DNA of 64,000 bases from positions 62,001-126,000 of the forward strand of contig JAENWT010000006.1 in the NCBI GenBank assembly GCA_016650125.1, read 5' to 3'. The translations under genes and the position numbers were made by a program. Positions 1 through 64,000 of the stretch are shown here, one piece after another (within the stretch, counting starts at the first letter, position 1; each line of letters begins with the position of its first letter). The stretch is from Thermoleophilia bacterium. Its GTDB lineage: Bacteria; Actinomycetota; Thermoleophilia; Solirubrobacterales; 70-9. Under the pieces are notes generated by a model. The model was not told the origin of the DNA, did no database searches, and was given only the letters and a program-made list of their open reading frames with translations.

Positions 1-117
1 AAAGTTGATTCGGGGCTCTGTCTGGTCCAAGCGATGGTCCGGCCTTTCGCCACTTGCCGCGGCGGCCCCGGCTCTGGCGGTACTGGCGCCGATGACCCAA
101 CATCGGTTGGCCGGCGA

Positions 118-1395
118 TCAGATGTTGGGACGAGCCCTCCGGAGTACCCGGCTGGCTAATACCGCCACTCTTGCTCCCAGGTAGGCGTAAAGTGCCAGCA
201 CGGCGATCCGGGCGATCTGATCAAGATCGTCCGGTCCGGCGAGTTGGCTAACCGCCAGAAAGGCCACGCTGCCCACTGCGAATGCGGCCACCACTGAATC
301 GCTGCGAGGTCGGGCCTTGGGCATTGGTTCGCTGAACCTGCGAACCCGTACAACGACTGCCAGTAGATGTAACAGCGAGCCGACCACCGTGAGACCGATC
401 CAACCCACCACCAGGAGGGTTCCGGCGGCGATCCTGGTCGAGCCGGAAAACGCCAGGGCGGGACCGTCAATAATCGCGGTCGCCGAGATCAGGATGAGTC
501 CGGCCAGCAGGAACGGCTGAGCGGCACCAACGACCCGCGCGGCCAGGGAAAGTTCGCCGGCGGCTCGCCGACGACAGTCGATCAGATTGACGAGCATCAA
601 CACCGCACCGGCCGAAAGCGCTATCCAGCCAGTGACGGCAAGGCCGTCAAGCGACCAGGCATAGCCGACCGCAAGCGCCGAAACGCCAAATGTCCAGGTA
701 CTGAACGAAAGACTCTGGAGCCGCGGGAAGCGGAGCTGAGTCTGAGTCAATGACGGATAGAAGGTGTGAAGGGTGCCGACGATTGCGGTGCCGAAGAAGC
801 CAGCGAGGTTCAGAGTCATATGGGCCCCGAGCAGGAAGCCGTGCGTCCAGATCACACCATCGGCGATCAGCGAGCCGACGATCATCCCGGCTGCGAAGAA
901 CCCGACGCAGGTCAGATACCAGCGAGTCGCCCAGGGAGCATTGCTCAGAGACCGCCGGCGCATTGTCGAAACGGCGAGAAGCCAAAGACCAAGTCCGCTG
1001 ACCAGGAAGGCGACTGCTCCCCAGAGCAGAAACGAAGCCCCCGTCGGAACGGCGACTGCAAGGGCTATGGTGCCCAGGTTCCAGAGGATCAACTGGGCGC
1101 GAACCAGGGATCGCGGGGGCGGATCGGTTGCCAGAAAAGCACCGGCGAAGAACTGGCTGGCACCCAGGACCAACTGGGAGACGCCACCCACGAAAGCCAG
1201 GTGAAGTGACAGCCAACGGCCCCAAATCCAGGGGTCAACGGTCTGCCAGATTGCGCAGATGGCGGCTGCGACGAGAAAGAAAGCGCCAGCGAGAAAGAAG
1301 GCACCGACCACATCGGTGGGGCGGAGATCGCCCGGATTTCGCGGTCGTGGCCGGCCAGAACACCGGGTTCGTTGAGTCGAAGCGCGCGGATCCAT
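118..1395 (-). CDS. Polytopic membrane protein, heme-copper-oxidase/NnrS-like
   Basis: The product is 425 aa and almost entirely hydrophobic, with roughly ten or more predicted membrane segments. Histidines sit inside or at the ends of segments (H65, H185, H192 and H210, the last in GTLHTFYPSL), a layout reminiscent of subunit I-like or NnrS-like heme/copper membrane proteins. I did not recognise a precise family, so a redox or metal role is only suggested. The first 25 residues are Arg-rich and non-membranous, so the true start could lie further in, for example at a GTG near codon 29. A 13-bp palindrome lies just upstream of the annotated ATG. The gene is transcribed away from the next gene and nothing in the window is operonic with it. 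Confidence 0.6.
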   Translation of the reverse strand: MDPRASTQRTRCSGRPRPRNPGDLRPTDVVGAFFLAGAFFLVAAAICAIWQTVDPWIWGRWLSLHLAFVGGVSQLVLGASQFFAGAFLATDPPPRSLVRAQLILWNLGTIALAVAVPTGASFLLWGAVAFLVSGLGLWLLAVSTMRRRSLSNAPWATRWYLTCVGFFAAGMIVGSLIADGVIWTHGFLLGAHMTLNLAGFFGTAIVGTLHTFYPSLTQTQLRFPRLQSLSFSTWTFGVSALAVGYAWSLDGLAVTGWIALSAGAVLMLVNLIDCRRRAAGELSLAARVVGAAQPFLLAGLILISATAIIDGPALAFSGSTRIAAGTLLVVGWIGLTVVGSLLHLLAVVVRVRRFSEPMPKARPRSDSVVAAFAVGSVAFLAVSQLAGPDDLDQIARIAVLALYAYLGARVAVLASRVLRRARPNI

Positions 1396-1409
1396 CGGTC
1401 GAGTTTCTC

Positions 1410-1422
1410 ACATGCAACATGT
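1410..1422. promoter_or_regulatory. Palindrome ACATG-N3-CATGT, possible operator
   Basis: This is a perfect 5-bp inverted repeat with a 3-nt spacer, 14 bp upstream of the minus-strand ATG at 1395. On the minus strand it overlaps a TATACA-like stretch. Its size and position fit a repressor or activator half-site pair, but I cannot name the regulator. Confidence 0.3.
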
Positions 1423-1781
1423 ATAAAAGATCCTGACCCCGGCTACCTGATTCCCCGGGGTCTGTCGAGTCCAGCAGCAGGTGGAAGAAGACGCGAGTCT
1501 TCGTCATGAGGACCCGCGGCCGCTGAGGCGGCCAGTCCCGCCTTCTCGCCTGAGACCGATCAACCGGTTCGGAAGCGGTGGACACCTTGATCGCGGTTGG
1601 CACTTTGTCCGGGTATGCTGATCACGCGTCGGGAAGGCCTCGACGAGAGGGGTCGCGGGGATGGCGACCGAATTGTCAATCAAAATGGGAGCGATAACGT
1701 GCACTGGCCCCGGTGTGATCGTTTCAAGTTGCCCCACCTCACGCCGGTTTCTTTGATTGCTTGGTGATGACGCATTGGTTC

Positions 1782-1807
1782 TTTCAGGGCCCCCGGGGGC
1801 CCTGAAA
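1782..1807. repeat. Perfect 26-bp palindrome upstream of the M23 chimera
   Basis: Arm TTTCAGGGCCCCC (1782-1794) is followed immediately by its exact reverse complement (1795-1807), with no loop. A loop-less palindrome is a better protein-binding site than an RNA terminator, although a hairpin could form with a few central pairs open. It lies 29 bp before the GTG at 1836. Confidence 0.6.
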
Positions 1808-1835
1808 TTCAGCTCGAAACCACCTCCTTGCCACG

Positions 1836-3437
1836 GTGGGAAATCCTGACCCGCTCGGCCCCGGTCCGGGCGGTGAGGGTGAGTCCAACCAAAGCGACCG
1901 GAACCGAGTAACGGTTCTGCCGGGCCGTGATCAGGGATTTGCGGTCAACTCTCACCTGGCTCGGCTCGTCGCAGGCGCGACCATCGCTGTCTTCGCGATC
2001 CTCGTCCCTGCCATGCCCGCCGAGGCGGCGAAGCCGACCCCCGCGAGGGGTTATTTCGCCGGCCTGGTTGAGATCAAGGGCGGCCGGCAGCTCTACATGG
2101 AATGTCGTGGCCGCGGCACGCCGACGGTGATCCTCGAGGCAGGCTCCGGTAATGCCGCCGACGTGTGGACTAGTGCTTCCCTGAAGGCTGACGACCCGAC
2201 ATCCGACCCGCGGCGGGCGGTCCTGCCGACCGTTGCCCGGTTTACCCGGGTTTGCGCTTACGACCGTGCCGGGGCCGAAAAGCTCCAGAACGGCGAACCC
2301 AACCGAAGTGACCCGGTCGCACTACCGACTCACGATGAGCGTTCGCAGCACGCGAAAGACGGGGGAGACGCCCTCACTCCAGTGCTCCAGAGGGTGCTCT
2401 CGCGGCCCCGCTGGTACCGGGGCGACGATGGGCGGGTGCACCTCAAGTACGAGCTCCTCTTGACCAACAACACGCAAATCTCCGTGAACGTCGCCTCACT
2501 CGACGTGCTCAGCGGAGTCGGCCATCGGATCTCCCGGCTGTCGGGCGCCCGGCTTCAGACGGCGATGGGATGGGGTACCGGTCCGACGACCGAACTCGGG
2601 CCGTTCTCGGTCGGAATCGTGTGGATCGACCTTTCGTTTGTCGATCGTCAGGCACTTCCGAGACGGGTGAAGCATCGGCTCACGGTTGACGTTCCGCCGG
2701 GGCTGCCGATCGGCCCTGTGATCACCGACACTTCGGCGAACGTATCTATCGAACGCCGAGCGGCCGAACGAATCGCGGCTCCGCTCCAGGGACCGCGATG
2801 GGCGACGGTCGTCGGCCCGCACCGACGGGCGATTCAACCGGTCAATGGGAGTCTTCGGCTCAGCCAGCGTTTCGCGATCGACTTCGCCGCCCGCCTCGAT
2901 GCGAAGAAGCGCACGCATATCGGGTCCGCGAGTCAGAACGCCAGCTATTTGAACTACGGAGAACCGGTAGTCGCCGTCGGTCCCGGCAAGACTGTCGTTG
3001 CCGTTGATCGTTATGCCGATCAGATCCCGAATGATCCGGACCCAGTCGATCTGGCGGAGGCGGACGGCAACCACGTGATCCTCAAGCTGGACAAGGGCGT
3101 CTTCGCCGCATACGCACACCTGAAGCCCGGCAGCGTTCGCGTGCGCCCCGGCCAGAGAGTGGCGGAGGGCCAGGTGCTCGGCAAGCTCGGGAACTCGGGC
3201 AGCTCGACCGGGCCGTACCTCCACTTTCAGCTCATGAACCGCCCCTCGCTCCTCGACGCCGACGGCCTGCCCTTCGTATTCGACAGGTTCTACCTTTACG
3301 GGCGGATGCCTTCGCTGGAAAGCCTGATCGACAACGACCGGGAGGGAACTCCGGTGCCCCTTGACCGCTCGGTGGCGGGCAAGCACCGGCGCCAGAGCCT
3401 GACCGACCTCGACGTAGTCAACTTCCCGGGTCGGTAG
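1836..3437 (+). CDS. Secreted chimeric protein: alpha/beta-hydrolase N-terminus joined to M23 peptidase
   Basis: The product is 533 aa from a GTG start. Residues about 30-66 form a signal-like hydrophobic stretch ending MPAEAAK. Residues about 68-150 match the start of secreted alpha/beta hydrolases (GGRQLYMECRGRGTPTVILE, then VARFTRVCAYDRAG). This homology stops before any nucleophile elbow. The sequence then changes to the N-terminal domain typical of certain M23 proteins (RPRWYRGDDGRVHLKYELLL) and a C-terminal LytM/M23 domain with AYAHLKPGSVRVRPG and GPYLHFQLM. The hydrolase part cannot be catalytic because the GxSxG and downstream residues are missing. The join near position 2325-2370 is in frame. 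This may be a recombination product; the M23 half could still act on peptidoglycan. Confidence 0.7.
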   Translation: MGNPDPLGPGPGGEGESNQSDRNRVTVLPGRDQGFAVNSHLARLVAGATIAVFAILVPAMPAEAAKPTPARGYFAGLVEIKGGRQLYMECRGRGTPTVILEAGSGNAADVWTSASLKADDPTSDPRRAVLPTVARFTRVCAYDRAGAEKLQNGEPNRSDPVALPTHDERSQHAKDGGDALTPVLQRVLSRPRWYRGDDGRVHLKYELLLTNNTQISVNVASLDVLSGVGHRISRLSGARLQTAMGWGTGPTTELGPFSVGIVWIDLSFVDRQALPRRVKHRLTVDVPPGLPIGPVITDTSANVSIERRAAERIAAPLQGPRWATVVGPHRRAIQPVNGSLRLSQRFAIDFAARLDAKKRTHIGSASQNASYLNYGEPVVAVGPGKTVVAVDRYADQIPNDPDPVDLAEADGNHVILKLDKGVFAAYAHLKPGSVRVRPGQRVAEGQVLGKLGNSGSSTGPYLHFQLMNRPSLLDADGLPFVFDRFYLYGRMPSLESLIDNDREGTPVPLDRSVAGKHRRQSLTDLDVVNFPGR

Positions 3438-3569
3438 TCCTTAGCTCCCGGGCACACCGGACGCGGGCACTCTTCGCCGGGCACCATCGGCTGTCGCGGC
3501 ACTCGTCGAAACCCCGGTCGTCATGCTTTCGCAATCGACCCCTGGCTGGTCCCGCGGCTCCCTGCATCA

Positions 3570-3590
3570 AACCCCCCCATCCGGGGGGTT
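3570..3590. promoter_or_regulatory. C6-N5-G6 inverted repeat upstream of histidine kinase
   Basis: AACCCCCC and GGGGGGTT flank CATCC, about 115 bp before the first canonical start of the kinase gene. Similar C5-G5 repeats occur before fabD and before the secreted gene at 61043. This suggests a shared operator, possibly for the NarL-type regulator encoded at 4724. It could also terminate the upstream M23 gene, but no T-run follows. Confidence 0.45.
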
Positions 3591-3704
3591 GAGCTTAAGT
3601 AACCATCGCGGGTTGGGCGGGTAGCACCTGCTATCGCGAAGTCAGTCACAGATGAACACGCAGGGGAGCTCGACGTTCTGGTTGGCCTGGTTGCCCAGAG
3701 TGAG

Positions 3705-4727
3705 GTGCCAGCGGGGGCTACCCATCTTTCTGACCGGATATGCGAGACCGTTTGCCGGACAACGAGCCTGACCCGGACGGTGATGTTCCTCCACGACTCA
3801 ACGCTCGGGGTGTCGCGCCCGGCCGGATCTCACGGTGTGCCAAAAGACGTCATAGCCTCAGTTGCAGCGACGCTTGACGAGATGCCGCTCGCCCAGCGGG
3901 TATTGGCCGAAGACCGGGTTATCGAGGTCTCGAAGAATCTCGAATTCGAACTGCCCGCCCGGTATGCGGGAATGGCCGGAATCACCACGATCACCTGTGC
4001 ACCGGTCTCGGCCGGCGGGACCTGGTTCGGGGTCATCGTCGGGGACCAGGGTGGAGGTGACTATCTGCTTTCCGAAGATGACCATCAGCGGCTGCATACC
4101 CTCGGTCGTCTGGCGGCGGTGGCGGCTACGGTCGAGCAGTCAACCGCGAACCGGGAACGCAACCGCAGCCTCGATTCCCGCATCGGCATGATCCGCGAGA
4201 TCCATGACCAGGTGGTCCAGCGGCTGTTCGGCCTGTCGCTGGCGCTTGGATCCGAAGGCACCCTCACCAAAGAGGAACAGCAGCGCTGTAGCGACGAGAT
4301 CACTGCGGTGCTCGGTGAACTGCGGGCGGCACTGGCGCGGCCGGTCGCGCCAGATGAAGGCGGCGGCTCGAGACCGTTCCATGAACTCGTCATCTGGTTT
4401 GCCGAGTCGGAATCGATCGACCTGAACTGGCAGGAAGGAATCGAGACACCACCTCATTTGGAACCTCTGGCGACCTCGGCCCTGACCGAAGCCCTGCGAA
4501 ACGCCCAGCGTCACTCCAACGGCGGCAGCATCGAGATCGAAGTCGGTATCGATGAAGGTGCGTTCTCGGTAGAAGTGATCAACGACCGGGTCAGCCCGAG
4601 CGAAAAAGGTGGCGGCCTCGGTCTTCGCTTGCTCACCCTCGAAGCCCTGCAGAAAGACGCCCTCATCGAGTTTGGACCGAGGGAAGAACGCTGGCACTTC
4701 CGTCTGCTCGCCCCGGTGGAGCCGTGA
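3705..4727 (+). CDS. GAF-type sensor histidine kinase (HisKA_3 family)
   Basis: The product is 340 aa. Residues about 1-145 resemble a GAF sensor domain. The dimerisation/phosphoacceptor helix carries REIHDQVVQRLF with phospho-acceptor His167. The HATPase domain shows N-box ALTEALRNAQRHS (259-271) and G-box GGGLGLRLL (302-310). There are no membrane segments, so it is a cytoplasmic sensor. It overlaps the response-regulator gene by 4 nt (GTGA), so the two are translationally coupled. The GTG at 3705 is the first canonical start, but the frame is open back to 3603 and reads as plausible protein upstream, so the true N-terminus may be longer and use a rare start. The fatty-acid operon begins just after the pair, suggesting that its target is lipid synthesis. 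Confidence 0.85.
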   Translation: MPAGATHLSDRICETVCRTTSLTRTVMFLHDSTLGVSRPAGSHGVPKDVIASVAATLDEMPLAQRVLAEDRVIEVSKNLEFELPARYAGMAGITTITCAPVSAGGTWFGVIVGDQGGGDYLLSEDDHQRLHTLGRLAAVAATVEQSTANRERNRSLDSRIGMIREIHDQVVQRLFGLSLALGSEGTLTKEEQQRCSDEITAVLGELRAALARPVAPDEGGGSRPFHELVIWFAESESIDLNWQEGIETPPHLEPLATSALTEALRNAQRHSNGGSIEIEVGIDEGAFSVEVINDRVSPSEKGGGLGLRLLTLEALQKDALIEFGPREERWHFRLLAPVEP

Positions 4728-5332
4728 GTCAGGGCGACGCGGGATTCGGCGTTCTGGTTGTAGACGATCACGAAGTCGTTCACTGGGGTTTCCGGTTGCT
4801 GCTCGAACGGCAGTCCTGGGTAGACCGTTGCGATGGTGCGACCGGTAGTGAGCAGGCGATCGAGTCGGCACGGAACCTGAGGCCCGATGTCGCGCTCGTG
4901 GACCTCATGCTCGGCACCGAGTCAGGGGCCGATGTTTGCGCCGAGATCCGTGCCGTTTCGCCGCGGACCCGAGTCCTCCTGATCTCCGGGGCGGGACGGA
5001 TCTCGCCGAGCGTCGCCCGGGCGGCCGGAGCTTCTGGATTCGTCTCGAAGGACTGGGGGGCCTCAGACGTGGTCAAAGCCGTCCGTATGGTCGCCCTCGG
5101 AAGCGAAGTGTTCAACGAGAACGATGCCGGAGAGAACCTTGGACTCACCGATCGTGAGATGGAAGTGCTCGACCTCATCGCCACGGGCGCGACCAACAAG
5201 GAGATCGCTGGCAAGCTCTTCCTCTCGCCTCACACGGTCAAGGAGTACACCAGCGCGATTTACCGCAAGCTCAGTGTGCGTAACCGCGCCGAAGCCGTGA
5301 GGACAGCCCAGGCCCACGGTCTGATCAGTTGA
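4724..5332 (+). CDS. NarL/FixJ-type response regulator
   Basis: The product is 202 aa. The receiver domain has the acidic pair D14/D15, phospho-acceptor Asp60 (ALVDLMLG) and Lys109 (GFVSKD). The C-terminal LuxR-type HTH spans about 142-201 (LTDREMEVLDLIATGATNKE, SPHTVKEYTSAIYRKL). The GTG start overlaps the kinase stop, so this is the cognate partner. It ends 91 bp before fabD, and a C5-G5 palindrome lies in that gap. Regulators of this family bind inverted repeats as dimers, so control of the fab operon and of its own operon is a reasonable inference. Confidence 0.92.
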   Translation: MSQGDAGFGVLVVDDHEVVHWGFRLLLERQSWVDRCDGATGSEQAIESARNLRPDVALVDLMLGTESGADVCAEIRAVSPRTRVLLISGAGRISPSVARAAGASGFVSKDWGASDVVKAVRMVALGSEVFNENDAGENLGLTDREMEVLDLIATGATNKEIAGKLFLSPHTVKEYTSAIYRKLSVRNRAEAVRTAQAHGLIS

Positions 5333-5355
5333 CCCCCCGAACCGCCCGCCCGGCT

Positions 5356-5370
5356 CCCCCGATCGGGGGG
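5356..5370. promoter_or_regulatory. Palindrome CCCCCGATCGGGGG before fabD
   Basis: This is a perfect 14-bp palindrome, with one more G after it, 24 bp past the regulator stop and 54 bp before the fabD GTG. Together with the repeats at 3570 and 60981 it forms a candidate operator family for the NarL-type regulator. No T-run follows, which argues against a simple terminator. Confidence 0.5.
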
Positions 5371-5423
5371 TAGTTGCCTCGAACCGGGTGACAATCGAGC
5401 TTGCCCGGTGAATTATCCGGTAC

Positions 5424-6284
5424 GTGAGCAAGACGACCCCCACAGCGATTCTTTTTCCCGGACAGGGCAGCCAGCGTGAAGGCATGCGAGCCACCGTCGA
5501 GGCTCACGCTCCCGAGCTGCTGGAGCTGGCAATCGACCAAATTGGGAGCGACCCTTTCGAACGCATCAAAGATGGCACTGCCTTCCAGCAGCCGGCCCTC
5601 TATTGCGCTTCGGTCGCCGGGTGGCGGGCAGCCGGTGAACCGGAATCCGAATTCATTGTCGGGCATTCGCTCGGTGAGCTGGCCGCCGCTGCCGCCTCCG
5701 GTGCGATCACGGCCGAAGACGGCCTCACCCTCGCGACCAGCCGTGGCCAGGCGATGCAAGATGCCGCGGAAGCTGATCCCGGCGGCATGCTCGCCGTGCT
5801 CGGTGAATGTGACGGCACGGCAATGCTCGCTTCGTCCCTCGGACTGACCGTTGCCAACGACAACGCTCCCGACCAGATAGTTCTTTCTGGTCCCGCGGAC
5901 GCTATCGGGGACGCCCGGCGCAAGTTCAAGGAGGCCGGCGTCAGGACCGTGCGCCTGCCGGTCACTGGGGCTTTTCATTCTCCGGCGATGGTCGCCGCCC
6001 AACCCGGTTTCAGAGAAGCCCTCAGTCGGATCGAGATCCATGAACCCCGGACGACTTTGCTGTCGTCGGTGACGACCCTTCCCTTCTCTGATCTTCGTGA
6101 CGGCCTGCTCTCGGGCCTCACCCGGCCGGTCCGCTGGAGGGAGACGGTAATCGCGCTTCGTGGACTGGGCGTGACCCGTTTCCTCGAATCGGGACCGGGG
6201 GCCGTGCTCTCTGGCCTGGTAGCCCGGATTGTCGATGACGTCGAAACCGGACCACTCAAACCGATCGGAGGACCGCATGCTTGA
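5424..6284 (+). CDS. fabD: Malonyl-CoA:ACP transacylase
   Basis: The product is 286 aa. It moves malonyl from CoA to acyl carrier protein, giving the extender for type II fatty-acid synthesis in the cytoplasm. Visible motifs are FPGQGSQREGM near the N-terminus, nucleophile Ser82 in GHSLGEL, and catalytic His near residue 185 in GAFHSPAM. The length is slightly short for FabD (about 300 aa) but all the core motifs are present. It starts at GTG and is the first gene of the fab operon. Its stop overlaps the fabH start by 8 nt. Confidence 0.95.
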   Translation: MSKTTPTAILFPGQGSQREGMRATVEAHAPELLELAIDQIGSDPFERIKDGTAFQQPALYCASVAGWRAAGEPESEFIVGHSLGELAAAAASGAITAEDGLTLATSRGQAMQDAAEADPGGMLAVLGECDGTAMLASSLGLTVANDNAPDQIVLSGPADAIGDARRKFKEAGVRTVRLPVTGAFHSPAMVAAQPGFREALSRIEIHEPRTTLLSSVTTLPFSDLRDGLLSGLTRPVRWRETVIALRGLGVTRFLESGPGAVLSGLVARIVDDVETGPLKPIGGPHA

Positions 6285-7287
6285 ATTCGAAACCACCGGG
6301 GCCCGCGTTCTGGACCGGCCATCCACCGTTGGCGCGGCGATAGCCGGACTCGGGGTTGCGCTTCCTTCCACGGTCAAGAGCAACGAACCGATTGCCGAGC
6401 GTCTCGGTGTCAGACCGGAATGGATCACCGAACGTACCGGTGTTATCGAGCGGCGGGTGGCGGAGGTAGGGGAGACGCTGGTTGATTACGCCACCGCTGC
6501 GGGTGCGGCAGCGATCGACGACGCTGGCATGGACCCCGGCCAGATCGACCTGGTACTGGTTGGCACCGTGACCCACGAGATGCTCTGTCCAGCTGCGGCC
6601 CCGCTGGTGGCGGCTCGCCTCGAGACCGGTTTCTCCGGGGCGATGGACATAAACGCTGCCTGCTCCGGGTTCCTCTCCGGCTTGTCGATGGCGGCTTCAC
6701 AGATCGAAACTGGCCGTGTTTCGAACGCCCTCGTGGTCGGTGCGGACCTGATGCACCGAGTGATCGACATGGACGACCGTGGCACCGCCGGGATCTTCGC
6801 TGACGGCGCCGGTGCGGTCGTGATGAGGGCCTGCCGGGGCGAGGGGCGGATCGGTCCGGTGTTCCTTGCCAGCGACGGTGACCGTGGACATCTGGTCGAA
6901 GCGACCCGCGAAGAAGCGATCATCCACATGAAGGGTCATGACACCTTCCGCCAGGCAGTCGAGCGCCTTGAGGAAGTGACGATCGCTGCGGTCGAAGGTG
7001 CGGGCATGACCCTCGACGACGTTGACCTTTTCGCTTACCACCAGGCGAACAGCCGGATCATCGAAGCTGTCGGCAGCAGGCTCGGCCTGGATGCGAACAG
7101 AGTCATAGATTGTGTGCCGAAATATGGCAACACGTCGGCCGGAACGATTCCGATCGCGCTCGGTGAAGCTCGGAACGAAGGGCGGCTGAACCCCGGCGAC
7201 AGGGTGCTGCTCGGCGCGTTCGGTGGTGGCCTGACCTGGGGCGCAGGAGTGGTCGAGTGGGGCGCGGGTGAATCACTTGAAGACTGA
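6277..7287 (+). CDS. fabH: Beta-ketoacyl-ACP synthase III
   Basis: The product is 336 aa. It condenses acyl-CoA primers with malonyl-ACP to start each fatty-acid chain. The Cys-His-Asn triad is Cys129 (NAACSGFL), His255 (YHQANSR) and Asn285 (KYGNTSAGT). I chose the ATG at 6277, which overlaps the fabD stop, because a GGAGG lies 5-6 nt before it. A longer in-frame start at 6229 would lie deep inside fabD. In actinobacteria the FabH primer choice often sets branched versus straight chains; the sequence alone does not tell which here. Confidence 0.95.
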   Translation: MLEFETTGARVLDRPSTVGAAIAGLGVALPSTVKSNEPIAERLGVRPEWITERTGVIERRVAEVGETLVDYATAAGAAAIDDAGMDPGQIDLVLVGTVTHEMLCPAAAPLVAARLETGFSGAMDINAACSGFLSGLSMAASQIETGRVSNALVVGADLMHRVIDMDDRGTAGIFADGAGAVVMRACRGEGRIGPVFLASDGDRGHLVEATREEAIIHMKGHDTFRQAVERLEEVTIAAVEGAGMTLDDVDLFAYHQANSRIIEAVGSRLGLDANRVIDCVPKYGNTSAGTIPIALGEARNEGRLNPGDRVLLGAFGGGLTWGAGVVEWGAGESLED

Positions 7288-8008
7288 AGGTGCCGCATTG
7301 GTGACCGGAGCCTCGGGTGGTATCGGTGCTGCCGTCGCCGAGTTCATCGGTGCCCAGGGGCGACCGGTAGCGGTTCACTACCGCTCGGATCCGGACGGGG
7401 CGGCCGCAGTGGTCGGCCGGATCGAAGCGGCCGGCGGTACGGCGGCAGCCATCCACGCCGACATCGCCGAACCCGGCGAGGTTGACGACCTGGTCAAGCA
7501 AGTCGAAGGAAAGCTTGGTCCGGTCCTGGTGCTCGTCAACAATGCCGGCCGGCGGGCCGACGGCCTCGCCGCCCAGATCGACGACGACCAGTGGGACCGG
7601 GTCATCGAAACCAACCTGAACGCCGCCTTCCGCCTCAGCCGGCGTACCCTCAAGCCGATGCTGCGGGCCCGATTCGGCCGGATCGTCAACGTCGCCTCGA
7701 TCGTCGGACCACGAGCCAATGTGGGGCAGGCCAACTACGCCGCTTCCAAAGCGGGGTTGATCGGCATGACCCGCACGATCGCCGTCGAGGTCGCCCGGCG
7801 AGGGGTGACTGTCAATGCCGTCGCCCCCGGGTTCGTCGAGACCGGACTCACGGCCGACCTCCCCGATGACGCCTTCACCAGAGACATCCCCGTCCGCCGA
7901 GCCGGGACAGCCGAAGAGATCGCTGCCTGTATCGGCTTCCTGACTTCCGACGCCGCCTCATACGTCACCGGAACCACCCTGACCGTCGACGGCGGACTTA
8001 GTGCCTGA
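7268..8008 (+). CDS. fabG: 3-oxoacyl-ACP reductase (SDR)
   Basis: The product is 246 aa. It performs the NADPH-dependent reduction of 3-oxoacyl-ACP. The nucleotide-binding motif is TGASGGIG (13-20) and NNAG is at 91-94. The catalytic residues are Ser144, Tyr157 and Lys161 (NYAASKAG). The SDR C-terminus TGTTLTVDGGLSA is intact. The GTG start lies 20 nt inside fabH. Its position between fabH and acpP supports FabG rather than a generic SDR. Confidence 0.93.
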   Translation: MNHLKTEGAALVTGASGGIGAAVAEFIGAQGRPVAVHYRSDPDGAAAVVGRIEAAGGTAAAIHADIAEPGEVDDLVKQVEGKLGPVLVLVNNAGRRADGLAAQIDDDQWDRVIETNLNAAFRLSRRTLKPMLRARFGRIVNVASIVGPRANVGQANYAASKAGLIGMTRTIAVEVARRGVTVNAVAPGFVETGLTADLPDDAFTRDIPVRRAGTAEEIAACIGFLTSDAASYVTGTTLTVDGGLSA

Positions 8009-8033
8009 TCAACAAGCAAAGAAGGAGAAACAA

Positions 8034-8282
8034 GTGCCAGTTAAAGCCAACCCGGAATCAGCCGAAAAGGTGATCGTTGAAGGCCTCGCCGAGGTCGGTG
8101 CGGATCCGGACCTGATTAACCGCGACGCAACGTTCGATTCGCTTGACGTCGATTCGCTCGACCTCGTTGAGCTCGCCCAGATCGTCGAAGACGAGTTCGG
8201 GGTCGAGCTGGTCGGCGACGACGTCCAGAACCTGAAGACTGTCGGAGACGTGATCGACATGGTGGTCGCGAAAGCATCATGA
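8034..8282 (+). CDS. acpP: Acyl carrier protein
   Basis: The product is 82 aa and acidic. The phosphopantetheine site is Ser41 in the DVDSLDLVEL context. The GTG at 8034 is preferred because AAGGAGAAA precedes it by a normal spacing; a longer frame from 8001 would overlap fabG with a Lys-rich extension. It carries the growing acyl chain for every enzyme of this operon. The stop overlaps the fabF start by 4 nt. Confidence 0.95.
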   Translation: MPVKANPESAEKVIVEGLAEVGADPDLINRDATFDSLDVDSLDLVELAQIVEDEFGVELVGDDVQNLKTVGDVIDMVVAKAS

Positions 8283-9490
8283 ACCAGCGGGTCGTCATCA
8301 CCGGAACTGGCGCGGTCACGCCGTTGGGGGTCGGGGCAGAAACCCTGATCGACCGTTGGTGCGCGGGCGAGGTCGGCATCGCCGACGGTGTCGGCGCCTG
8401 CCGCGAGTTCGATCCCCTCGACTTCCTCAGTCGCAAAGAATGCCGGCGGGCCGACCGCTTCACCCAGCTCGCGGTGGTGTCCGCCGACGAAGCGGCGGCC
8501 GCGGCTGGATGGAAGCACGAGCTGCCATACGCACCGGAGCGGATCGGATGCATCATCGGCACCGGCATCGGAGGCATCGCTTCCCTCGAGGCCCAGGGCG
8601 GGGTGCTGCGGAATAAAGGCGCAAAGTCCGTATCCCCACTGGCGGTGCCCTTGATGATGAGCAACGCCGCAGCTGCCGCGGTGGCCATGCGGTTCGGTCT
8701 CCGGGGCGAAACATATGGTGTCGTTTCCGCCTGCGCCGCGGGTGCTCATGCGATCGGAGCGGCGACCAGGCTGATCCAGTCAGGGCAGGTTGATGCTGTC
8801 GTGACCGGTGGTTCCGAGTCGGCGATGACCGGTATCGCGATGGCAGCGTTCGCATCGATGGGCGCAACCTCACCGAGCGGTGTCTCTCGGCCCTTCGATG
8901 CCCGCCGGGACGGTTTCGTGATGGGTGAAGGCGCGGGAATCCTGGTGCTCGAGAACGCGGCCGGCGCCGCCGAGCGTGGAGCTCGTGAAGCCGGCGAGAT
9001 TCTCGGCTACGGCGCGACCTGCGACGCCCATCACCTGACCGCACCGGATCCGGCCGGAACCCAGTCCGCCCGGGCGATCAGGATGGCCCTGGCCGACGCG
9101 GGTATAAAGCCGGAGGATCTCGACTATGTCAACGCCCACGGCACTTCGACGCCGCTCAACGACCGGTCGGAAACCGATGCCCTCAAGCTGGCGTTAGGGG
9201 ACTCGGCGGCCAGGGTTCCGGTCAGTTCGACCAAGTCGGTCACCGGGCACCTGATGGGGGCCGCTGGAGCAGTCGAAGCGGTCGCCACGGTGGCTGCCCT
9301 GAGAAGGGGAATCGCCCCGCCGACAGTTGGCTGGGAACAGCCGGAAGAAGGGCTCGACCTCGACTACGTGCCTGACCGTAACCGCAACCTGACTCTGCCT
9401 GAACCGACCGGTGACGGCCGCCGGTACGCAATCTCCAATTCCTTCGGGTTCGGCGGCCACAACGCCGTTCTCTGTCTTGCCGCGACATGA
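8279..9490 (+). CDS. fabF: Beta-ketoacyl-ACP synthase II
   Basis: The product is 403 aa, the elongating condensing enzyme. The Cys-His-His triad is Cys152 (VSACAAGAHAIG), His287 (NAHGTSTP) and His324 (KSVTGHLMGAAG). The C-terminal NSFGFGGHNA motif is present. It overlaps acpP (ATGA) and the downstream carboxylase gene by 4 nt, showing tight translational coupling. Confidence 0.95.
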   Translation: MNQRVVITGTGAVTPLGVGAETLIDRWCAGEVGIADGVGACREFDPLDFLSRKECRRADRFTQLAVVSADEAAAAAGWKHELPYAPERIGCIIGTGIGGIASLEAQGGVLRNKGAKSVSPLAVPLMMSNAAAAAVAMRFGLRGETYGVVSACAAGAHAIGAATRLIQSGQVDAVVTGGSESAMTGIAMAAFASMGATSPSGVSRPFDARRDGFVMGEGAGILVLENAAGAAERGAREAGEILGYGATCDAHHLTAPDPAGTQSARAIRMALADAGIKPEDLDYVNAHGTSTPLNDRSETDALKLALGDSAARVPVSSTKSVTGHLMGAAGAVEAVATVAALRRGIAPPTVGWEQPEEGLDLDYVPDRNRNLTLPEPTGDGRRYAISNSFGFGGHNAVLCLAAT

Positions 9491-10908
9491 GTAGTGCTGT
9501 CGCGACAGGCACCGAGGCTCCTCCCGGACACCTATCTCCCCGGGTCCGGCTGGAGAGTCTCTGTGACGAGAGCAGCTTCCGACCGATTCGCTCAGCCGTA
9601 CTCTCCGGTGGCCTGGGCGAACGGGCGCAGCCCGGAGACGGCGTCATCGCCGGATCCGGGCTGGTCGGAGGCTGCCCGATCTTCTGTTACTGCCAGGACC
9701 CCGGCTTCTTCGGTGGTTCGCTGGGAGAAACCCATGCCGAAACGATCGTTCGCACGATGAACCTGGCCGGCAAGGCCGGGGCACCGGTCGTCGGATTCAT
9801 CGAGTCTGGTGGAGCTCGGCTCCAGGAAGGACATGCTGCCCTTGCCGGCTACGGCAGGATCTTCCGGGCGAGCGTTGAGCTGTCGAGAAAGGTTCCGCAG
9901 TTGAGCGTGATCAGTGGGATCTCGGCCGGAGGCGGGGCATATTCCCCGGCACTCACCGACTTCGTCCTGATGACCCGGGATGCGAGGCTTTTCCTGACCG
10001 GTCCGAAAGTTGTGGCCGATGCGGTGGGGGAGCAGGTTTCGATGGAAGAGCTGGGTGGCCCCTCTGTTCATGGTGCTAACGGTGTCTGCCAGCTAGTCGC
10101 CGGTGATGAAACTGAAGCAATCGAGCGTGTGAGGCAGCTGCTCGACCTTCTGCCGCGCCGGATCGGCAGCCCGGCAGACGTGCTCGACTCGGCACCACCG
10201 CTCATCGGTGACCCGGGTGAGACCGTGCCCGCCAATCCCCGCCAGACCTATGACGTGCGGCGAACCGTCGAATCGATTCTTGACGAAGAAACGGTCCTCG
10301 AAATCTACGAACGCTGGGGCTCGGGCATGTACACAGGCCTCGGTCGGCTCGGTGGCCGGTCAGTGGGCGTCGTCGCGAACCAGCCGCGGCGTTTCGGTGG
10401 TGTGATCGATGCCGAAGCTGCCGAGAAATCCGCGGCTTTCATCAACACCTGCGACCGGTTTGGCATTCCCCTGATCGTCCTCGTCGATACCCCCGGCTTC
10501 ATGCCCGGCCTTCGCCAGGAACATGCCGGTGTGATCCGGCACGGGGCATCCCTGCTCCGGGCCTTTGCCGGTGCGACCGTTCCGAAGCTGACGGTCGTTA
10601 TGCGCAAGGCTTTCGGTGGCGCCGCGATAACCATGAACTCACGTGACCTCGGGGCTGACATGGTTTTCGCCTGGCCCGGTGCCCAGATAGGGATCATGTC
10701 CGCCAATCAGGCGGTGGGCATCGTCAACCGTCGTGAACTCGCCGGATCCGGAGAAGCAGCCAGGGTTGACCTTGCGACCACTTACGCCGAGCAGCATCTC
10801 ACGGCTGTAGCTGCGGCATCGAGCGGTTTCGTCGACGAAGTGATCGAGCCGCGTCACACCCGCGAATCGCTGATCTGGACTCTCGGTTCAATGGTTGGTA
10901 CGGCATGA
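9487..10908 (+). CDS. accD: Acyl-/acetyl-CoA carboxylase, carboxyltransferase subunit
   Basis: The product is 473 aa. It contains both halves of the carboxyltransferase fold in one chain: an N-terminal half with GFIESGGARLQEG and SGISAGGGAYSPALTDF, and a C-terminal half with LVDTPGFMPG and KAFGGAAITMNSRDLGAD. This is the AccD/PccB type found in actinobacteria, so no separate accA is needed. In the operon it most likely makes malonyl-CoA for FabD. The biotin carrier and biotin carboxylase genes are not in the window. Substrate (acetyl- versus propionyl-CoA) cannot be read from the sequence with certainty. Confidence 0.88.
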   Translation: MSSAVATGTEAPPGHLSPRVRLESLCDESSFRPIRSAVLSGGLGERAQPGDGVIAGSGLVGGCPIFCYCQDPGFFGGSLGETHAETIVRTMNLAGKAGAPVVGFIESGGARLQEGHAALAGYGRIFRASVELSRKVPQLSVISGISAGGGAYSPALTDFVLMTRDARLFLTGPKVVADAVGEQVSMEELGGPSVHGANGVCQLVAGDETEAIERVRQLLDLLPRRIGSPADVLDSAPPLIGDPGETVPANPRQTYDVRRTVESILDEETVLEIYERWGSGMYTGLGRLGGRSVGVVANQPRRFGGVIDAEAAEKSAAFINTCDRFGIPLIVLVDTPGFMPGLRQEHAGVIRHGASLLRAFAGATVPKLTVVMRKAFGGAAITMNSRDLGADMVFAWPGAQIGIMSANQAVGIVNRRELAGSGEAARVDLATTYAEQHLTAVAAASSGFVDEVIEPRHTRESLIWTLGSMVGTA

Positions 10909-11555
10909 TCCGAAAGCTTCTGGGAAATCGCCGACAACGCGAAGTAACTACCTACGCGGCGCTGGGCGACAGCTTCACCGCCGGCAACGGATGTGACCCC
11001 ACCGAGCGCTGGTCGGACCTGTTCGCTGACGGATTGAGGGCCTCTAACCCGAGGCTCAACTACGTCAATCTTGCCCGCGACGGAGCTGACAGCCACGACG
11101 TTCTCGAACAGGTCCCGAAAGCGATAAACCATCGACCTGACCTGGTGACCCTTGTTTGCGGTGCCAACGACGTGATCCTCAACCTGCGTCCAGACATCGG
11201 GTCTTTCTCGGCCCGGCTGGAACTGATGCTCGACCGTTTGCGCAGGGCATTGCCGGATGCGGCGATCCTCACCGCGACGTATCCGGTCGGTTGGTGCCTC
11301 GAAGGCATCGGTCCAAGGACGCAGGCCAGGATCCATTCCGGCATGACCGACCTGAACCTTGCGATTCGCGATGTCTCGGCCGCCCTGTCGGTGCCTTGCC
11401 TGGACGTTGTAGACCACCCCGGCATCGGGGATCCCGGGAACTTCGAGTCGGACGGTCTCCATCCGTCTCCGGCCGGTCATCGGCATGCCGCCGCCGAGTT
11501 CCGCCGGGCGATCGCGATCAATTTTCAGATCGAAACAACCACCAGGAGTGCGTGA
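10905..11555 (+). CDS. Cytoplasmic SGNH/GDSL hydrolase inside the fab operon
   Basis: The product is 216 aa with no signal peptide. The SGNH blocks are Ser23 (ALGDSFTAGNG), Asn88 in VCGANDV, and Asp183/His186 in SDGLHPSPAGH. It overlaps accD by 4 nt and directly precedes maoC, so it is co-transcribed with fatty-acid synthesis genes. The family includes thioesterases, lysophospholipases and esterases. A role as an acyl-ACP or acyl-CoA thioesterase that releases or edits chains is an inference from the location. Confidence 0.85.
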   Translation: MIRKLLGNRRQREVTTYAALGDSFTAGNGCDPTERWSDLFADGLRASNPRLNYVNLARDGADSHDVLEQVPKAINHRPDLVTLVCGANDVILNLRPDIGSFSARLELMLDRLRRALPDAAILTATYPVGWCLEGIGPRTQARIHSGMTDLNLAIRDVSAALSVPCLDVVDHPGIGDPGNFESDGLHPSPAGHRHAAAEFRRAIAINFQIETTTRSA

Positions 11556-11556
11556 G

Positions 11557-12063
11557 ATGAATGACTTCTTCAGTTCAGGATTCGACGACCTCGAGGCGGG
11601 AGCGGAGTTCGTCACCTACGGGCGTACGATCACCGAGGCAGACCTGACCGGTTTTTCCGGGCTGACCGGCGATCATCACCCGCTTCACACCGATGCCGAG
11701 TGGGCGGGAGAGTCCCGCTTCGGTGAACGGATCGCCCACGGCATGATGCTGCTCTCCTACTCGGTGGGTCTCGCACCGATAGACCCGGAACGGGTTGTGG
11801 CACTTCGCGGTTTCGACCGGCTCGTTTTCAAGCGGCCGGTCCACATCGGAGACACGATCTCCCTCTGCGGAAAAGTCGAATCGGTCAAGCCGCTGAATGA
11901 TTCGACCGGACTGGTCCGGCTGGTCTGGAAGGTGTTGAACCAGAAGCAACAGACGGTGCTGAGGGCGATCGCCGAAATAGTCTGGAGCCGAAACCTCGCT
12001 GAAGATGCCGATTCTGGAGGACTTCCGCTGAACAGCCAGGGTCGTGAGCCGGTCTACCTTTGA
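11557..12063 (+). CDS. MaoC-like hotdog dehydratase, probable 3-hydroxyacyl-ACP dehydratase
   Basis: The product is 168 aa. The MaoC hydratase-2 motif is Asp39-x4-His44 in GLTGDHHPLHTD, followed by FGERIAHGMMLL. No fabZ or fabA is seen in the operon, so this protein probably supplies the dehydration step, much as HadAB do in mycobacteria. The ATG at 11557 has an AGGAG upstream and follows the SGNH stop by 1 nt. An earlier in-frame start would overlap the SGNH gene. The stop overlaps the fabI ATG (TGATG). Confidence 0.88.
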   Translation: MNDFFSSGFDDLEAGAEFVTYGRTITEADLTGFSGLTGDHHPLHTDAEWAGESRFGERIAHGMMLLSYSVGLAPIDPERVVALRGFDRLVFKRPVHIGDTISLCGKVESVKPLNDSTGLVRLVWKVLNQKQQTVLRAIAEIVWSRNLAEDADSGGLPLNSQGREPVYL

Positions 12064-12848
12064 TGCTTGATGGCAAACGGATCCTCGTCACAGGTGTCGT
12101 AAACCGCAGGAGCATCGCTTTTGCCGTTGCCGAGCGTGCCCAGCATCTCGGCGCCGAAGTCATCCTGACGAGCTTCGGCCGGGTCCGGCGCATGACCGAA
12201 CGAGCGGCTGGCCGACTGCCTAGGCCGGTGGATTTGATCGAACTCGACATCAACAACGAAGACGACCTGGAAGCCCTGCCGGCCGGGATCGCTTCGAAGT
12301 GGGACGGGTTGGACGGTGTGCTTCACGCGATCGCCTACGCGCCACCCGACGCCCTCGGCGGCAATTTCATGTCTGCTCCGCGGGCGAGTGCGACGCAGGC
12401 TTTCGAGACAAGTGCCTACTCGTTCAAGGCTCTGGCCGTAGCTCTTGAGCCGATGCTCGGTGGCCAGGACGAGAATGGTGGCAGTCTGGTTGGCCTCGAT
12501 TTCGATGCCACCGTCGCCTGGCCGTCCTACGACTGGATGGGTGTCGCGAAAGCCGCACTCGAATCGACCAGCCGCTACCTCGCCCGTGACCTGGGGGAGT
12601 CTGGCCACCGGGTAAACCTAGTCTCGGCCGGCCCGATACGCACCGCTGCGGCCGGCGGCGTTCCTGGCTTCAGTGACCTCGCCAGAATCTGGGAACAACG
12701 TGCCCCGCTGGGCTGGCAGGTCGACGATCCCTACCCGGTGGCCGACACCGTCTGTTTCCTGCTCTCGGACCTGTCGAGAGCGATCTCCGGAGAGATCATC
12801 CACGTAGACGGTGGTTTCCATGCTGTGGGAGCTGAGGCCAAGGCTTAG
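12063..12848 (+). CDS. fabI: Enoyl-ACP reductase
   Basis: The product is 261 aa, a divergent SDR. The FabI-type glycine motif region VTGVVNRRSIAFAVA is at the N-terminus. The catalytic pair follows the Y-x6-K spacing (YDWMGVAK). The C-terminus has ISGEIIHVDGG. It catalyses the last reduction of each elongation cycle. It is the final gene of the operon: 172 bp without a gene follow. This completes the cycle fabH/fabF, fabG, maoC and fabI. Confidence 0.93.
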   Translation: MLDGKRILVTGVVNRRSIAFAVAERAQHLGAEVILTSFGRVRRMTERAAGRLPRPVDLIELDINNEDDLEALPAGIASKWDGLDGVLHAIAYAPPDALGGNFMSAPRASATQAFETSAYSFKALAVALEPMLGGQDENGGSLVGLDFDATVAWPSYDWMGVAKAALESTSRYLARDLGESGHRVNLVSAGPIRTAAAGGVPGFSDLARIWEQRAPLGWQVDDPYPVADTVCFLLSDLSRAISGEIIHVDGGFHAVGAEAKA

Positions 12849-13023
12849 GCGCTAGCTGGTGTCGCGGTGAAGCTTGCGTCTCTTTCGGGGGAAGATCGAT
12901 CCCAAGGTACGAAATCCGGGGCCGAGGAATTTTCAAGGCTGTGTTTGTGATTCGTTGATCCGCTGACGGGGTAGGGGCGTATCACTCAGGAACGCTCGTG
13001 TTTCTACGTCTCTAGGAGGATGG

Positions 13024-14175
13024 ATGAAGTCTCGTCGTCTACGTGCTGCTGGCCGGTCCGGCCTGATCGCACTTGTGGTCGCGTTGGCCGGGTTCGCTTT
13101 CTTTGGTGGATCTGCTCAGGCGGCATCTTCGCCTGTTCACTACGTAGCCCTCGGCGATTCGTACAGTGCCGCTTCGGGAGTCCTGCCACTTGACCCGATG
13201 GCGCCGCCTCAGTGCCTGCGCTCGACCCGGAACTATCCTCATGTGCTGGCGGAGAAGACCGGCGCGAAGCTCACCGATGTCACCTGCGGCGCGGCCGATA
13301 CGACCCACTTCTTCACCGCGCAGTACCCCGGACTCAAGCCCCAGCTGGATGCGCTCAAGCCTGACACCGAACTGGTCACGATGACCATCGGGGGCAACGA
13401 CAGCGGCGTCTTCATCAACGCGATCCTGAGTTGTGGAAGCGCCGGCCTGTCAACCCTCGGGATGGGCAGCCCCTGCAAGGACCAGTACGGAAGTTCGTTC
13501 GAAGACACGATTCGGAACACCACCTATCCGTCGCTCGTGAAAGCGCTCGGTGCCGTCCGGGACAAGGCCCCGAAGGCCAGGGTCGCGATCCTGAGCTATC
13601 CCTGGATCACGCCCAGGACCGGTGGATGCTTCCCGACCATGCCGGTCGCTGAAGGGGACATCCCGTACGTCCGGTCGCTCCAGACGACTCTCAACTATGC
13701 GGTGCGCCGCGCCGCGGAGGCGACCGGAGTCACGTTCGTAAGCCTGAACTCGGTATCCGAAGGACATGATGCCTGCAAGCCGATCGGGACCCGCTGGGTC
13801 GAGCCGGTCCTGCTGGGCACGAATCCGGTGATCGTCCACCCGAACGCGCTGGGCGAGTCGAAGATGGCGGAGCAGACGATCAAGGTGCTTTCCGAAGTCC
13901 CCGGGAATCCACTCCCTTCGGGGGCCCCAGAGACCACGATCCGAAAGCTCGTCGTAAAGAAGGACAAGCGCAAGGCGACTTTCCGGTTCACTTCGAACGT
14001 GACCGGTTCAACCTTCCGGTGCAAGCTGGACAACCGGCGGTTCAGGAGTTGCCGGTCACCGAGGGCCTACAAAGGCCTGAAGCCGGGAAGGCACAGGTTC
14101 CAGGTCGTGGCCATCGATTCGACGGGGCAGACTGACCCGACACCAGCGACGAAGAAATTCAGGATCGTCAGGTAA
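13024..14175 (+). CDS. Secreted SGNH/GDSL esterase with C-terminal beta module
   Basis: The product is 383 aa. A signal peptide ends around GGSAQAASS. The SGNH blocks are ALGDSYSAASG, TCGAADTTH, IGGNDSG and HPNALGESKMA, as in secreted actinobacterial lipases. After about residue 300 follows an 80-residue basic beta-rich module with two cysteines (STFRCKLDNRRFRSCRSP) and GRHRFQVVAIDSTG. The same module ends the convergent gene at 14186-16708. AGGAGGA sits just before the ATG. It likely hydrolyses extracellular esters or lipids; the module may bind the cell surface. Confidence 0.88.
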   Translation: MKSRRLRAAGRSGLIALVVALAGFAFFGGSAQAASSPVHYVALGDSYSAASGVLPLDPMAPPQCLRSTRNYPHVLAEKTGAKLTDVTCGAADTTHFFTAQYPGLKPQLDALKPDTELVTMTIGGNDSGVFINAILSCGSAGLSTLGMGSPCKDQYGSSFEDTIRNTTYPSLVKALGAVRDKAPKARVAILSYPWITPRTGGCFPTMPVAEGDIPYVRSLQTTLNYAVRRAAEATGVTFVSLNSVSEGHDACKPIGTRWVEPVLLGTNPVIVHPNALGESKMAEQTIKVLSEVPGNPLPSGAPETTIRKLVVKKDKRKATFRFTSNVTGSTFRCKLDNRRFRSCRSPRAYKGLKPGRHRFQVVAIDSTGQTDPTPATKKFRIVR

Positions 14176-14185
14176 CGCCGCCGCG

Positions 14186-16708
14186 TCACCGCTTCTTTCG
14201 GACCACCTTGAACTTCACGGCCTTTGCCGGCCCGGTTTTGCCGGCCTTGATTGCCCGGACCCGGATCGTGTGCTTTCCGCGCTTGATCTTCCTGAAGACC
14301 CTCGGTGACTTGCAGCGGCTGAACTTCTTGCGGTCGATCCGGCACTGGAACTTCGATCCGGACCGGTTGCTCCCGAAGGCGACTTTGACTTTGTTCAGAC
14401 TCTTCGACCTGATCACGTACTTCTTTTTCGGCTTCTTCCTGAAGGTGACCCTGGGTGCCGGCACCGGTTTCGCGGTGGCGGTCCCGCTGAGCGGCACGGT
14501 CGCCGTACCGCTCGTGGCGTTGCTGGCGACGGACACTGACGCGGAACGCGCCCCGGCCGCTGTTGGCTTGAAGCTGAAGGCAACCGAGCAGGTCGCTCCC
14601 GGCTGAAGGGTCTTGCCGGCGCAGCCACTCGAACCTGTCGGGAAGTCGCCGGCGTTGGTTCCTCCCCTATTGATGGCGCCGACGACCAGCGGCCCAGTAC
14701 CGCTGCTGGTCACGACGAAAGGCTTCTCGCCCGACTGCGAGCCGACCTGCCTGCCGGCGAAGGCGAGGTTCGAGGGCTGGACGCTGATCTTCGGCACGAG
14801 TACCGGCGGCGTCGCGACTCCGGTTCCCGTGACGGGAACGTTGAGCGGCCCGGCGTTGCTGGCGATGCTCACCGAAGCGGCACGGACTCCGGCCGCCGAA
14901 GGCGAGAAGGTCAGCCCGACCGTGCAGGAATCGCCGACCAGAATCGGTCCGGCCAGGCATTCGCTGTCATCGACGATGTTGAAGTCGCCCGAGTCGCCGT
15001 TGCCGATGGAGACGCTGGTGACGACCAGCGGCGCCAGGCCGTCTTCGTTCTTCAGGTCGACCGTTTCGATTGCCGATGTAGTTCCGGTGGCGACGTTGCC
15101 GAAGTCGAGGCTGGCCGGAAGGGGAACCGGATTCGCCTCGCCGTTGTTGGTGAAGAGTACGTTCTTGTGGAAGGCGCTGCCGACGATGACATCGCCCTTG
15201 CCGTCGCCGTTGAAATCGTCGACCAGCACCTGATCCGGAGAGATGTAGCGGGCGTCAATCACACCAGGCATGCTGATGTTGTCTGCAAACTGGTAACCGG
15301 TGCCCGAGGCCAGCCCGGAATTCACGGTTATCGAATCGCCGCTGGTGTCAGCCGAGACCAGTTCCGGGATGCCATCTCCATTGAGGTCGCCGTTGCCGAC
15401 CATCTTCGGCTGGGTGTCCTGGCCGTCCGGGAAGTTGGGATCCGGCGAAAGCGGATTGGTGGTGATCTGGCTGATCAGCATGCTTCCGTCCGGCTGGGCG
15501 ATCAAAGTGGCGACCTGACTCTCGGCAAAGATCGCTACGGAAAGGTCATCACGTTCGTCACCGTTGAGGTCGGCGGGCGAGATGCCCCAAGCATCCTTAC
15601 ATCCACAACCGCCAAGCCTGACTATCGGGCCCTTCGTGAAGGTGCCGTCGCCGTCGCTCAGGTAGATCTCGACCTGCCCGGCGTAGTTGGTGATGGCGAC
15701 GTCGTTGGAACCGTCGCCGCGAAAGTCGGCGATCTTCGTGGTCGCACCCATCGCGATGTCACCGTCGGCACCGGTCTCCTGAGTGCCGGCCAGAGTGAAA
15801 CCGCCTTCGCCATCTCCCAGAAAGATCTCCATCAGGTTGGCATCGGTGACCGTGAAGTCCAGGTTGCCGTCTTCGTTGAAGTATCCGGGGGAGATGAAGC
15901 TAAAACCGGCTCCGGCGGGAACCGGGTCCGCCGCGGTGAATGTACCGTCGCCGTCGTTGAGAAAGACGTTGGCCTGGCCTCCGGACAGTGAAATTATGTC
16001 GGGGCCGTTCACGCCGTCGAAGTTCCCGGTCACGAGGTTCGTGGCGCTGAAGAGGCCTGCGGGGTAAGAGACGGGATCGGTCAGGGTGCCGTTGCTCTGG
16101 CCGAAGGCAACGCCGATCTCCGCCGTATATGGAAATGGGTCCGTATTCACGGTGTTGTTGGTCACCACATCGGCGAGACCATCACCATCGAAGTCGGCCG
16201 TCCCCATACCGGTGGTCGTATAGTCGAAACCGGGGTCAGGCAGGGCGTCGCTTTCGGAAGTGAGGCCGAATGACGGAGCATTGGCGGCCGGTTCAATGAC
16301 GTTCGCTGAAATCGGGACCAGCTTGGTTCCGGCCGTCGCGTTGCTCTCGATTTCCAGCGAGGCTTGTTTGAGGCCGACCGTTCCCGGCGTGAACTGGAGG
16401 TAGATGATGCAGCCCGAGACCGGGTCGAGCGGAACTCCGATACAGCCACCGCCGGAAAGTTCGAAGGCTGCGGCGTCGGTTCCCTCGATCGTGATCGAAG
16501 TGATTTCCACGGCGGCTGCGCTCGTCGGGTACAGCTCAACCCAGTCGTAAGCACCCGAATACTGCTCGCCGAGCACGATGTCACCGAAGTTGTAGGCGGG
16601 GGGACTCGACTTGAAAGCCGGGTCATCCGCCTGAGCAACGCCGGCGAAGGCGAAAGCGGCAAAAAGCACGGATAGGACAACGGTGGCGACTCTTCCCCTG
16701 CAGGACAT
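14186..16708 (-). CDS. Secreted FG-GAP/VCBS repeat protein with choice-of-anchor D domains
   Basis: The product is 840 aa with a signal peptide (VLFAAFAFAGVAQA). An ASPM-SPD2-Hydin-like domain (about 30-130) is followed by at least seven FG-GAP repeats, each with a calcium-type acidic loop such as ADFDGDGLADV, GDLNGDGIPEL and DDFNGDGKGDV, predicting a beta-propeller. Two more anchor-D-type domains follow (SLDFGNVATGT and NLAFAGRQVGS). The C-terminal basic module has FQCRIDRKKFSRCKSP. This architecture fits a surface adhesion or binding protein. It ends 10 bp from the convergent SGNH gene, whose product carries the same C-terminal module. Confidence 0.85.
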   Translation of the reverse strand: MSCRGRVATVVLSVLFAAFAFAGVAQADDPAFKSSPPAYNFGDIVLGEQYSGAYDWVELYPTSAAAVEITSITIEGTDAAAFELSGGGCIGVPLDPVSGCIIYLQFTPGTVGLKQASLEIESNATAGTKLVPISANVIEPAANAPSFGLTSESDALPDPGFDYTTTGMGTADFDGDGLADVVTNNTVNTDPFPYTAEIGVAFGQSNGTLTDPVSYPAGLFSATNLVTGNFDGVNGPDIISLSGGQANVFLNDGDGTFTAADPVPAGAGFSFISPGYFNEDGNLDFTVTDANLMEIFLGDGEGGFTLAGTQETGADGDIAMGATTKIADFRGDGSNDVAITNYAGQVEIYLSDGDGTFTKGPIVRLGGCGCKDAWGISPADLNGDERDDLSVAIFAESQVATLIAQPDGSMLISQITTNPLSPDPNFPDGQDTQPKMVGNGDLNGDGIPELVSADTSGDSITVNSGLASGTGYQFADNISMPGVIDARYISPDQVLVDDFNGDGKGDVIVGSAFHKNVLFTNNGEANPVPLPASLDFGNVATGTTSAIETVDLKNEDGLAPLVVTSVSIGNGDSGDFNIVDDSECLAGPILVGDSCTVGLTFSPSAAGVRAASVSIASNAGPLNVPVTGTGVATPPVLVPKISVQPSNLAFAGRQVGSQSGEKPFVVTSSGTGPLVVGAINRGGTNAGDFPTGSSGCAGKTLQPGATCSVAFSFKPTAAGARSASVSVASNATSGTATVPLSGTATAKPVPAPRVTFRKKPKKKYVIRSKSLNKVKVAFGSNRSGSKFQCRIDRKKFSRCKSPRVFRKIKRGKHTIRVRAIKAGKTGPAKAVKFKVVRKKR

Positions 16709-16772
16709 ACCGATGATAGTACGGTATAACTCGGATATAGCGCAATAAGGTGGCGTGGGTTTCGGGCCGGGG

Positions 16773-17066
16773 TCAGCCGTGCTTCAGGAGGCGGCGGACC
16801 GCGCCCATCAGCTCGGCGGTGCGCTCTTCCTGTTTTTCGGTTTCGCCGCCGATCACGCAGTGCCGGGTGTGGTCTTCCAGGAGCCCCAGGGCGACCTTGT
16901 CGAGCGCGGCCTGCGCCGCTGAGATCTGGGTGATGATGTCGATGCAGTACCGGTCTTCTTCGACCATCTTTTCGACGCCTCGGACCTGGCCCTCGATCCG
17001 GCGCAACCGCTTCTGGAGAGCGTCCTTGTCGGCGGTGTAGCCGTGGGTTGTTGATTTATCCGGCAT
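16773..17066 (-). CDS. csoR: CsoR/FrmR-family metal-sensing repressor
   Basis: The product is 97 aa, an all-helical repressor. The ligands Cys41, His66 and Cys70 have the spacing (25, then 4) of copper-sensing CsoR proteins. This argues for Cu(I) sensing rather than formaldehyde (FrmR) or nickel. It follows the truncated DUF4396 gene with stop and start codons adjacent, so the two form one transcript. Confidence 0.9.
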   Translation of the reverse strand: MPDKSTTHGYTADKDALQKRLRRIEGQVRGVEKMVEEDRYCIDIITQISAAQAALDKVALGLLEDHTRHCVIGGETEKQEERTAELMGAVRRLLKHG

Positions 17067-17369
17067 CTAGATCGCCTCCATGACCAGGACGGTGGATCCG
17101 AAGATGAAAGCGAAGATCGTGATTGCCGCGACCACCCGAACCGGGGAGCCTCCATGAACCCCGGTCTCGTGGACCGCGACGTGGCCTTTGCCCCTGGCGA
17201 TCAGCCAGCGGTTCACCGGCAGGGCGAAGACGGCGGCGACCGCGAGGGCGAACGAAAGCGAACCCCAGAAGAGCAGGCTGCTGAGTCCCGCTTCCATCGC
17301 GCCCGGAACCGCGAGGATGATCGCGTTGTCAGCCCCGACTATCCTGAAACCCATGCGAGCCATGGTCAT
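17067..17369 (-). pseudogene. Truncated DUF4396 membrane protein fragment
   Basis: About 100 aa from the ATG at 17369 match the C-terminal part of DUF4396 membrane proteins: two hydrophobic segments with a conserved FPVNRWL-like sequence (here [17 protein letters not shown]) and a His-containing loop. The usual N-terminal part of the domain is missing. Upstream on this strand lies the start of the oppositely oriented alcohol dehydrogenase, so the 5' end was probably lost. DUF4396 proteins are often near copper-related genes, consistent with csoR next door. A short functional version is possible. Confidence 0.6.
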
Positions 17370-18339
17370 GAAATCACCGGGGAGCCCGCTCGAGATGACC
17401 GAGGTGCCTGAACCTGAGGCGGGTCCGGGACAGGTCCTGATCTCGGTGCATTGCTGCGGGGTGTGCCGGACGGACCTCCACATTCTCGAAGGCGAACTCG
17501 ACCGGCCGAAGCTCCCACTCATCCCGGGTCACCAGATCGTCGGCACGGTCAGCGGGCTCGGCGAAGGGGCGGACCGGTACGAGCCCGGTGTCCGGATTGG
17601 GGTGCCGTGGCTGGGGTGGACCTGCGGGCAGTGCCGCTACTGCCGTTCCGGTCGCGAGAACCTGTGCGACCGGGCGCGGTTCACCGGCTATGACATCGAC
17701 GGCGGGTACGCCGAACTGGCGGTGGCCGACGAGCGGTTCTGCTTCCCGATCCCGGAGGGCTACCCCGACGAGCAGGCGGCGCCTCTGCTCTGCGCAGGGC
17801 TGATCGGCTACCGCGCCCTGCGCCTCGTCGGAGAGGCGGAGCGGATCGGGTTCTACGGCTTCGGCGCGTCGGCCCACATCCTCTGTCAGGTGGCCGTCGC
17901 CGAAGGCCGCCGCGTGTTCGCGTTCACCCGCGGAGGCGATCTGGAGGCCCAGGATTTCGCCCGGAGCCTCGGGGCGGAGTGGGCTGGTTCGTCGGAGGAG
18001 TCACCCCCGGAGGAACTCGACGGGGCGATCGTCTTCGCCGCCGACGGGTCCTTGATGACAGCGGCTCTCATGGCGAGTGCCAGGGGCGCGAACGTGATCA
18101 GCGCAGGCATCCACATGAGCGACATCCCCTCATTCCCTTACGAGCAACTCTGGGGCGAGCGGACGCTCGGCTCGGTCGCCAACCTGACCCGGCGGGATGG
18201 CGAAGAGTTCCTCGACCTCGCCCCGACGGTGCCGGTCCGCACGCAGGTCACGACCTACGAACTCGCCGAGTCCAACAAAGCGCTTGGCGACCTGCGCGCG
18301 GGACGGTTCAGCGGCGCGGCGGTAATCCGTAGCCGCTGA
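17353..18339 (+). CDS. Zinc-dependent alcohol dehydrogenase (MDR family)
   Basis: The product is 328 aa. Catalytic zinc residues lie in CGVCRTDLH and the PGHQIVG region. The structural zinc is held by the four cysteines of [15 protein letters not shown]. The Rossmann part begins [11 protein letters not shown]. The ATG at 17353 gives the usual family N-terminus [10 protein letters not shown]. The longer frame from 17188 is antisense to the DUF4396 fragment and not homologous. The two divergent genes overlap by 17 bp at their 5' ends, which is unusual. The substrate is unknown. Confidence 0.88.
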
Positions 18340-18351
18340 TCCCGCTCCGAA

Positions 18352-20178
18352 CTAGAACGCCGCTTCGTCGAGCTCCATGACGTCGTTGTCGATGCCTTCG
18401 ATGGCCGTCCGGACGCCGCTCAGCTTCGGCAGCATGTTCCGGGCGAAGAACTCCGCTGCCACGACCTTGCCTTCGTAGAAGGGCTTGTCGATGTCCGAAG
18501 CGCCTGATTCGAGGGCGGATGCTGCAACCCCGGCATGCGTGAGCAGCAGCCAGCCGATCATCAGGTCGCCGAATGCCATCAGAAAGGGCACCGAACCGAG
18601 TCCGACCTTGTAGATGTTCTTCGGGTCTTCCTGGCTGCTGATCATGTATTCGGTCAGAGTGGTGCTCATGGACTGGACGTCGCCGAGTGCTGCGGCGAGC
18701 AGAGCCCTCTCGCGCTCGAATCCTTCGCCCCCGTCGATGGTCTCCTGGATCTTCCCGACGAGGTGGTTCATCGCCGTCGACTCGTCCCTGATGATCTTCC
18801 TGAAGAAGAAGTCCTGGGCCTGAATCGCGGTCGTGCCTTCGTAAAGGCTGTCGATCTTCGCGTCCCGGATGTACTGCTCGATCGGGTAATCCTGCAGGAA
18901 CCCGGAGCCACCGTAAGTCTGGAGCGACTCGGTCAGGATTTCGTAGGAACGCTCCGAGCCGACACCCTTGACTATGGGCAGGAGGAAGTCGTTGATCCGC
19001 ATCGCGAGCTGCTGGTCGACTCCTTCGACGACATCGGCCGCAGTCTTGTCCTGATGGACAGCCGTGAACAGGTACAGGGCCCGGAGGCCTTCGGCATAAG
19101 CCTTCTGGGTCATCAGTGAGCGGCGAACGTCGGGGTGGTGGATGACCGTGACCCGCGGCGCCGTCTTGTCCATGACCTGGGTCAGATCGGCTCCCTGGAC
19201 ACGTTCCTTCGCGTAGGCGAGGGCGTTGAGGTAACCGGTCGACAGGGTCGCGATGGCCTTGGTGCCGACCATCATGCGGGCGAACTCGATCACGTCGAAC
19301 ATCTGCCGGATGCCCTCGTGTACATCACCGACCAGCCAGCCTTCGGCGGGGACGCCGTGAGCGCCGAAGGTCAGATCGCAGGTGGCCGAGGCCCGGAGGC
19401 CCATCTTGTGCTCGAGGTTCGTCACGAAGGCACCGTTCCGCTCACCGATCTCGCCGGTTTCGGAATCGAAATGGAACTTGGGAACGAGGAAGAGACTGAG
19501 ACCCTTGGTTCCGGGACCGGCACCCTCCGGTCGGGCCAGGACGTAGTGAAGGATGTTCTCGAAGAGGTCGTCAGAGTCGCCTGAAGTGATGAAGCGCTTG
19601 TCGCCTTCGATATGCCAGGAGCCGTTCGGCTGCTCGATCGCCTTGGCGCGGCCGGCGCCGACGTCGGAGCCGGCATCCGGCTCGGTGAGGACCATGGTCG
19701 CTCCCCAGTTGCGATCGACCGACATCTTTGCCCAGTGCTTCTGCTCTTCGTTCCCGTTCTCGTAAAGGAGGTGGGCGAATGCGGGGCCGGCCAGGTAGAA
19801 GAACCCTGCTGGCAGGGCTCCGACCATGAACTCGTTGATGGCCCAGGAGACGGTGGAAGGGGCAGGGATGCCGCCGACCTCTTCGCCGATGCCGAGCTTG
19901 GTCCATTCCGCTTCGGTCCAGGCATTGATGGAATCCTTGAGGGCGTCGGGGAGGGTCACGACGTGGGTGTCGGGATCGAATGTCGGGGGGTTTCGGTCGG
20001 TCTCGGCCCATGAGGCGGCCACCGGTCCTTCGGCAAGGCGGGAGGCCTCACCGAGCATGACGCGGACGGTGTCGCCGTCGAGGTCCCCGAAGGCGCCGGA
20101 ATCCAGGACTTCATCGGTCTTCAGTACCTCGAACAGGTTGAATTCGAGGTCTCGCACGTTGCTCTTGTAGTGGCCCAT
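18352..20178 (-). CDS. Acyl-CoA dehydrogenase, 600-residue FadE class
   Basis: The product is 608 aa, the long class that carries an extra C-terminal domain (about residues 470-608) beyond the usual 390 aa. FAD/substrate-binding motifs include [12 protein letters not shown] and KRFITSGD. The active-site glutamate region is [13 protein letters not shown]. It likely catalyses the first step of fatty-acid beta-oxidation. It lies 2 bp after the thiolase stop and is the last gene of the minus-strand operon that begins at 24594. Confidence 0.92.
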
Positions 20179-20180
20179 GT

Positions 20181-21380
20181 TCAGTTCTCCGGAATCTCGT
20201 AGACGGTAACCACGGCTGCTCCGCCGAGGCCGATGTTGTGCTGGAGCGCGACTTTCGCGTTATCCACCTGGCGTGGACCGGCGGTGCCGCGCAGCTGCCA
20301 GGTGAGTTCGGCGCATTGCGCCAGGCCGGTGGCGCCGAGCGGGTGTCCCTTGCTGATCAATCCGCCGGAGGTGTTGACCACCGGTCCCGACCCGCCAAAG
20401 GTCGTGGCCTCCTGCTCGACCAGCAGGTGGCCTTCGCCTTCTTCGGCGAAGCCGAGCGCTTCGTAAGTGATCAGCTCGTTCGCACTGAAGCAGTCGTGAA
20501 GTTCACAGACGTCGACCTCAGAGGCCGAAATCTCGGCCTCTTCGTAAGCCTGCCGCGCGGCTTCCTTGCTCATGTCGTAGCCGACCAGCTTGATGCAGTC
20601 GGTGTCCTCGGCGAAGGTGGATGGCAGGTCCGTCACCATCGACTGACCGGTGATTTCGATCGCCTGATCCCAGAGACCGTGCTTCTCGACGAAGCTCTCG
20701 GAGGCGATCACCGCGGCGGCGCTGCCGTCCGAGGTCGGCGAGCACTGGAGCTTCGTGAGGGGCTCGTGGATCATCGGTGCGTCCTGGATCTCCTCGAGCG
20801 AATACTCGGTCTGGAACTGGGCGTAAGGATTGTTGACCGAGTGCTTGTGGTTCTTCCAGCCGATCCAGGCGAAGTGTTCCGGCTTCGATCCGTACCGGTC
20901 CATGTGGTCACGGCCGGCGTTGCCGAACATCTGGGGCGCGAAAGGCGACTCCTCCGCAGCTCGGATCTCGAGCATCCGCATGACGTGTTTCTCCATCGGA
21001 TTCGCGCGGTCCGGGAACTTCATGCCGAGCGAGCCGCGTTCCATCTTCTCGAAGCCCAGGGCCATGGCGCAGTCCGCGATCCCGTACTGGATCGCCTGCC
21101 GGGCGAGCAGCAGGGCGCTCGAACCGGTCGAGCAGTTGTTGTTCACGTTGACAATCGGGATACCGGTGATGCCGATCTCGTAGAGCGCCCGCTGCCCGGC
21201 GGTCGAGTCTCCGTAGACATAGCCGACGAAGGCCTGCTCGATGTCCTCATAGGCCACTCCCGCGTCAGCCAGGGCCGCGGTGCCCGCCTCCTTCGCCCAG
21301 TCCGGATAGTCACCCTCCTTCTTCCCGGGCTTCTCGAACTTGGTCATGCCGACCCCTACGACGAAGGTGCGATTGCTCAT
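20181..21380 (-). CDS. Thiolase, SCP-x/lipid-transfer type
   Basis: The product is 399 aa. The acyl-binding cysteine lies in [15 protein letters not shown]. The other conserved blocks are [10 protein letters not shown] and [16 protein letters not shown]-x-type thiolases cleave branched or sterol side-chain 3-ketoacyl-CoAs. The ATG at 21380 gives the normal start ([15 protein letters not shown]); the frame runs 66 codons further upstream with no homology. It sits between the FAD oxidoreductase and the acyl-CoA dehydrogenase in one operon. Confidence 0.9.
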
Positions 21381-21418
21381 TTCGGCTCTCTTTCTTTTCC
21401 GCGCTGAAGTTGTCTGCA

Positions 21419-22831
21419 TTAGTTTGTCGAATTTCTGAGGACTGACCGGGCCGCGTTGTATCCGTTCATCCCGTGAGCGCCCGCGCCCGGTGGTGTGGCC
21501 GCAGAGCAGATGAATACTCCATCTACCCCGGTCGAGTAGGGATCGAGCGCGAGCCGTGGGCGGATCACTGTCTGCCAAGGCGTGTTCGCACCGTTGATGA
21601 TGTCACCGCCCACGTAGTTGCTGTTGTAAGTCTCCATGGCGCTTACATCCCGGATGAACTTTCCCAGGATGCGATCACGAAAGCCGGGTGCGAAGCGCTC
21701 GATCTGCCCGATGACATCCTCGGTTGCGTTGCCGTCGTACCCCTTCGGCACATGCGCGTATGCCCAGATCGGGTGAACCCCGTCCTTGGCGCGAGTCGGG
21801 TCGGCGAGCGATTGCTGGCCGACGATCACGTACGGGCTTTGTGGCATGCGGCCCTTGTGGACCTCGCCCTCTGCGAGGACGATCTCGGAAAAGGTTCCGA
21901 TCGCATGGACTGTGCCGGCTTTGCGGCAGGCTTCGTTGGTCCAGGGAATGCCGCCCTCGACAGCAAGATCCACCTTGAAAGCGGCGGGCCCGTGCCGGTA
22001 GCGGCGGTAGGCACGGTCGACGCCTGTCGGAAGCCGGTCACCTATGACGTCGGCGGCGGCAGCCGGGTCGAGATCGAGGATGACCGTGTCGGCGTCGGCA
22101 AGCTCGTCCAGGGACTTGACCCGGCGGCCGGTCTCGATGCGGCCTCCGTTCGTAAGTACCACTGCCGCCAGAGCGTCGGCGATCGACTGGGAGCCTCCCT
22201 GGGCGACCGGCCAGCCGTGACGATGGCAGGCGCAGATCAGAGCCATGCCGACGGAAGAACTCATCGGGAGGGTCAGCGGGCTGAAGGCGTGAGCCGCCAC
22301 TCCGCCAAAAAGGGCCTTCGCCTGTGGAGTCGAGAAAGCTCGTGCGAAAAGGTTTGCCGGCGCAGCGGCGGGGACTCCAAATCGCATCAGTTTCAGAGGG
22401 TGCCGGGGCTGGTGGAGGATCGGTTTCATGATGTCTTCACCCAGAGCGTCGAAATCGGCGGAAGGCTTGCCGAATATCTGCTTCCACCGCTGGCCGTCGT
22501 CCCCGAGCCCATCGGCGGTTTCTTCGATCGATCTGAGCAGGATTCCGGCGCTGCCATCGTCGAGCGGATGGGCCAGGTCGACCTCCGGCCAGAGCCACTT
22601 GAGTCCGTGGTTCTCGAGGTCGAGGTTCAGGAGCGCCGGCGAGCCGGGCGACATGGGGTGGGTTGCGGAACAGTCGTCGTGGAGAAGCCCCGGGAGGGTC
22701 AACTCGCTGGTCCTGGTGCCGCCACCGATCGTCGCCTCGGCTTCGATGACCGTGACCGAGCGCCCGGCCTTGGCCAAAGTGGCGGCGCAAGCCAGCCCGT
22801 TGGGTCCGGATCCGACGATGACGTCAGTCAT
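21419..22831 (-). CDS. FAD-dependent oxidoreductase, phytoene-desaturase/PYROXD2-like
   Basis: The product is 470 aa. The N-terminal dinucleotide-binding motif is [20 protein letters not shown] with the following acidic residue in [14 protein letters not shown]. The C-terminal FAD contact region includes [20 protein letters not shown]. This is the NAD(P)/FAD amine-oxidase-like superfamily that includes carotenoid desaturases. The substrate cannot be read. Its start overlaps the end of the DUF3556 gene by 4 nt, so the two are coupled. Confidence 0.85.
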
Positions 22832-24594
22832 GTGGTCGAGGGACCCGTTGGATCAGGACCCGCACCGGGTCCGCCGGTTACCGTCACCGGAAAAGACTGA
22901 CTTTCGTCCAGCCAGGGCTGGCGAGATCGCATGTCGGCGACTTTGACCGATCCCTCTTCGACCAGTCCGGTCGCCGCGTCCCAGATCTCGTACTGCTGGG
23001 TCTGCCGTTGGGCGGGCTGCGACTCCATCATCACCACGCGGAGTTCACCCGGCTTGAAGTGGCAGCGCTCCTGAACGGCGTCGAGCAGCTGCTTACCGTG
23101 GAAATGCCCGTCGCCGAAGTTCCAGCCCACGACGGTCCCGCCGACCAGTTCTCCCTCCCGCACCGTGTAGTCGTCCAGGTCCTCCACTGCCCGGTAGGCC
23201 AGACCGTTCAACGCCCGACCCTGGTTGTGGAGCGAGCGGAACGCGAGGCCTTTTGTGAGGAGCACGTCGGCCGTATCGGCGTCGTAGATCTTCGCAAGCT
23301 GGCTGTGCACTACGGCCGCGGATTTCGTGAGCGTCTCGTCCAGCCGCTGTTCTGCCGCGGCATCGTTTCGAAAGAGCCACTGGCTGGTCGGCCAGTTCCC
23401 GGCGTAGTAACGCATCGCCGGCAGGAACGAGACCTTGTCGGGCCTCAGGTTGCCGAAAACGGGAATGCCGACCAGGCTCACCAGGAGGATCGCGATCAGC
23501 AGCGGATCATCGAGCGTGTACAGCGGAGTCGTCCCGTAGTGCCCGAAAAGGAAAAGGACTCCGAAGATCATGAACAGATTCCATTCCAGCGGAACGGCAA
23601 GCGGGAAGGTGGAGAGGATGTGGACGTGGAAAATGACCATTCCGGCCACCGCGATCATGCCGATCGTTCCGCCCGACGAAGCGATCAGGGCGAGGGGGAG
23701 CGCGAACTCGATGAAGGTGCCGAGGTGAGCCAAGAGAGTTGCTTCGTTTGAGGGACGCAGGTCGTCCGGGTAGTCCTTGTAGAGGCGCTTCTTCACGAAC
23801 TTCACCCGGTTCCAGGGCGTGTTGGAAACCATGACCGCAACGACATTCGGGAAGTGGTGGTTGAGCTTGGAGGATGCCGCGCCCCACCAGACACAGAACA
23901 GGACGAACTGCGACGCGACGATCATCTGATCGATCGGGAAGAGGAAAACGACCAGGAGCAGCCCGTAGATCTCGGGCCGCGAGCAGAGGCCGGAGACTTT
24001 GTCCCGCAGCCCGAGGATTCCGAGGCAAGCGAGCAGGACGGCGATGCCGGTGGTGCTGAGCTTCCCGGCCCCGCCGACGCTCGACACATCCGTGCCGTCG
24101 GAAAGCAGGAGGTACGCGGCCGTGACCAGCACGCCGGCGTAGATCGTGACGTCGAAGACAGTGCGCTTCGAGCCCTTGGTGAAAGGCACCTTGTCCGGCC
24201 AGGGAGGTAGACGGATCGTTCCAGGCCGGAGCCAGTAGAGCGGACCACCGATGGGCGGCAGGAAGCGGAAGGTGAGGGGCATCGAACCGGATCCGAGGCC
24301 GAGCATTTCCCAGAGGATCATCCAGACGACGAGTTTCTGCCAGACGATCGGCTGGGTCCACCAGTCACCCAGTTCGGTGAGGCCACCCAGGCCGGGCGTC
24401 GCCAGGCCGATGATCAGGATCGCGGCAAGTGTGAAAACGATCAGCTTTACGATGTAGAGCAGGTAAACCGCGTATGGCGTACCGACTCCATTGATCGCCC
24501 AATCCTGAGCAAGCGGTTTGATCCGCTCCAGGTGGGACTTGCGCTTCCAGTCTTCAACATCGAACGGCGGTGGCTCGGGTGCGATGAAGCCCAT
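22828..24594 (-). CDS. DUF3556 integral membrane protein
   Basis: The product is 588 aa. I recognise the mycobacterial DUF3556 pattern: FGTPYAVYLL-like start, WLRPGTIRLPPWPDKVPFTK, KLNHHFPNVVAVMVSNTPWN, PLEWNLFMIFGVLFLF, MRYYAGNWPTSQWLF and a soluble C-terminus with GWNFGDGHFHGKQLL. About ten membrane segments are visible. The ATG at 24594 has AGGAGGAGA upstream. The function of the family is not known to me. Coupling to an FAD oxidoreductase and beta-oxidation genes suggests lipid or hydrophobic-substrate metabolism at the membrane. Confidence 0.85.
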   Translation of the reverse strand: MGFIAPEPPPFDVEDWKRKSHLERIKPLAQDWAINGVGTPYAVYLLYIVKLIVFTLAAILIIGLATPGLGGLTELGDWWTQPIVWQKLVVWMILWEMLGLGSGSMPLTFRFLPPIGGPLYWLRPGTIRLPPWPDKVPFTKGSKRTVFDVTIYAGVLVTAAYLLLSDGTDVSSVGGAGKLSTTGIAVLLACLGILGLRDKVSGLCSRPEIYGLLLVVFLFPIDQMIVASQFVLFCVWWGAASSKLNHHFPNVVAVMVSNTPWNRVKFVKKRLYKDYPDDLRPSNEATLLAHLGTFIEFALPLALIASSGGTIGMIAVAGMVIFHVHILSTFPLAVPLEWNLFMIFGVLFLFGHYGTTPLYTLDDPLLIAILLVSLVGIPVFGNLRPDKVSFLPAMRYYAGNWPTSQWLFRNDAAAEQRLDETLTKSAAVVHSQLAKIYDADTADVLLTKGLAFRSLHNQGRALNGLAYRAVEDLDDYTVREGELVGGTVVGWNFGDGHFHGKQLLDAVQERCHFKPGELRVVMMESQPAQRQTQQYEIWDAATGLVEEGSVKVADMRSRQPWLDESQSFPVTVTGGPGAGPDPTGPSTT

Positions 24595-24658
24595 CGGTCT
24601 CTCCTCCTGGGACTTGGTTAATGAATCCTCCCAGAACACCGACTAGGATTGGCGACCC

Positions 24659-25561
24659 ATGAAGGTCCTGGTCACTGGTGCGAGCGGTTTCCTCGGAGGG
24701 TTCGTCTGCGAAGAGCTGGTCAAACGCGGGCATGAAGTGGGGGCCCTGGTCCGGCGTGATGGCTCCCAGCCTCCGGGCACGAAAGCGTTCCTGGCCAACC
24801 TCAGGGATTCCGACGGGCTCTCGCGGGCAGTGAGCCTGGCGGAACCGGAATGCGTGATCCATCTGGCGGCGGAGATCGCCTCCCAGCGCGACCCGAAAAA
24901 GATCGCCGCGGCCAACGTGGGCGGGACGGGCGACCTGATCCTGGCGGCCGAAGCAGCCGGGGTACGGCGCATCGTGTTCACTTCGACCGTCGTCACCGGC
25001 GACGCGGGCGGTGAAGTCCTGACCGAGGAGACCGCGCTGCCGGTCAAGACGATCTACGGCCGCTCGAAGCAGGAAGGCGAGCGGATGCTCCGGAATTCCA
25101 CTCTCGAAGACGTGATCATCCGGCCGAGCCACATCTACGGCCCGGGTGGCTGGTTCGTCGAGGAGTTCGTCATCCGCCTGCTGCAGCCGGGCCGATTCGC
25201 GGTGATCGGATCCGGACGCAACTGGTGGGACGTCGTCCAGGTCGAAGACGTCGCTGCTGCCTGCGTCGAGGCGGCGGAGAACGCTCCGGCCGGATCGCTC
25301 TACCACGTGGTCGATGACGAGCCGATCACGTACTTCGACTTTGTCGCTCTCGCCGCCGACGCGCTGGGTGTCGGCCCGCCACGCCGGATCCCGGCGTGGC
25401 TCGCCCGTCTGGCGGCCGGAGGAGACACGGTTCGAGCGGTGACCCGTTCAGCCAGGAGCTCGAACGCACGCATCAAGGCCGAGCTCGACTGGCAACCACG
25501 CTTCCCCTCCGCCCGTGAGGGAGTTCCCGATGCGATCTCCCGCCTGGAAGGTACGGTGTAG
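24659..25561 (+). CDS. NAD(P)-dependent epimerase/dehydratase family protein (extended SDR)
   Basis: The product is 300 aa. The glycine motif TGASGFLGGFV lies at the N-terminus and the catalytic Tyr-x3-Lys is in IYGRSKQEGERM. The motif RPSHIYGPGG is typical of extended SDRs such as 3-beta-HSD-like enzymes and dihydroflavonol reductases. It is transcribed divergently from the DUF3556 operon across a 64-bp gap. The substrate is unknown; a sugar-nucleotide or a steroid/lipid ketone are both possible. Confidence 0.85.
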   Translation: MKVLVTGASGFLGGFVCEELVKRGHEVGALVRRDGSQPPGTKAFLANLRDSDGLSRAVSLAEPECVIHLAAEIASQRDPKKIAAANVGGTGDLILAAEAAGVRRIVFTSTVVTGDAGGEVLTEETALPVKTIYGRSKQEGERMLRNSTLEDVIIRPSHIYGPGGWFVEEFVIRLLQPGRFAVIGSGRNWWDVVQVEDVAAACVEAAENAPAGSLYHVVDDEPITYFDFVALAADALGVGPPRRIPAWLARLAAGGDTVRAVTRSARSSNARIKAELDWQPRFPSAREGVPDAISRLEGTV

Positions 25562-25563
25562 CG

Positions 25564-25936
25564 GTGAGGTTTCGTCCAATCCCCTTCCCGGTCCTCGGTT
25601 TAGTCGCGGCAACCGCTGTCGCCTGTGGTTCGGGCGGGCGACGTCGAGTTGATGTTCAACGAAGGCACCTTCGCCCGCCTGGAAACCGACAGCCCCCTCG
25701 CCAGGACGCTCGAGGGAATCGGGATCGGTTCAACCGAAGCCGAGGTCTCCGAGGCGTACGGCGACCGGATCAAATCGACGCCGAACGTCTATGAGCCCGA
25801 TACGACCAACGACCTGCTCTACGTCCCTGACAAATCTTCGGAAACGGGGATCCAGTTCCTTGCCCGCGACGGAATAGTCGCCTACATCTTTGCGGGACGG
25901 CTCCACGAACTCAAATTAATCGAAGGCTGTCTCTGA
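25564..25936 (+). pseudogene. Small lipoprotein gene with an apparent +1 frameshift
   Basis: From the GTG at 25564 the first frame encodes a lipoprotein signal with lipobox ATAVAC (Cys21) followed by GSG. The coherent remainder (DVELMFNEGTFARLE ... GRLHELKLIEGCL) is in the next frame, readable as a separate 103-aa frame from 25625. Removing one G from the GGG at 25636-25638 joins them as ACGSGGDVELMF. It may be a true frameshift mutation, a phase-variable tract or an assembly error. The mature domain resembles small periplasmic proteins with a GIGIGSTEAEV motif of unknown function. Confidence 0.6.
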
Positions 25937-26011
25937 TCGGTCAACCCTGTCCGAGGGGCCTACGGTCCTTGCGATTCATCCACTGGCAGGCACAGCGAGC
26001 GGTTGAGTGTC

Positions 26012-27343
26012 TCAGGCCGCGAGGCGGACTTCGCCGCCGCGTTCTGGCGAAGAAGTGATGAAGCGCTGAACGGTCGCTTCGTCGGGTCCGACCGACTCGA
26101 GGACGCCCGCCCGGGCCACGGCCCGCAGCACCACTTCCATCTCGACCATCGCGAAAGACATGCCGATGCACCTCCTCGTCCCACCGCCGAAAGGAATCCA
26201 GGTGTAAGTGCCTGGCTTGGTCGCGAACCAGCGCTCCGGTTTGAACTCAAGCGCGTCGGGGTAGATGTCCTCGCGCCGGTGGATCAGGTAGATGCAGGGG
26301 GCGACGACCTCGCCGGGTTCAAACTGGTAGCCGCCGATCTCGATCGGCTCGTTGACCCTTCTGAGCACGAAGTCGAGGACCGGCCTCAGCCGCAACGCCT
26401 CTTTGGCCACGGCATTGGTGTATTCGGTCTCGTCGGTGAGCGATTCTTCGTGGAGCCGGGCCGCGCCGCCGGGAACCCTGGTCAACCGCTCGAAGGCCCA
26501 GGCGAGTGAGGTCGCCGTGGTCTCGTGGCCGGCCACGATCAGCGTGACCAGTTCGTCGCGGATCTCGACGTCGGTCATTGCCTTTCCGTCTTCGTCACGG
26601 GCGGTCAGCAGCATCGAGAGGATGTCGTCGCGGTCCTCGAGGCCGGTCCGGGTCCGGCGTTCGGAGATGAGTTCGTAGAGCGCGCTGTCGAGCGGCTTGA
26701 GCACTGGGCGGTACATGCGCCTGATCGCGCGGCTGCGCGGCCCCAGCAGCTGGGAAGCGACCAGACGCAGCCCCGAGGCGATCCATTCGAGCATGTTCTT
26801 GGTCGCTGCTCCGAGGCGGTCGTGCTGCTCCCCGGTCGAAGCCGTGCCGAGCACGACCTCGAGGATCACTTCCAGCGCGATCTCCTGGCTGTAATCGCGC
26901 ATCGAAAAGGATTCCCCTCGCGGGATGCGCTCGACCTGCTGCGCGGCGATGCGCTCGATGGTTTTCGTCTGCACCGCGAGCTTCTCGCCGTGGAAAGAAG
27001 GCAGCAGGAGCTTCCGCTGGCGCATGTGCTCGGCTTCATCGAGCAGCAGGACCGAATGGTCGCCCAGCGAAGTGGCGAGGATCTCGTTGCCCTGGCCGGC
27101 ATGGAGCACGGACGGCGGTGCCGTGAAGACCTGCTTGACCGCGTCCGGGTGGGCCAGGATGTTCCAGGTGTTCGGGCCGAGGTTCATTTCGAAGACATCG
27201 CCGTAACGCTTCTGCGACTCGTCGAAAATCGAGTTCTGGGCGTGGGCGAGTTTCCAGGCCTGTACGACCTTCGGCCTTCGCACCTTCGGCGGAGGTCCGG
27301 TGGGCGTGCTTGGCGCGGCGACTTCGGGATCCTTGACTTCCAC
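26012..27343 (-). CDS. Cytochrome P450
   Basis: The product is 443 aa, soluble. The I-helix oxygen motif is AGHETTA, the K-helix has EALR, and the heme-cysteine loop is FGGGTRRCIGMSFA. The PERW motif follows in FKPERWFA. These features suit class I bacterial P450s resembling the CYP4/CYP110-like group. No ferredoxin or reductase gene is adjacent, so the electron partner is elsewhere. The substrate is unknown; the surrounding genes hint at lipids or isoprenoids. Confidence 0.93.
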   Translation of the reverse strand: MEVKDPEVAAPSTPTGPPPKVRRPKVVQAWKLAHAQNSIFDESQKRYGDVFEMNLGPNTWNILAHPDAVKQVFTAPPSVLHAGQGNEILATSLGDHSVLLLDEAEHMRQRKLLLPSFHGEKLAVQTKTIERIAAQQVERIPRGESFSMRDYSQEIALEVILEVVLGTASTGEQHDRLGAATKNMLEWIASGLRLVASQLLGPRSRAIRRMYRPVLKPLDSALYELISERRTRTGLEDRDDILSMLLTARDEDGKAMTDVEIRDELVTLIVAGHETTATSLAWAFERLTRVPGGAARLHEESLTDETEYTNAVAKEALRLRPVLDFVLRRVNEPIEIGGYQFEPGEVVAPCIYLIHRREDIYPDALEFKPERWFATKPGTYTWIPFGGGTRRCIGMSFAMVEMEVVLRAVARAGVLESVGPDEATVQRFITSSPERGGEVRLAA

Positions 27344-27419
27344 AAGACCAGCCTAGAACTATGCGGCGCGCACCGTGGAAGAAACGCGTCAGTGCCGCAG
27401 ACGGGTCTAGGCTGAAGCC

Positions 27420-27680
27420 ATTTCGATTACCCAGTCGGAGCTCGCCAAGGCGAAGATCAGCCGGGCGGGCGGTTCCTGGGACGATCCGAGCGCGGTGATC
27501 ATGAGTCAGGTCGCGATCCAGGTGAAGATCAAGACCACCGGCGGCGACAAGTACAAATTCTCGATGATGGACGGGCAGGGAAGCGGGCTTTTCGGCGGCC
27601 TGAGTGGCGGCGCGTCACAACAGAGCGCGGTTCAGGCGCTCAGGGCATTCCTCGGCGAGAGCGGCGCCGCCGAGATCTGA
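27420..27680 (+). CDS. Small conserved-looking protein of unknown function
   Basis: The canonical start is GTG at 27495 (61 aa, MIMSQVAIQVKIKTTGGDKY...). The frame is open from 27411 and reads as a plausible 86-aa protein (ISITQSELAKAKISRAGGSW...) from an ATT at 27420, so the full gene may use a rare start. It is rich in Gln, Gly and Lys, with a QVAIQVKIKTTGGDKYKFSM strand pattern. I do not recognise it. It lies between divergent P450 and convergent amt genes. Confidence 0.5.
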   Translation: MSITQSELAKAKISRAGGSWDDPSAVIMSQVAIQVKIKTTGGDKYKFSMMDGQGSGLFGGLSGGASQQSAVQALRAFLGESGAAEI

Positions 27681-27683
27681 GCC

Positions 27684-29015
27684 TCAGTCGGCGTTCTTGT
27701 CGGGCGGGCCGGCCAGGACCGGCATTCCCCCCGATTCGAGTTCCGAGTCGAGTTCGTCCGGTGCCTTCGAGGCCACCCGGATCAGCAATGCGCCCTCTCC
27801 GGTGACGTAGGCCTCCTCGCCGTGCTGGACCACGTCCATGCCGACGGCCTCTTCCCTCTCGGTGGCTCGCAGCGGCGCGAAGAGGCCGATCAGCCGGAGC
27901 AGAAGATAGGTGACGACGAAGGCGTAGACCGGTGAGACCAGCACCGCCAGGGCCTGATCGCCGAGCTGGCCGGCGTTGCCGTAAAAGAGTCCGTCGGAGA
28001 TGCCGTTCCAGTCGGCCTGGGCGAAGAAGCCGATGAAAAGGATGCCGGTGATGCCGGCGATGCCGTGGGCCCCGAGCACGTCCAGGGTCTCGTCGACCCG
28101 GGTCCGCGGGCGCCAGACGATGATCAGGTAGCTGGGGATCGCCGCCAGTAAGCCGAGCGCCATCGCCCACATCGGACTGATGAAGCCGGCCGCTGGGGTG
28201 ATCGCGACGCAGCCGACGATCACAGCGGTGGCGGCACCGACTGCCGTCACCTTGCCGCCGCGCATCAGGTCGAGGGCGAACCAGCCGACCAGCGTGCAGG
28301 CGGGGGCGAGCAGCGTGTTGGTGAAAGCGAGCACCCCGATGTCGTTGGCCCCGATGCCACTGCCGCCGTTGAAGCCGAACCAGCCGAACCACAGCAGCCC
28401 GGCCCCGAGCAGGACCAGCACCGAGTTGTGCGGAAGCAGCGCCTGGCGGCCGTAGTCCTTGCGGGCGCCGATCAGCAGAGCCGCGGCCAGCGCCGAGAAA
28501 CCGGAGGCCATCTCGACCGAAACGCCGCCGGCGAAGTCGAGGGTCCCGGCTTCGGCGAGGAAACCGCCGCCGAAGACCCAGTGCGCCATCACCGGGTACA
28601 CGAGGGTGGACCAGAGGGCAACGAAAAGCATGTAGGGGCCGAAGCGGATCCGCTCGACCACTGCACCGGAGACGAGCGCGACCGTGAGGATGCAGAAGCT
28701 GCCCTGGAAGACCATGAACAGCAACTGGGGGATGGCGGTGCCCTCGCGGGGTTCGAATCCGACCCCGCTGAGGAAGGCGTAGTCGAAGTTGCCGATGAAT
28801 CCGCCGCCGTCGCCGAAGGCCAGCGAATAGCCGACGACAGTCCACGAGATCGTCGCCACGCCGAGCGCGGCGATGCTCATCATGAACGTATTCAGGGTGT
28901 TCTTCGAGCGGACGAGTCCCGCGTAGAAAACGCCGAGGGCGGGGGTCATCAGGATGACCAGTGCGGTGGCCATCATCATCCATGCGGTATCTCCGGTGTC
29001 GACTCCGGGTGCCAT
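27684..29015 (-). CDS. amt: Ammonium transporter with Glu in the first twin-His position
   Basis: The product is 443 aa with eleven predicted membrane segments. Family motifs are GLVRSKN, GSFCIL with the gate Phe107, and GAHGIAGITGILFIGFFA with His317. At the first twin-histidine position, where AmtB has His168 in GGTVVH, this protein has Glu168 (GGVSVEM). Such a Glu/His pair occurs in some fungal Mep transporters and alters conduction. It lies downstream of glnK with a 1-nt overlap, the classical glnK-amtB pairing, so GlnK should gate it under nitrogen sufficiency. Confidence 0.94.
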   Translation of the reverse strand: MAPGVDTGDTAWMMMATALVILMTPALGVFYAGLVRSKNTLNTFMMSIAALGVATISWTVVGYSLAFGDGGGFIGNFDYAFLSGVGFEPREGTAIPQLLFMVFQGSFCILTVALVSGAVVERIRFGPYMLFVALWSTLVYPVMAHWVFGGGFLAEAGTLDFAGGVSVEMASGFSALAAALLIGARKDYGRQALLPHNSVLVLLGAGLLWFGWFGFNGGSGIGANDIGVLAFTNTLLAPACTLVGWFALDLMRGGKVTAVGAATAVIVGCVAITPAAGFISPMWAMALGLLAAIPSYLIIVWRPRTRVDETLDVLGAHGIAGITGILFIGFFAQADWNGISDGLFYGNAGQLGDQALAVLVSPVYAFVVTYLLLRLIGLFAPLRATEREEAVGMDVVQHGEEAYVTGEGALLIRVASKAPDELDSELESGGMPVLAGPPDKNAD

Positions 29016-29368
29016 CAGGTGCCGACCGGCGTCACGGCGTCGTCATCGGTTTCGCCGGTGCGAACCCGGACCACCGAGTCGAGCGGCAGGACGAAGATCT
29101 TGCCGTCGCCGACGTCACCGGTCCGGCCGCCTTCGCTGACCGCCCTGACCGTGTCATCGACATATTCGTCGGAGACCGCGATTTCGAAGCGTGTCTTTTC
29201 CGACAGGCCCATCTGCACAGTCGTTCCGCGGTAGGTCTCGACCCGCTGCAGCTCACCGCCGTGGCCCTGGACCTTGCTCATGGACACTCCACGGATCTTG
29301 GCGCGGAAGAGCGCCTCAAGTACGTCGTTCGCCTTCTCCGGGCGAACGACACCGATCACCAGCTTCAT
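29015..29368 (-). CDS. glnK: PII nitrogen regulatory protein lacking Tyr51
   Basis: The product is 117 aa. The PII fold is clear: MKLVIGVVRPEK start, T-loop region QRVETYRGTTVQMGLSEK, and KIFVLPLDSVVRVRTGE. In standard PII proteins the T-loop reads YRGAEY, with Tyr51 uridylylated or, in actinobacteria, adenylylated. Here it reads YRGTTV, so residue 51 is Val and covalent control at this site is impossible. The B-loop pattern (GRTGDVGDGKIFV) is present, so ATP/ADP sensing is probably kept. AAGGGGAA precedes the ATG. It is the first gene of the amt operon. Confidence 0.92.
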   Translation of the reverse strand: MKLVIGVVRPEKANDVLEALFRAKIRGVSMSKVQGHGGELQRVETYRGTTVQMGLSEKTRFEIAVSDEYVDDTVRAVSEGGRTGDVGDGKIFVLPLDSVVRVRTGETDDDAVTPVGT

Positions 29369-29506
29369 TTTGATTCCCCTTCGGTTGGCAAGATTTCCTC
29401 CCGATGCGAGTGGAAAGTCGCACCGGTGGCCAGCCTATTGCCCAGGGAAGCGGAGGGACCTCACGTGAAAGCGACCCGCGGATGTCACCGCGACTAGGAT
29501 CACGGG

Positions 29507-29998
29507 ATGGAAAATCAGGAACCACCGGTCGTCCTGACCGGCACGATGGAACTGCTGGATGGGTCCGAACAGGACCTCGGCGAGTATCTCGGCGGCGTGA
29601 CCCTGGTGGTCAACACGGCCAGCAAGTGCGGACTGACTCCGCAGTTCGAGGGCCTTCAGAAGATCTATTCGGAGAACCGCGATCGCGGCCTCACCGTGCT
29701 CGGATTTCCCGCCAATGACTTCATGGATCAGGAGCCAGGCACCGGTGACGAGATCGCCGAGTTCTGCCAGAAGAATTACGGAGTCGAGTTCCCGATGTTC
29801 GCCAAGACCTCGGTAGTCGGCGATGAGGCGAATCCGCTCTTTTCCGATCTGGCCGCCCAGAGCGAGCAGCCCGAGTGGAATTTCGCCAAGTACCTGATCG
29901 ACCGCGACGGCAAGCTGATCACGAAGTTCCCGGCCCCGACCGATCTGGCCGACGACGAGATCGTCGCCGCAATCGATTCGGCCCTGGGCGCCGGCTGA
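29507..29998 (+). CDS. Glutathione peroxidase-family (thioredoxin-type) peroxidase
   Basis: The product is 163 aa. The peroxidatic Cys41 is in NTASKCGLT. Gln75 in DQEPG, and Trp124/Asn125 in EWNFAKYL, complete the catalytic tetrad. Cys87 in EFCQKNYGVEFP could be the resolving cysteine of thioredoxin-dependent members, expected since actinobacteria usually lack glutathione. The usual FPCNQF is FPANDF here. It reduces peroxides in the cytoplasm. It lies 8 bp from the end of the convergent squalene/phytoene synthase gene. Confidence 0.93.
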   Translation: MENQEPPVVLTGTMELLDGSEQDLGEYLGGVTLVVNTASKCGLTPQFEGLQKIYSENRDRGLTVLGFPANDFMDQEPGTGDEIAEFCQKNYGVEFPMFAKTSVVGDEANPLFSDLAAQSEQPEWNFAKYLIDRDGKLITKFPAPTDLADDEIVAAIDSALGAG

Positions 29999-30004
29999 TC
30001 CGGG

Positions 30005-31087
30005 TCAGGAAGTGAGGCCGAGCCTGGCGTGGAGGAACTCGTTCTCGATCTGACGGATCGTGTTTCCGGCCCAGACCCTTGAGACGACCGAGGGCAGGGT
30101 CCTGGCGACTACCTGAAGCCGGCTGGCGGGACCCGGCCAGGCGGTGTGGCCCGTCTTGACGGCGCAGCCGCGGTAGTGAAGGTCGGTAAAGGAGAGCATC
30201 AGGACGGCAGCAGTCCTGACCGCAGCGGTGCCACCCAGGTTCATTCCTTCGAAAAGGCGCCGGTAGGCGGAGGCCCGGCTGAGAGCCATGTCCATGTAGG
30301 CCTTGCGGACCTCGGCAACGGCGGCCTGGGCTTCGCGTTCAACCGGCCGCCCCAGATAGGGGCGGAGATCGGGGTGGTAGGAGATTCCGCGCTCGAGGTC
30401 ACGTTCGATGTCACGACTCACGTTTGCAAGCTGGATCATCTCGCTGACCAGCAGCGCGTCTTCCCGGGCTCCGTTCGTCAGCTCGCCTTCGGCCACCTGG
30501 CTGAGCGTGAACAGGGCGGGGTGGCCGATCACGTTCCGGCAGTAGCGGGCGAGTTGCTCCTGATCGGCAAGCACGCCTCCCTGGTCGGAAAAGGTCTTCG
30601 TCGACCAGACCATGCCGTCGGCCATCGAACGGACCAGATCGGCGATCTGGCTCTGAACGACCGGAGTGAACCCTGCGAAAACGGCGTCGACCAGTTCGCA
30701 GCGGTCGATGAGCAGCAGGTAGACCCGGTCGCGGTCGTCCCGGGCGGCGTCGGTCGGGATCGATTCCGGCGTAACTGGCGGGCTGGCCGTGAAACGGTCG
30801 GCGAACTTCCGGATTCCGGCTTCGCATTCGAGGGGATCGGCGATCAGGTCCTCGTACGAGTCGAGCATGCGGCAGTAGAGGTAGGCGACCGCGGCCGCCA
30901 GGGCCTTTTCCCTGGGAAGCACCACGATGCTCGCCGCGAAGCTTCGGGCGGCGTGGGGAAGGACCCGCCAGACGAACCTCTCCGGGTCGGTTTCGCGGGC
31001 GAGCGCTTCGAGATCCGGGTGGCGTCGGTCAGCGGTCAACCCGCGCAAAATGAGCACAGGACCGAGGGCGCGAGTCTGATCTAACAC
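30005..31087 (-). CDS. Squalene/phytoene synthase family protein
   Basis: The product is 360 aa. The first aspartate-rich motif is MLDSYEDL; the second is NVSRDIERDLERG. Both bind Mg-diphosphate of prenyl substrates. AVAYLYCRM before the first motif resembles the trans-isoprenyl diphosphate synthase signature. It could make squalene (hopanoids) or phytoene (carotenoids); no other pathway genes are adjacent except the phytoene-desaturase-like gene at 21419, in a different operon. The start at 31087 lies 51 bp from the divergent diguanylate cyclase gene. Confidence 0.85.
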   Translation of the reverse strand: MLDQTRALGPVLILRGLTADRRHPDLEALARETDPERFVWRVLPHAARSFAASIVVLPREKALAAAVAYLYCRMLDSYEDLIADPLECEAGIRKFADRFTASPPVTPESIPTDAARDDRDRVYLLLIDRCELVDAVFAGFTPVVQSQIADLVRSMADGMVWSTKTFSDQGGVLADQEQLARYCRNVIGHPALFTLSQVAEGELTNGAREDALLVSEMIQLANVSRDIERDLERGISYHPDLRPYLGRPVEREAQAAVAEVRKAYMDMALSRASAYRRLFEGMNLGGTAAVRTAAVLMLSFTDLHYRGCAVKTGHTAWPGPASRLQVVARTLPSVVSRVWAGNTIRQIENEFLHARLGLTS

Positions 31088-31138
31088 CGCTCCAACTTAG
31101 CACTGGCGCCTCAACGCCTTCCCCCGACCGGGCATAGG

Positions 31139-32407
31139 GTGCCTGATATGAAACGGGAGGCATATAAATCTCTGGATCCGCTTCACAAGTGGCGAGAAGC
31201 CGCGTCGAAGTCACTCGGGGGACTTTCAGTCATCGCTTTTGACGAGAACATGACCGTTCTCCTCAGCGATGGGAATCCGCCCCGGGCACCTGATTGTGCT
31301 CCCGGTCAGATGATCGGCGAGTCGCTCGAGGATGTGCTTCCGGAAGAACTTTGGCAGCGAACGGCCCCGGACATCCGGGCAGTGCTGGAGGGCGAGTCCC
31401 GGTCCTTCGAGATGCCGGTTTCGGACGGAGAGGCCTTCTACTGTGTCAGCCTGACCCCGCTCAGGGAGGAAGGAGCGGTGGTCGGCGGCGTGCTGAACAG
31501 TCACGAAGTCCAGCAGAGACTGGACGCGGAAGTGGACCTGCTCAACCGGACGGGCTCGTACGAGGCCGCATTCACCAAGGCCCCGATCGGAATGGCGATG
31601 GTCGCACTCGACGGATCGCTGATCCGGTTCAACCCGGCGTTCTGCCGGCTCACCGGTTTCTCTCCCGACGAGATGTCCCGGATGAAGTTCCAGGACATGA
31701 TCGAAGTCAAGGACCACGACAAGGAGCTGGCCCTCGCCAACCGGCTGTTCGAGGGAGAGATCGAGAGCTATTCGACGGACAAGCGCCTGATCACGAAGTC
31801 GGGCCAGCTCGAATGGTTCCTCGTCGCGGCTTCTCTGGTCCGGGACGAGACCGGAACCCCGGTACACCTGACCGTCCAGATCCAGGACATCTCCGCACAG
31901 CGAAACCTCGAGGCGGAGCTCCGCCGGGTGGCCGGCGAGGATGCGCTGACCGGCCTCGCGAACCGCCGCCGGCTCGAGCTGACTCTGGAGGACCAGATCG
32001 AGAGGTGCCGTCGCTACGGGGAAGTCTCCGGGCTGTTGATGGTGGACCTCGACAACTTCAAGGACATCAACGACACCCACGGGCATTCGGCCGGGGACCG
32101 CTTGCTCTGTTTCGTGGCCGAACAGCTGATCGAACGGGTCAGGGTCAACGACCTCGTGGCAAGGCCCGGGGGAGACGAGTTCGCTGTGGTCCTGGTCGGG
32201 TCGGATGCTTCGCGGGCAGGGAAACTCGCGGACGAGCTGATGGAACACTTCGATGCCGTCAGCTTCGATCTGGACGGGAAGCCGGTCTCCTGCCGGGCGA
32301 GCATCGGCAGCGCTTCAATAAACGAAAACACTCTGACGATCGACGAAGTCCTCTCCGAAGCCGACCGATCGATGTACGAAATCAAGTCTCACCGCAAGTC
32401 CAAGTAG
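31139..32407 (+). CDS. PAS-GGDEF diguanylate cyclase
   Basis: The product is 422 aa. An N-terminal PAS-like region (about 30-120) and a second clear PAS domain (140-255, FNPAFCRLTGFSPDEM) precede the GGDEF domain. The active site is intact: RPGGDEF (GGDEF at 344-348). The inhibitory I-site is present as Arg335-x-x-Asp338, five residues before it. It therefore should make cyclic di-GMP with product feedback. There are no membrane segments. An alternative ATG lies 9 nt after the GTG. No EAL domain is fused. Confidence 0.92.
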   Translation: MPDMKREAYKSLDPLHKWREAASKSLGGLSVIAFDENMTVLLSDGNPPRAPDCAPGQMIGESLEDVLPEELWQRTAPDIRAVLEGESRSFEMPVSDGEAFYCVSLTPLREEGAVVGGVLNSHEVQQRLDAEVDLLNRTGSYEAAFTKAPIGMAMVALDGSLIRFNPAFCRLTGFSPDEMSRMKFQDMIEVKDHDKELALANRLFEGEIESYSTDKRLITKSGQLEWFLVAASLVRDETGTPVHLTVQIQDISAQRNLEAELRRVAGEDALTGLANRRRLELTLEDQIERCRRYGEVSGLLMVDLDNFKDINDTHGHSAGDRLLCFVAEQLIERVRVNDLVARPGGDEFAVVLVGSDASRAGKLADELMEHFDAVSFDLDGKPVSCRASIGSASINENTLTIDEVLSEADRSMYEIKSHRKSK

Positions 32408-32519
32408 CCGATCGGCCTAAAAGGGTAAGCAACCGGTTGGTTCAGGCAGGTCCCGCGGTCATGATCTGTTAGAAACACCGGCCAGCCAGTTCTTTCGCCC
32501 CTCCCCTGGAGATTCCAAA

Positions 32520-33554
32520 TTGAACGAGTCAATTCAAGAGACCCCTCCGTCCCCGAATGGCAAGCCGCCGCGACACGCCTCGTCGGACGAGCCGGCGATC
32601 GTCGTCGAAGGGCTGGTCAAGCACTTCGGTGACGTAAAGGCTCTCGACGGAGTCGACCTGGTGGTGGAGACCGGCTCCGTCCTCGGCCTGCTCGGCCCGA
32701 ATGGTGCCGGAAAGACGACCGCGGTCCGGGTGTTGACCACGTTGCTCAAGCCGGACGCGGGCACCGTCAGGGTCGCCGGCCTGGACGCGGTCGATGACGC
32801 GGCTGCGCTCCGTGAGAAGATCGGCCTCGCCGGCCAGTACGCGGCGGTCGATGAAAACCTCACCGGCACGGAGAACCTGACGATGGTCGGGCGTCTCTAC
32901 GGAATGAAGCGCTCCGAGGCGAAGGCTCGCGCGCTTGAACTGCTCGACCGGTTCGACCTCGACGATGCCGCGGACCGTCTGGCCAAGACCTACTCGGGAG
33001 GAATGCGCCGCCGCCTGGACCTCGCGGACGCCCTTGTCGCGAGGCCGGCCATCCTCTTCCTCGACGAGCCCACCACCGGGCTCGACCCGCGCAGCCGCCT
33101 CGCGCTGTGGGAAACGATCGAAGATCTCGTCGCCGACGGCACCACGGTCCTGCTGACCACCCAGTACCTCGACGAGGCCGATCGCCTCGCCGACCGGATC
33201 GCCGTGATCGACCAGGGCAGAGTGGTCGCCGACGGCACTTCGGACGAACTCAAGGACCGGGTCGGCGGCGAGCGCCTCGAGGTCCATCTGTACGACGCAG
33301 ACACGACTGACAGGGCGATCGAACTGCTCTCGCCGATGTCTGAAGAGAAGCCTTTCCTCGAGAACGACACGGTGAAGCTCACGGTGAGGAAGCGCCATGG
33401 CGCGATCGTCGAAGCGGTCCAGATCCTGAACGACGCCGGCATCGGAATCGACGACATCGGCCTGCGTCGCCCGACCCTTGACGAGGTGTTCCTCAGTCTG
33501 ACGGGGCACGCGCTCGAAACCGATGACGACGACTCTCAGGAGGACGGAAAATGA
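32520..33554 (+). CDS. ABC transporter ATP-binding protein, DrrA type
   Basis: The product is 344 aa. Walker A is GPNGAGKTT (59-67), the signature is YSGGMRRRLDLA, and Walker B is LFLDEPTTGLDP. A DrrA-family C-terminal extension of about 100 residues follows the nucleotide-binding domain. The start is TTG at 32520, 113 bp after the cyclase gene. It overlaps the permease by 4 nt, so together they form an exporter for hydrophobic drugs or lipids. Confidence 0.93.
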   Translation: MNESIQETPPSPNGKPPRHASSDEPAIVVEGLVKHFGDVKALDGVDLVVETGSVLGLLGPNGAGKTTAVRVLTTLLKPDAGTVRVAGLDAVDDAAALREKIGLAGQYAAVDENLTGTENLTMVGRLYGMKRSEAKARALELLDRFDLDDAADRLAKTYSGGMRRRLDLADALVARPAILFLDEPTTGLDPRSRLALWETIEDLVADGTTVLLTTQYLDEADRLADRIAVIDQGRVVADGTSDELKDRVGGERLEVHLYDADTTDRAIELLSPMSEEKPFLENDTVKLTVRKRHGAIVEAVQILNDAGIGIDDIGLRRPTLDEVFLSLTGHALETDDDDSQEDGK

Positions 33555-34315
33555 AGCGGCTCGTATCCGACACCCTCGTGATCGCCGAGCGCAACCTGGT
33601 CCGCCTCCCGCGGGCACCCGACCTGCTGCTCGCCTTCACCGTGCAGCCGATCATGTTTCTGCTGCTGTTCGTCTACGTATTCGGCGGAGCGATCGTCACG
33701 CCGGGCTATTCGTATGTGGACTTCCTGCTGCCAGGAATCATCGTCCAGAACATCGCCTTCGGTGGATTCGTCACCGCGGTCGGCCTGAACGAGGATCTGA
33801 GCAAGGGCCTGATCGACCGGTTCCGGTCGCTGCCGATGGCCCGGCCCGCGGTGCTCGCCGGCCGTACCCTGGCCGACGTCGCGACCAACACTCTTTCGGT
33901 CTTCATCCTGCTCGGCACCGGCCTGATAATCGGATTCAGGTTCGATGCCAATCCGGGCGAGATCCTGCTCGGGCTGATCCTGCTGCTCCTCTTCGGCTAC
34001 GCCTTTTCCTGGGTCTTCGCCTGGCTCGGTCTGCTGGTGTCCTCGCCCGAGTCGGCGAACTCGGTCGGCTTCATCGCCGTGTTCCCGCTGACCTTCATCT
34101 CCTCGGCCTTCGTGCCTGTCGACTCGATGCCCTCGGCGCTTCAGTGGTTCGCCGAGATCAACCCGTTCACGGTGGTGGTCGACGCGATGCGAGCGCTGTG
34201 GCTCGGCGCGCCCGACGGCCACAGCATCTGGGGGGCTTTCGCCTGGTCATTCGTCATCATCGCGGTCTTTGCACCCTTGGCTGTGGCGAAGTACAGGAGC
34301 GCGGCCGGCAAGTAG
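33551..34315 (+). CDS. ABC-2 type permease, DrrB type
   Basis: The product is 254 aa with six membrane segments. Conserved stretches are TVQPIMFLLLFVYVFGGAI and NPFTVVVDAMRALWLG. It pairs with the upstream ATPase gene through an ATGA overlap. The probable substrate is a hydrophobic molecule exported across the membrane; the exact one is unknown. Confidence 0.92.
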   Translation: MKRLVSDTLVIAERNLVRLPRAPDLLLAFTVQPIMFLLLFVYVFGGAIVTPGYSYVDFLLPGIIVQNIAFGGFVTAVGLNEDLSKGLIDRFRSLPMARPAVLAGRTLADVATNTLSVFILLGTGLIIGFRFDANPGEILLGLILLLLFGYAFSWVFAWLGLLVSSPESANSVGFIAVFPLTFISSAFVPVDSMPSALQWFAEINPFTVVVDAMRALWLGAPDGHSIWGAFAWSFVIIAVFAPLAVAKYRSAAGK

Positions 34316-34376
34316 AAGTCGGGGCAGCCTCAGGTAAGTCTGCTCTGTTGTCGGACCCAGGTGGTAGCCTCGGAAA

Positions 34377-35690
34377 ATGAGGCGGCATTGCCTGGCAGGC
34401 ACCCTCGGTTCCATCCTGACCCTGGTCGCACTCGTCGTGTTGCCGTCGCCGGTCGCGGCCTCGTCCATCTCGTATATCGACCACGACGAAGTCTGGGTCT
34501 CCACCCTCGACGGAAAATCGAAAGCCCGGCTGAGTTCCGGAGAGGGTGACTGGCGGGGTGTCGCCGCATCTGATGGCGGCAAGCTTCTCGGAATCAGGCT
34601 GGAGAGCGGCAAGATCTTCCAACTTACGAAGACTCAGCTCTGGGACAAGGATGGACAGGTGCTCAGCAAGGGACCATTGCCCTCAGAGAACATCGGTTGG
34701 AGCTCCTACGTTGCCCCGCTCGGTCTCGACCTGAGTAGCGACGGTGACTTTCTCGCATACGGCTACTCCGGCTACACCGGGATCGTCCCGAACGCGAACT
34801 TCTACCGGGGCCACTACGTCATCAACTCGGACACAAAGACGCTGATCACTCCGATCGGCCAGGGCGGGTACGAGTGGCCCACGATGTTCGGTCGCCGGGT
34901 GGTCGCCGCGTCGGGCGATGTCGCGTTCATCCAGACACCGGGAACCGGGCCGTTTGGCACAAGCTGGACCGGGCTGGTCGACGTTTCCGGGTCCGGGCTG
35001 GACCTCGTCCGGTCCGACGTCTCGGCAACCGGCAAGGTCATCGCCCTCGAACTCGAGTCCGATTCCCAGCCCGACCGGATCGGGGTCGTTTCGATCAGCG
35101 GGGTGGACCCGCCGGTGACGGTGGGAGCGACGGTCGACTGCTTCCTGCCGACCGTAGGAGATGCCACGGAGGCCAGCCTCTCGCAAGACGGAACCAGGAT
35201 CGCATGGCGAGACGATCAGGGTGTGAAGGTTGCCGGAGTACCGACCACGCTGGCCGACCCCTGCACCTTGACTTCGCCGCCGGTGACGATCTCGACCACC
35301 GGCAGATCGCCTTCGATCGGTGGCGCCAGTTTCAGTTCACTGAATCCCCCGGACCCGGCACCATCGGGGATCAAGGTCGTTCTGCCGCCCAAGCTCAAAG
35401 TCAAGGACCTCGCAAGTCCTCAAGGGCTCGGGATCACCGTCAAGGTTCCACGGAAAGGCAGAGTCCGTGTGTCGGGCACCGTGCCCGCCTCGCGCCTCGG
35501 GCTGAAGGGAAAACGTCTCCTTGTCGTGGTCAAGGGCTCCGGGGTCGCCAGCAAGGCGGGCCCGATCAAGGTCCGTCTGCGAATCGTGCCCAGATACCTC
35601 AAGTACAAGGCCAGGCTCAAGGGAGCGACGGTCCTGCTGACGATCAGGCAGGGCTCCAGGTCTTTGACCCGCAAGGTCAAGCTGCGCTGA
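34377..35690 (+). CDS. Secreted protein with propeller-like N-domain and basic C-terminal tail
   Basis: The product is 437 aa with a signal peptide ending VLPSPVAASS. Residues about 30-320 carry short repeats such as DEVWVSTLDGKSKARLS and IAWRDDQGVKVAGVP that suggest a TolB-like beta-propeller. The last 110 residues are Lys/Arg-rich beta strands (LKVKDLASPQGLGITVKVPR, KVRLRIVPRYLKYKARLKG), resembling the basic tails of other secreted proteins here. I do not recognise a named family. It stands alone between the exporter and formate dehydrogenase genes. Confidence 0.65.
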   Translation: MRRHCLAGTLGSILTLVALVVLPSPVAASSISYIDHDEVWVSTLDGKSKARLSSGEGDWRGVAASDGGKLLGIRLESGKIFQLTKTQLWDKDGQVLSKGPLPSENIGWSSYVAPLGLDLSSDGDFLAYGYSGYTGIVPNANFYRGHYVINSDTKTLITPIGQGGYEWPTMFGRRVVAASGDVAFIQTPGTGPFGTSWTGLVDVSGSGLDLVRSDVSATGKVIALELESDSQPDRIGVVSISGVDPPVTVGATVDCFLPTVGDATEASLSQDGTRIAWRDDQGVKVAGVPTTLADPCTLTSPPVTISTTGRSPSIGGASFSSLNPPDPAPSGIKVVLPPKLKVKDLASPQGLGITVKVPRKGRVRVSGTVPASRLGLKGKRLLVVVKGSGVASKAGPIKVRLRIVPRYLKYKARLKGATVLLTIRQGSRSLTRKVKLR

Positions 35691-35708
35691 CAATCCGGAT
35701 AAGGAGAA

Positions 35709-36911
35709 ATGATGGCCAAGGTTCTGTGCGTTTTGTATGACGACCCGGTTGACGGTTACCCGCCCGCTTATGCCCGCGACGGCATCCCCGCGATCGCGGC
35801 CTACCCCGACGGCCAGAGTGCTCCGACCCCGGCAGGGATCGACTTCACCCCGGGCGAGTTGCTCGGCTGCGTCTCCGGTGAACTCGGCCTGAGGAAGTTC
35901 CTCGAGGACCGCGGCCACGAACTGGTCGTGACCTCCGACAAGGACGGGCCCGGCAGCGAGTTCGAGCGCGAGCTGGTCGATTCCGATGTCGTCATCTCGC
36001 AACCCTTCTGGCCCGCCTACCTGACCGCAGAACGCATCAACAAGGCTCCGAACCTCAAGCTGGCGATCACCGCGGGGATCGGGTCCGACCACGTCGACCT
36101 TCAGGCATCGATGGACAGCGGCATCACCGTCGCCGAGGTCACGTACTGCAACAGCATCAGCGTCGCCGAGCACGTCGTGATGATGATCCTCGGCCTCGTC
36201 CGGAACTACCTCCCGTCGCATCAGACGGTGCTCGACGGAGGCTGGAACATCGCCGACTGCGTCTCGCGGGCCTACGACGTCGAAGGCATGCAGGTGGGCA
36301 CCGTTGCCGCCGGACGGATCGGACTCGGAGTCCTCCGGCGCATGCAGCCGTTCGACGTCGGCCTTCACTACATGGACCGTCATCGGCTCCCGATCGAGGT
36401 CGAAGAAGAGCTCGGGGCCACTCATCACGAGACTGTCGAATCGCTGGTCGCGGCCTGTGACGTGGTGACAATCAACTGCCCGCTCCACCCGGAGACGGAG
36501 CACCTCTTCGACGCCGAGATGATCGGCAGGATGAGGCGGGGCGCCTATCTGATCAACACCGCCCGTGGCAAGATCTGCGATCGCGACGCCGTGGCGGCCG
36601 CCTGCGAGAGCGGCCGGCTCGCCGGGTACGCGGGCGACGTCTGGTTCCCGCAGCCCGCGCCGCAGGACCATCCGTGGCGCTCGATGCCGCACCAGGGGAT
36701 GACCCCGCACGTCTCCGGATCGACCCTCTCGGCCCAGGCCCGTTACGCGGCCGGAACCCGGGAGATCCTCGAGTGCTGGCTGGGGGAGAAGCCGATCCGC
36801 GACGAGTACCTGATCGTCGACGGCGGCGCCCTGGCCGGTGCCGGCGCCCATTCCTACAGCGCCGGCAACGCGACCGGCGGATCCGAGGAGGCCGCCCGGT
36901 TCAAATCCTGA
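35709..36911 (+). CDS. fdh: NAD-dependent formate dehydrogenase
   Basis: The product is 400 aa of the D-2-hydroxyacid dehydrogenase superfamily. Formate-specific features are the substrate strand QPFWPAYLT, TAGIGSDHVDL, TYCNSISVAEHVV, GRIGLGVLRRM for NAD, TARGKICDRDAV with the catalytic Arg, and GDVWFPQPAPQDHPWRSMP with the active-site Gln/His region (PHVSGSTLSAQ). It oxidises formate to CO2, giving NADH. AAGGAGAAATG precedes the ATG; a second ATG lies 3 nt later. The MBL/alcohol dehydrogenase pair at 41.6-43.6 kb could supply formate from formaldehyde. Confidence 0.93.
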   Translation: MMAKVLCVLYDDPVDGYPPAYARDGIPAIAAYPDGQSAPTPAGIDFTPGELLGCVSGELGLRKFLEDRGHELVVTSDKDGPGSEFERELVDSDVVISQPFWPAYLTAERINKAPNLKLAITAGIGSDHVDLQASMDSGITVAEVTYCNSISVAEHVVMMILGLVRNYLPSHQTVLDGGWNIADCVSRAYDVEGMQVGTVAAGRIGLGVLRRMQPFDVGLHYMDRHRLPIEVEEELGATHHETVESLVAACDVVTINCPLHPETEHLFDAEMIGRMRRGAYLINTARGKICDRDAVAAACESGRLAGYAGDVWFPQPAPQDHPWRSMPHQGMTPHVSGSTLSAQARYAAGTREILECWLGEKPIRDEYLIVDGGALAGAGAHSYSAGNATGGSEEAARFKS

Positions 36912-36934
36912 CCGGGCGGAATAAGCTCTGAGCC

Positions 36935-38728
36935 ATGGAGCCTTCCGCGAGTCCCGACGTCCAAGCCCCTCAGTCGATCGCCCCGGGTACCCCGGGCGAC
37001 GGCCTGATCCTCAATCCGTCGACCTATTCGGCGGCGCACCTCGATCCGGCCGACGAGGCCCGGCTCAAGGGCATGATCGACTGGTTCGAGAATCGCGGCA
37101 AGAAGACGCTCAAGGACCACGACCGCGATCAGACCTGGTACTCGGACTTCCTCGGGATGCAGGCCGATCTCGGGATCTTCTCCAGCTTTCTGACGCCGGC
37201 CCGCGACGGTGACGGCGATCCGGAGAAGCGCTGGGATACCCAACGGATCTGCGCCTTCAACGAGCTCTCCGCGTTCTACGGACTGCCCTACTGGTACACG
37301 TGGCAGGTCTCGATCCTCGGGCTCGGCCCGATCTTCCAGTCGGAGAACGAAGGGGCCCGGAAGCGGGCCGCCGACGAGCTCGCCGACGGTTCGATCTTCG
37401 CCTTCGGCCTTTCCGAGCGGGAGCACGGCGCCGACATCTATTCGACCGACATGGTGCTCCGTCCGGCCGGTGACGACGGGGCGGGGGAGACCTACACCGC
37501 GACCGGTGGCAAGTACTACATCGGCAACGGCAACGAAGCGGCGATGGTTTCGGTCTTCGGCCGGGTTGACGGCATCGAGGGGGCGGACGGTTACGCCTTC
37601 TTCGCCGCGAACTCGCAGCACGCGAACTACGAGCTGGTCCGCAACGTCGTCAACTCGCAGAGTTACGTCTCGCAGTTCAACCTGAACGCGTATCCGGTCG
37701 AGTCGGCCGACCTCCTCCACACCGGGCCGGGCGCCTTCGACGCGGCCCTGAACACGGTCAACATCGGCAAGTTCAACCTCGGCTTCGCTTCGATCGGCAT
37801 CTGCGAGCACGCCTTCTGGGAGGCGATCACGCACGCCGACTCACGCGTGCTCTACGGCATGAAGGTGACCGATTTCCCGCATGTCAGTCAGGCCTTCACC
37901 GACGCCTTCGCCCGGCTGGTCGCGATGAAGCTCTTCGCCAACCGGTCGATCGACTATTTCCGCACCGCTTCGCTCGAAGACCGGCGCTACCTGCTGTTCA
38001 ACCCGCTGACCAAGATGAAGGTGACGACCGAAGGCGAGCGCGTGGTCGACCTGCTCTGGGACGTGATCGCCGCCAAGGGATTCGAGCGGGACATGTGGTT
38101 CGAGATGGCGGCCCGCGACATCCGGGCGCTGCCGAAGCTGGAAGGCACGGTCCACGTGAACATGGCGCTCGTACTCAAGTTCATGGGCTCCTACCTGTTC
38201 AACGCCGATCCCGACCTGGCCCCGCCGGCCCGAGCTCTCGAACCTGGCGACGACGACTTCCTCTTCCGACAGGGACCCGCCCGGGGCCTCGGCAAGATCC
38301 GCTTCAGCCCGTGGCAGGACGCCTTCGAGCCTTTCGCCGACGTGCCGAACGTCGCTCTCTTCGTCGAGAAGGCGGAGTCCTTCAAGCAGTTCCTGGTCGA
38401 TGCCGGGCCGGACGAAGCACAGCAGAAGGACCTCGACTACCTGCTGACCCTCGGCGAGATCTTCACCCTGATCCCCTACGGCCAGCTGATCTGCGAGCAG
38501 GCGGCATTCATCGGCCTGCCGCTCGACACGCTCGACCAGATCTTCGACGTCCTGATCCGTGACTTCTCGGCCTATGCCGCAGAACTCCACGGCAAGACTT
38601 CGACGACCGAAGCCCAGCAAGACTGGGCGCGGAGCGCCATTACAAAGCCTGTCGTGGACCGGGACCGATTCAACGCGGTCTGGGAAAAGACCCGGGCCCT
38701 GGCCGGCGGCTACGAGATGCGCCCTTGA
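36935..38728 (+). CDS. Acyl-CoA dehydrogenase/oxidase family protein
   Basis: The product is 597 aa. The flavin-contact region reads FGLSEREHGADIY followed by TATGGKYYIGNG, equivalent to the TE/GSD and KxxITN motifs of acyl-CoA dehydrogenases. Helical C-terminal domains continue to the end. The length is closer to long FadE or acyl-CoA oxidase forms. It starts 24 bp after formate dehydrogenase and may be co-transcribed with it. Acyl substrate is unknown, and the catalytic base could not be placed with certainty. Confidence 0.8.
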   Translation: MEPSASPDVQAPQSIAPGTPGDGLILNPSTYSAAHLDPADEARLKGMIDWFENRGKKTLKDHDRDQTWYSDFLGMQADLGIFSSFLTPARDGDGDPEKRWDTQRICAFNELSAFYGLPYWYTWQVSILGLGPIFQSENEGARKRAADELADGSIFAFGLSEREHGADIYSTDMVLRPAGDDGAGETYTATGGKYYIGNGNEAAMVSVFGRVDGIEGADGYAFFAANSQHANYELVRNVVNSQSYVSQFNLNAYPVESADLLHTGPGAFDAALNTVNIGKFNLGFASIGICEHAFWEAITHADSRVLYGMKVTDFPHVSQAFTDAFARLVAMKLFANRSIDYFRTASLEDRRYLLFNPLTKMKVTTEGERVVDLLWDVIAAKGFERDMWFEMAARDIRALPKLEGTVHVNMALVLKFMGSYLFNADPDLAPPARALEPGDDDFLFRQGPARGLGKIRFSPWQDAFEPFADVPNVALFVEKAESFKQFLVDAGPDEAQQKDLDYLLTLGEIFTLIPYGQLICEQAAFIGLPLDTLDQIFDVLIRDFSAYAAELHGKTSTTEAQQDWARSAITKPVVDRDRFNAVWEKTRALAGGYEMRP

Positions 38729-38837
38729 GACTCCGGCCTCTGGATGTACGGATTCGTACGCGGGGCGGTGCTATCGTTTCCGTGATGGGGGCCACATTGG
38801 CACCCGCCATGACCAAACAGGGATGAGGAGAATCACA

Positions 38838-41597
38838 ATGGGTGGAGTTCTGAGTACGCGTCACGTCACGCTGTCGATTGCCGTTCTGGGGCTCTTGTCC
38901 CTCCTCGTGATGTCGGTCGGCATGACTGCCCGTGCAGACGCGGCGAAGAAGCCGAAGGCCGTGGTCAAGCTGGTCTTGAAGACCGCGGGCCAGTCAGAAC
39001 TCTCCAAGGGCAAAGTGCGAGTGACCGCCAAGGCGAAGAAGCCGCGCAAGGCGCGCAGCCACAAGGTCAAGCTGGCGGTCAAGCTCACGGTCGGCAAGAA
39101 GACCATCAAGAACGCCGGTCACGCCAAGGCCCGCCTGAAGAAGGGCACCAAGAAGATCTCGATCAAACTGAGCGCCGCTGCGAAGAAGCTGGCCAAGGTC
39201 TGCGGAACTCCGACTGTCTCCGTCACCTCGCGGTCGACCGTGGTCCAGGTCAAGAAGGGCAAGCGTTCGAAGAAGTCGAACCGGTCCGGTTCGGCCAAGC
39301 GCAAGCTCAAGAAGGCCGCTTCGTTCTGTGAGACGCCCGTGGAGCTCTTCCCGGTTCCGGCGACCATCGATCTGGCGTCGGCCGACCGCTGCGACTTCAT
39401 CACGCAGGGCACCGCACCCGACACCGAGTGCCTGTTCCCATACCCGAACGATTACTTCACCAAGGCCGATTCGACCACCGACACCGGCCTGCGTCTCAAC
39501 CTCAACATCAATTCGATGCCGGCCAACGCAGGTGGTACTCACATCAATCCGGCTGACATCAACAAGAGCGACGGTTTCAGCCCGGGCGCCCCGGTCATCA
39601 CTCAGGTACCCGGTCTCGACAATCCGACGGCTTTCGACCAGAGCGGCATCGTGTCGATCAAGGAGAAGTCCAGCTACGCCGCCGCCGACCAGCCGATCGT
39701 CGTGATCGACGCAGCCACCGGTGTCCGCGAGCCGATCTGGGCAGAGCTGGACTCGAACGCCGGCAGTGCGGCCCAGACCGATCTCGAGATTCATCTCAAC
39801 AAGAACCTGATCGAAGGCCACCGCTACATCGTCGCGATGCGCGATTTGCGCCGGGCCGATGGCAGCACGATCGAAACGCCCGACGGCTTCAAGCTTTATC
39901 GCGACAATCAGGTCACCGGCAACGCGCTGATCGAATCGCGCCGCGCGGGCTTCGAAGACATCTTCACCAAGCTCGGTGCTGCCGGCATCGCAAGGGACAA
40001 CCTCTACATGGCCTGGGACTTCACTGTGGCCAGCACGAGGAACCTGACCGAGCCCATGCTCGACATCCGCGACAGGGCTTTCTCGCTGCTCGGAGACAAC
40101 AACCTCGCCGACGGCATCCAGGATGGTGTGGCTCCTGACTTCGCGATCAACCCGATTGACGGCAACGACGCCGTCAACGGACGAGACGGCATCATCAACT
40201 ACCCGCTGAGTCCGGTCCCGGGCAGTGGTAATGGCGTGGAGAACATCCGCACCATTAACGGCACCTTCCAGGTTCCTTGCTACCTCGACACCACGGGCAC
40301 GACCGACACCGACGACGGCGACAACTACATCAACGGTTGCCCGGCGGGCTCGAGGTTCAAGCTCGATGCGGACGGACTGCCGATCCGCACGCCGGGCAAG
40401 TTCATGACCGCGCGTTTCACCTGCAACATCCCGCGCTCAGCCGCGCAGGATGGACCGGGGCCGGGCGATCAGGACCTTCAGGTCACCACTCCGGTCAGGA
40501 CATCTCTCTACGGTCACGGCCTCTTCGGCGACTTCACCGAGGGCAACACCGGTGACGTACGCAAGCTCGGCAACGACCACGGCGTGATGGTCTGCGCCAC
40601 CGACTGGAGCGGCATGGCCGAGGACGACGTCGGCCCGTCGGCCATTCCGGCACTGGCGGACATGTCGAATTTCACGACGATCCCCGACCGGCTCCAGCAG
40701 GGCTTCCTCAACTTCCTGTACCTCGGAAGGCTGATGAAGACCACGGTCGCCCAGGGTGGGTTCGCCAGCGACCCGGCCTTCCAGGACGACGCCGGCGCTC
40801 AGTTCTTCGACGACGACGACCTGTCCTACTACGGCAACAGCCAGGGCGGCATCGCCGGTGGCGCGCTGACGGCGATCGCACCCGATTTCACCAGGTCGGT
40901 CCTTTACGTTCCCGGCATGCGCTACGCGGAGCTCCTGCCCCGCAGCGTCGACTTCGACGACTATGCCTTGATCCTGTATCCGTCCTATCCGATTGAGAGG
41001 ACGAGGCCGCTGCTGCTCACCATGATCCAGAGCATGTGGGACCGCGGCGAGCCGAACGGCTACGCCAATCACATGACCAGCAATCCGCTGCCGAACACGC
41101 CGGCACACAAGGTCCTGATCGAGATGGCGTACGGCGACCACCAGGTCACCAGTGTCACCACCGAAGCCGAGGCACGGACGATCGGGGCGCCGCTCCGCCA
41201 GCCGGCGATCGACACCAACCGCATCCAGCCCGGGCTGATCGAGCCCTGGTTCGGCATGGACACCCTGGGTGACCTGGGAGGACCCGCCGCCGACGGCAGC
41301 GGCATGTTCGTCTGGGACATCGGCCCGAAGCGGACTAGCCCGCCCGGACTTCCGTTCCCCGGAGTCCTATGGGGGACCCAGCCGCCACCGCTGACGAATA
41401 CGACTGCGCCAACCACGAGCACAAGCGGAGTGGATCCGGATCTGTCGCTCGGTTACGGAATCGACCCGCACGACACGGTGATCCGCCAGACGCCCGACAC
41501 CAGGGAGCAGATCGCGGCCTTCATGGAGGAGAACGGGCAGATCATCGATCCGTGCGGTGCCGACCCCTGTTACGCAGCGGGTTGGACCGGACCCTGA
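38838..41597 (+). CDS. Large secreted alpha/beta-hydrolase-like protein with Lys-rich N-domain
   Basis: The product is 919 aa from the ATG at 38838, which has GAGGAG upstream; the frame runs farther upstream into the previous gene. A signal peptide ends near ARADAAKK. Residues about 35-160 are very Lys-rich. The body begins at RCDFITQG and includes LYGHGLFGDF. Putative nucleophile Ser668 lies in YYGNSQGGIAGGALTAIAPD, and a candidate catalytic His is in MAYGDHQVT. It is a paralog of the protein at 49297-51768. A secreted lipase or esterase is likely; the substrate is unknown. Confidence 0.75.
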   Translation: MGGVLSTRHVTLSIAVLGLLSLLVMSVGMTARADAAKKPKAVVKLVLKTAGQSELSKGKVRVTAKAKKPRKARSHKVKLAVKLTVGKKTIKNAGHAKARLKKGTKKISIKLSAAAKKLAKVCGTPTVSVTSRSTVVQVKKGKRSKKSNRSGSAKRKLKKAASFCETPVELFPVPATIDLASADRCDFITQGTAPDTECLFPYPNDYFTKADSTTDTGLRLNLNINSMPANAGGTHINPADINKSDGFSPGAPVITQVPGLDNPTAFDQSGIVSIKEKSSYAAADQPIVVIDAATGVREPIWAELDSNAGSAAQTDLEIHLNKNLIEGHRYIVAMRDLRRADGSTIETPDGFKLYRDNQVTGNALIESRRAGFEDIFTKLGAAGIARDNLYMAWDFTVASTRNLTEPMLDIRDRAFSLLGDNNLADGIQDGVAPDFAINPIDGNDAVNGRDGIINYPLSPVPGSGNGVENIRTINGTFQVPCYLDTTGTTDTDDGDNYINGCPAGSRFKLDADGLPIRTPGKFMTARFTCNIPRSAAQDGPGPGDQDLQVTTPVRTSLYGHGLFGDFTEGNTGDVRKLGNDHGVMVCATDWSGMAEDDVGPSAIPALADMSNFTTIPDRLQQGFLNFLYLGRLMKTTVAQGGFASDPAFQDDAGAQFFDDDDLSYYGNSQGGIAGGALTAIAPDFTRSVLYVPGMRYAELLPRSVDFDDYALILYPSYPIERTRPLLLTMIQSMWDRGEPNGYANHMTSNPLPNTPAHKVLIEMAYGDHQVTSVTTEAEARTIGAPLRQPAIDTNRIQPGLIEPWFGMDTLGDLGGPAADGSGMFVWDIGPKRTSPPGLPFPGVLWGTQPPPLTNTTAPTTSTSGVDPDLSLGYGIDPHDTVIRQTPDTREQIAAFMEENGQIIDPCGADPCYAAGWTGP

Positions 41598-41611
41598 GCT
41601 AAACCAGTCTT

Positions 41612-41642
41612 CCGGCCCCGCCGCTTCGGGCGGCGGGGCCGG
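41612..41642. terminator. Strong hairpin between convergent genes
   Basis: A 13-bp perfect GC-only stem (CCGGCCCCGCCGC and its complement) closes the loop TTCGG. It lies 14 bp after the secreted hydrolase stop and just before the convergent MBL gene end, so it can stop transcription from both sides. No long T-run is present. Confidence 0.75.
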
Positions 41643-41647
41643 ATGTA

Positions 41648-42394
41648 TTACTTCCGGGTGATCTGGGACCCGCCGGTGATCGCGTCGGTCCCGTCCGGGA
41701 ACCGGACCCAGGCCTTGTTCGTGCCGTCGTAGTCCGGCGCCCAGAGGACGAGCGTCGCTTCGCCCTTCTGGTTGACCTCGCATGTTTCGTCGCCCTCGGG
41801 GTCGAGTCCGCGCCAGACGCGCACGAACGGGTTGTCCTCCCACTCGTCGGCGACTGTGCTCGGCTCCTTGTGCCCCGGGTGGATCCTGGTCTCCGGCGGC
41901 AGGGTCATCAGGCGCTCCATGATCGAGTGCTTGAGATCCTCGAAGCCGGTGGCGCCGGGCGCCATCGTGCCGCCGACCGTGCCCTTGAAAATCACGTCGG
42001 CGGTGACCACGTCGGTGCCGTTGATCAGGAAGGCGAAGTGCCCGGCGGCGTGGCCGGGCGTGAAGATCGCTTCAACCGAGAGCCCGCCGGTCTTCACGAC
42101 GTCGCCGTCGCCGAGGATCTGGTCGACCTCGAAGTCGACCCGTTCGGCGGTGATCTCGTGGGCGAGGATGGGGACGCCCCGCTCCTTGGCAAGTTCGCCC
42201 AGCCCGACCACGTGATCCCAGTGGTCGTGGGTGAGCAGGATGTGGGTCAGGTTGAGGCCCTCGCGATCGACCCGCTCGAGCAGGGGTTCGATCACGCCGT
42301 TGCTGTCGATCAGCACGGCGTCGCCGCCGGGCTCGTCAGTCACGAGGTAAGCGTTCGAAAGCCAATCGGCCTGTTCAACTCGCTGAATGATCAT
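41648..42394 (-). CDS. MBL-fold metallo-hydrolase (possible S-formylmycothiol hydrolase role)
   Basis: The product is 248 aa. The dinuclear zinc motif is THDHWDH (His56, His58, Asp60, His61), with further ligands in GHAAGH and HPGHKEPS. The ATG at 42394 was chosen over the longer frame from 42439, which lacks homology. It lies 77 bp downstream of a class III-like alcohol dehydrogenase gene on the same strand, the same order as mycobacterial mscR and its MBL neighbour, so it may hydrolyse the thiol-formyl product. That role is inferred from context; glyoxalase II-like activity is an alternative. Confidence 0.82.
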   Translation of the reverse strand: MIIQRVEQADWLSNAYLVTDEPGGDAVLIDSNGVIEPLLERVDREGLNLTHILLTHDHWDHVVGLGELAKERGVPILAHEITAERVDFEVDQILGDGDVVKTGGLSVEAIFTPGHAAGHFAFLINGTDVVTADVIFKGTVGGTMAPGATGFEDLKHSIMERLMTLPPETRIHPGHKEPSTVADEWEDNPFVRVWRGLDPEGDETCEVNQKGEATLVLWAPDYDGTNKAWVRFPDGTDAITGGSQITRK

Positions 42395-42471
42395 CGGTGG
42401 GGTCCTTTTCGATTGCTTTGGCCGCGGTTTCCTATCCATGCCACGGGAAACCGTTGCCAGAGTGTTTTTGG

Positions 42472-43578
42472 CTAGTTGAAGTGGATGACGCTGCGGATGC
42501 CGTCCTGGGCTTCCATCAGTTCGAATCCCCGGTTGACCTCGTCCAGGGTCAGGTCGTGTGAGAGAAAGGGGTCGACGTCGAGCTTGCCGTCCAGGTAGAG
42601 CTCGATCAGCTCCGGCACCTGGTCGCGGCCCTTGACCCCGCCGAAAGAAGACCCGGCGACCCGCCGGCCGGTGATCAGCCAGCGCGGGATGATATCGAGC
42701 GTCTCGCCTTTGCCGGCGACGCCGGCGATCGTGCAGAGGCCCCAGGCCATGCGGGCGGATTCGACCGCCTGCTCCATGACCTTGACCAGACCGGTCGCCT
42801 CGAAGGTGAAATCGGCGCCGTAACCGCCGGTCAGGTCGAGGATCCGCTGGACGGTGTGTTCGTCGCCCTTCATCAGGTCAGTGGCGCCCTGGACCCTCGC
42901 CATCTCGAGCCGTTCGTCGGAGAGGTCGACGCAGATGATCCGGTCGGCTCCCTGGAGGCGGCAGCCGGCCACCGCGCCGAGTCCGACCATGCCGGCACCG
43001 AAGACGGCGCAAGTCGAGCCTTCGCTGACCCCGGCGGTGAACATCGCCGCGCCGAGTCCGGTGGAGAGGCCGCAGGCGAAGAGGCAGGCCCGGTCGAGTG
43101 GGGCATCCGGATTGATCTTCGCGAGGGCGATCTCCGGCATCACCGTGTATTCGGCGAAGGTCGAGGTGCCCATGAAGTGGCGGATGTCCTCGCCGCCGCG
43201 CGAAAGCCGGGTGGTGCCGTCGGGCAGGTGCCCGAGGCCCTGCTCCGCCCGGATTGCCATGCAGAGGTTGGTTCGCGGGTCGACGCAATGCACACATTCG
43301 CGGCACTGCGGTGAGAACAGGGTGACGACGTGGTCACCGACCACAAGCGAGCTGACGCCGTCGCCGACCGCTTCGACCACGCCGGCGCCTTCGTGCCCCA
43401 GCACGGCCGGCGCGTATCCGGACGGGTCGGCGCCAGAGGCCGTGTAAAGGTCGGTGTGGCACACGCCGCAGGCCTCGAGCCGCACCAGCACTTCACCCGC
43501 CTGGGGCTCGGCCAGGTCCACCTCCTGGACCACGAGTGGTTGACCGAACTCCTCGAGAACCGCCGCTCGCATCTTCAT
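42472..43578 (-). CDS. Class III-like zinc alcohol dehydrogenase, possible mycothiol-dependent formaldehyde dehydrogenase
   Basis: The product is 368 aa. Catalytic zinc motifs are CGVCHTDLY, LGHEGAGVVE and the Cys in FACGLSTGLGAA. Structural zinc is in CRECVHCVDPRTNLC. NAD-binding GAGMVGLGAV is intact. The whole matches FrmA/MscR and NDMA-dependent alcohol dehydrogenases. A second ATG lies 6 nt after the first. The MBL hydrolase follows it on the same strand. Formaldehyde-thiol oxidation is likely but not proven. Confidence 0.85.
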   Translation of the reverse strand: MKMRAAVLEEFGQPLVVQEVDLAEPQAGEVLVRLEACGVCHTDLYTASGADPSGYAPAVLGHEGAGVVEAVGDGVSSLVVGDHVVTLFSPQCRECVHCVDPRTNLCMAIRAEQGLGHLPDGTTRLSRGGEDIRHFMGTSTFAEYTVMPEIALAKINPDAPLDRACLFACGLSTGLGAAMFTAGVSEGSTCAVFGAGMVGLGAVAGCRLQGADRIICVDLSDERLEMARVQGATDLMKGDEHTVQRILDLTGGYGADFTFEATGLVKVMEQAVESARMAWGLCTIAGVAGKGETLDIIPRWLITGRRVAGSSFGGVKGRDQVPELIELYLDGKLDVDPFLSHDLTLDEVNRGFELMEAQDGIRSVIHFN

Positions 43579-43593
43579 GCGCCGATCCTAGAT

Positions 43594-43692
43594 GAACTGG
43601 GTCGGTTCCAATCGCAACGACCGAATGAAACCGACCCAGTTCGGGGACTCCGCGGCCAATCGTGGTTCTGGGTCGGTTTCCATCGCAACGAG
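43594..43692. repeat. Tripartite intergenic repeat between divergent genes
   Basis: Two direct copies of CTGGGTCGGTT-N-CCATCGCAACGA-type sequence (43595-43620 and 43667-43692) flank an inverted copy (43627-43642). The 14-bp arms GAACTGGGTCGGTT (43594-43607) and its exact complement (43629-43642) form a hairpin with a 21-nt loop. It lies between the alcohol dehydrogenase and L,D-transpeptidase start codons, so it may bind a regulator of both. Confidence 0.6.
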
Positions 43693-43744
43693 AGACCGGA
43701 ACAGACCCGGTTGTCCTGTCCTTTGGGTGGCGTAGGCTGAGGCG

Positions 43745-44944
43745 GTGATTTCGTCCCGTCTGCCAAAGCCCTCGAGGGTTCACCGGAGCCGTGCCTTCCT
43801 CGCCGGAGGCGTCGTAACCGTCCTGTTGCTTGGCGGCTGCGGATCTTCGGACGACGACTCCGGCAAGGACGGTGGCGAAACGGTCGCCCAGAACGACGTC
43901 AAGGTTTACTTCATGGCGGGCGAACAGTTCAAGCCGCTGGACCATCAGGTCGACGGGTCGGGCTCGACCCCGCGAGAGGCCACCGAAGCGCTGCTGGACG
44001 GCCCGGAGGAAGTCGATCCGGCCGCGGCCGCCAAGGAGGACATCGAGACCCTGATTCCTCCGGGCACCAAGGTCGAAAAACTCAAAGTCGACGATTCCGG
44101 CGACGCGGAGGTCGACCTCTCGAAAGATTTCCTCGACGACATTCCCGCCAAAGCCGCGGGGCGCACCGCGGCCGAAGACGACGAAGTGACCGGCCGGCTC
44201 GGCCAGGTCACCTACACGCTGACTTCGTTCGAGAAGATCAATTCGGTCAAGGTGCGCTCGGGCGGCGTGACCGTCGAGGCGCCGGCCCCGAGGACCTCCG
44301 GAGGCGTCTCTCCCGAAACCGAGCAGGAGCGCGCCGATTACTCCAAGCCGCCGGCGGTGCCACGGACCCCGAAGGTGAGGGGTGGCGGGGGCGGAGCCGA
44401 GCCGGGAACGATGTCGCTGCAGCGCAAGCTCGCCGGCCTGGGCTACTTGCCGTCCAGCGGGGTCGACGGCGTCGCGGGATACCAGACCGAGCAGGCCGTG
44501 ATGGCGTTCCAGGCGTGGGAGGGACTGACCCGGGACGGCGACGCCGGACCGCAGACTCGGTCGGCGCTGAAGACTGCGAAGCGGCCCAAACCTTCGGTGA
44601 AGCGGCCGAACCGCTTCATGGAGGTCCACATCAGCCGGGGCGTGCTGCTGCTGGTCAAGGACGGCCGGGCGAAACGGGCGATCCACGTCTCCGGCGGCGG
44701 ATCCGGGACCGAGACCCCGACCGGGCGGTATCGGGTCTTCCGCAAGGAGCTGATGTCGTGGTCGGTGCCGTTCAGCACCTGGCTGCCCTACGCCTCGTAC
44801 TTCAACAACGGCATCGCTTTCCACGAATACCCCGACGTGCCGCCCTACCCGGTGTCCCACGGCTGTGTCCGGGTCCCGACTCCCGAGTCCAAGCGGGTCT
44901 ACGACTTCGCCCGCATGAACAGGGTCGTCGTCGTCCGTTCCTGA
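43745..44944 (+). CDS. Lipoprotein L,D-transpeptidase with GerMN and peptidoglycan-binding domains
   Basis: The product is 399 aa from a GTG start. A lipobox (LLLGGC, Cys32) anchors it outside the membrane. A GerMN domain (about 55-180) is followed by a PG_binding_1 domain (SLQRKLAGLGYLPSSGVDG, FQAWEGLTRDG) at about 220-280 and a C-terminal YkuD domain with the SHGCVRVP motif (Cys374). YkuD enzymes make 3-3 peptidoglycan cross-links. The combination of GerMN, peptidoglycan binding and YkuD in one chain is unusual. It acts in the cell wall. Confidence 0.9.
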   Translation: MISSRLPKPSRVHRSRAFLAGGVVTVLLLGGCGSSDDDSGKDGGETVAQNDVKVYFMAGEQFKPLDHQVDGSGSTPREATEALLDGPEEVDPAAAAKEDIETLIPPGTKVEKLKVDDSGDAEVDLSKDFLDDIPAKAAGRTAAEDDEVTGRLGQVTYTLTSFEKINSVKVRSGGVTVEAPAPRTSGGVSPETEQERADYSKPPAVPRTPKVRGGGGGAEPGTMSLQRKLAGLGYLPSSGVDGVAGYQTEQAVMAFQAWEGLTRDGDAGPQTRSALKTAKRPKPSVKRPNRFMEVHISRGVLLLVKDGRAKRAIHVSGGGSGTETPTGRYRVFRKELMSWSVPFSTWLPYASYFNNGIAFHEYPDVPPYPVSHGCVRVPTPESKRVYDFARMNRVVVVRS

Positions 44945-45032
44945 TTACCGACAATCCTGATCAACTTTGCGCACTGTGGAGCCTGCGGCGGCCTGAGATA
45001 ATCCGGTCTCCAGCAACCGAGTGGAGGGCAGG

Positions 45033-45320
45033 ATGGAAGCGAGCAACGATCTCAGGGACCAGGCGGTCAAGAACCTCAAGGCCAAGCAGTCATTCAAGTT
45101 CCAGGTGATCACCTGGGCGGGCGTCAGCATCTTCCTCATCGCGATTTGGGCGATCGCTGATCGCGGCTTCTTCTGGCCAATAATCCCGATCGCCGCATGG
45201 GGCCTCTTCGGACTGGTGCCGCAGGGCTGGCGGTTGTACCACGGCGATGGAATGAACGAAGAACAGATCCAGAAGGAAATGGACCGTATTAACAGCGATC
45301 TGGGCAGCGGCTCAAGCTGA
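45033..45320 (+). CDS. Small 2TM-domain membrane protein
   Basis: The product is 95 aa. Two hydrophobic segments (FQVITWAGVSIFLIAIWAIA and FFWPIIPIAAWGLFGLV) are joined by a short turn, with charged ends, matching the 2TM domain family (PF13239). The ATG at 45033 has GGAGG five bases upstream; a GTG start at 45021 is possible but would put the Shine-Dalgarno sequence inside the gene. The role is unknown. Confidence 0.8.
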   Translation: MEASNDLRDQAVKNLKAKQSFKFQVITWAGVSIFLIAIWAIADRGFFWPIIPIAAWGLFGLVPQGWRLYHGDGMNEEQIQKEMDRINSDLGSGSS

Positions 45321-45599
45321 GCCCAACCCTGGTTTTCGGTCTACCGCGGGGGCGGGCAAAACTGGAATCAGGAGAACTAGCCCCTGGTGTTTTGCCCTAT
45401 CTCCGCCATCAAAACTTTGCATCAGGCACCGAATTTGCCTTACAAGCAATCCGGTGTTTGCTGCAGTGAATGGCCTACCCGTGAGCGGTACCGGGTCAAG
45501 TCAAATCGCTTCACCGGCTCGCTTACTTCTCGCCAGCCACGCCCAGGACGTCCCCGGACACCACCCGCTTGCGTTCTTTGAACGGCAGAGCACCGGGAG

Positions 45600-45669
45600 C
45601 CCGCAAAGAGGGAACTGATCGGGATTGTGCCGACTATTTCGGCACAATCCCGATCGGTTCGCTTGCGGG
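45600..45669. repeat. Long hairpin, 21-bp stem plus outer 7-bp stem
   Basis: Arms 45613-45633 and 45639-45659 pair over 21 positions with a single G-T wobble around the loop CTATT. An outer pair CCCGCAA (45600-45606) and TTGCGGG (45663-45669) extends it. It contains GATCGGGATTGTGCC in one arm. This is far longer than a typical terminator. Confidence 0.7.
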
Positions 45670-45689
45670 TTCGAAGTGACCGGGATCGA

Positions 45690-45719
45690 GGCCACATAGT
45701 GGCCCTTATCCGGGCCACT
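45690..45719. repeat. Overlapping short hairpins GGCCAC/GTGGCC and AGTGGCCC/GGGCCACT
   Basis: GGCCAC-ATA-GTGGCC (45690-45704) overlaps AGTGGCCC-TTATCC-GGGCCACT (45698-45719). The two are mutually exclusive foldings of the same segment, as in a switch or attenuator, though nothing else supports that function. Confidence 0.5.
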
Positions 45720-45803
45720 TCTCCGAAATCACCCCGAAAAACGGCGACCCGAGGCTCACGATCTCAGCCTTTCCGACAGCCTCCCGTAAGTGGTGCACGG
45801 GGG

Positions 45804-45913
45804 CTGCCTGCGAGCGGCTGGCGAGGAGTAAAGGCAGGGAATGACCGCGATCGTACCCACGTACTTGAGCTGTCATTCCCTGCCGTCGACGAAGCCAGGC
45901 GCCGCGCAGGCAG
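45804..45913. repeat. Imperfect 42-bp inverted repeat downstream of glnN
   Basis: Arm 45804-45845 pairs with 45872-45913. The inner 13 bp are perfect (GGCAGGGAATGAC with GTCATTCCCTGCC), the outer CTGCCTGCG/CGCGCAGGCAG ends pair well, and the middle is imperfect. The loop is 26 nt. It starts 21 nt past the glnN stop on the minus strand, so it could protect or end that mRNA. Confidence 0.6.
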
Positions 45914-45933
45914 TTTCCGGGCGCCGCTTGCCT

Positions 45934-48078
45934 TTACTTGATGAAGAGCATCTCCGCGTACTTCGGCAGGGGCCAGAACTCGTCGGCGACTATGCGCTCG
46001 AGCTTGTCGGCGATCACGCGAACGTCGTGCATCGCGGCGAGCTGCTTGTCGCGGGCATACTTGGCCAGCTCCATGCCCTCTTCGAGGCCCTCCGGGTACT
46101 GGTTGACCTCTTCGAGAGTCCTGGTCTTCTCGATCAGGGCCTCGGCCAGAGGACGGGCCTCCGAGTCGAGGGTCGCCATCGCCGAGCTCTCGGCCAGCAC
46201 CAGGTGTTTGAGGGCGGCGGGGATGATCATCGTACGGGCGATCGAGGAAGCGGTCTCCGCTTCGATGTTCGCGCCCATCGCGTACTGCTCGACCCAGACT
46301 TCGTAACGCGCTTCGAGCTCACGCTCGGAGAGCACGTTGTACTTGTCGAAGGTGTCGATCGTTGACGGCGAGATGATCTCGGGCAGGGCGTCGACCGTGG
46401 TCTTGAGATTCTTGAGGCCGCGGCTGGTCGCCTCGGTCTGCCACTCGTCCGAGTAGCCGTCGCCGTCGAAACAGATCTGCCGGTTGGCCAGGTAGCTCTC
46501 CTTGACCACCGCGATCACGTCAGCGGCGAGGTCGCCCGAGTTCAGGGCCTCCAGCTTGGTGGCCAGTTCGTCGATGGCCTCCGCGGTAATCGCGTTGAGC
46601 ACCGTGTTGGTGAAGGCGAGCGACATGCTCGACCCGACCGCCCGGAACTCGAACCGGTTACCGGTGAAGGCGAACGGCGAGGTGCGATTGCGGTCTCCGC
46701 CGTCCATCGGCAGCGGCGGCAGCGCCACGGCGCCGAGGTCGAGGGTGGCGTCGGGGGTGTGGGGGTCGCCTTCGCCGGCCGCGATCGTCTCAAAGACCTT
46801 CTCGAGCTCGGCGCCGAGGAAGATCGAGATGATCGCCGGCGGCGCTTCGTTGGCGCCGAGGCGATGGTCCTGCCCGAGGTTGCCGACCGCGGCCCGCAGC
46901 AGGCCCTGATGCTTGTTGACGGCCTGAATTACGGCGGCGCAGAAGAACAGGAAGTTCAGGTTCTCCGCCGGAGTGTCACCGGGGTCGAGCAGGTTGTGGC
47001 CCGTGTCGGTGCCCATCGACCAGTTGTTGTGCTTGCCGGAACCGTTGATGCCGGCGAACGGCTTCTCGTGGAGGAGGCAGACGAGGCCGTACTTGCGGGC
47101 CTTGTTCTGCATGACCTGCATGGTCAGCTGCTGGTGGTCGGAGCCGATGTTGGAGTTCTCGAACATCGGGGCGATCTCGTACTGCGCCGGGGCCACTTCG
47201 TTGTGGCGGGTCGTGATCGGTACGCCGAGCCTGGACAGTTCATTCTCGAGATCCATCATGTAGGCGAGCACGCGCTCCGGAATCGCTCCGAAGTAGTGGT
47301 CGTCGAGCTCCTGGCCCTTGGCCGGCTCCGATCCGAAGAGTGTGCGGCCGGTGGTGATGAGATCAGGACGTGCGTAGTAGTACTGCTCGTCGATCAGGAA
47401 GTACTCCTGCTCGGGACCGACCGATGTCGTGACCCGCTTGGCGTCGTCCTCGCCGAGCAGCTTGAGAGCCTTGATCGCGGAGCGCGACAGCGCGTCCATC
47501 GAGCGCAGCAGAGGGATCTTGGCGTCGAGCGCCTCACCGGTCCATGACGCAAATGCCGTCGGGATGCAGAGGAGCTTCCCGTTCGGGTTGTCCATGAGGA
47601 AAGCCGGGCTGGTCGGGTCCCAGGCGGTGTAGCCGCGGGCCTCGAAGGTGGCCCTGATGCCGCCCGAAGGGAACGATGATGCGTCCGGCTCGCCCTGGAT
47701 CAGGTTCGAACCCTTGAACCTGGCGACCGTTCCGCCGTCGCCGGTCGGCTTGAAGAAGGAGTCGTGCTTCTCGGCCGTGAGGTTGGTCAGGGGCTGGAAG
47801 ACGTGGGTGTAATGGGTGGCGCCGTTCTCGAGCGCCCAGTCCTTCATCGCCGCCGCGACCGCATCGGCCAGCTCGACGTCGAGGGCCTCTCCGTGTTCGA
47901 GCGTGCCGACGAGGCGGGCGAAAACGTCTTCGGGGAGCCGTTCGCGCTGGGTGGCGATGTTGAAGACGTTCTCCCCGAAGACGAGGTTCTCGTCCAGGGT
48001 GAGATCGACGGGGCGCATCGAAGAGCCATTTCCGGCCCACTGTGCGGCGGTTACGTTCTGCTGGCGGATCGGGGTCAT
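45934..48078 (-). CDS. glnN: Glutamine synthetase type III
   Basis: The product is 714 aa, about 250 longer than type I or II enzymes. The GSIII signature regions are present: [15 protein letters not shown] and EKHDSFF near residues 75-100, [45 protein letters not shown] and [20 protein letters not shown]. It makes glutamine from glutamate and ammonia with ATP. It likely works with the amt-glnK pair at 27-29 kb. The gene stands alone; the start at 48078 lies in a 238-bp divergent region shared with the M23 gene. Confidence 0.95.
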
Positions 48079-48316
48079 GTTTCTGCGGTTCCTCCTGGTG
48101 GCAAGATTGGTTGAAAATCGAGAGTCAGGCTACCTTTGCGCGCCCTGTACAGCCCTTGTACCGAAGGCTAAGGTTAGTTGAGGGGGACCGTCCTGTGGTA
48201 CAGCTACCCGTTCGAGGACCGGGATCCCGCCCGATCCGCAGTCGCGAGCCTGGCCCGTGCAGGAATATGTGCAGTGGCTAACGAAAACCCCGTTCTTCGC
48301 TAATGTGTGCTGGTAG

Positions 48317-49189
48317 ATGTTGACCGCACTCAAGCCAAATTCCCCGACCAGCCTCGGGCTCGGCCTCCTGATTTTTCTGGGCTGGTGCCTGCTGGGCGCG
48401 AACCTGAGCGCGACCGCCGGGGCCGCCGAAGACACCGGCGCCCGGACTTCGGTGGCGCGGGACGGCGGCATCGTGATCGAACCGGATCCGGAGATCAACG
48501 ACGCCTACTGCGTGCGGGACTGCGTGTCCCGCCACGAGGCGACGCCCGGCGCGGTGGTCCGGCTGACCGGGGCGTATCTCGACAAAGTCAAGCGTGTCAT
48601 CTTCCCGGGCAAGGACGGGAAGATGAAAGTCGACTACAGGGCCCGCTCGAGCGTCGCCGTGCGTGTCGTCGTGCCGAAGGGGGCGGACGACGGGCGGCCA
48701 TACGTCATCAACTCGACCGGTGAGAAGTCGAACCGGTCTCCGAACGAACTCCAGATCGTGCCGCGCAGCCTGATCCCGAAAGAGGTCTTCCCGGTTCGCG
48801 GCCCCCACGACTATGGTGGCTCCGGCGCCAGGTTCGGGGCGGGACGCGCCGGCTGGTCCCACCAGGGCCAGGACATCATGGCCGCCTGCGGTACCAAGCT
48901 GGTCGCGATCAAAGGGGCCCGGGTGATCTACAACCAGTTCCAGAGCGCTGCCGGCAACTACGTCGTCTTCAACAACAAGGGCGAGAACACCTACTTCGCT
49001 TTCATGCATCTGCGCAAGCCGTCGAAGCTGAAAGTCGGGGAAAAGGTCCAGGCCGGTGACACGGTTGGCCGCGTCGGCGAAACCGGCGACGCCGTGGGCT
49101 GCCACCTCCACTTCGAGTACTGGATCGGCCCCTGGCAGACCGGTGGCCGGCCGATCGATCCCCTGCACTACCTGAAGTCGATCGACTGA
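48317..49189 (+). CDS. Secreted M23 (LytM) peptidase
   Basis: The product is 290 aa. A signal peptide or anchor (GLGLLIFLGWCLLGANLSAT) opens the protein. A beta-rich middle domain (about 65-155) has CVRDCVSRHEATPGAVVRL. The M23 domain carries the zinc motif WSHQGQDIMA, FMHLRKPSKLKVGEKV and GCHLHFEYW. All four expected zinc and catalytic positions are present, so it should cleave peptidoglycan cross-bridges. It differs from the chimera at 1836, which has a different N-terminal part. Confidence 0.9.
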   Translation: MLTALKPNSPTSLGLGLLIFLGWCLLGANLSATAGAAEDTGARTSVARDGGIVIEPDPEINDAYCVRDCVSRHEATPGAVVRLTGAYLDKVKRVIFPGKDGKMKVDYRARSSVAVRVVVPKGADDGRPYVINSTGEKSNRSPNELQIVPRSLIPKEVFPVRGPHDYGGSGARFGAGRAGWSHQGQDIMAACGTKLVAIKGARVIYNQFQSAAGNYVVFNNKGENTYFAFMHLRKPSKLKVGEKVQAGDTVGRVGETGDAVGCHLHFEYWIGPWQTGGRPIDPLHYLKSID

Positions 49190-49296
49190 GCGACCCTTGC
49201 GCGCACCTTCGGGCCGCCAGACGGGTTGGTAAGTTCGACGGGCAATCGGGTGGTCGCCCAAGGACGACGGTCCAACCAGCAAAGGAACGGTTGCGG

Positions 49297-51768
49297 ATGC
49301 GCAGGTTGACGATGATCGTGGTGGCGCTTTTCGCCATCTCGCTGATCCATTTTGCCCCGGCTGCCGGAGCCAAGGTGAAGCCCCGCCTCAGCGCAACGAT
49401 CCTCACCACCGGCCAGAAGCCGCTGGTCAACAAACGGATCCTCAAAGTCAAGGTGAAAAGCGCACACCGCGGCCGGGTTCGGGTTCGTGGCCTCTCGACG
49501 ACGTTCGACCGTCGCGGCCGGTACTACAGCTTTACCCGGGTGGCCCGCCCGCGCTTCCGGCGGGCCCGGCAGGTGAAAGTCGTCAAGCTCCGCCTGACCA
49601 ATGCCGGCGTCGAGGCTGTCCGAGGGTGTGAGGACCGGGACCTCCAGGTCCGCGCCGGAAGCACCACGAGCAGGGTCAGGTCACTGGTCCGCCAATCGAC
49701 CGCCTGCGCGCCGAAACCGCTCGACCTGAGCCGGGCCGAACGCTGCGACTTCATCGCCGAGCCGACCCCGACGCTCTGTATGACGCCGTTCCCGAACAAC
49801 TTCTATACCCGTGGCGACGCGACCACGGAGACCGGCCGCCGGATCAACTTCCGGACCGACGCGATGCCGGTCAACGACGACGGTAAGCCGATCAACGCCG
49901 CTCCGTACAACCAGAGCGACGGCTTCAGCCAGGGCCAGACGATCTCGCTGCGGGTTCCCGGCCTCGACAACTTGTTCGCCCTGGCCCAGACCAACCCGGT
50001 CAGTCTGGCGGATCCGGAGCGGTACCTCGAGCCGGACGCGCCGGTCGTGGTGATCAACTCGGCCACCGGGGAACGGCAGCCGATCTGGGTCGAGCTCGAC
50101 AGCAGCGCGAGCAGCGACAGCAACCGGACCCTGCTGATCCATCCGATGGTCAACTTCGACGCCGGAGGCCGGTACATCGTCGTCCTGCGGGGGCTCGAGG
50201 ACGCGACCGGAGCGACCATTGCCGCGCCGGCGGGCTTCCGTTACTACCGAGACCTCCTGCCGAGCCGGGAGATCATGATCAACCAGCGGCGTTCCTACTT
50301 CGAGGACATCTTCCGCCGCCTTGGCAACCAGGACATCGCGCGGAAGAACCTCTATCTGACCTGGGACTTCACGGTGGCCAGCGACGAGAACAACTCCTCG
50401 AGAGCATTGTCCATGCGCGACCAGGCCTTCGCCGAACTGGGCGACACCAACCTCTCCGACCGGGTGATTCCGGCAAGCTCGACCGCCCCTTCCTTCACGG
50501 TCACCTCGACCGAAGACGATCCGAACCCGCAGGTCGTGCGGCGCATCAAGGGCACCTTCAACGTGCCCTGTTACCTGAAGCACCCGATCAGCTCCGACGA
50601 ATGCGCGACCGGCGCCACACTCAACCTGAACACGGCCGGTGTGCCCGTCAAGACGGGCACCTACGAAGCCAACTTCGACTGCATCGTGCCGCACGCGGTC
50701 GTCGACTCCCCTTCGGCCGCGCCGGGCAGGGCACTGGTCTACGGCCACGGCCTGCTGGGCAACATCGGCGGCGAGATCGACGCCGAACCGCAGCTTGACC
50801 TCGCCGACGATCATGGGTTCGTCGTCTGTGGAACCGACGAGATCGGCATGTCGTCGAGTGACTTGGGAACCGTTATCTCCTCCCTGACCGATCTCTCCAA
50901 TTTCCCCAAGGTCGTCGACCGGCTCCAGCAAGGGCTGCTGAACGAGCTCTTCCTCGCCCGGCTGATGGTCCATCCCGACGGCCTGATCTCCGCCCCCGGC
51001 TTTCACGTGGACCCGCTGGACATGAACAGCGATCCCGTGATCAGCACTTCTTCCGGTCGGGCCTTCTACCGCGGCAACAGCCAGGGAGGCATCCTGGGCG
51101 GAGCGCTGACCGCCCTCGCGCCCGACTTCGACCGCACCTCGCTGGGGGTGAGCGCCATGAACTTCTCGGTGCTGCTGAACCGCTCGGCCGCGTGGGCTTC
51201 CTACTCGACTTTTTTCAACCCGAGCTACCGCGATGAGCTCGAGCGGCCGCTCGCCCTCGGCCTCGCGCAGATGCTGTGGGACCGCGGCGAGCCCAACGGT
51301 TACGCCCACCGGATGACCAGTGACCCGCTGCCGGACACGCCGGCCCACAAGGTTCTGATGGACATCGCTTTCGGCGACCATCTCGTCTCCAACTGGCAGT
51401 CGAACGTGATGGCGCGGACGATCGGGGCCCGGGCGGTCAACCCCTTCGTCTACTCCGGGCGCTGGACGGGGGTGAACGGGCAGTGGGGGATAGAGCCGGT
51501 GACGAGCTACCCGTACAACGGTTCCGCGATCGCCTACTGGGACAGCGGACCGGTGCGCCCTGACACCGGAAATCCAGGCCAGACTCTCGGGACCGGACCG
51601 CCTCCCATCACCAATACCGCGCCTCCGGCCGGCCTTGATCCACACGAAGATCCGCGGCGGGCGGATACCGCTCAGCAGATGGTTTCCGACTTCCTGAAGT
51701 CGAACGGGAGGGTGACCAACCCGTGCGCTCCCGGGGCCTGTTATGCGGGTGAGTTCACCGGGCCGTAA
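49297..51768 (+). CDS. Large secreted alpha/beta-hydrolase-like protein, paralog of 38838-41597
   Basis: The product is 823 aa with a signal peptide ending APAAGAK. The N-terminal basic domain (about 25-130) is Arg/Lys-rich. Homology with the 38838 protein begins at RCDFIAEP and continues through PNNFYTRGDATTETG, LVYGHGLLGNIG, nucleophile region YRGNSQGGILGGALTALAPD (Ser595) and FGDHLVS. A TTG lies 6 nt before the chosen ATG. It directly precedes the mce array, 113 bp away on the same strand, so it may process lipids for import. That link is inferred from position. Confidence 0.75.
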   Translation: MRRLTMIVVALFAISLIHFAPAAGAKVKPRLSATILTTGQKPLVNKRILKVKVKSAHRGRVRVRGLSTTFDRRGRYYSFTRVARPRFRRARQVKVVKLRLTNAGVEAVRGCEDRDLQVRAGSTTSRVRSLVRQSTACAPKPLDLSRAERCDFIAEPTPTLCMTPFPNNFYTRGDATTETGRRINFRTDAMPVNDDGKPINAAPYNQSDGFSQGQTISLRVPGLDNLFALAQTNPVSLADPERYLEPDAPVVVINSATGERQPIWVELDSSASSDSNRTLLIHPMVNFDAGGRYIVVLRGLEDATGATIAAPAGFRYYRDLLPSREIMINQRRSYFEDIFRRLGNQDIARKNLYLTWDFTVASDENNSSRALSMRDQAFAELGDTNLSDRVIPASSTAPSFTVTSTEDDPNPQVVRRIKGTFNVPCYLKHPISSDECATGATLNLNTAGVPVKTGTYEANFDCIVPHAVVDSPSAAPGRALVYGHGLLGNIGGEIDAEPQLDLADDHGFVVCGTDEIGMSSSDLGTVISSLTDLSNFPKVVDRLQQGLLNELFLARLMVHPDGLISAPGFHVDPLDMNSDPVISTSSGRAFYRGNSQGGILGGALTALAPDFDRTSLGVSAMNFSVLLNRSAAWASYSTFFNPSYRDELERPLALGLAQMLWDRGEPNGYAHRMTSDPLPDTPAHKVLMDIAFGDHLVSNWQSNVMARTIGARAVNPFVYSGRWTGVNGQWGIEPVTSYPYNGSAIAYWDSGPVRPDTGNPGQTLGTGPPPITNTAPPAGLDPHEDPRRADTAQQMVSDFLKSNGRVTNPCAPGACYAGEFTGP

Positions 51769-51854
51769 TCCCCCGGGAGATCGGCCGGGGTACCGCAAGG
51801 GTTTCCGCTGCCCGCTTAGGTAACCTCCATCAATCAGGAAGGAGGCTCCGAAGG

Positions 51855-51875
51855 ATGGGGAGATTCACCGGGTAG
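51855..51875 (+). other. In-frame ATG with strong Shine-Dalgarno, closed by TAG after six codons
   Basis: AGGAAGGAGG sits nine bases before an ATG that reads M-G-R-F-T-G-stop. This frame is the same as that of the first mce gene, which restarts at TTG 51882 only six bases past the TAG and has no Shine-Dalgarno sequence of its own. It may be a leader peptide that couples translation or an inactivated original start. Confidence 0.5.
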
Positions 51876-51881
51876 CGAAGA

Positions 51882-53261
51882 TTGACGTCTGCCAATCAAG
51901 CAAAACCAAGCCGCGGTTCTAGCCGGGGCCGAAGTTCGACCGTGCTCAGGGTGGTCACCCTGGGCGTTCTCGTGTGCGCGATCGTTCTCGTGGCCTCACT
52001 CATCTTCGGCGGCGACTCCGGCCACAAGTACACGCTCAAGTTCCAGAACGCCGGCCTGATCGTGCCCGGCAACCAGGTCCTGGTCGGCGGTCACGCGATC
52101 GGAACGGTCAAATCGGTCGGTCTGAGTGAAGACAACGAAGCCGCGATTGGGATCGAAACCGACGACGCGTTGCGCGAAGGCACGACGGCGATCGTCCGCA
52201 AGAGCTCGCTCTCCAGCGTTCACAACCACTACATCGCCCTGACGATGGGTCCGGACAACAGCCCGGAACTGGATGACGGGACGATCCTCGGGGAGGCCAG
52301 CACGACCACGGCGGTTGAGCTCGACCAGTTCTTCGATGTCTTCGACGAAAGGACCAGGAACGGCTGGCGCAACTACATCCGCGGCGTCTCGGCGATCTAC
52401 GCCGGCGAAGGGGCCCCGGACGCGAACAAGACCTTCAAGTACACCGGCACCTCCTTCAGCTCGACCCAGCGCCTGTTCGCCGAGCTCGCCGACCAGGACA
52501 CGCGGCTCGACGAATTCGTCAAGAACACCTCGGGCTTCGTGACCAACCTCTCCGAGGTGGCACCGGAGCTGACCGACCTGGTCAGCAACTCGAACACCGC
52601 CCTCGGAGCGATCGCCAGCGAGAACGAGTCGCTCTCGCTGGCACTGCAGGAACTGCCGCCGACCCTGCGCCAGGGCAACACGACCTTCGTCAACCTCCGC
52701 GCCGCGCTCGACGACGTCGAGCCTTTCGTCGCCGCCGAAGGCCGCGCCGCCGACGCGGGCCTCGCGCGTTTCCTGAAGAACAATCTGAGGCCGGTACTCG
52801 TACGGGCGAAGCCCGTCTTTTCCGACCTGGCCACGGTCGCTTCGAAGCCGGGCGCCAACAACGACTTCAACGACCTGGTGACCTCGCTGACTCCGCTCCA
52901 CGAAGTCGCCGAGCCGGCTGTCGACGCCGCCATCAAGTCGTTTGACGCCTCTCAGGAAGATGTAGCGCAGACCAGGGCCTTCGGTCCGGACATCTTCAAC
53001 GCGTTCGGCAAGCTCGGCGCTTCGGCCGCCAACTACGACGGCAACGGCCACTACGCTCGGGTCACGCCCACGGCGACCGGCCTCTACCAGTTGAACGGGG
53101 TGGCGATCCAGCCGGCGACCAGTGCGGTCTACAGCGGACTTGACTTCGTCGGTGGCGCCCAGCGCTGTCCCGGCGGCTCGACCCAGGCGATCGCCGGATC
53201 GAATCCGTTCCTCGACAACGGCAACCTTGTCGGCAAGTGTGATCCGGGGCAGGCGCCGTGA
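51882..53261 (+). CDS. Mce/MlaD-family protein, first of six
   Basis: The product is 459 aa from TTG. An N-terminal membrane anchor (LGVLVCAIVLVASLIFGGD) is followed by the MlaD domain (about 45-130: LIVPGNQVLVGGHAIGTVK) and a long helical tail, as in mycobacterial Mce proteins that form hexameric tunnels for lipids. It overlaps the next gene by 4 nt (GTGA). No YrbE permease gene precedes it; the upstream gene is a secreted hydrolase. Confidence 0.9.
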   Translation: MTSANQAKPSRGSSRGRSSTVLRVVTLGVLVCAIVLVASLIFGGDSGHKYTLKFQNAGLIVPGNQVLVGGHAIGTVKSVGLSEDNEAAIGIETDDALREGTTAIVRKSSLSSVHNHYIALTMGPDNSPELDDGTILGEASTTTAVELDQFFDVFDERTRNGWRNYIRGVSAIYAGEGAPDANKTFKYTGTSFSSTQRLFAELADQDTRLDEFVKNTSGFVTNLSEVAPELTDLVSNSNTALGAIASENESLSLALQELPPTLRQGNTTFVNLRAALDDVEPFVAAEGRAADAGLARFLKNNLRPVLVRAKPVFSDLATVASKPGANNDFNDLVTSLTPLHEVAEPAVDAAIKSFDASQEDVAQTRAFGPDIFNAFGKLGASAANYDGNGHYARVTPTATGLYQLNGVAIQPATSAVYSGLDFVGGAQRCPGGSTQAIAGSNPFLDNGNLVGKCDPGQAP

Positions 53262-54865
53262 GAAAAGTAATCCTCATAGTGATCGCCATCCTTGTCGTGA
53301 TCGCGGCCTTCCTGCTGCTCAGGAGCTGTGGTGACGACGCCGGGGCCTACAAGGTCAGGGCCGTCTTCGACAACGGCGCCTTCGTGGTGCCGGGTGAAGA
53401 CGTTCGTGTGGCCGGCGCCAACGTCGGCAGCGTCGATTCGATCGACGTTTCGATGCCCGACGAAGTCGTCAGCTCCGATCCCGAAGACGAGGTCCAGCCC
53501 GGCAAGGCGATCATCGTCCTGAACATCACCGACAAGGGCTTCCAGGACTTCCGCGACAACGCCTCCTGCCTGATCCGGCCGCAGTCGCTGATCGGCGAGA
53601 AATTCATCGACTGCTCGGTCACCGAACCGCGCCCGTCCGGCACCGAGGCGCCGCCGGAGCTCACCGAGATCCCGGACGGCGATCCCGGCGCCGGCCAGCA
53701 CCTGCTGCCGCTCGAGAACAACGGCAAGTCGGTCGACCAGGACCTGATCACCAACATTTACCGCCTGCCATACGCCCAGCGCTTCCGCATCATCCTCAAC
53801 GAACTCGGCGCCGGTCTGGCCACTCGCGGGCCTGAGCTGCGGGAGACGATCACCCGCGCCAACCCGGCCCTGATGCAGGTCAACAAGGTCCTGAAGATCC
53901 TCGCGTCCCAGAACAAGCGCCTGGCCGAACTCGCCAGGAATGGCGACAAAAACCTGACCCAGCTGGCCGCGAAGCGCAAGAACCTCGTCGGGTTCTTCAG
54001 GAGCGCCGGTTCCGCGGCCGGCGCCACCGCCGAGCGCGGCGATGACCTCGAAGGCAACCTGCGTGAGCTGCCACAGACCCTGCGTGAGCTGCGCGCGACC
54101 TTCAACGCGCTCGGCACCTTCTCCACGGCCGCCAAGCCGGTCTTTGATTCGCTACGCCCGAATGTCAAGCAGATTTCCGAGGTCACGACCAAGCTGAAGC
54201 CGTTTGCCGAAGCGACCGAGATCTCGCTCGACAGCCTCGGTCGCGCGACCCGCACCGCGGGTCCCGACCTGATCGCTTCGCGACCGATCATCCAGAAGCT
54301 CGGCAAGCAGGCCCGCACCGGCAAACAGCCCGCGACCGACCTCAACTTCCTGCTCTCGAGCACCCGTCAGAACGGCGGGTTCAAGAACTTCATGAAGTTC
54401 ATCTACGGTTCTGGCAGCAGCCTCAATGGCTACGACCAGTACGGCCACTACCAGCGCACGAACGTGGTCGTCACCCCCTGCACCGAGTACCAGACCCAAA
54501 CCGTCATCCCTGTTTGTAACGCCAGCTGGACCGATGAGCGCGATCGACCCCCGGAAGAAGCCCTGGATGCCCTGCCGGACATCTCCGCCCTTGGCGACAG
54601 TCTTGAAGACACAACAGGCGCGAGTGGCGACACCGGCGCAACTGATGGCGCCGGGACGACCGGACCTAGCGGGCTCACCGGTGACACCGATACGACCGAT
54701 GCGTTCGAAGGCGCGGACGCGCTGCCCGGCGCCCTGAGCGATCCGGACGCCGGCACCACCGGTGACACGGGCGACACGAACGACCCGCGCGGGAACAAGT
54801 ACCAGCGCAAGCAGCGCGCGATGAACTCGCGCATGGCCATCCTCGACTACCTCTTGAGCCGATGA
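53258..54865 (+). CDS. Mce/MlaD-family protein, second of six, with Gly/Thr/Asp-rich tail
   Basis: The product is 535 aa. A hydrophobic anchor (ILVVIAAFLLLRSC) with a non-canonical lipobox-like Cys is followed by the MlaD domain (VPGEDVRVAGANVGSV), a helical region, and a C-terminal tail rich in Thr, Gly and Asp (TTGASGDTGATDGAGTTGPS). The tail is not a usual Mce feature. It overlaps its neighbours on both sides by 4 nt. Confidence 0.88.
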   Translation: MRKVILIVIAILVVIAAFLLLRSCGDDAGAYKVRAVFDNGAFVVPGEDVRVAGANVGSVDSIDVSMPDEVVSSDPEDEVQPGKAIIVLNITDKGFQDFRDNASCLIRPQSLIGEKFIDCSVTEPRPSGTEAPPELTEIPDGDPGAGQHLLPLENNGKSVDQDLITNIYRLPYAQRFRIILNELGAGLATRGPELRETITRANPALMQVNKVLKILASQNKRLAELARNGDKNLTQLAAKRKNLVGFFRSAGSAAGATAERGDDLEGNLRELPQTLRELRATFNALGTFSTAAKPVFDSLRPNVKQISEVTTKLKPFAEATEISLDSLGRATRTAGPDLIASRPIIQKLGKQARTGKQPATDLNFLLSSTRQNGGFKNFMKFIYGSGSSLNGYDQYGHYQRTNVVVTPCTEYQTQTVIPVCNASWTDERDRPPEEALDALPDISALGDSLEDTTGASGDTGATDGAGTTGPSGLTGDTDTTDAFEGADALPGALSDPDAGTTGDTGDTNDPRGNKYQRKQRAMNSRMAILDYLLSR

Positions 54866-56301
54866 AGAAGAACCGCCGACAGTCAAGGATCTCCCAGAAC
54901 CCGATGCTTGTGGGTGCGGTGACCGCGGTCATCCTCGTGGTCGGTGTCTTCTTCTCTTACAACGCGAACACCGGCCTGCCATTCGTCCCGGTCTACAACG
55001 TCAAGGTTGAACTGCCCAGCGGCCAGTCCCTGGTCAAGGGCAACGAGGTCCGGATCGCCGGCGTCCGGGTCGGTGTGATCAAATCGGTCACCGCCGATCA
55101 GCTCGCCGACGGCGAGACCGTCGCCAAGCTCGACCTGAATCTCGACAAGAGCGTCCAGCCGATCCCCGAGAACTCGACGATTACTGTGCGCCAGCGTTCG
55201 GCCCTCGGCCTCAAGTATCTGCTGCTCACCCCGGGCGATTCGCCTGAAGGCCTGCCGGCCGGCGGAACCCTCGGCCCGAGCCAGCTGAAGCCGGAAGCGG
55301 TAGATCCGGACGAAGTCTTCAACATGTTCCAGAAGCCGGTCCGTATCGCGCTTCAGCAGAACCTGGCCGAATACGGCGGCGTCTTCGCCGCTCGCGGCGG
55401 AGCGATCAACGAGATCCTCGGTCAGCTGCCGCCGCTGCTGGCGCTGGCCGAACCGGTGACCAGGAACCTGTCGTCGAAGGAGACCGACCTCGACGGCTTC
55501 ATTCGTGGCCTCAGTCAGGCGGCGGCAGAGGTTGCCCCGGTGGCCGAAACTCAGGCCAGCATGTTCGTCGCGCTCGATACGACCTTCACCGCGCTGGCCG
55601 AAATCGCGCGTCCCTACTGGCAGGACTCGATCACCGAGGGACTCCAGACCCAGCTCACGACCCAGATCGAAGCGCCGCGGATCCGGCCCTTCCTTTATGC
55701 ATCCGCCCGCTTTGCCACGGCCCTCCAGCCCGGCGCCGAAGCACTCGGCAAGAGCGCTCCGATCGTCAACTCCTCACTCGACCTCGGCATCCCCGTCCTG
55801 CGTTCGTCGCCGAAGCTGAACAACGAGCTTGCCCCGACAGCCCGATCGCTCCGCCAGTTCGGAGAGAGCGCGGTCGTCAATACAGGCCTCGACACCCTGA
55901 TCGAGACCAACCAGATCCTGAAACCGCTGCTGGCCCACGTGGCACCCGCGCAGAACACCTGCAACTACCTGTCCCTGCTGCTGCGAAACGCCGCGGACTT
56001 CACGTCGGTCGGCGATGGCACCAACCGCTGGGTGCGGGCGGTCAGCGTGCTGCCGCCGGTCCCGCCGAACGGCGAAGGCCTGCCGGCCGCCAGTCCGGCG
56101 AACGGCGGCGACGCGAGACAGAAGAGCTTCCTGCACACGAATCCGTACCCGTACACGGCTTCGCCCGGACAGCCGCGTGCCTGCGCCGCCGGCAACGAGG
56201 TCTACGCCTTCGCCACTCAGGTGATCGGCAACAGCAACCTCTCGGCCGAACCCCTGAAGACCTTCGGCCAGACGAAAAAACAGCTGAACTGGGGCAAGTG
56301 A
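54862..56301 (+). CDS. Mce/MlaD-family protein, third of six
   Basis: The product is 479 aa. The N-terminus has an anchor (VGAVTAVILVVGVFFSYNAN). The MlaD domain has VKGNEVRIAGVRVGVIK and STITVRQRSALGLKYLLL. A long helical tail follows, ending with a Cys-containing segment (NTCNYLSLLLRNA) and an FGQTKKQLNWGK terminus. It starts by overlap with the second mce gene (ATGA). Confidence 0.9.
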   Translation: MKKNRRQSRISQNPMLVGAVTAVILVVGVFFSYNANTGLPFVPVYNVKVELPSGQSLVKGNEVRIAGVRVGVIKSVTADQLADGETVAKLDLNLDKSVQPIPENSTITVRQRSALGLKYLLLTPGDSPEGLPAGGTLGPSQLKPEAVDPDEVFNMFQKPVRIALQQNLAEYGGVFAARGGAINEILGQLPPLLALAEPVTRNLSSKETDLDGFIRGLSQAAAEVAPVAETQASMFVALDTTFTALAEIARPYWQDSITEGLQTQLTTQIEAPRIRPFLYASARFATALQPGAEALGKSAPIVNSSLDLGIPVLRSSPKLNNELAPTARSLRQFGESAVVNTGLDTLIETNQILKPLLAHVAPAQNTCNYLSLLLRNAADFTSVGDGTNRWVRAVSVLPPVPPNGEGLPAASPANGGDARQKSFLHTNPYPYTASPGQPRACAAGNEVYAFATQVIGNSNLSAEPLKTFGQTKKQLNWGK

Positions 56302-57809
56302 TGGAGCACAAGCGCAAAGTCTCCAGATACAACCAGCAGTTCTTCCGGGACTGGGGTGGGGCCGGCCCGATGACTTTCGGCGTGATCGCCGTGCTGCTCG
56401 TCGCGCTCGGTATGTACCTCGCTTTCACCAAGTCGATCCCGTTCACCAGCCCCGGTTATGAAGTCAAGGCGACCTTCGGCAATGCGGTCAACATCGCGAT
56501 CAAGTCGCCGGTGCGCATCGCCGGTGTCAACGTCGGCAAAGTGACCAAAAAGGAAGGCGCCGGCAACAACACCGTCGTTTCGTTCACGGTCGATCCGGAA
56601 GGGCGGCCGATCCACGAAGACGCCAGCGCCCAGATCCGGCCGCGCCTCTTCCTCGAAGGCAACTGGTTCATCGACCTCGACCCCGGCACGCCGGGCTCTC
56701 CGGAGATCGACGAGGACGGCACGATCCCGATTGCCCGGACTTCGACCAGCGTGCAGATCGGTGACGTCCTGCGCACGCTCCAGATCCCCGAGCGGGCGAA
56801 CATCCAGAAGCTGCTGGTCGGGCTCGGCACCGGGCTCAACAAGAAGCCCACGGCCGAGCAGGACCTGACCTTCGAGCCTTCGGTCCAGGGCCTCAGCGGC
56901 GGCGAGGCCCTGAACGTCGCCTACCAGAGCGGCGAAGAAGCGGCCCGCGGTACGGCGGTCGTGGCCGAGGCGACGCTCGGCGAGGGGCCGAACGACCTCG
57001 GCAACCTGCTGCGCGGCCTGAGCCGGGTTACGGCCAAGGTCAACCAGCGCGGCGACGACCTGCAGGGCTTCATCCGGAACTTCGAGGTCTTTACCGGTGC
57101 CCTGGCGGCCGAGTCGAACAACCTCGGGTTGACGATCCAGGAGCTCGGACCCACCCTGCAGACCGCCCGGGTCTCGTTGGCCAGCCTCAACGCCGCCCTG
57201 CCTGCGCTGCGCGGATTCGCGATTGCGATCACCCCCGGCTTCAACGAGATTCCGCGGACGATCCGCGTGGCCACGCCCTTTACCAACCAGGTCAAGGCAC
57301 TGCTGACCAAGCGTGAACTCGGCGGCCTGGCCAAGATCGCCAAGCGCTCGACGCCGGCTTCCGCCAAGTCGATCAACGCAACCCTGTTGCTGCTGCCGCA
57401 ACTGCGCAACGTCGCGCTCTGCGTCGCCGAGAACATCGTGCCGACCGGCGACCAGGTGATCCAGGACGGATCACTCGGCAACGGACAGGCGGCAAGTCGC
57501 GAATTCCTCTATTCCACGGTCGGTGCTGCCGGCGCGACCCAGTCCTTCGACGCCAACGGCCCCCTGACCCGGTTCCAGGTCGGTGGCGGCCCCGTCTCGG
57601 TCAAGATGAACGACCCGCTTTACCCCGGAAACTCGAACTTCGAAACGCTTTATGGCCGTACGGAGACGCCGCCTCTCGGTACTACTCCGTCCGACAACGG
57701 GCAGCCGCCACTCGTCGGCAACCAGCTCTGCCACAACCAGGACGTGCCTGACCTGAACGGCGAGAACGCCCAGCCCGGTGCCCCGAGCCCCGCGACGTAC
57801 ACACCATGA
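56298..57809 (+). CDS. Mce/MlaD-family protein, fourth of six
   Basis: The product is 503 aa from GTG, with an ATG one codon later. The anchor is FGVIAVLLVALGMYLAFT; the MlaD domain has SPVRIAGVNVGKVTK and RPRLFLEGNWFIDL. The helical tail ends in a segment with LPQLRNVALCVAENI and a Pro-rich C-terminus. It overlaps the third and fifth genes. Confidence 0.9.
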   Translation: MMEHKRKVSRYNQQFFRDWGGAGPMTFGVIAVLLVALGMYLAFTKSIPFTSPGYEVKATFGNAVNIAIKSPVRIAGVNVGKVTKKEGAGNNTVVSFTVDPEGRPIHEDASAQIRPRLFLEGNWFIDLDPGTPGSPEIDEDGTIPIARTSTSVQIGDVLRTLQIPERANIQKLLVGLGTGLNKKPTAEQDLTFEPSVQGLSGGEALNVAYQSGEEAARGTAVVAEATLGEGPNDLGNLLRGLSRVTAKVNQRGDDLQGFIRNFEVFTGALAAESNNLGLTIQELGPTLQTARVSLASLNAALPALRGFAIAITPGFNEIPRTIRVATPFTNQVKALLTKRELGGLAKIAKRSTPASAKSINATLLLLPQLRNVALCVAENIVPTGDQVIQDGSLGNGQAASREFLYSTVGAAGATQSFDANGPLTRFQVGGGPVSVKMNDPLYPGNSNFETLYGRTETPPLGTTPSDNGQPPLVGNQLCHNQDVPDLNGENAQPGAPSPATYTP

Positions 57810-59338
57810 AGCGCGCAATCAAGACCCACTACAAGGACTTCCTGGCGATCGCCGGGCTGATCGTGATTGCGCTCGCCGTGCTGCTGGTCATCCTCGCCAA
57901 CCAGAAGGCGGCCCTGCCTTCATGGGTGCCGGGAATGGGCCAGGACTTCTATTCGATCAACGCCGAATTCGAGACGGCCCAGGCGATCACCCCGGGCCAG
58001 GGTCAGGCCGCCGTGATCGCCGGCATCAACGTCGGCAAGGTCGGGGCCTCGAACCTCGACGACGGCGTCGCCAAGGTGCGGCTCGACATCGAGCCCAAGT
58101 ACAAGGACCTGCTGCACTCCGACGCCGAGTTCCTGCTGCGCCCGAAGACCGGCCTCAACGACATGGTGGTGGAGATCGATCCCGGCACCGAGGGCCCGCC
58201 GCCCGCGGAGGGCGAGACGCTGCCGCTGGCCCAGGGCCTGAGCAACGTGCAGCTCGACCAGTTCTTCGCCACGCTCGACGGCGACACGCAGGACTACCTG
58301 ACGCTGCTTCTGAACGGCGCCGGCGAAGGGCTCGACGGCAAGGGCGAGGACCTCTCGCAGGCACTCCGCCGCTTCGGACCTTTCGCCCAGTACACGGCCA
58401 AGCTGAACGGCAAGCTCGAAGAGCGCCGCAACAACATCAGTGGCGGGGTTCACGCCTTCAGCCAGATTGCCACCGAGCTCGGCAACAACGACGAAGCGGT
58501 CGCCGACTTCATCACCAACTCGAAGAACAACCTGCAGGCATACGCCAACGAGGAGGCATCGCTGCGCGAGGCGCTCCAGGAGTTCCCGTCGACCCTGACC
58601 GCGGCGCAGAGCGGCCTCTCCAAGTCGAACCAGCTCTCGCTGGTCCTGCGTCCGACCCTGCTCGGTTTGATCCCGGGCGCGAAGAACCTGAAGGGATCGC
58701 TCAAGGCGATCCAGCACCTGTCTGAAACCCAGACCGCGAACGTACGCGACAACATCCGGCCGTTCTCACGCAACGTACAGCCGGTCTTCCAGGACCTCTA
58801 CAAGACCAGCAAGCCCGCCGCGGTCACCACGACGCAGTTCAAGGGTGTGTTCAGCGAGTTCAACAAGCTCTTCAACCTGCTCGCTTACAACCCGGAAGGG
58901 GATGCTCAGGAAGGCTTCCTGTTCTGGGCCCCGTGGCTGGCCCACAACACGAATTCCTCAATCAATGCGCAGGATGCCTCCGGACCGGTCCGTCGCGGCA
59001 TCAGCAGCATCACCTGCAATACGTCGACGCAGGCTCAGTCCATCTCCACCGGCGTACCGCAGCTGCTGACCGCCTTCCGGCTCGCGCAGCTGCCGCCGCC
59101 GATCCTGCCGGAATACGGCGGCATTTGCCCGGATGGGATCTACAAGACCCCGACGGACCTGTTGCCGATCCCGACCAGCGGCCTGGTCTCCAATGACACC
59201 GACGGAGCCACCGGTGCCTTCGGTCCGACCGGCGACACCGGTGTGACCAGCGCCACGGTCCCGACCGGCCCGACCGGCGACACCGGCGGTACTGACACCG
59301 CCCCGACCGGCCCCACCGACACGACGGACACACCGTGA
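57806..59338 (+). CDS. Mce/MlaD-family protein, fifth of six, with collagen-like tail
   Basis: The product is 510 aa. The anchor is IAGLIVIALAVLLVILAN; the MlaD domain has GQAAVIAGINVGKVG and LLRPKTGLNDMVVEI. The C-terminal 40 residues are collagen-like triplets, such as GATGAFGPTGDTGVT and PTGPTGDTGGTD. A similar tail ends the second protein. These tails may extend through the wall or bind partners. Confidence 0.9.
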   Translation: MKRAIKTHYKDFLAIAGLIVIALAVLLVILANQKAALPSWVPGMGQDFYSINAEFETAQAITPGQGQAAVIAGINVGKVGASNLDDGVAKVRLDIEPKYKDLLHSDAEFLLRPKTGLNDMVVEIDPGTEGPPPAEGETLPLAQGLSNVQLDQFFATLDGDTQDYLTLLLNGAGEGLDGKGEDLSQALRRFGPFAQYTAKLNGKLEERRNNISGGVHAFSQIATELGNNDEAVADFITNSKNNLQAYANEEASLREALQEFPSTLTAAQSGLSKSNQLSLVLRPTLLGLIPGAKNLKGSLKAIQHLSETQTANVRDNIRPFSRNVQPVFQDLYKTSKPAAVTTTQFKGVFSEFNKLFNLLAYNPEGDAQEGFLFWAPWLAHNTNSSINAQDASGPVRRGISSITCNTSTQAQSISTGVPQLLTAFRLAQLPPPILPEYGGICPDGIYKTPTDLLPIPTSGLVSNDTDGATGAFGPTGDTGVTSATVPTGPTGDTGGTDTAPTGPTDTTDTP

Positions 59339-60909
59339 ATAAACAGGCACCTTCAATAGGGCAGCTCATCACGATCGCCGGCTTCGCGCTGTCGTGCTTC
59401 GGCCTGCTGCTCTTCGTCTGGGTGGCCTTCGGCGGACCGACGCCGCTGGCCGCCAGTGGTTATCACCTGAAGATGCCGATGACCCAGATCGGCCAGCTCG
59501 CCGAGCAGTCGGAGGTCTCGATCTCCGGCGTCGGTGTCGGGCACGTGACCAAGGTCGAGCTCGGCGAGGGTGAACAGGCGGGCGAGGCGATCGTCACCCT
59601 GGAACTCGACCCTGAATTCGCCCCGGTGCCCGCCGACACCCGCGCCATCCTCCGCGCCAAGTCACTGCTCGGCGAGGCCTACATCGAACTTACCCCGGGC
59701 GACAAGCGCGACGGCATGCTCGAGGACGGCGACGAGTTGCCGCCGGCGCAGGTGGCGAAGTCGGTCCAGCTCGACGAGATTTTCCGGACCTTCGATCCGG
59801 TGACCCGCGAGGCGTTCAAGCGGAGTGCCATCGACAACTCGATCGCGGTGTATCGCCGTGGCGCGACGATCAACCAGGCCCTTGGCGTGCTGCCGGGGAC
59901 ACTCGGCTCGGTGACCGACGTGCTGACCGTTCTCAATGAAGAGGACAAGGACCTTTCGAAACTGATCCGGAACACCGGCGTCGTCTTTGACGCACTGAGC
60001 AAGCGCCAGGGTCAGCTCAGCGGCCTGATCCGGAACTCGAACACGGTCTTCTCGACCACCGCGGAGCGCCGGGTGGACCTCCAGAACTTCTTCCGCATCT
60101 TCCCGACCTTCCTGCGGGAATCGCGCGCCACACAGCAGAGGCTCGGGGACTTCGCCGCATTCGCCACTCCGATCACCAACAAGATGGTGCCGGTCGCCGA
60201 GCAGCTCTCACCGACCTTCGAGGCCTCGGCAGCGTTGGCACCGGTGAGCAAGCGCCTCTACCAGGGACTCAAGCCGATCATCCGCAAGGCGCCGAAGGCG
60301 TTCCCGTCGCTGCGCTCCTTCCTCGATGACGACGCGCCGCGACTCCTGGCCCGTGTGCCCGACTACTTCGCCGAGTTCAACCCATTCCTCCAGACCGCCT
60401 CGTACTACCGCAAGGAACTGGCGGCTTTCCTGGCGAACGCGGCCGCGGCAACCAACGCCGGAATTTCAACCGGTGACTCACCCAATGACCGCTTCATCCA
60501 TTACATCCGCGCCGGTGTCAACCTCAGTCCAAGCAGCGCCACGGCTTACCCGTCGCGCCTCACCTCGAGTCGTGCCAATCCGACCGTCGCATCAGGCGGC
60601 AACTCGAAGGTCGGCCGTCTCGAAGTCTTCGACGACGCCAACTGCGGTGCCGGCCTGAACGCGATCATCGCGCCCTGGTCGACTTTGACTCCGATCCAGC
60701 AGGCCCAGTACGCCAGCAACCTGCGATACCCCTACCTGCCGGAGCAGGTCGAGACGCAATACGACTCGGTCATCACCTACCCGTTCGCCGGGCAGAACCA
60801 GACGAACAACGTGCCGGCTCCCGGGTGCACGCAACAGGCTCCGTTCGAAGCGATCGGAGACACCTCGCAGCCCGATACTCAGTACCAGCACGTTTTTCGA
60901 GACCAATAG
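59335..60909 (+). CDS. Mce/MlaD-family protein, sixth of six
   Basis: The product is 524 aa. The anchor is ITIAGFALSCFGLLLFVWVA; the MlaD domain has QSEVSISGVGVGHVTKV and ILRAKSLLGEAYIELT. It closes the six-gene array, overlapping the fifth gene by 4 nt (GTGA). The six likely form one hetero-hexamer stack, as in actinobacterial mce operons. A G/C hairpin follows before the next gene. Confidence 0.9.
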   Translation: MNKQAPSIGQLITIAGFALSCFGLLLFVWVAFGGPTPLAASGYHLKMPMTQIGQLAEQSEVSISGVGVGHVTKVELGEGEQAGEAIVTLELDPEFAPVPADTRAILRAKSLLGEAYIELTPGDKRDGMLEDGDELPPAQVAKSVQLDEIFRTFDPVTREAFKRSAIDNSIAVYRRGATINQALGVLPGTLGSVTDVLTVLNEEDKDLSKLIRNTGVVFDALSKRQGQLSGLIRNSNTVFSTTAERRVDLQNFFRIFPTFLRESRATQQRLGDFAAFATPITNKMVPVAEQLSPTFEASAALAPVSKRLYQGLKPIIRKAPKAFPSLRSFLDDDAPRLLARVPDYFAEFNPFLQTASYYRKELAAFLANAAAATNAGISTGDSPNDRFIHYIRAGVNLSPSSATAYPSRLTSSRANPTVASGGNSKVGRLEVFDDANCGAGLNAIIAPWSTLTPIQQAQYASNLRYPYLPEQVETQYDSVITYPFAGQNQTNNVPAPGCTQQAPFEAIGDTSQPDTQYQHVFRDQ

Positions 60910-60972
60910 CGCAACTCCAGAGCCGTTTCCGGGTTCTATTCATATAGGCTCCCGCAGACCACTCAGGGATTT

Positions 60973-61000
60973 GCGGGGGACCCCCGCTTCATCCGGGGGG
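60973..61000. promoter_or_regulatory. Overlapping GCGGGGG-A-CCCCCGC hairpin and C5-G5 repeat
   Basis: GCGGGGG-A-CCCCCGC (60973-60987) may terminate the mce transcript. Overlapping it, CCCCCGC-TTCATCC-GGGGG (60981-61000) matches the C5-G5 repeats before the kinase and fabD. It lies 43-62 bp before the ATG at 61043. Both roles are possible. Confidence 0.5.
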
Positions 61001-61042
61001 GATGCGGGAAACCGCAGTTTTACCAATCAAACAGGAGAGATC

Positions 61043-62158
61043 ATGAAAAGACTTATCGCGATAGGCGCGAGCCTGGCTGTGGCAGCGACTGCGTCGCTGG
61101 CAATGGCGGGCGGCGCGAGCGCAACCGGAGAGGTCGCATCGTCGGCCCTCACCATGACCCCGCAGTCCGGCAGCCTTTTCACTGACGTGAAGAAGCCGGT
61201 CAATTGGCGCGTGGAAGTGAAGATCGAAGCTCCGTACCCGGCGAACCCCACGGTTCTGCCGATGAAGCGGGTCACCATCAAGTTTCCCCATGACATGAGC
61301 TTCAACCCTGATTCCGGCCAGACCGTCTGCCCGGACGACAAGGTCGGTCCCTCGCCGACCAACCTGAGTGTCCCGCCGGACACGGTCATCGCCCGTTGCC
61401 CGGATTCGGTGCTCGGTAACGGCACTGCCGGTCTCTACCTGGCACGGGCCAACAGCGCCAGCGGTCCGAACCTGAAGGATCCGGTTCTGATCGTATTCAA
61501 CGGTGGCAAAAACGCGCAGGGCCAGGCCGTACTCAAGATCTACGGTTACTCCGAGGGCACAGGCGCCGGGATCTATATGGAAGGCGCGCTGGTCAACGGC
61601 GAGCTCGACATCAAGATTCCGGTTCTCACGTTGGACTCCGCCGTCGGTGATTTCAACCTGAACATCCCCGGCTCAAACGCGGCGCAGGCCAACCGCCACG
61701 GCAAGGTCAAGGACTACGTTCAGACCACCTGCTCCACTGGTGAATGGCTGACCAACGCCACGTTCAGCCTCGGTACCCGTGCTGATGACGGCAGTAATAT
61801 CAGCCCGACCACTACCCTCGTGGCCCCCGAAAGCAAGACCGACTGCACCGGCAAGGCCGGAAGCAAGTTCGGATCGGTCAAGGTAAAGGGACCGGCCAGG
61901 GTCAAGAAGGGTAAGAAGGGCACCTACAAGGTGACCATCAAGAATGCCGGAGCAGCGACCATCAAAAACCTGAAGGTCACTGCCGGCGGCAAGGGCGTCA
62001 AGGGCAAGGCCGGCGGAGGCAGCCTCGCCAAGGGCAAGTCCAAGACAGTCAAGATCAAGGTCAAGTTCTCGAAGAAGGGCAAGATCAAGACGAAGTTCAA
62101 GGCGACGGGCTCAGGCGTAAAGGCCAAGACCGTCAGCAAGTCGGTCAAGGTCAAGTAA
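61043..62158 (+). CDS. Secreted protein, first of three tandem paralogs
   Basis: The product is 371 aa with a signal peptide ending MAGGASATGE. The body includes FNPDSGQTVCPDDKVGPSPT, VIARCPDSVLGNGTAGLYL and IPVLTLDSAVGDFNLNIPG. Four cysteines are conserved among the paralogs. The last 95 residues are Lys-rich beta strands (VKGPARVKKGKKGTYKVTIK, KVKFSKKGKIKTKFKATG), similar to CARDB-like repeats. The ATG at 61043 has AGGAGAG before it. The function is unknown; secretion and the basic tail suggest a cell-surface or matrix protein. Confidence 0.8.
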   Translation: MKRLIAIGASLAVAATASLAMAGGASATGEVASSALTMTPQSGSLFTDVKKPVNWRVEVKIEAPYPANPTVLPMKRVTIKFPHDMSFNPDSGQTVCPDDKVGPSPTNLSVPPDTVIARCPDSVLGNGTAGLYLARANSASGPNLKDPVLIVFNGGKNAQGQAVLKIYGYSEGTGAGIYMEGALVNGELDIKIPVLTLDSAVGDFNLNIPGSNAAQANRHGKVKDYVQTTCSTGEWLTNATFSLGTRADDGSNISPTTTLVAPESKTDCTGKAGSKFGSVKVKGPARVKKGKKGTYKVTIKNAGAATIKNLKVTAGGKGVKGKAGGGSLAKGKSKTVKIKVKFSKKGKIKTKFKATGSGVKAKTVSKSVKVK

Positions 62159-62181
62159 ACCTGGACCGAAGTAGCTGATTC

Positions 62182-62211
62182 AAAGGGCGGCCCTCCGGGG
62201 TCGCCCTTTTT
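62182..62211 (+). terminator. Rho-independent terminator after first tandem paralog
   Basis: AAAGGGCGGCCC pairs with GGGGTCGCCCTTT and is followed by a T-run (TTTTT). It lies 24 nt past the stop of the gene at 61043, so the tandem paralogs are likely separate transcripts. Confidence 0.85.
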
Positions 62212-62241
62212 CTCGCATTCTCCGAAAAGCGGGATTCGCAC

Positions 62242-62275
62242 TTGACAAGCGGGATGAATGGGTATTAGCTATACC
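62242..62275 (+). promoter_or_regulatory. Likely promoter of the second tandem paralog
   Basis: TTGACA (62242-62247) is followed after 18 bp by TAGCTA (62266-62271). The inverted repeat GGTAT-TAGCT-ATACC (62261-62275) covers the -10 region and could be an operator. The start codon is at 62392, giving a long leader. Confidence 0.5.
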
Positions 62276-62330
62276 GGTCGGGAGAATTTTCATGTTTGAC
62301 CGGTAGGTCAGGCGTGTATAGGTGTTCGTT

Positions 62331-62366
62331 AAGCAGACACATGAGTTCATAAAGCAGATACATGAC
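62331..62366 (+). repeat. Direct repeat AAGCAGAYACATGA, 21-bp period
   Basis: AAGCAGACACATGAG (62331-62345) and AAGCAGATACATGAC (62352-62366) have starts 21 bp apart, two helical turns, in the leader of the second paralog. This may be a pair of protein-binding sites or a simple duplication. Confidence 0.5.
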
Positions 62367-62391
62367 CAGATTCACTCTTGGAGGAGAGAAG

Positions 62392-63513
62392 ATGAAAAAG
62401 TTCTTAGCAGTATCAGCAGGGATCGCCGTAGCGGCGTTCATGTCACTTTCAATGGCCAGTCCGGCCAGTGCGGCCAACGAGACGGCTACGGCCAATCTCA
62501 CCATGACGCCGCAGTCGGGCAAGCTCTCGAAGACGGAGCGCAAGGCGGTCAACTGGCGGGTCGGAGTTGAGATCAAGGCTCCGTATCCGGCATCACCGCA
62601 GGTTCAGCCGATGAAGCGGGTCCGCACCACGTTCCCGAAGGACATGACCTTCAATCCGGACCCGAACATGCCGGTTTGCCCGGATGACAAGGTCGGTCCC
62701 TCGCCGACCAACATGAGCGTCCCGCCAGACACGGTCATTGCCCGTTGCCCGAACTCGGTGCTCGGTAACGGCACTGCCGGGCTTTACCTGGCACGCGCCA
62801 ACAGCGCCAACGGTCCGAACCTGAAGGATCCGGTTCTGATCATATTCAACGGTGGCGAAAATGCCCAGGGCCAGCCGAAGATCAAGATCTACGGCTACTC
62901 CGAGGGCACAGGCGCCGGCGTATTCATGGAAGGCGTGCTCGACAACGGCGTGCTCGACGTGAAGATCCCCGTGCTGACGTTGGACTCCGGTACAGGTGAT
63001 TTCAACCTGAACATCCCCGGCACAAACGCGCCGCAGGCCAACCGCCACGGCCAGGTCAAGGACTACGTCCAGGCCAAGTGCTCGACCGGTGATTGGCTGA
63101 CCAACGCCCAGTTCACATTGGGTACCCGTGCTGATGACGGTACGGCGACCAGCCCGGACACCATCATCAACGCGCCGGAATCCACGACCCCGTGCGTTGG
63201 TGAAGTCACCAGCACCGGCAAGTTCGGCAAGGTCAAGGTCAAGGGCCCCGGCAGCGTCAAGAAGGGCAGCAAGGGCACCTACAAGGTGACCGTGAAGAAC
63301 GCCGGCTCAGGCACCATCACCAAGGCCAAGGTTAAGGCCAGCGGTAAGGGTGCGAGCGGCAGCGCTTCAGTCGGAACCCTCAAGGCAGGCAAGTCCAAGA
63401 CCGTCAAGGTCAAGGTCAAGTTCGCCAAGAAGGGCAAGATCAAGACGAAGTTCAAGGCGACCGGCAAGGGTGCCAGCGCCAAGACCGCGACCAAGACGGT
63501 CAAGGTCAAGTAG
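62392..63513 (+). CDS. Secreted protein, second of three tandem paralogs
   Basis: The product is 373 aa, with a signal peptide ending MASPASAANE. It is very close to the first paralog throughout, including CPDDKVGPSPTNMSVPPDTV, VIARCPNSVLGNGTAGLYL, DSGTGDFNLNIPGTNAPQAN and the Lys-rich C-terminus (VKGPGSVKKGSKGTYKVTVK). GGAGGAGA precedes the ATG. The DNA is also highly similar in the middle third, indicating a recent duplication or gene conversion. Confidence 0.8.
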   Translation: MKKFLAVSAGIAVAAFMSLSMASPASAANETATANLTMTPQSGKLSKTERKAVNWRVGVEIKAPYPASPQVQPMKRVRTTFPKDMTFNPDPNMPVCPDDKVGPSPTNMSVPPDTVIARCPNSVLGNGTAGLYLARANSANGPNLKDPVLIIFNGGENAQGQPKIKIYGYSEGTGAGVFMEGVLDNGVLDVKIPVLTLDSGTGDFNLNIPGTNAPQANRHGQVKDYVQAKCSTGDWLTNAQFTLGTRADDGTATSPDTIINAPESTTPCVGEVTSTGKFGKVKVKGPGSVKKGSKGTYKVTVKNAGSGTITKAKVKASGKGASGSASVGTLKAGKSKTVKVKVKFAKKGKIKTKFKATGKGASAKTATKTVKVK

Positions 63514-63540
63514 AAGCATCGAGCAGTACCAAGGCAGTGA

Positions 63541-63572
63541 GAGAGGCGGCCCTTCGGGGTCGCCTCTCTTCT
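63541..63572 (+). terminator. Rho-independent terminator after second tandem paralog
   Basis: GAGAGGCGGCCC and GGGGTCGCCTCTC form a stem around TTC, followed by TTCTTT. It is similar in layout to the terminator at 62182, so the duplication included it. Confidence 0.8.
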
Positions 63573-63657
63573 TTGCCATGGCCGGTTGTAGGCTGCGGCA
63601 AGTCTTTATTTCGGAATTGGGAGGGATCCGAATCATGAGTTCCGGAGGGAGTGATTG

Positions 63658-64000
63658 ATGAGGCACCTGCGGGTGATCACCGGGTTGGCGCTGACCGCGC
63701 TGGCCCTCACAATGGCCGGCGAGAGCGCGATGGCTGCTGACGAGACGGCGACCAGTTCGCTCAGCATGACTTCGATCGCCGGAGGCCTTTTCCGCGAGCT
63801 GCCGAAACCGGTCAACTGGAAGGTGGGCGTCGAGATCAAGGCCCCTTACCCGGGTTCTTCCGTGGTGACTCCCCTGAAGGAGATCCACGCCAGCCTGCCG
63901 CAGGAGATGACCTTCAACCCGGACCCGGACATGCCCGTCTGCCCGGACGACAAGGTCGGCCCGAAGCCGACCAACCTGAGCGTCCCGCCGGAGACGGCCA
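63658..64000 (+). CDS. Secreted protein, third tandem paralog, cut by window end
   Basis: At least 114 aa are visible from the ATG at 63658 (GGAGGGA upstream). A signal peptide (ALTALALTMAGESAMAADE) is followed by KPVNWKVGVEIKAPYPGSS and FNPDPDMPVCPDDKVGPKPT, homologous to the two upstream proteins but more diverged. The C-terminal part lies beyond the window. Confidence 0.75.
   Translation, partial: MRHLRVITGLALTALALTMAGESAMAADETATSSLSMTSIAGGLFRELPKPVNWKVGVEIKAPYPGSSVVTPLKEIHASLPQEMTFNPDPDMPVCPDDKVGPKPTNLSVPPETA

Follow-up and report, generated by a model that had tools for sequence, protein, structure and literature searches.

What fills the 613 bp, devoid of any convincing gene, that separate the stops of two convergent genes in a 64,000-nucleotide stretch of a Thermoleophilia bacterium genome (hereafter the window)? 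The genes encode a 2TM-domain protein and a type III glutamine synthetase (GlnN). An earlier note on this DNA had described a gene-free island with three large inverted-repeat systems, and guessed at a structured non-coding RNA, a miniature element or a 3′ regulatory region for glnN. The island indeed lacks a convincing gene and the three systems are present (H, D and C in Table 1), folding far more stably than dinucleotide shuffles, with z-scores of -8.1 for the whole island, -10.7 for 45590-45725 (H plus D) and -6.4 for 45788-45933 (the long repeat, C). Two components had been overlooked, namely unit A, which folds with a z-score of only -1.9 against such shuffles, and a leftover inverted half-copy of the long repeat. 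The island is a mosaic of dispersed hairpin repeats, consisting of A, then the inverted C remnant with H and D, and finally C. Unit A starts 15 nt beyond the stop of the 2TM-domain gene, the arms of H comprise an outer 10 bp and an inner 25 bp, spacer E holds a degenerate short hairpin followed by CCTTTCC, and the TAA stop of glnN lies 3-4 nt from the 3′ end of C. A known Rfam RNA was rejected as an identity for any of this, since a search of the window against Rfam gave nothing above the gathering threshold (the sub-threshold matches being mostly eukaryotic miRNA hairpins); a tRNA search likewise returned nothing above threshold.

Table 1. Modules of the island and the two genes that enclose it, in window coordinates
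Feature	Position	Strand	Basis or copies
2TM-domain protein gene, left neighbour	45033..45320	+	ORF, gene caller, Pfam PF13239 E 6e-11
Unit A, two-hairpin dispersed repeat, ~156 bp	45336..45491	+	~45 copies, window's genome only
Inverted C-family remnant, 5′ half in its own orientation	~45498..45566	-	alignments; weak model hit L136 1025-1130
Hairpin H (double stem)	45597..45672	not assigned	5 to 7 further copies
Hairpin module D, two mutually exclusive short hairpins	45671..45724	not assigned	about a dozen further copies
Spacer E	45725..45787	+	partly common to C copies in L065, L069
Unit C, 143-bp rod-like hairpin, type copy of an order-wide family	45788..45930	+ (structured strand)	
glnN, type III glutamine synthetase, right neighbour	45934..48078	-	ORF; Pfam GSIII_N E 5e-74

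The guess at a miniature element has fared best, as all modules are dispersed repeats and four relatives have these two genes side by side without the island. All genomes compared are metagenome assemblies, and the closest GlnN proteins share about 75% identity with that of the window. The four relatives (G012, G013, G001 and G006) keep the same convergent gene pair with a spacer of roughly 75-150 nt, as against 613 bp in the window, which contains an ordinary terminator-type hairpin and no match to C. A fifth genome, G014, has a different C-family copy that begins directly after the glnN stop. The middle part of the mosaic, inverted C plus H plus D, is itself repeated elsewhere as a block of about 300 bp (L064 3111-3404, L076 3519-3814, L059 2911-3137), of which the window carries a version with half its C gone; complete inverted C units occupy the place of the remnant in L064, L076, L059 and L055.

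The earlier note had proposed looking for copies elsewhere in the genome, and the 2.83-Mb assembly to which the window belongs yielded 96 matches in more than 35 islands, many of them at contig ends. Copies of A, C, H or D often lie within a few hundred bases of such ends in G000 (C3, C5, C6, C16, C17, C20, C26, C37). Crowded there, the repeats have probably broken the assembly and been under-counted. Covariance models find about 25 copies of C and about 45 of A in the window's genome, which, together with the covariation described below, contradicts the possibility, raised in the earlier note, of an unconserved sequence with copies only here. The two families differ in their reach. Unit A was found in none of 17 other genomes of the genus and therefore looks like a species-specific expansion, whereas C is present in 14 of the 18 genus genomes and extends to several other genera of the family and, more weakly, across the order, 45 of 232 genomes in all; beyond the order, three genomes sampled from the class also carry it. 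Few candidates were scored per genome in these wide searches, and their copy counts are lower bounds. An exact-pattern scan of GTDB genomes added one true relative, the Actinomycetota MAG JAUPTY010000004.1 (L134) with two copies of C, and a match in an alphaproteobacterial MAG (L135) that was rejected as chance in apparently coding DNA; the same type of scan of viral contigs gave none.

Unit C measures 138-143 bp in nearly all copies and folds into a rod, in which a lower stem of about 30 bp leads to an internal loop, above which the stem is variable and ends in a conserved apical hairpin. The internal loop is conserved in sequence on both sides (CRAGGA / GACGAAG), and in other genera reads CAAGGACGCAGG / CCGAGGACGCCG. 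Covariation in relatives, another check that had been proposed, is very strong: two-sided changes affect 47 of the 57 consensus pairs among 81 copies. Pairing is retained in 87.2% of cells in the C alignment compared with 70.0% in shuffles (0 of 500 reach 87.2%) and at most 46% in slid controls, percentages that lean upward because the model behind the alignment came from some of the same copies, whose folds also supplied the structure. Folding each copy by itself is independent of that alignment, and here all 96 copies of C are more stable on the C strand than on its complement when each strand is folded alone (mean 20 kcal/mol), with 535 G-U pairs on the C strand as opposed to 135 on the complement in the same 96 copies. 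On the consensus pairs, in a consensus itself drawn on the C strand, GT exceeds AC in 14 of 14 genomes; this count by genome is the safer statistic for strand bias because copies within one genome are related.

The placement of C is as asymmetric as its fold. In 50 copies the 3′ end lies -5 to 12 nt from the stop codon of a gene on the opposite strand, while the 5′ end does so in only four, and an ORF stop faces C near its 3′ end in 91 of 113 copies. According to gene calls from a simple codon-usage caller written for this analysis, the 50 stops beside the 3′ end comprise 32 TAG, 10 TAA and 8 TGA, compared with 117 TAG, 41 TAA and 270 TGA among 428 stops of other genes called in the same loci; TAG or TAA thus accounts for 42/50 at C-abutted stops against 158/428 elsewhere (p 1.4e-10 for TAA/TAG versus TGA). 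The TAG stops beside C stand in the contexts CTAG (19), GTAG (7), TTAG (5) and ATAG (1), with CTAG in excess (p 0.0012). Regulation of glnN as the specific function of the island, the third of the earlier guesses, is rejected because copies come after many unrelated genes. Unit A shows a comparable tendency: read by eye, it often begins 1-19 nt beyond the stop of a gene that runs in its own direction.

These observations suggest that the island probably represents mobile hairpin units piled up between convergent genes, with C a REP/MITE-like palindromic family spread as a predicted folded single strand. Copies 95-99% identical share their identity across the hairpin unit and sit in unrelated flanks (for example the window versus L074, or L108 versus L033), and C shows no target-site duplication, the length of shared flank being 1.69 as against 1.85 in shuffles. 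Unit C is a discrete 143-bp unit of conserved structure and pronounced strand asymmetry, placed after stop codons among unrelated flanks and without duplication of its target. In the mechanism we propose, C would spread as a folded single strand, the one antisense to the abutted gene, and a putative recombinase or transposase would recognise this strand and insert C next to a YTAR-type target. Most surviving insertions would be those at stop codons, where an insertion leaves the gene intact; a YTAR-type target combined with such survival would explain both the orientation of C and its choice of stop codon. Once in place, each copy would form a hairpin in the 3′ UTR of the gene beside it and might thereby affect mRNA stability or translation termination. 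In E. coli, ribosome stalling has been reported for REPs located within 15 nt of a stop (PMC12306157).

A different reading makes C a functional RNA element, be it a 3′-UTR stabiliser, a barrier to antisense transcription or a protein-binding RNA, that spread through its usefulness to the abutted genes. The guess at a structured non-coding RNA stood up in so far as the covariation is of RNA grade and accompanied by conserved internal loops, G-U rather than A-C pairs prevail on one strand, and the spacing from stop codons is fixed. Furthermore, copies recur in different genomes after the genes for ribosomal protein S7, DUF47/PhoU-type proteins, MraY and an Era-like GTPase; such copies at orthologous places fit old insertions and also a retained function. 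The guess gave way where it requires a transcript: the abutted gene runs antisense to the selected strand, the gene on the other side points the right way to transcribe that strand in only about 49 of 86 cases, and no common promoter-like sequence was found in the flanks of C copies. For these reasons the strand bias is not most easily explained by a transcribed RNA, and from that bias only, we infer folded single-stranded DNA recognised by a recombinase as the easiest explanation. The abutted genes are, moreover, mostly unrelated, with 64 singletons, and the type of stop should be irrelevant to a UTR element, yet TAA and TAG are strongly favoured. On balance we consider a functional RNA unlikely. 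C-family units end at or overlap the ribosomal protein S7 stop in three genomes of other genera (L199 1501-1620, L209 845-964, L120 646-771).

If C is a mobile family, does it belong to a known one? Its behaviour is REP/BIME/MITE-like, yet it fails the defining features of RAYT-driven REPs, classical MITEs, attC sites, terminators and Rfam RNAs. GTAG REPs and BIMEs associated with RAYTs are multi-copy palindromes located 3′ of coding regions, 20-40 bp in size and structured on one strand (PMC3733652, PMC2817692). Like them, C is a multi-copy palindrome downstream of genes that forms mosaic units and is structured on one strand, many of its copies lie within 15 nt of a stop, and target duplication is absent. 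Unlike them, it extends over 143 bp instead of 20-40 bp, contains conserved internal loops, lacks an invariant GTAG tag (the abutting stops are varied) and resides, in the window, in a genome without a RAYT/Y1 gene. As a precedent for palindromes that do without a transposase, the CGTC REPs come closest, having no dedicated one (PMC3733652); C differs from these in its end sequences (GGGTGG/AAGTGG and CCGCCC/CCGCTT), which carry no CGTC tag, in its much greater length, in its one-way placement at stops and in phylum. With MITE-type repeats such as ERIC, BOX, bcr1 and NEMIS it shares a dispersed, non-coding nature, a size of 100-200 bp, strong hairpins and modular combinations, and it departs from them in the absence of target duplication, the strong compensatory change and the strand asymmetry.

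Integron attC sites conserve structure over sequence, and the strand that folds is the antisense one with respect to the gene that ends just before them. C likewise keeps structure rather than sequence and presents a one-strand hairpin just past a stop with an antisense fold, whereas its YTAR beside the hairpin foot and lack of target duplication recall IS200/IS605 elements and REPs. That C is an attC-type site, a non-autonomous IS200/IS605 element or a RAYT-driven REP is nevertheless very improbable, and membership of these named families is largely refuted. Copies of C are scattered over the chromosome and not gathered in one cassette array, and the end sequences of more than 90 of them contain neither R nor L boxes (RYYYAAC/GTTRRRY). 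Enzymes were sought in the 18 genus genomes. The Y1 transposase (IS200/RAYT, PF01797) is missing in 17 of them, the window's included; it was found in G003 only, which is also the only one with a reverse transcriptase (PF00078) and holds a single partial copy of C. No integron integrase (TIGR02249) scored above the cut-off in any of the 18, and the generic matches that did appear also turned up in all 14 control genomes. With a reverse transcriptase in just one of 18 genomes, a group II intron or other retroelement was rejected as well.

Ordinary (bidirectional) termination of transcription from the two convergent genes is scarcely credible as the role of the hairpins despite their location after stop codons, the 39 copies of C between convergent genes and the ordinary terminator-type hairpin of relatives at the glnN spacer, given that 42 classified copies lie between co-directional genes, that the 3′ flanks of C consist of stop codons and GC-rich sequence without a consistent T-run, and that the size, conserved loops and strand asymmetry of C are unnecessary for a terminator.

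Returning to C as a mobile family, we tentatively raise a more specific proposal, which we hold to be possible if doubtful: C may be an undescribed class of non-autonomous single-strand-hairpin element whose mover lies outside the Y1, reverse transcriptase and integron integrase families and places it in one orientation beside YTAR, in practice at TAG stops. A literature search of mostly open-access papers found reviews of REPs and no description of the C family. What is known of REP-like repeats concerns mainly short palindromes linked to RAYTs; the C family, found in an actinomycete order and without the expected enzyme, is several-fold larger and combines RNA-grade covariation and a one-strand fold with a TAG/TAA bias and an orientation that is almost one-way. 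The search for a mobilising enzyme can be put directly to the test with the alignment and covariance model of the family, and its copies provide a natural set of genes with very large hairpins right after their stops.

Several smaller features were noted along the way. In G014, two to three C units follow each other head to tail, about 0-9 nt apart (L159 3462-3906, L167 3012-3303, L175 2744-3019, L166 2995-3289). Several relatives (L138-L140, L142-L144) have a short conserved hairpin motif, CCTCGGGGGAAACGAGGAAGC, just ahead of the glnN terminator; this motif is missing from the glnN spacer of the window. Finally, an unrelated palindromic repeat, GTTCGCTCGCTTGATGACCATCATCTGAACACAATCGTTCTGATGTTCATCAAGTGA, stands in tandem after the glnN stop of G015 (L143, first 167 bases), so that several families of repeats make use of the place behind a stop.
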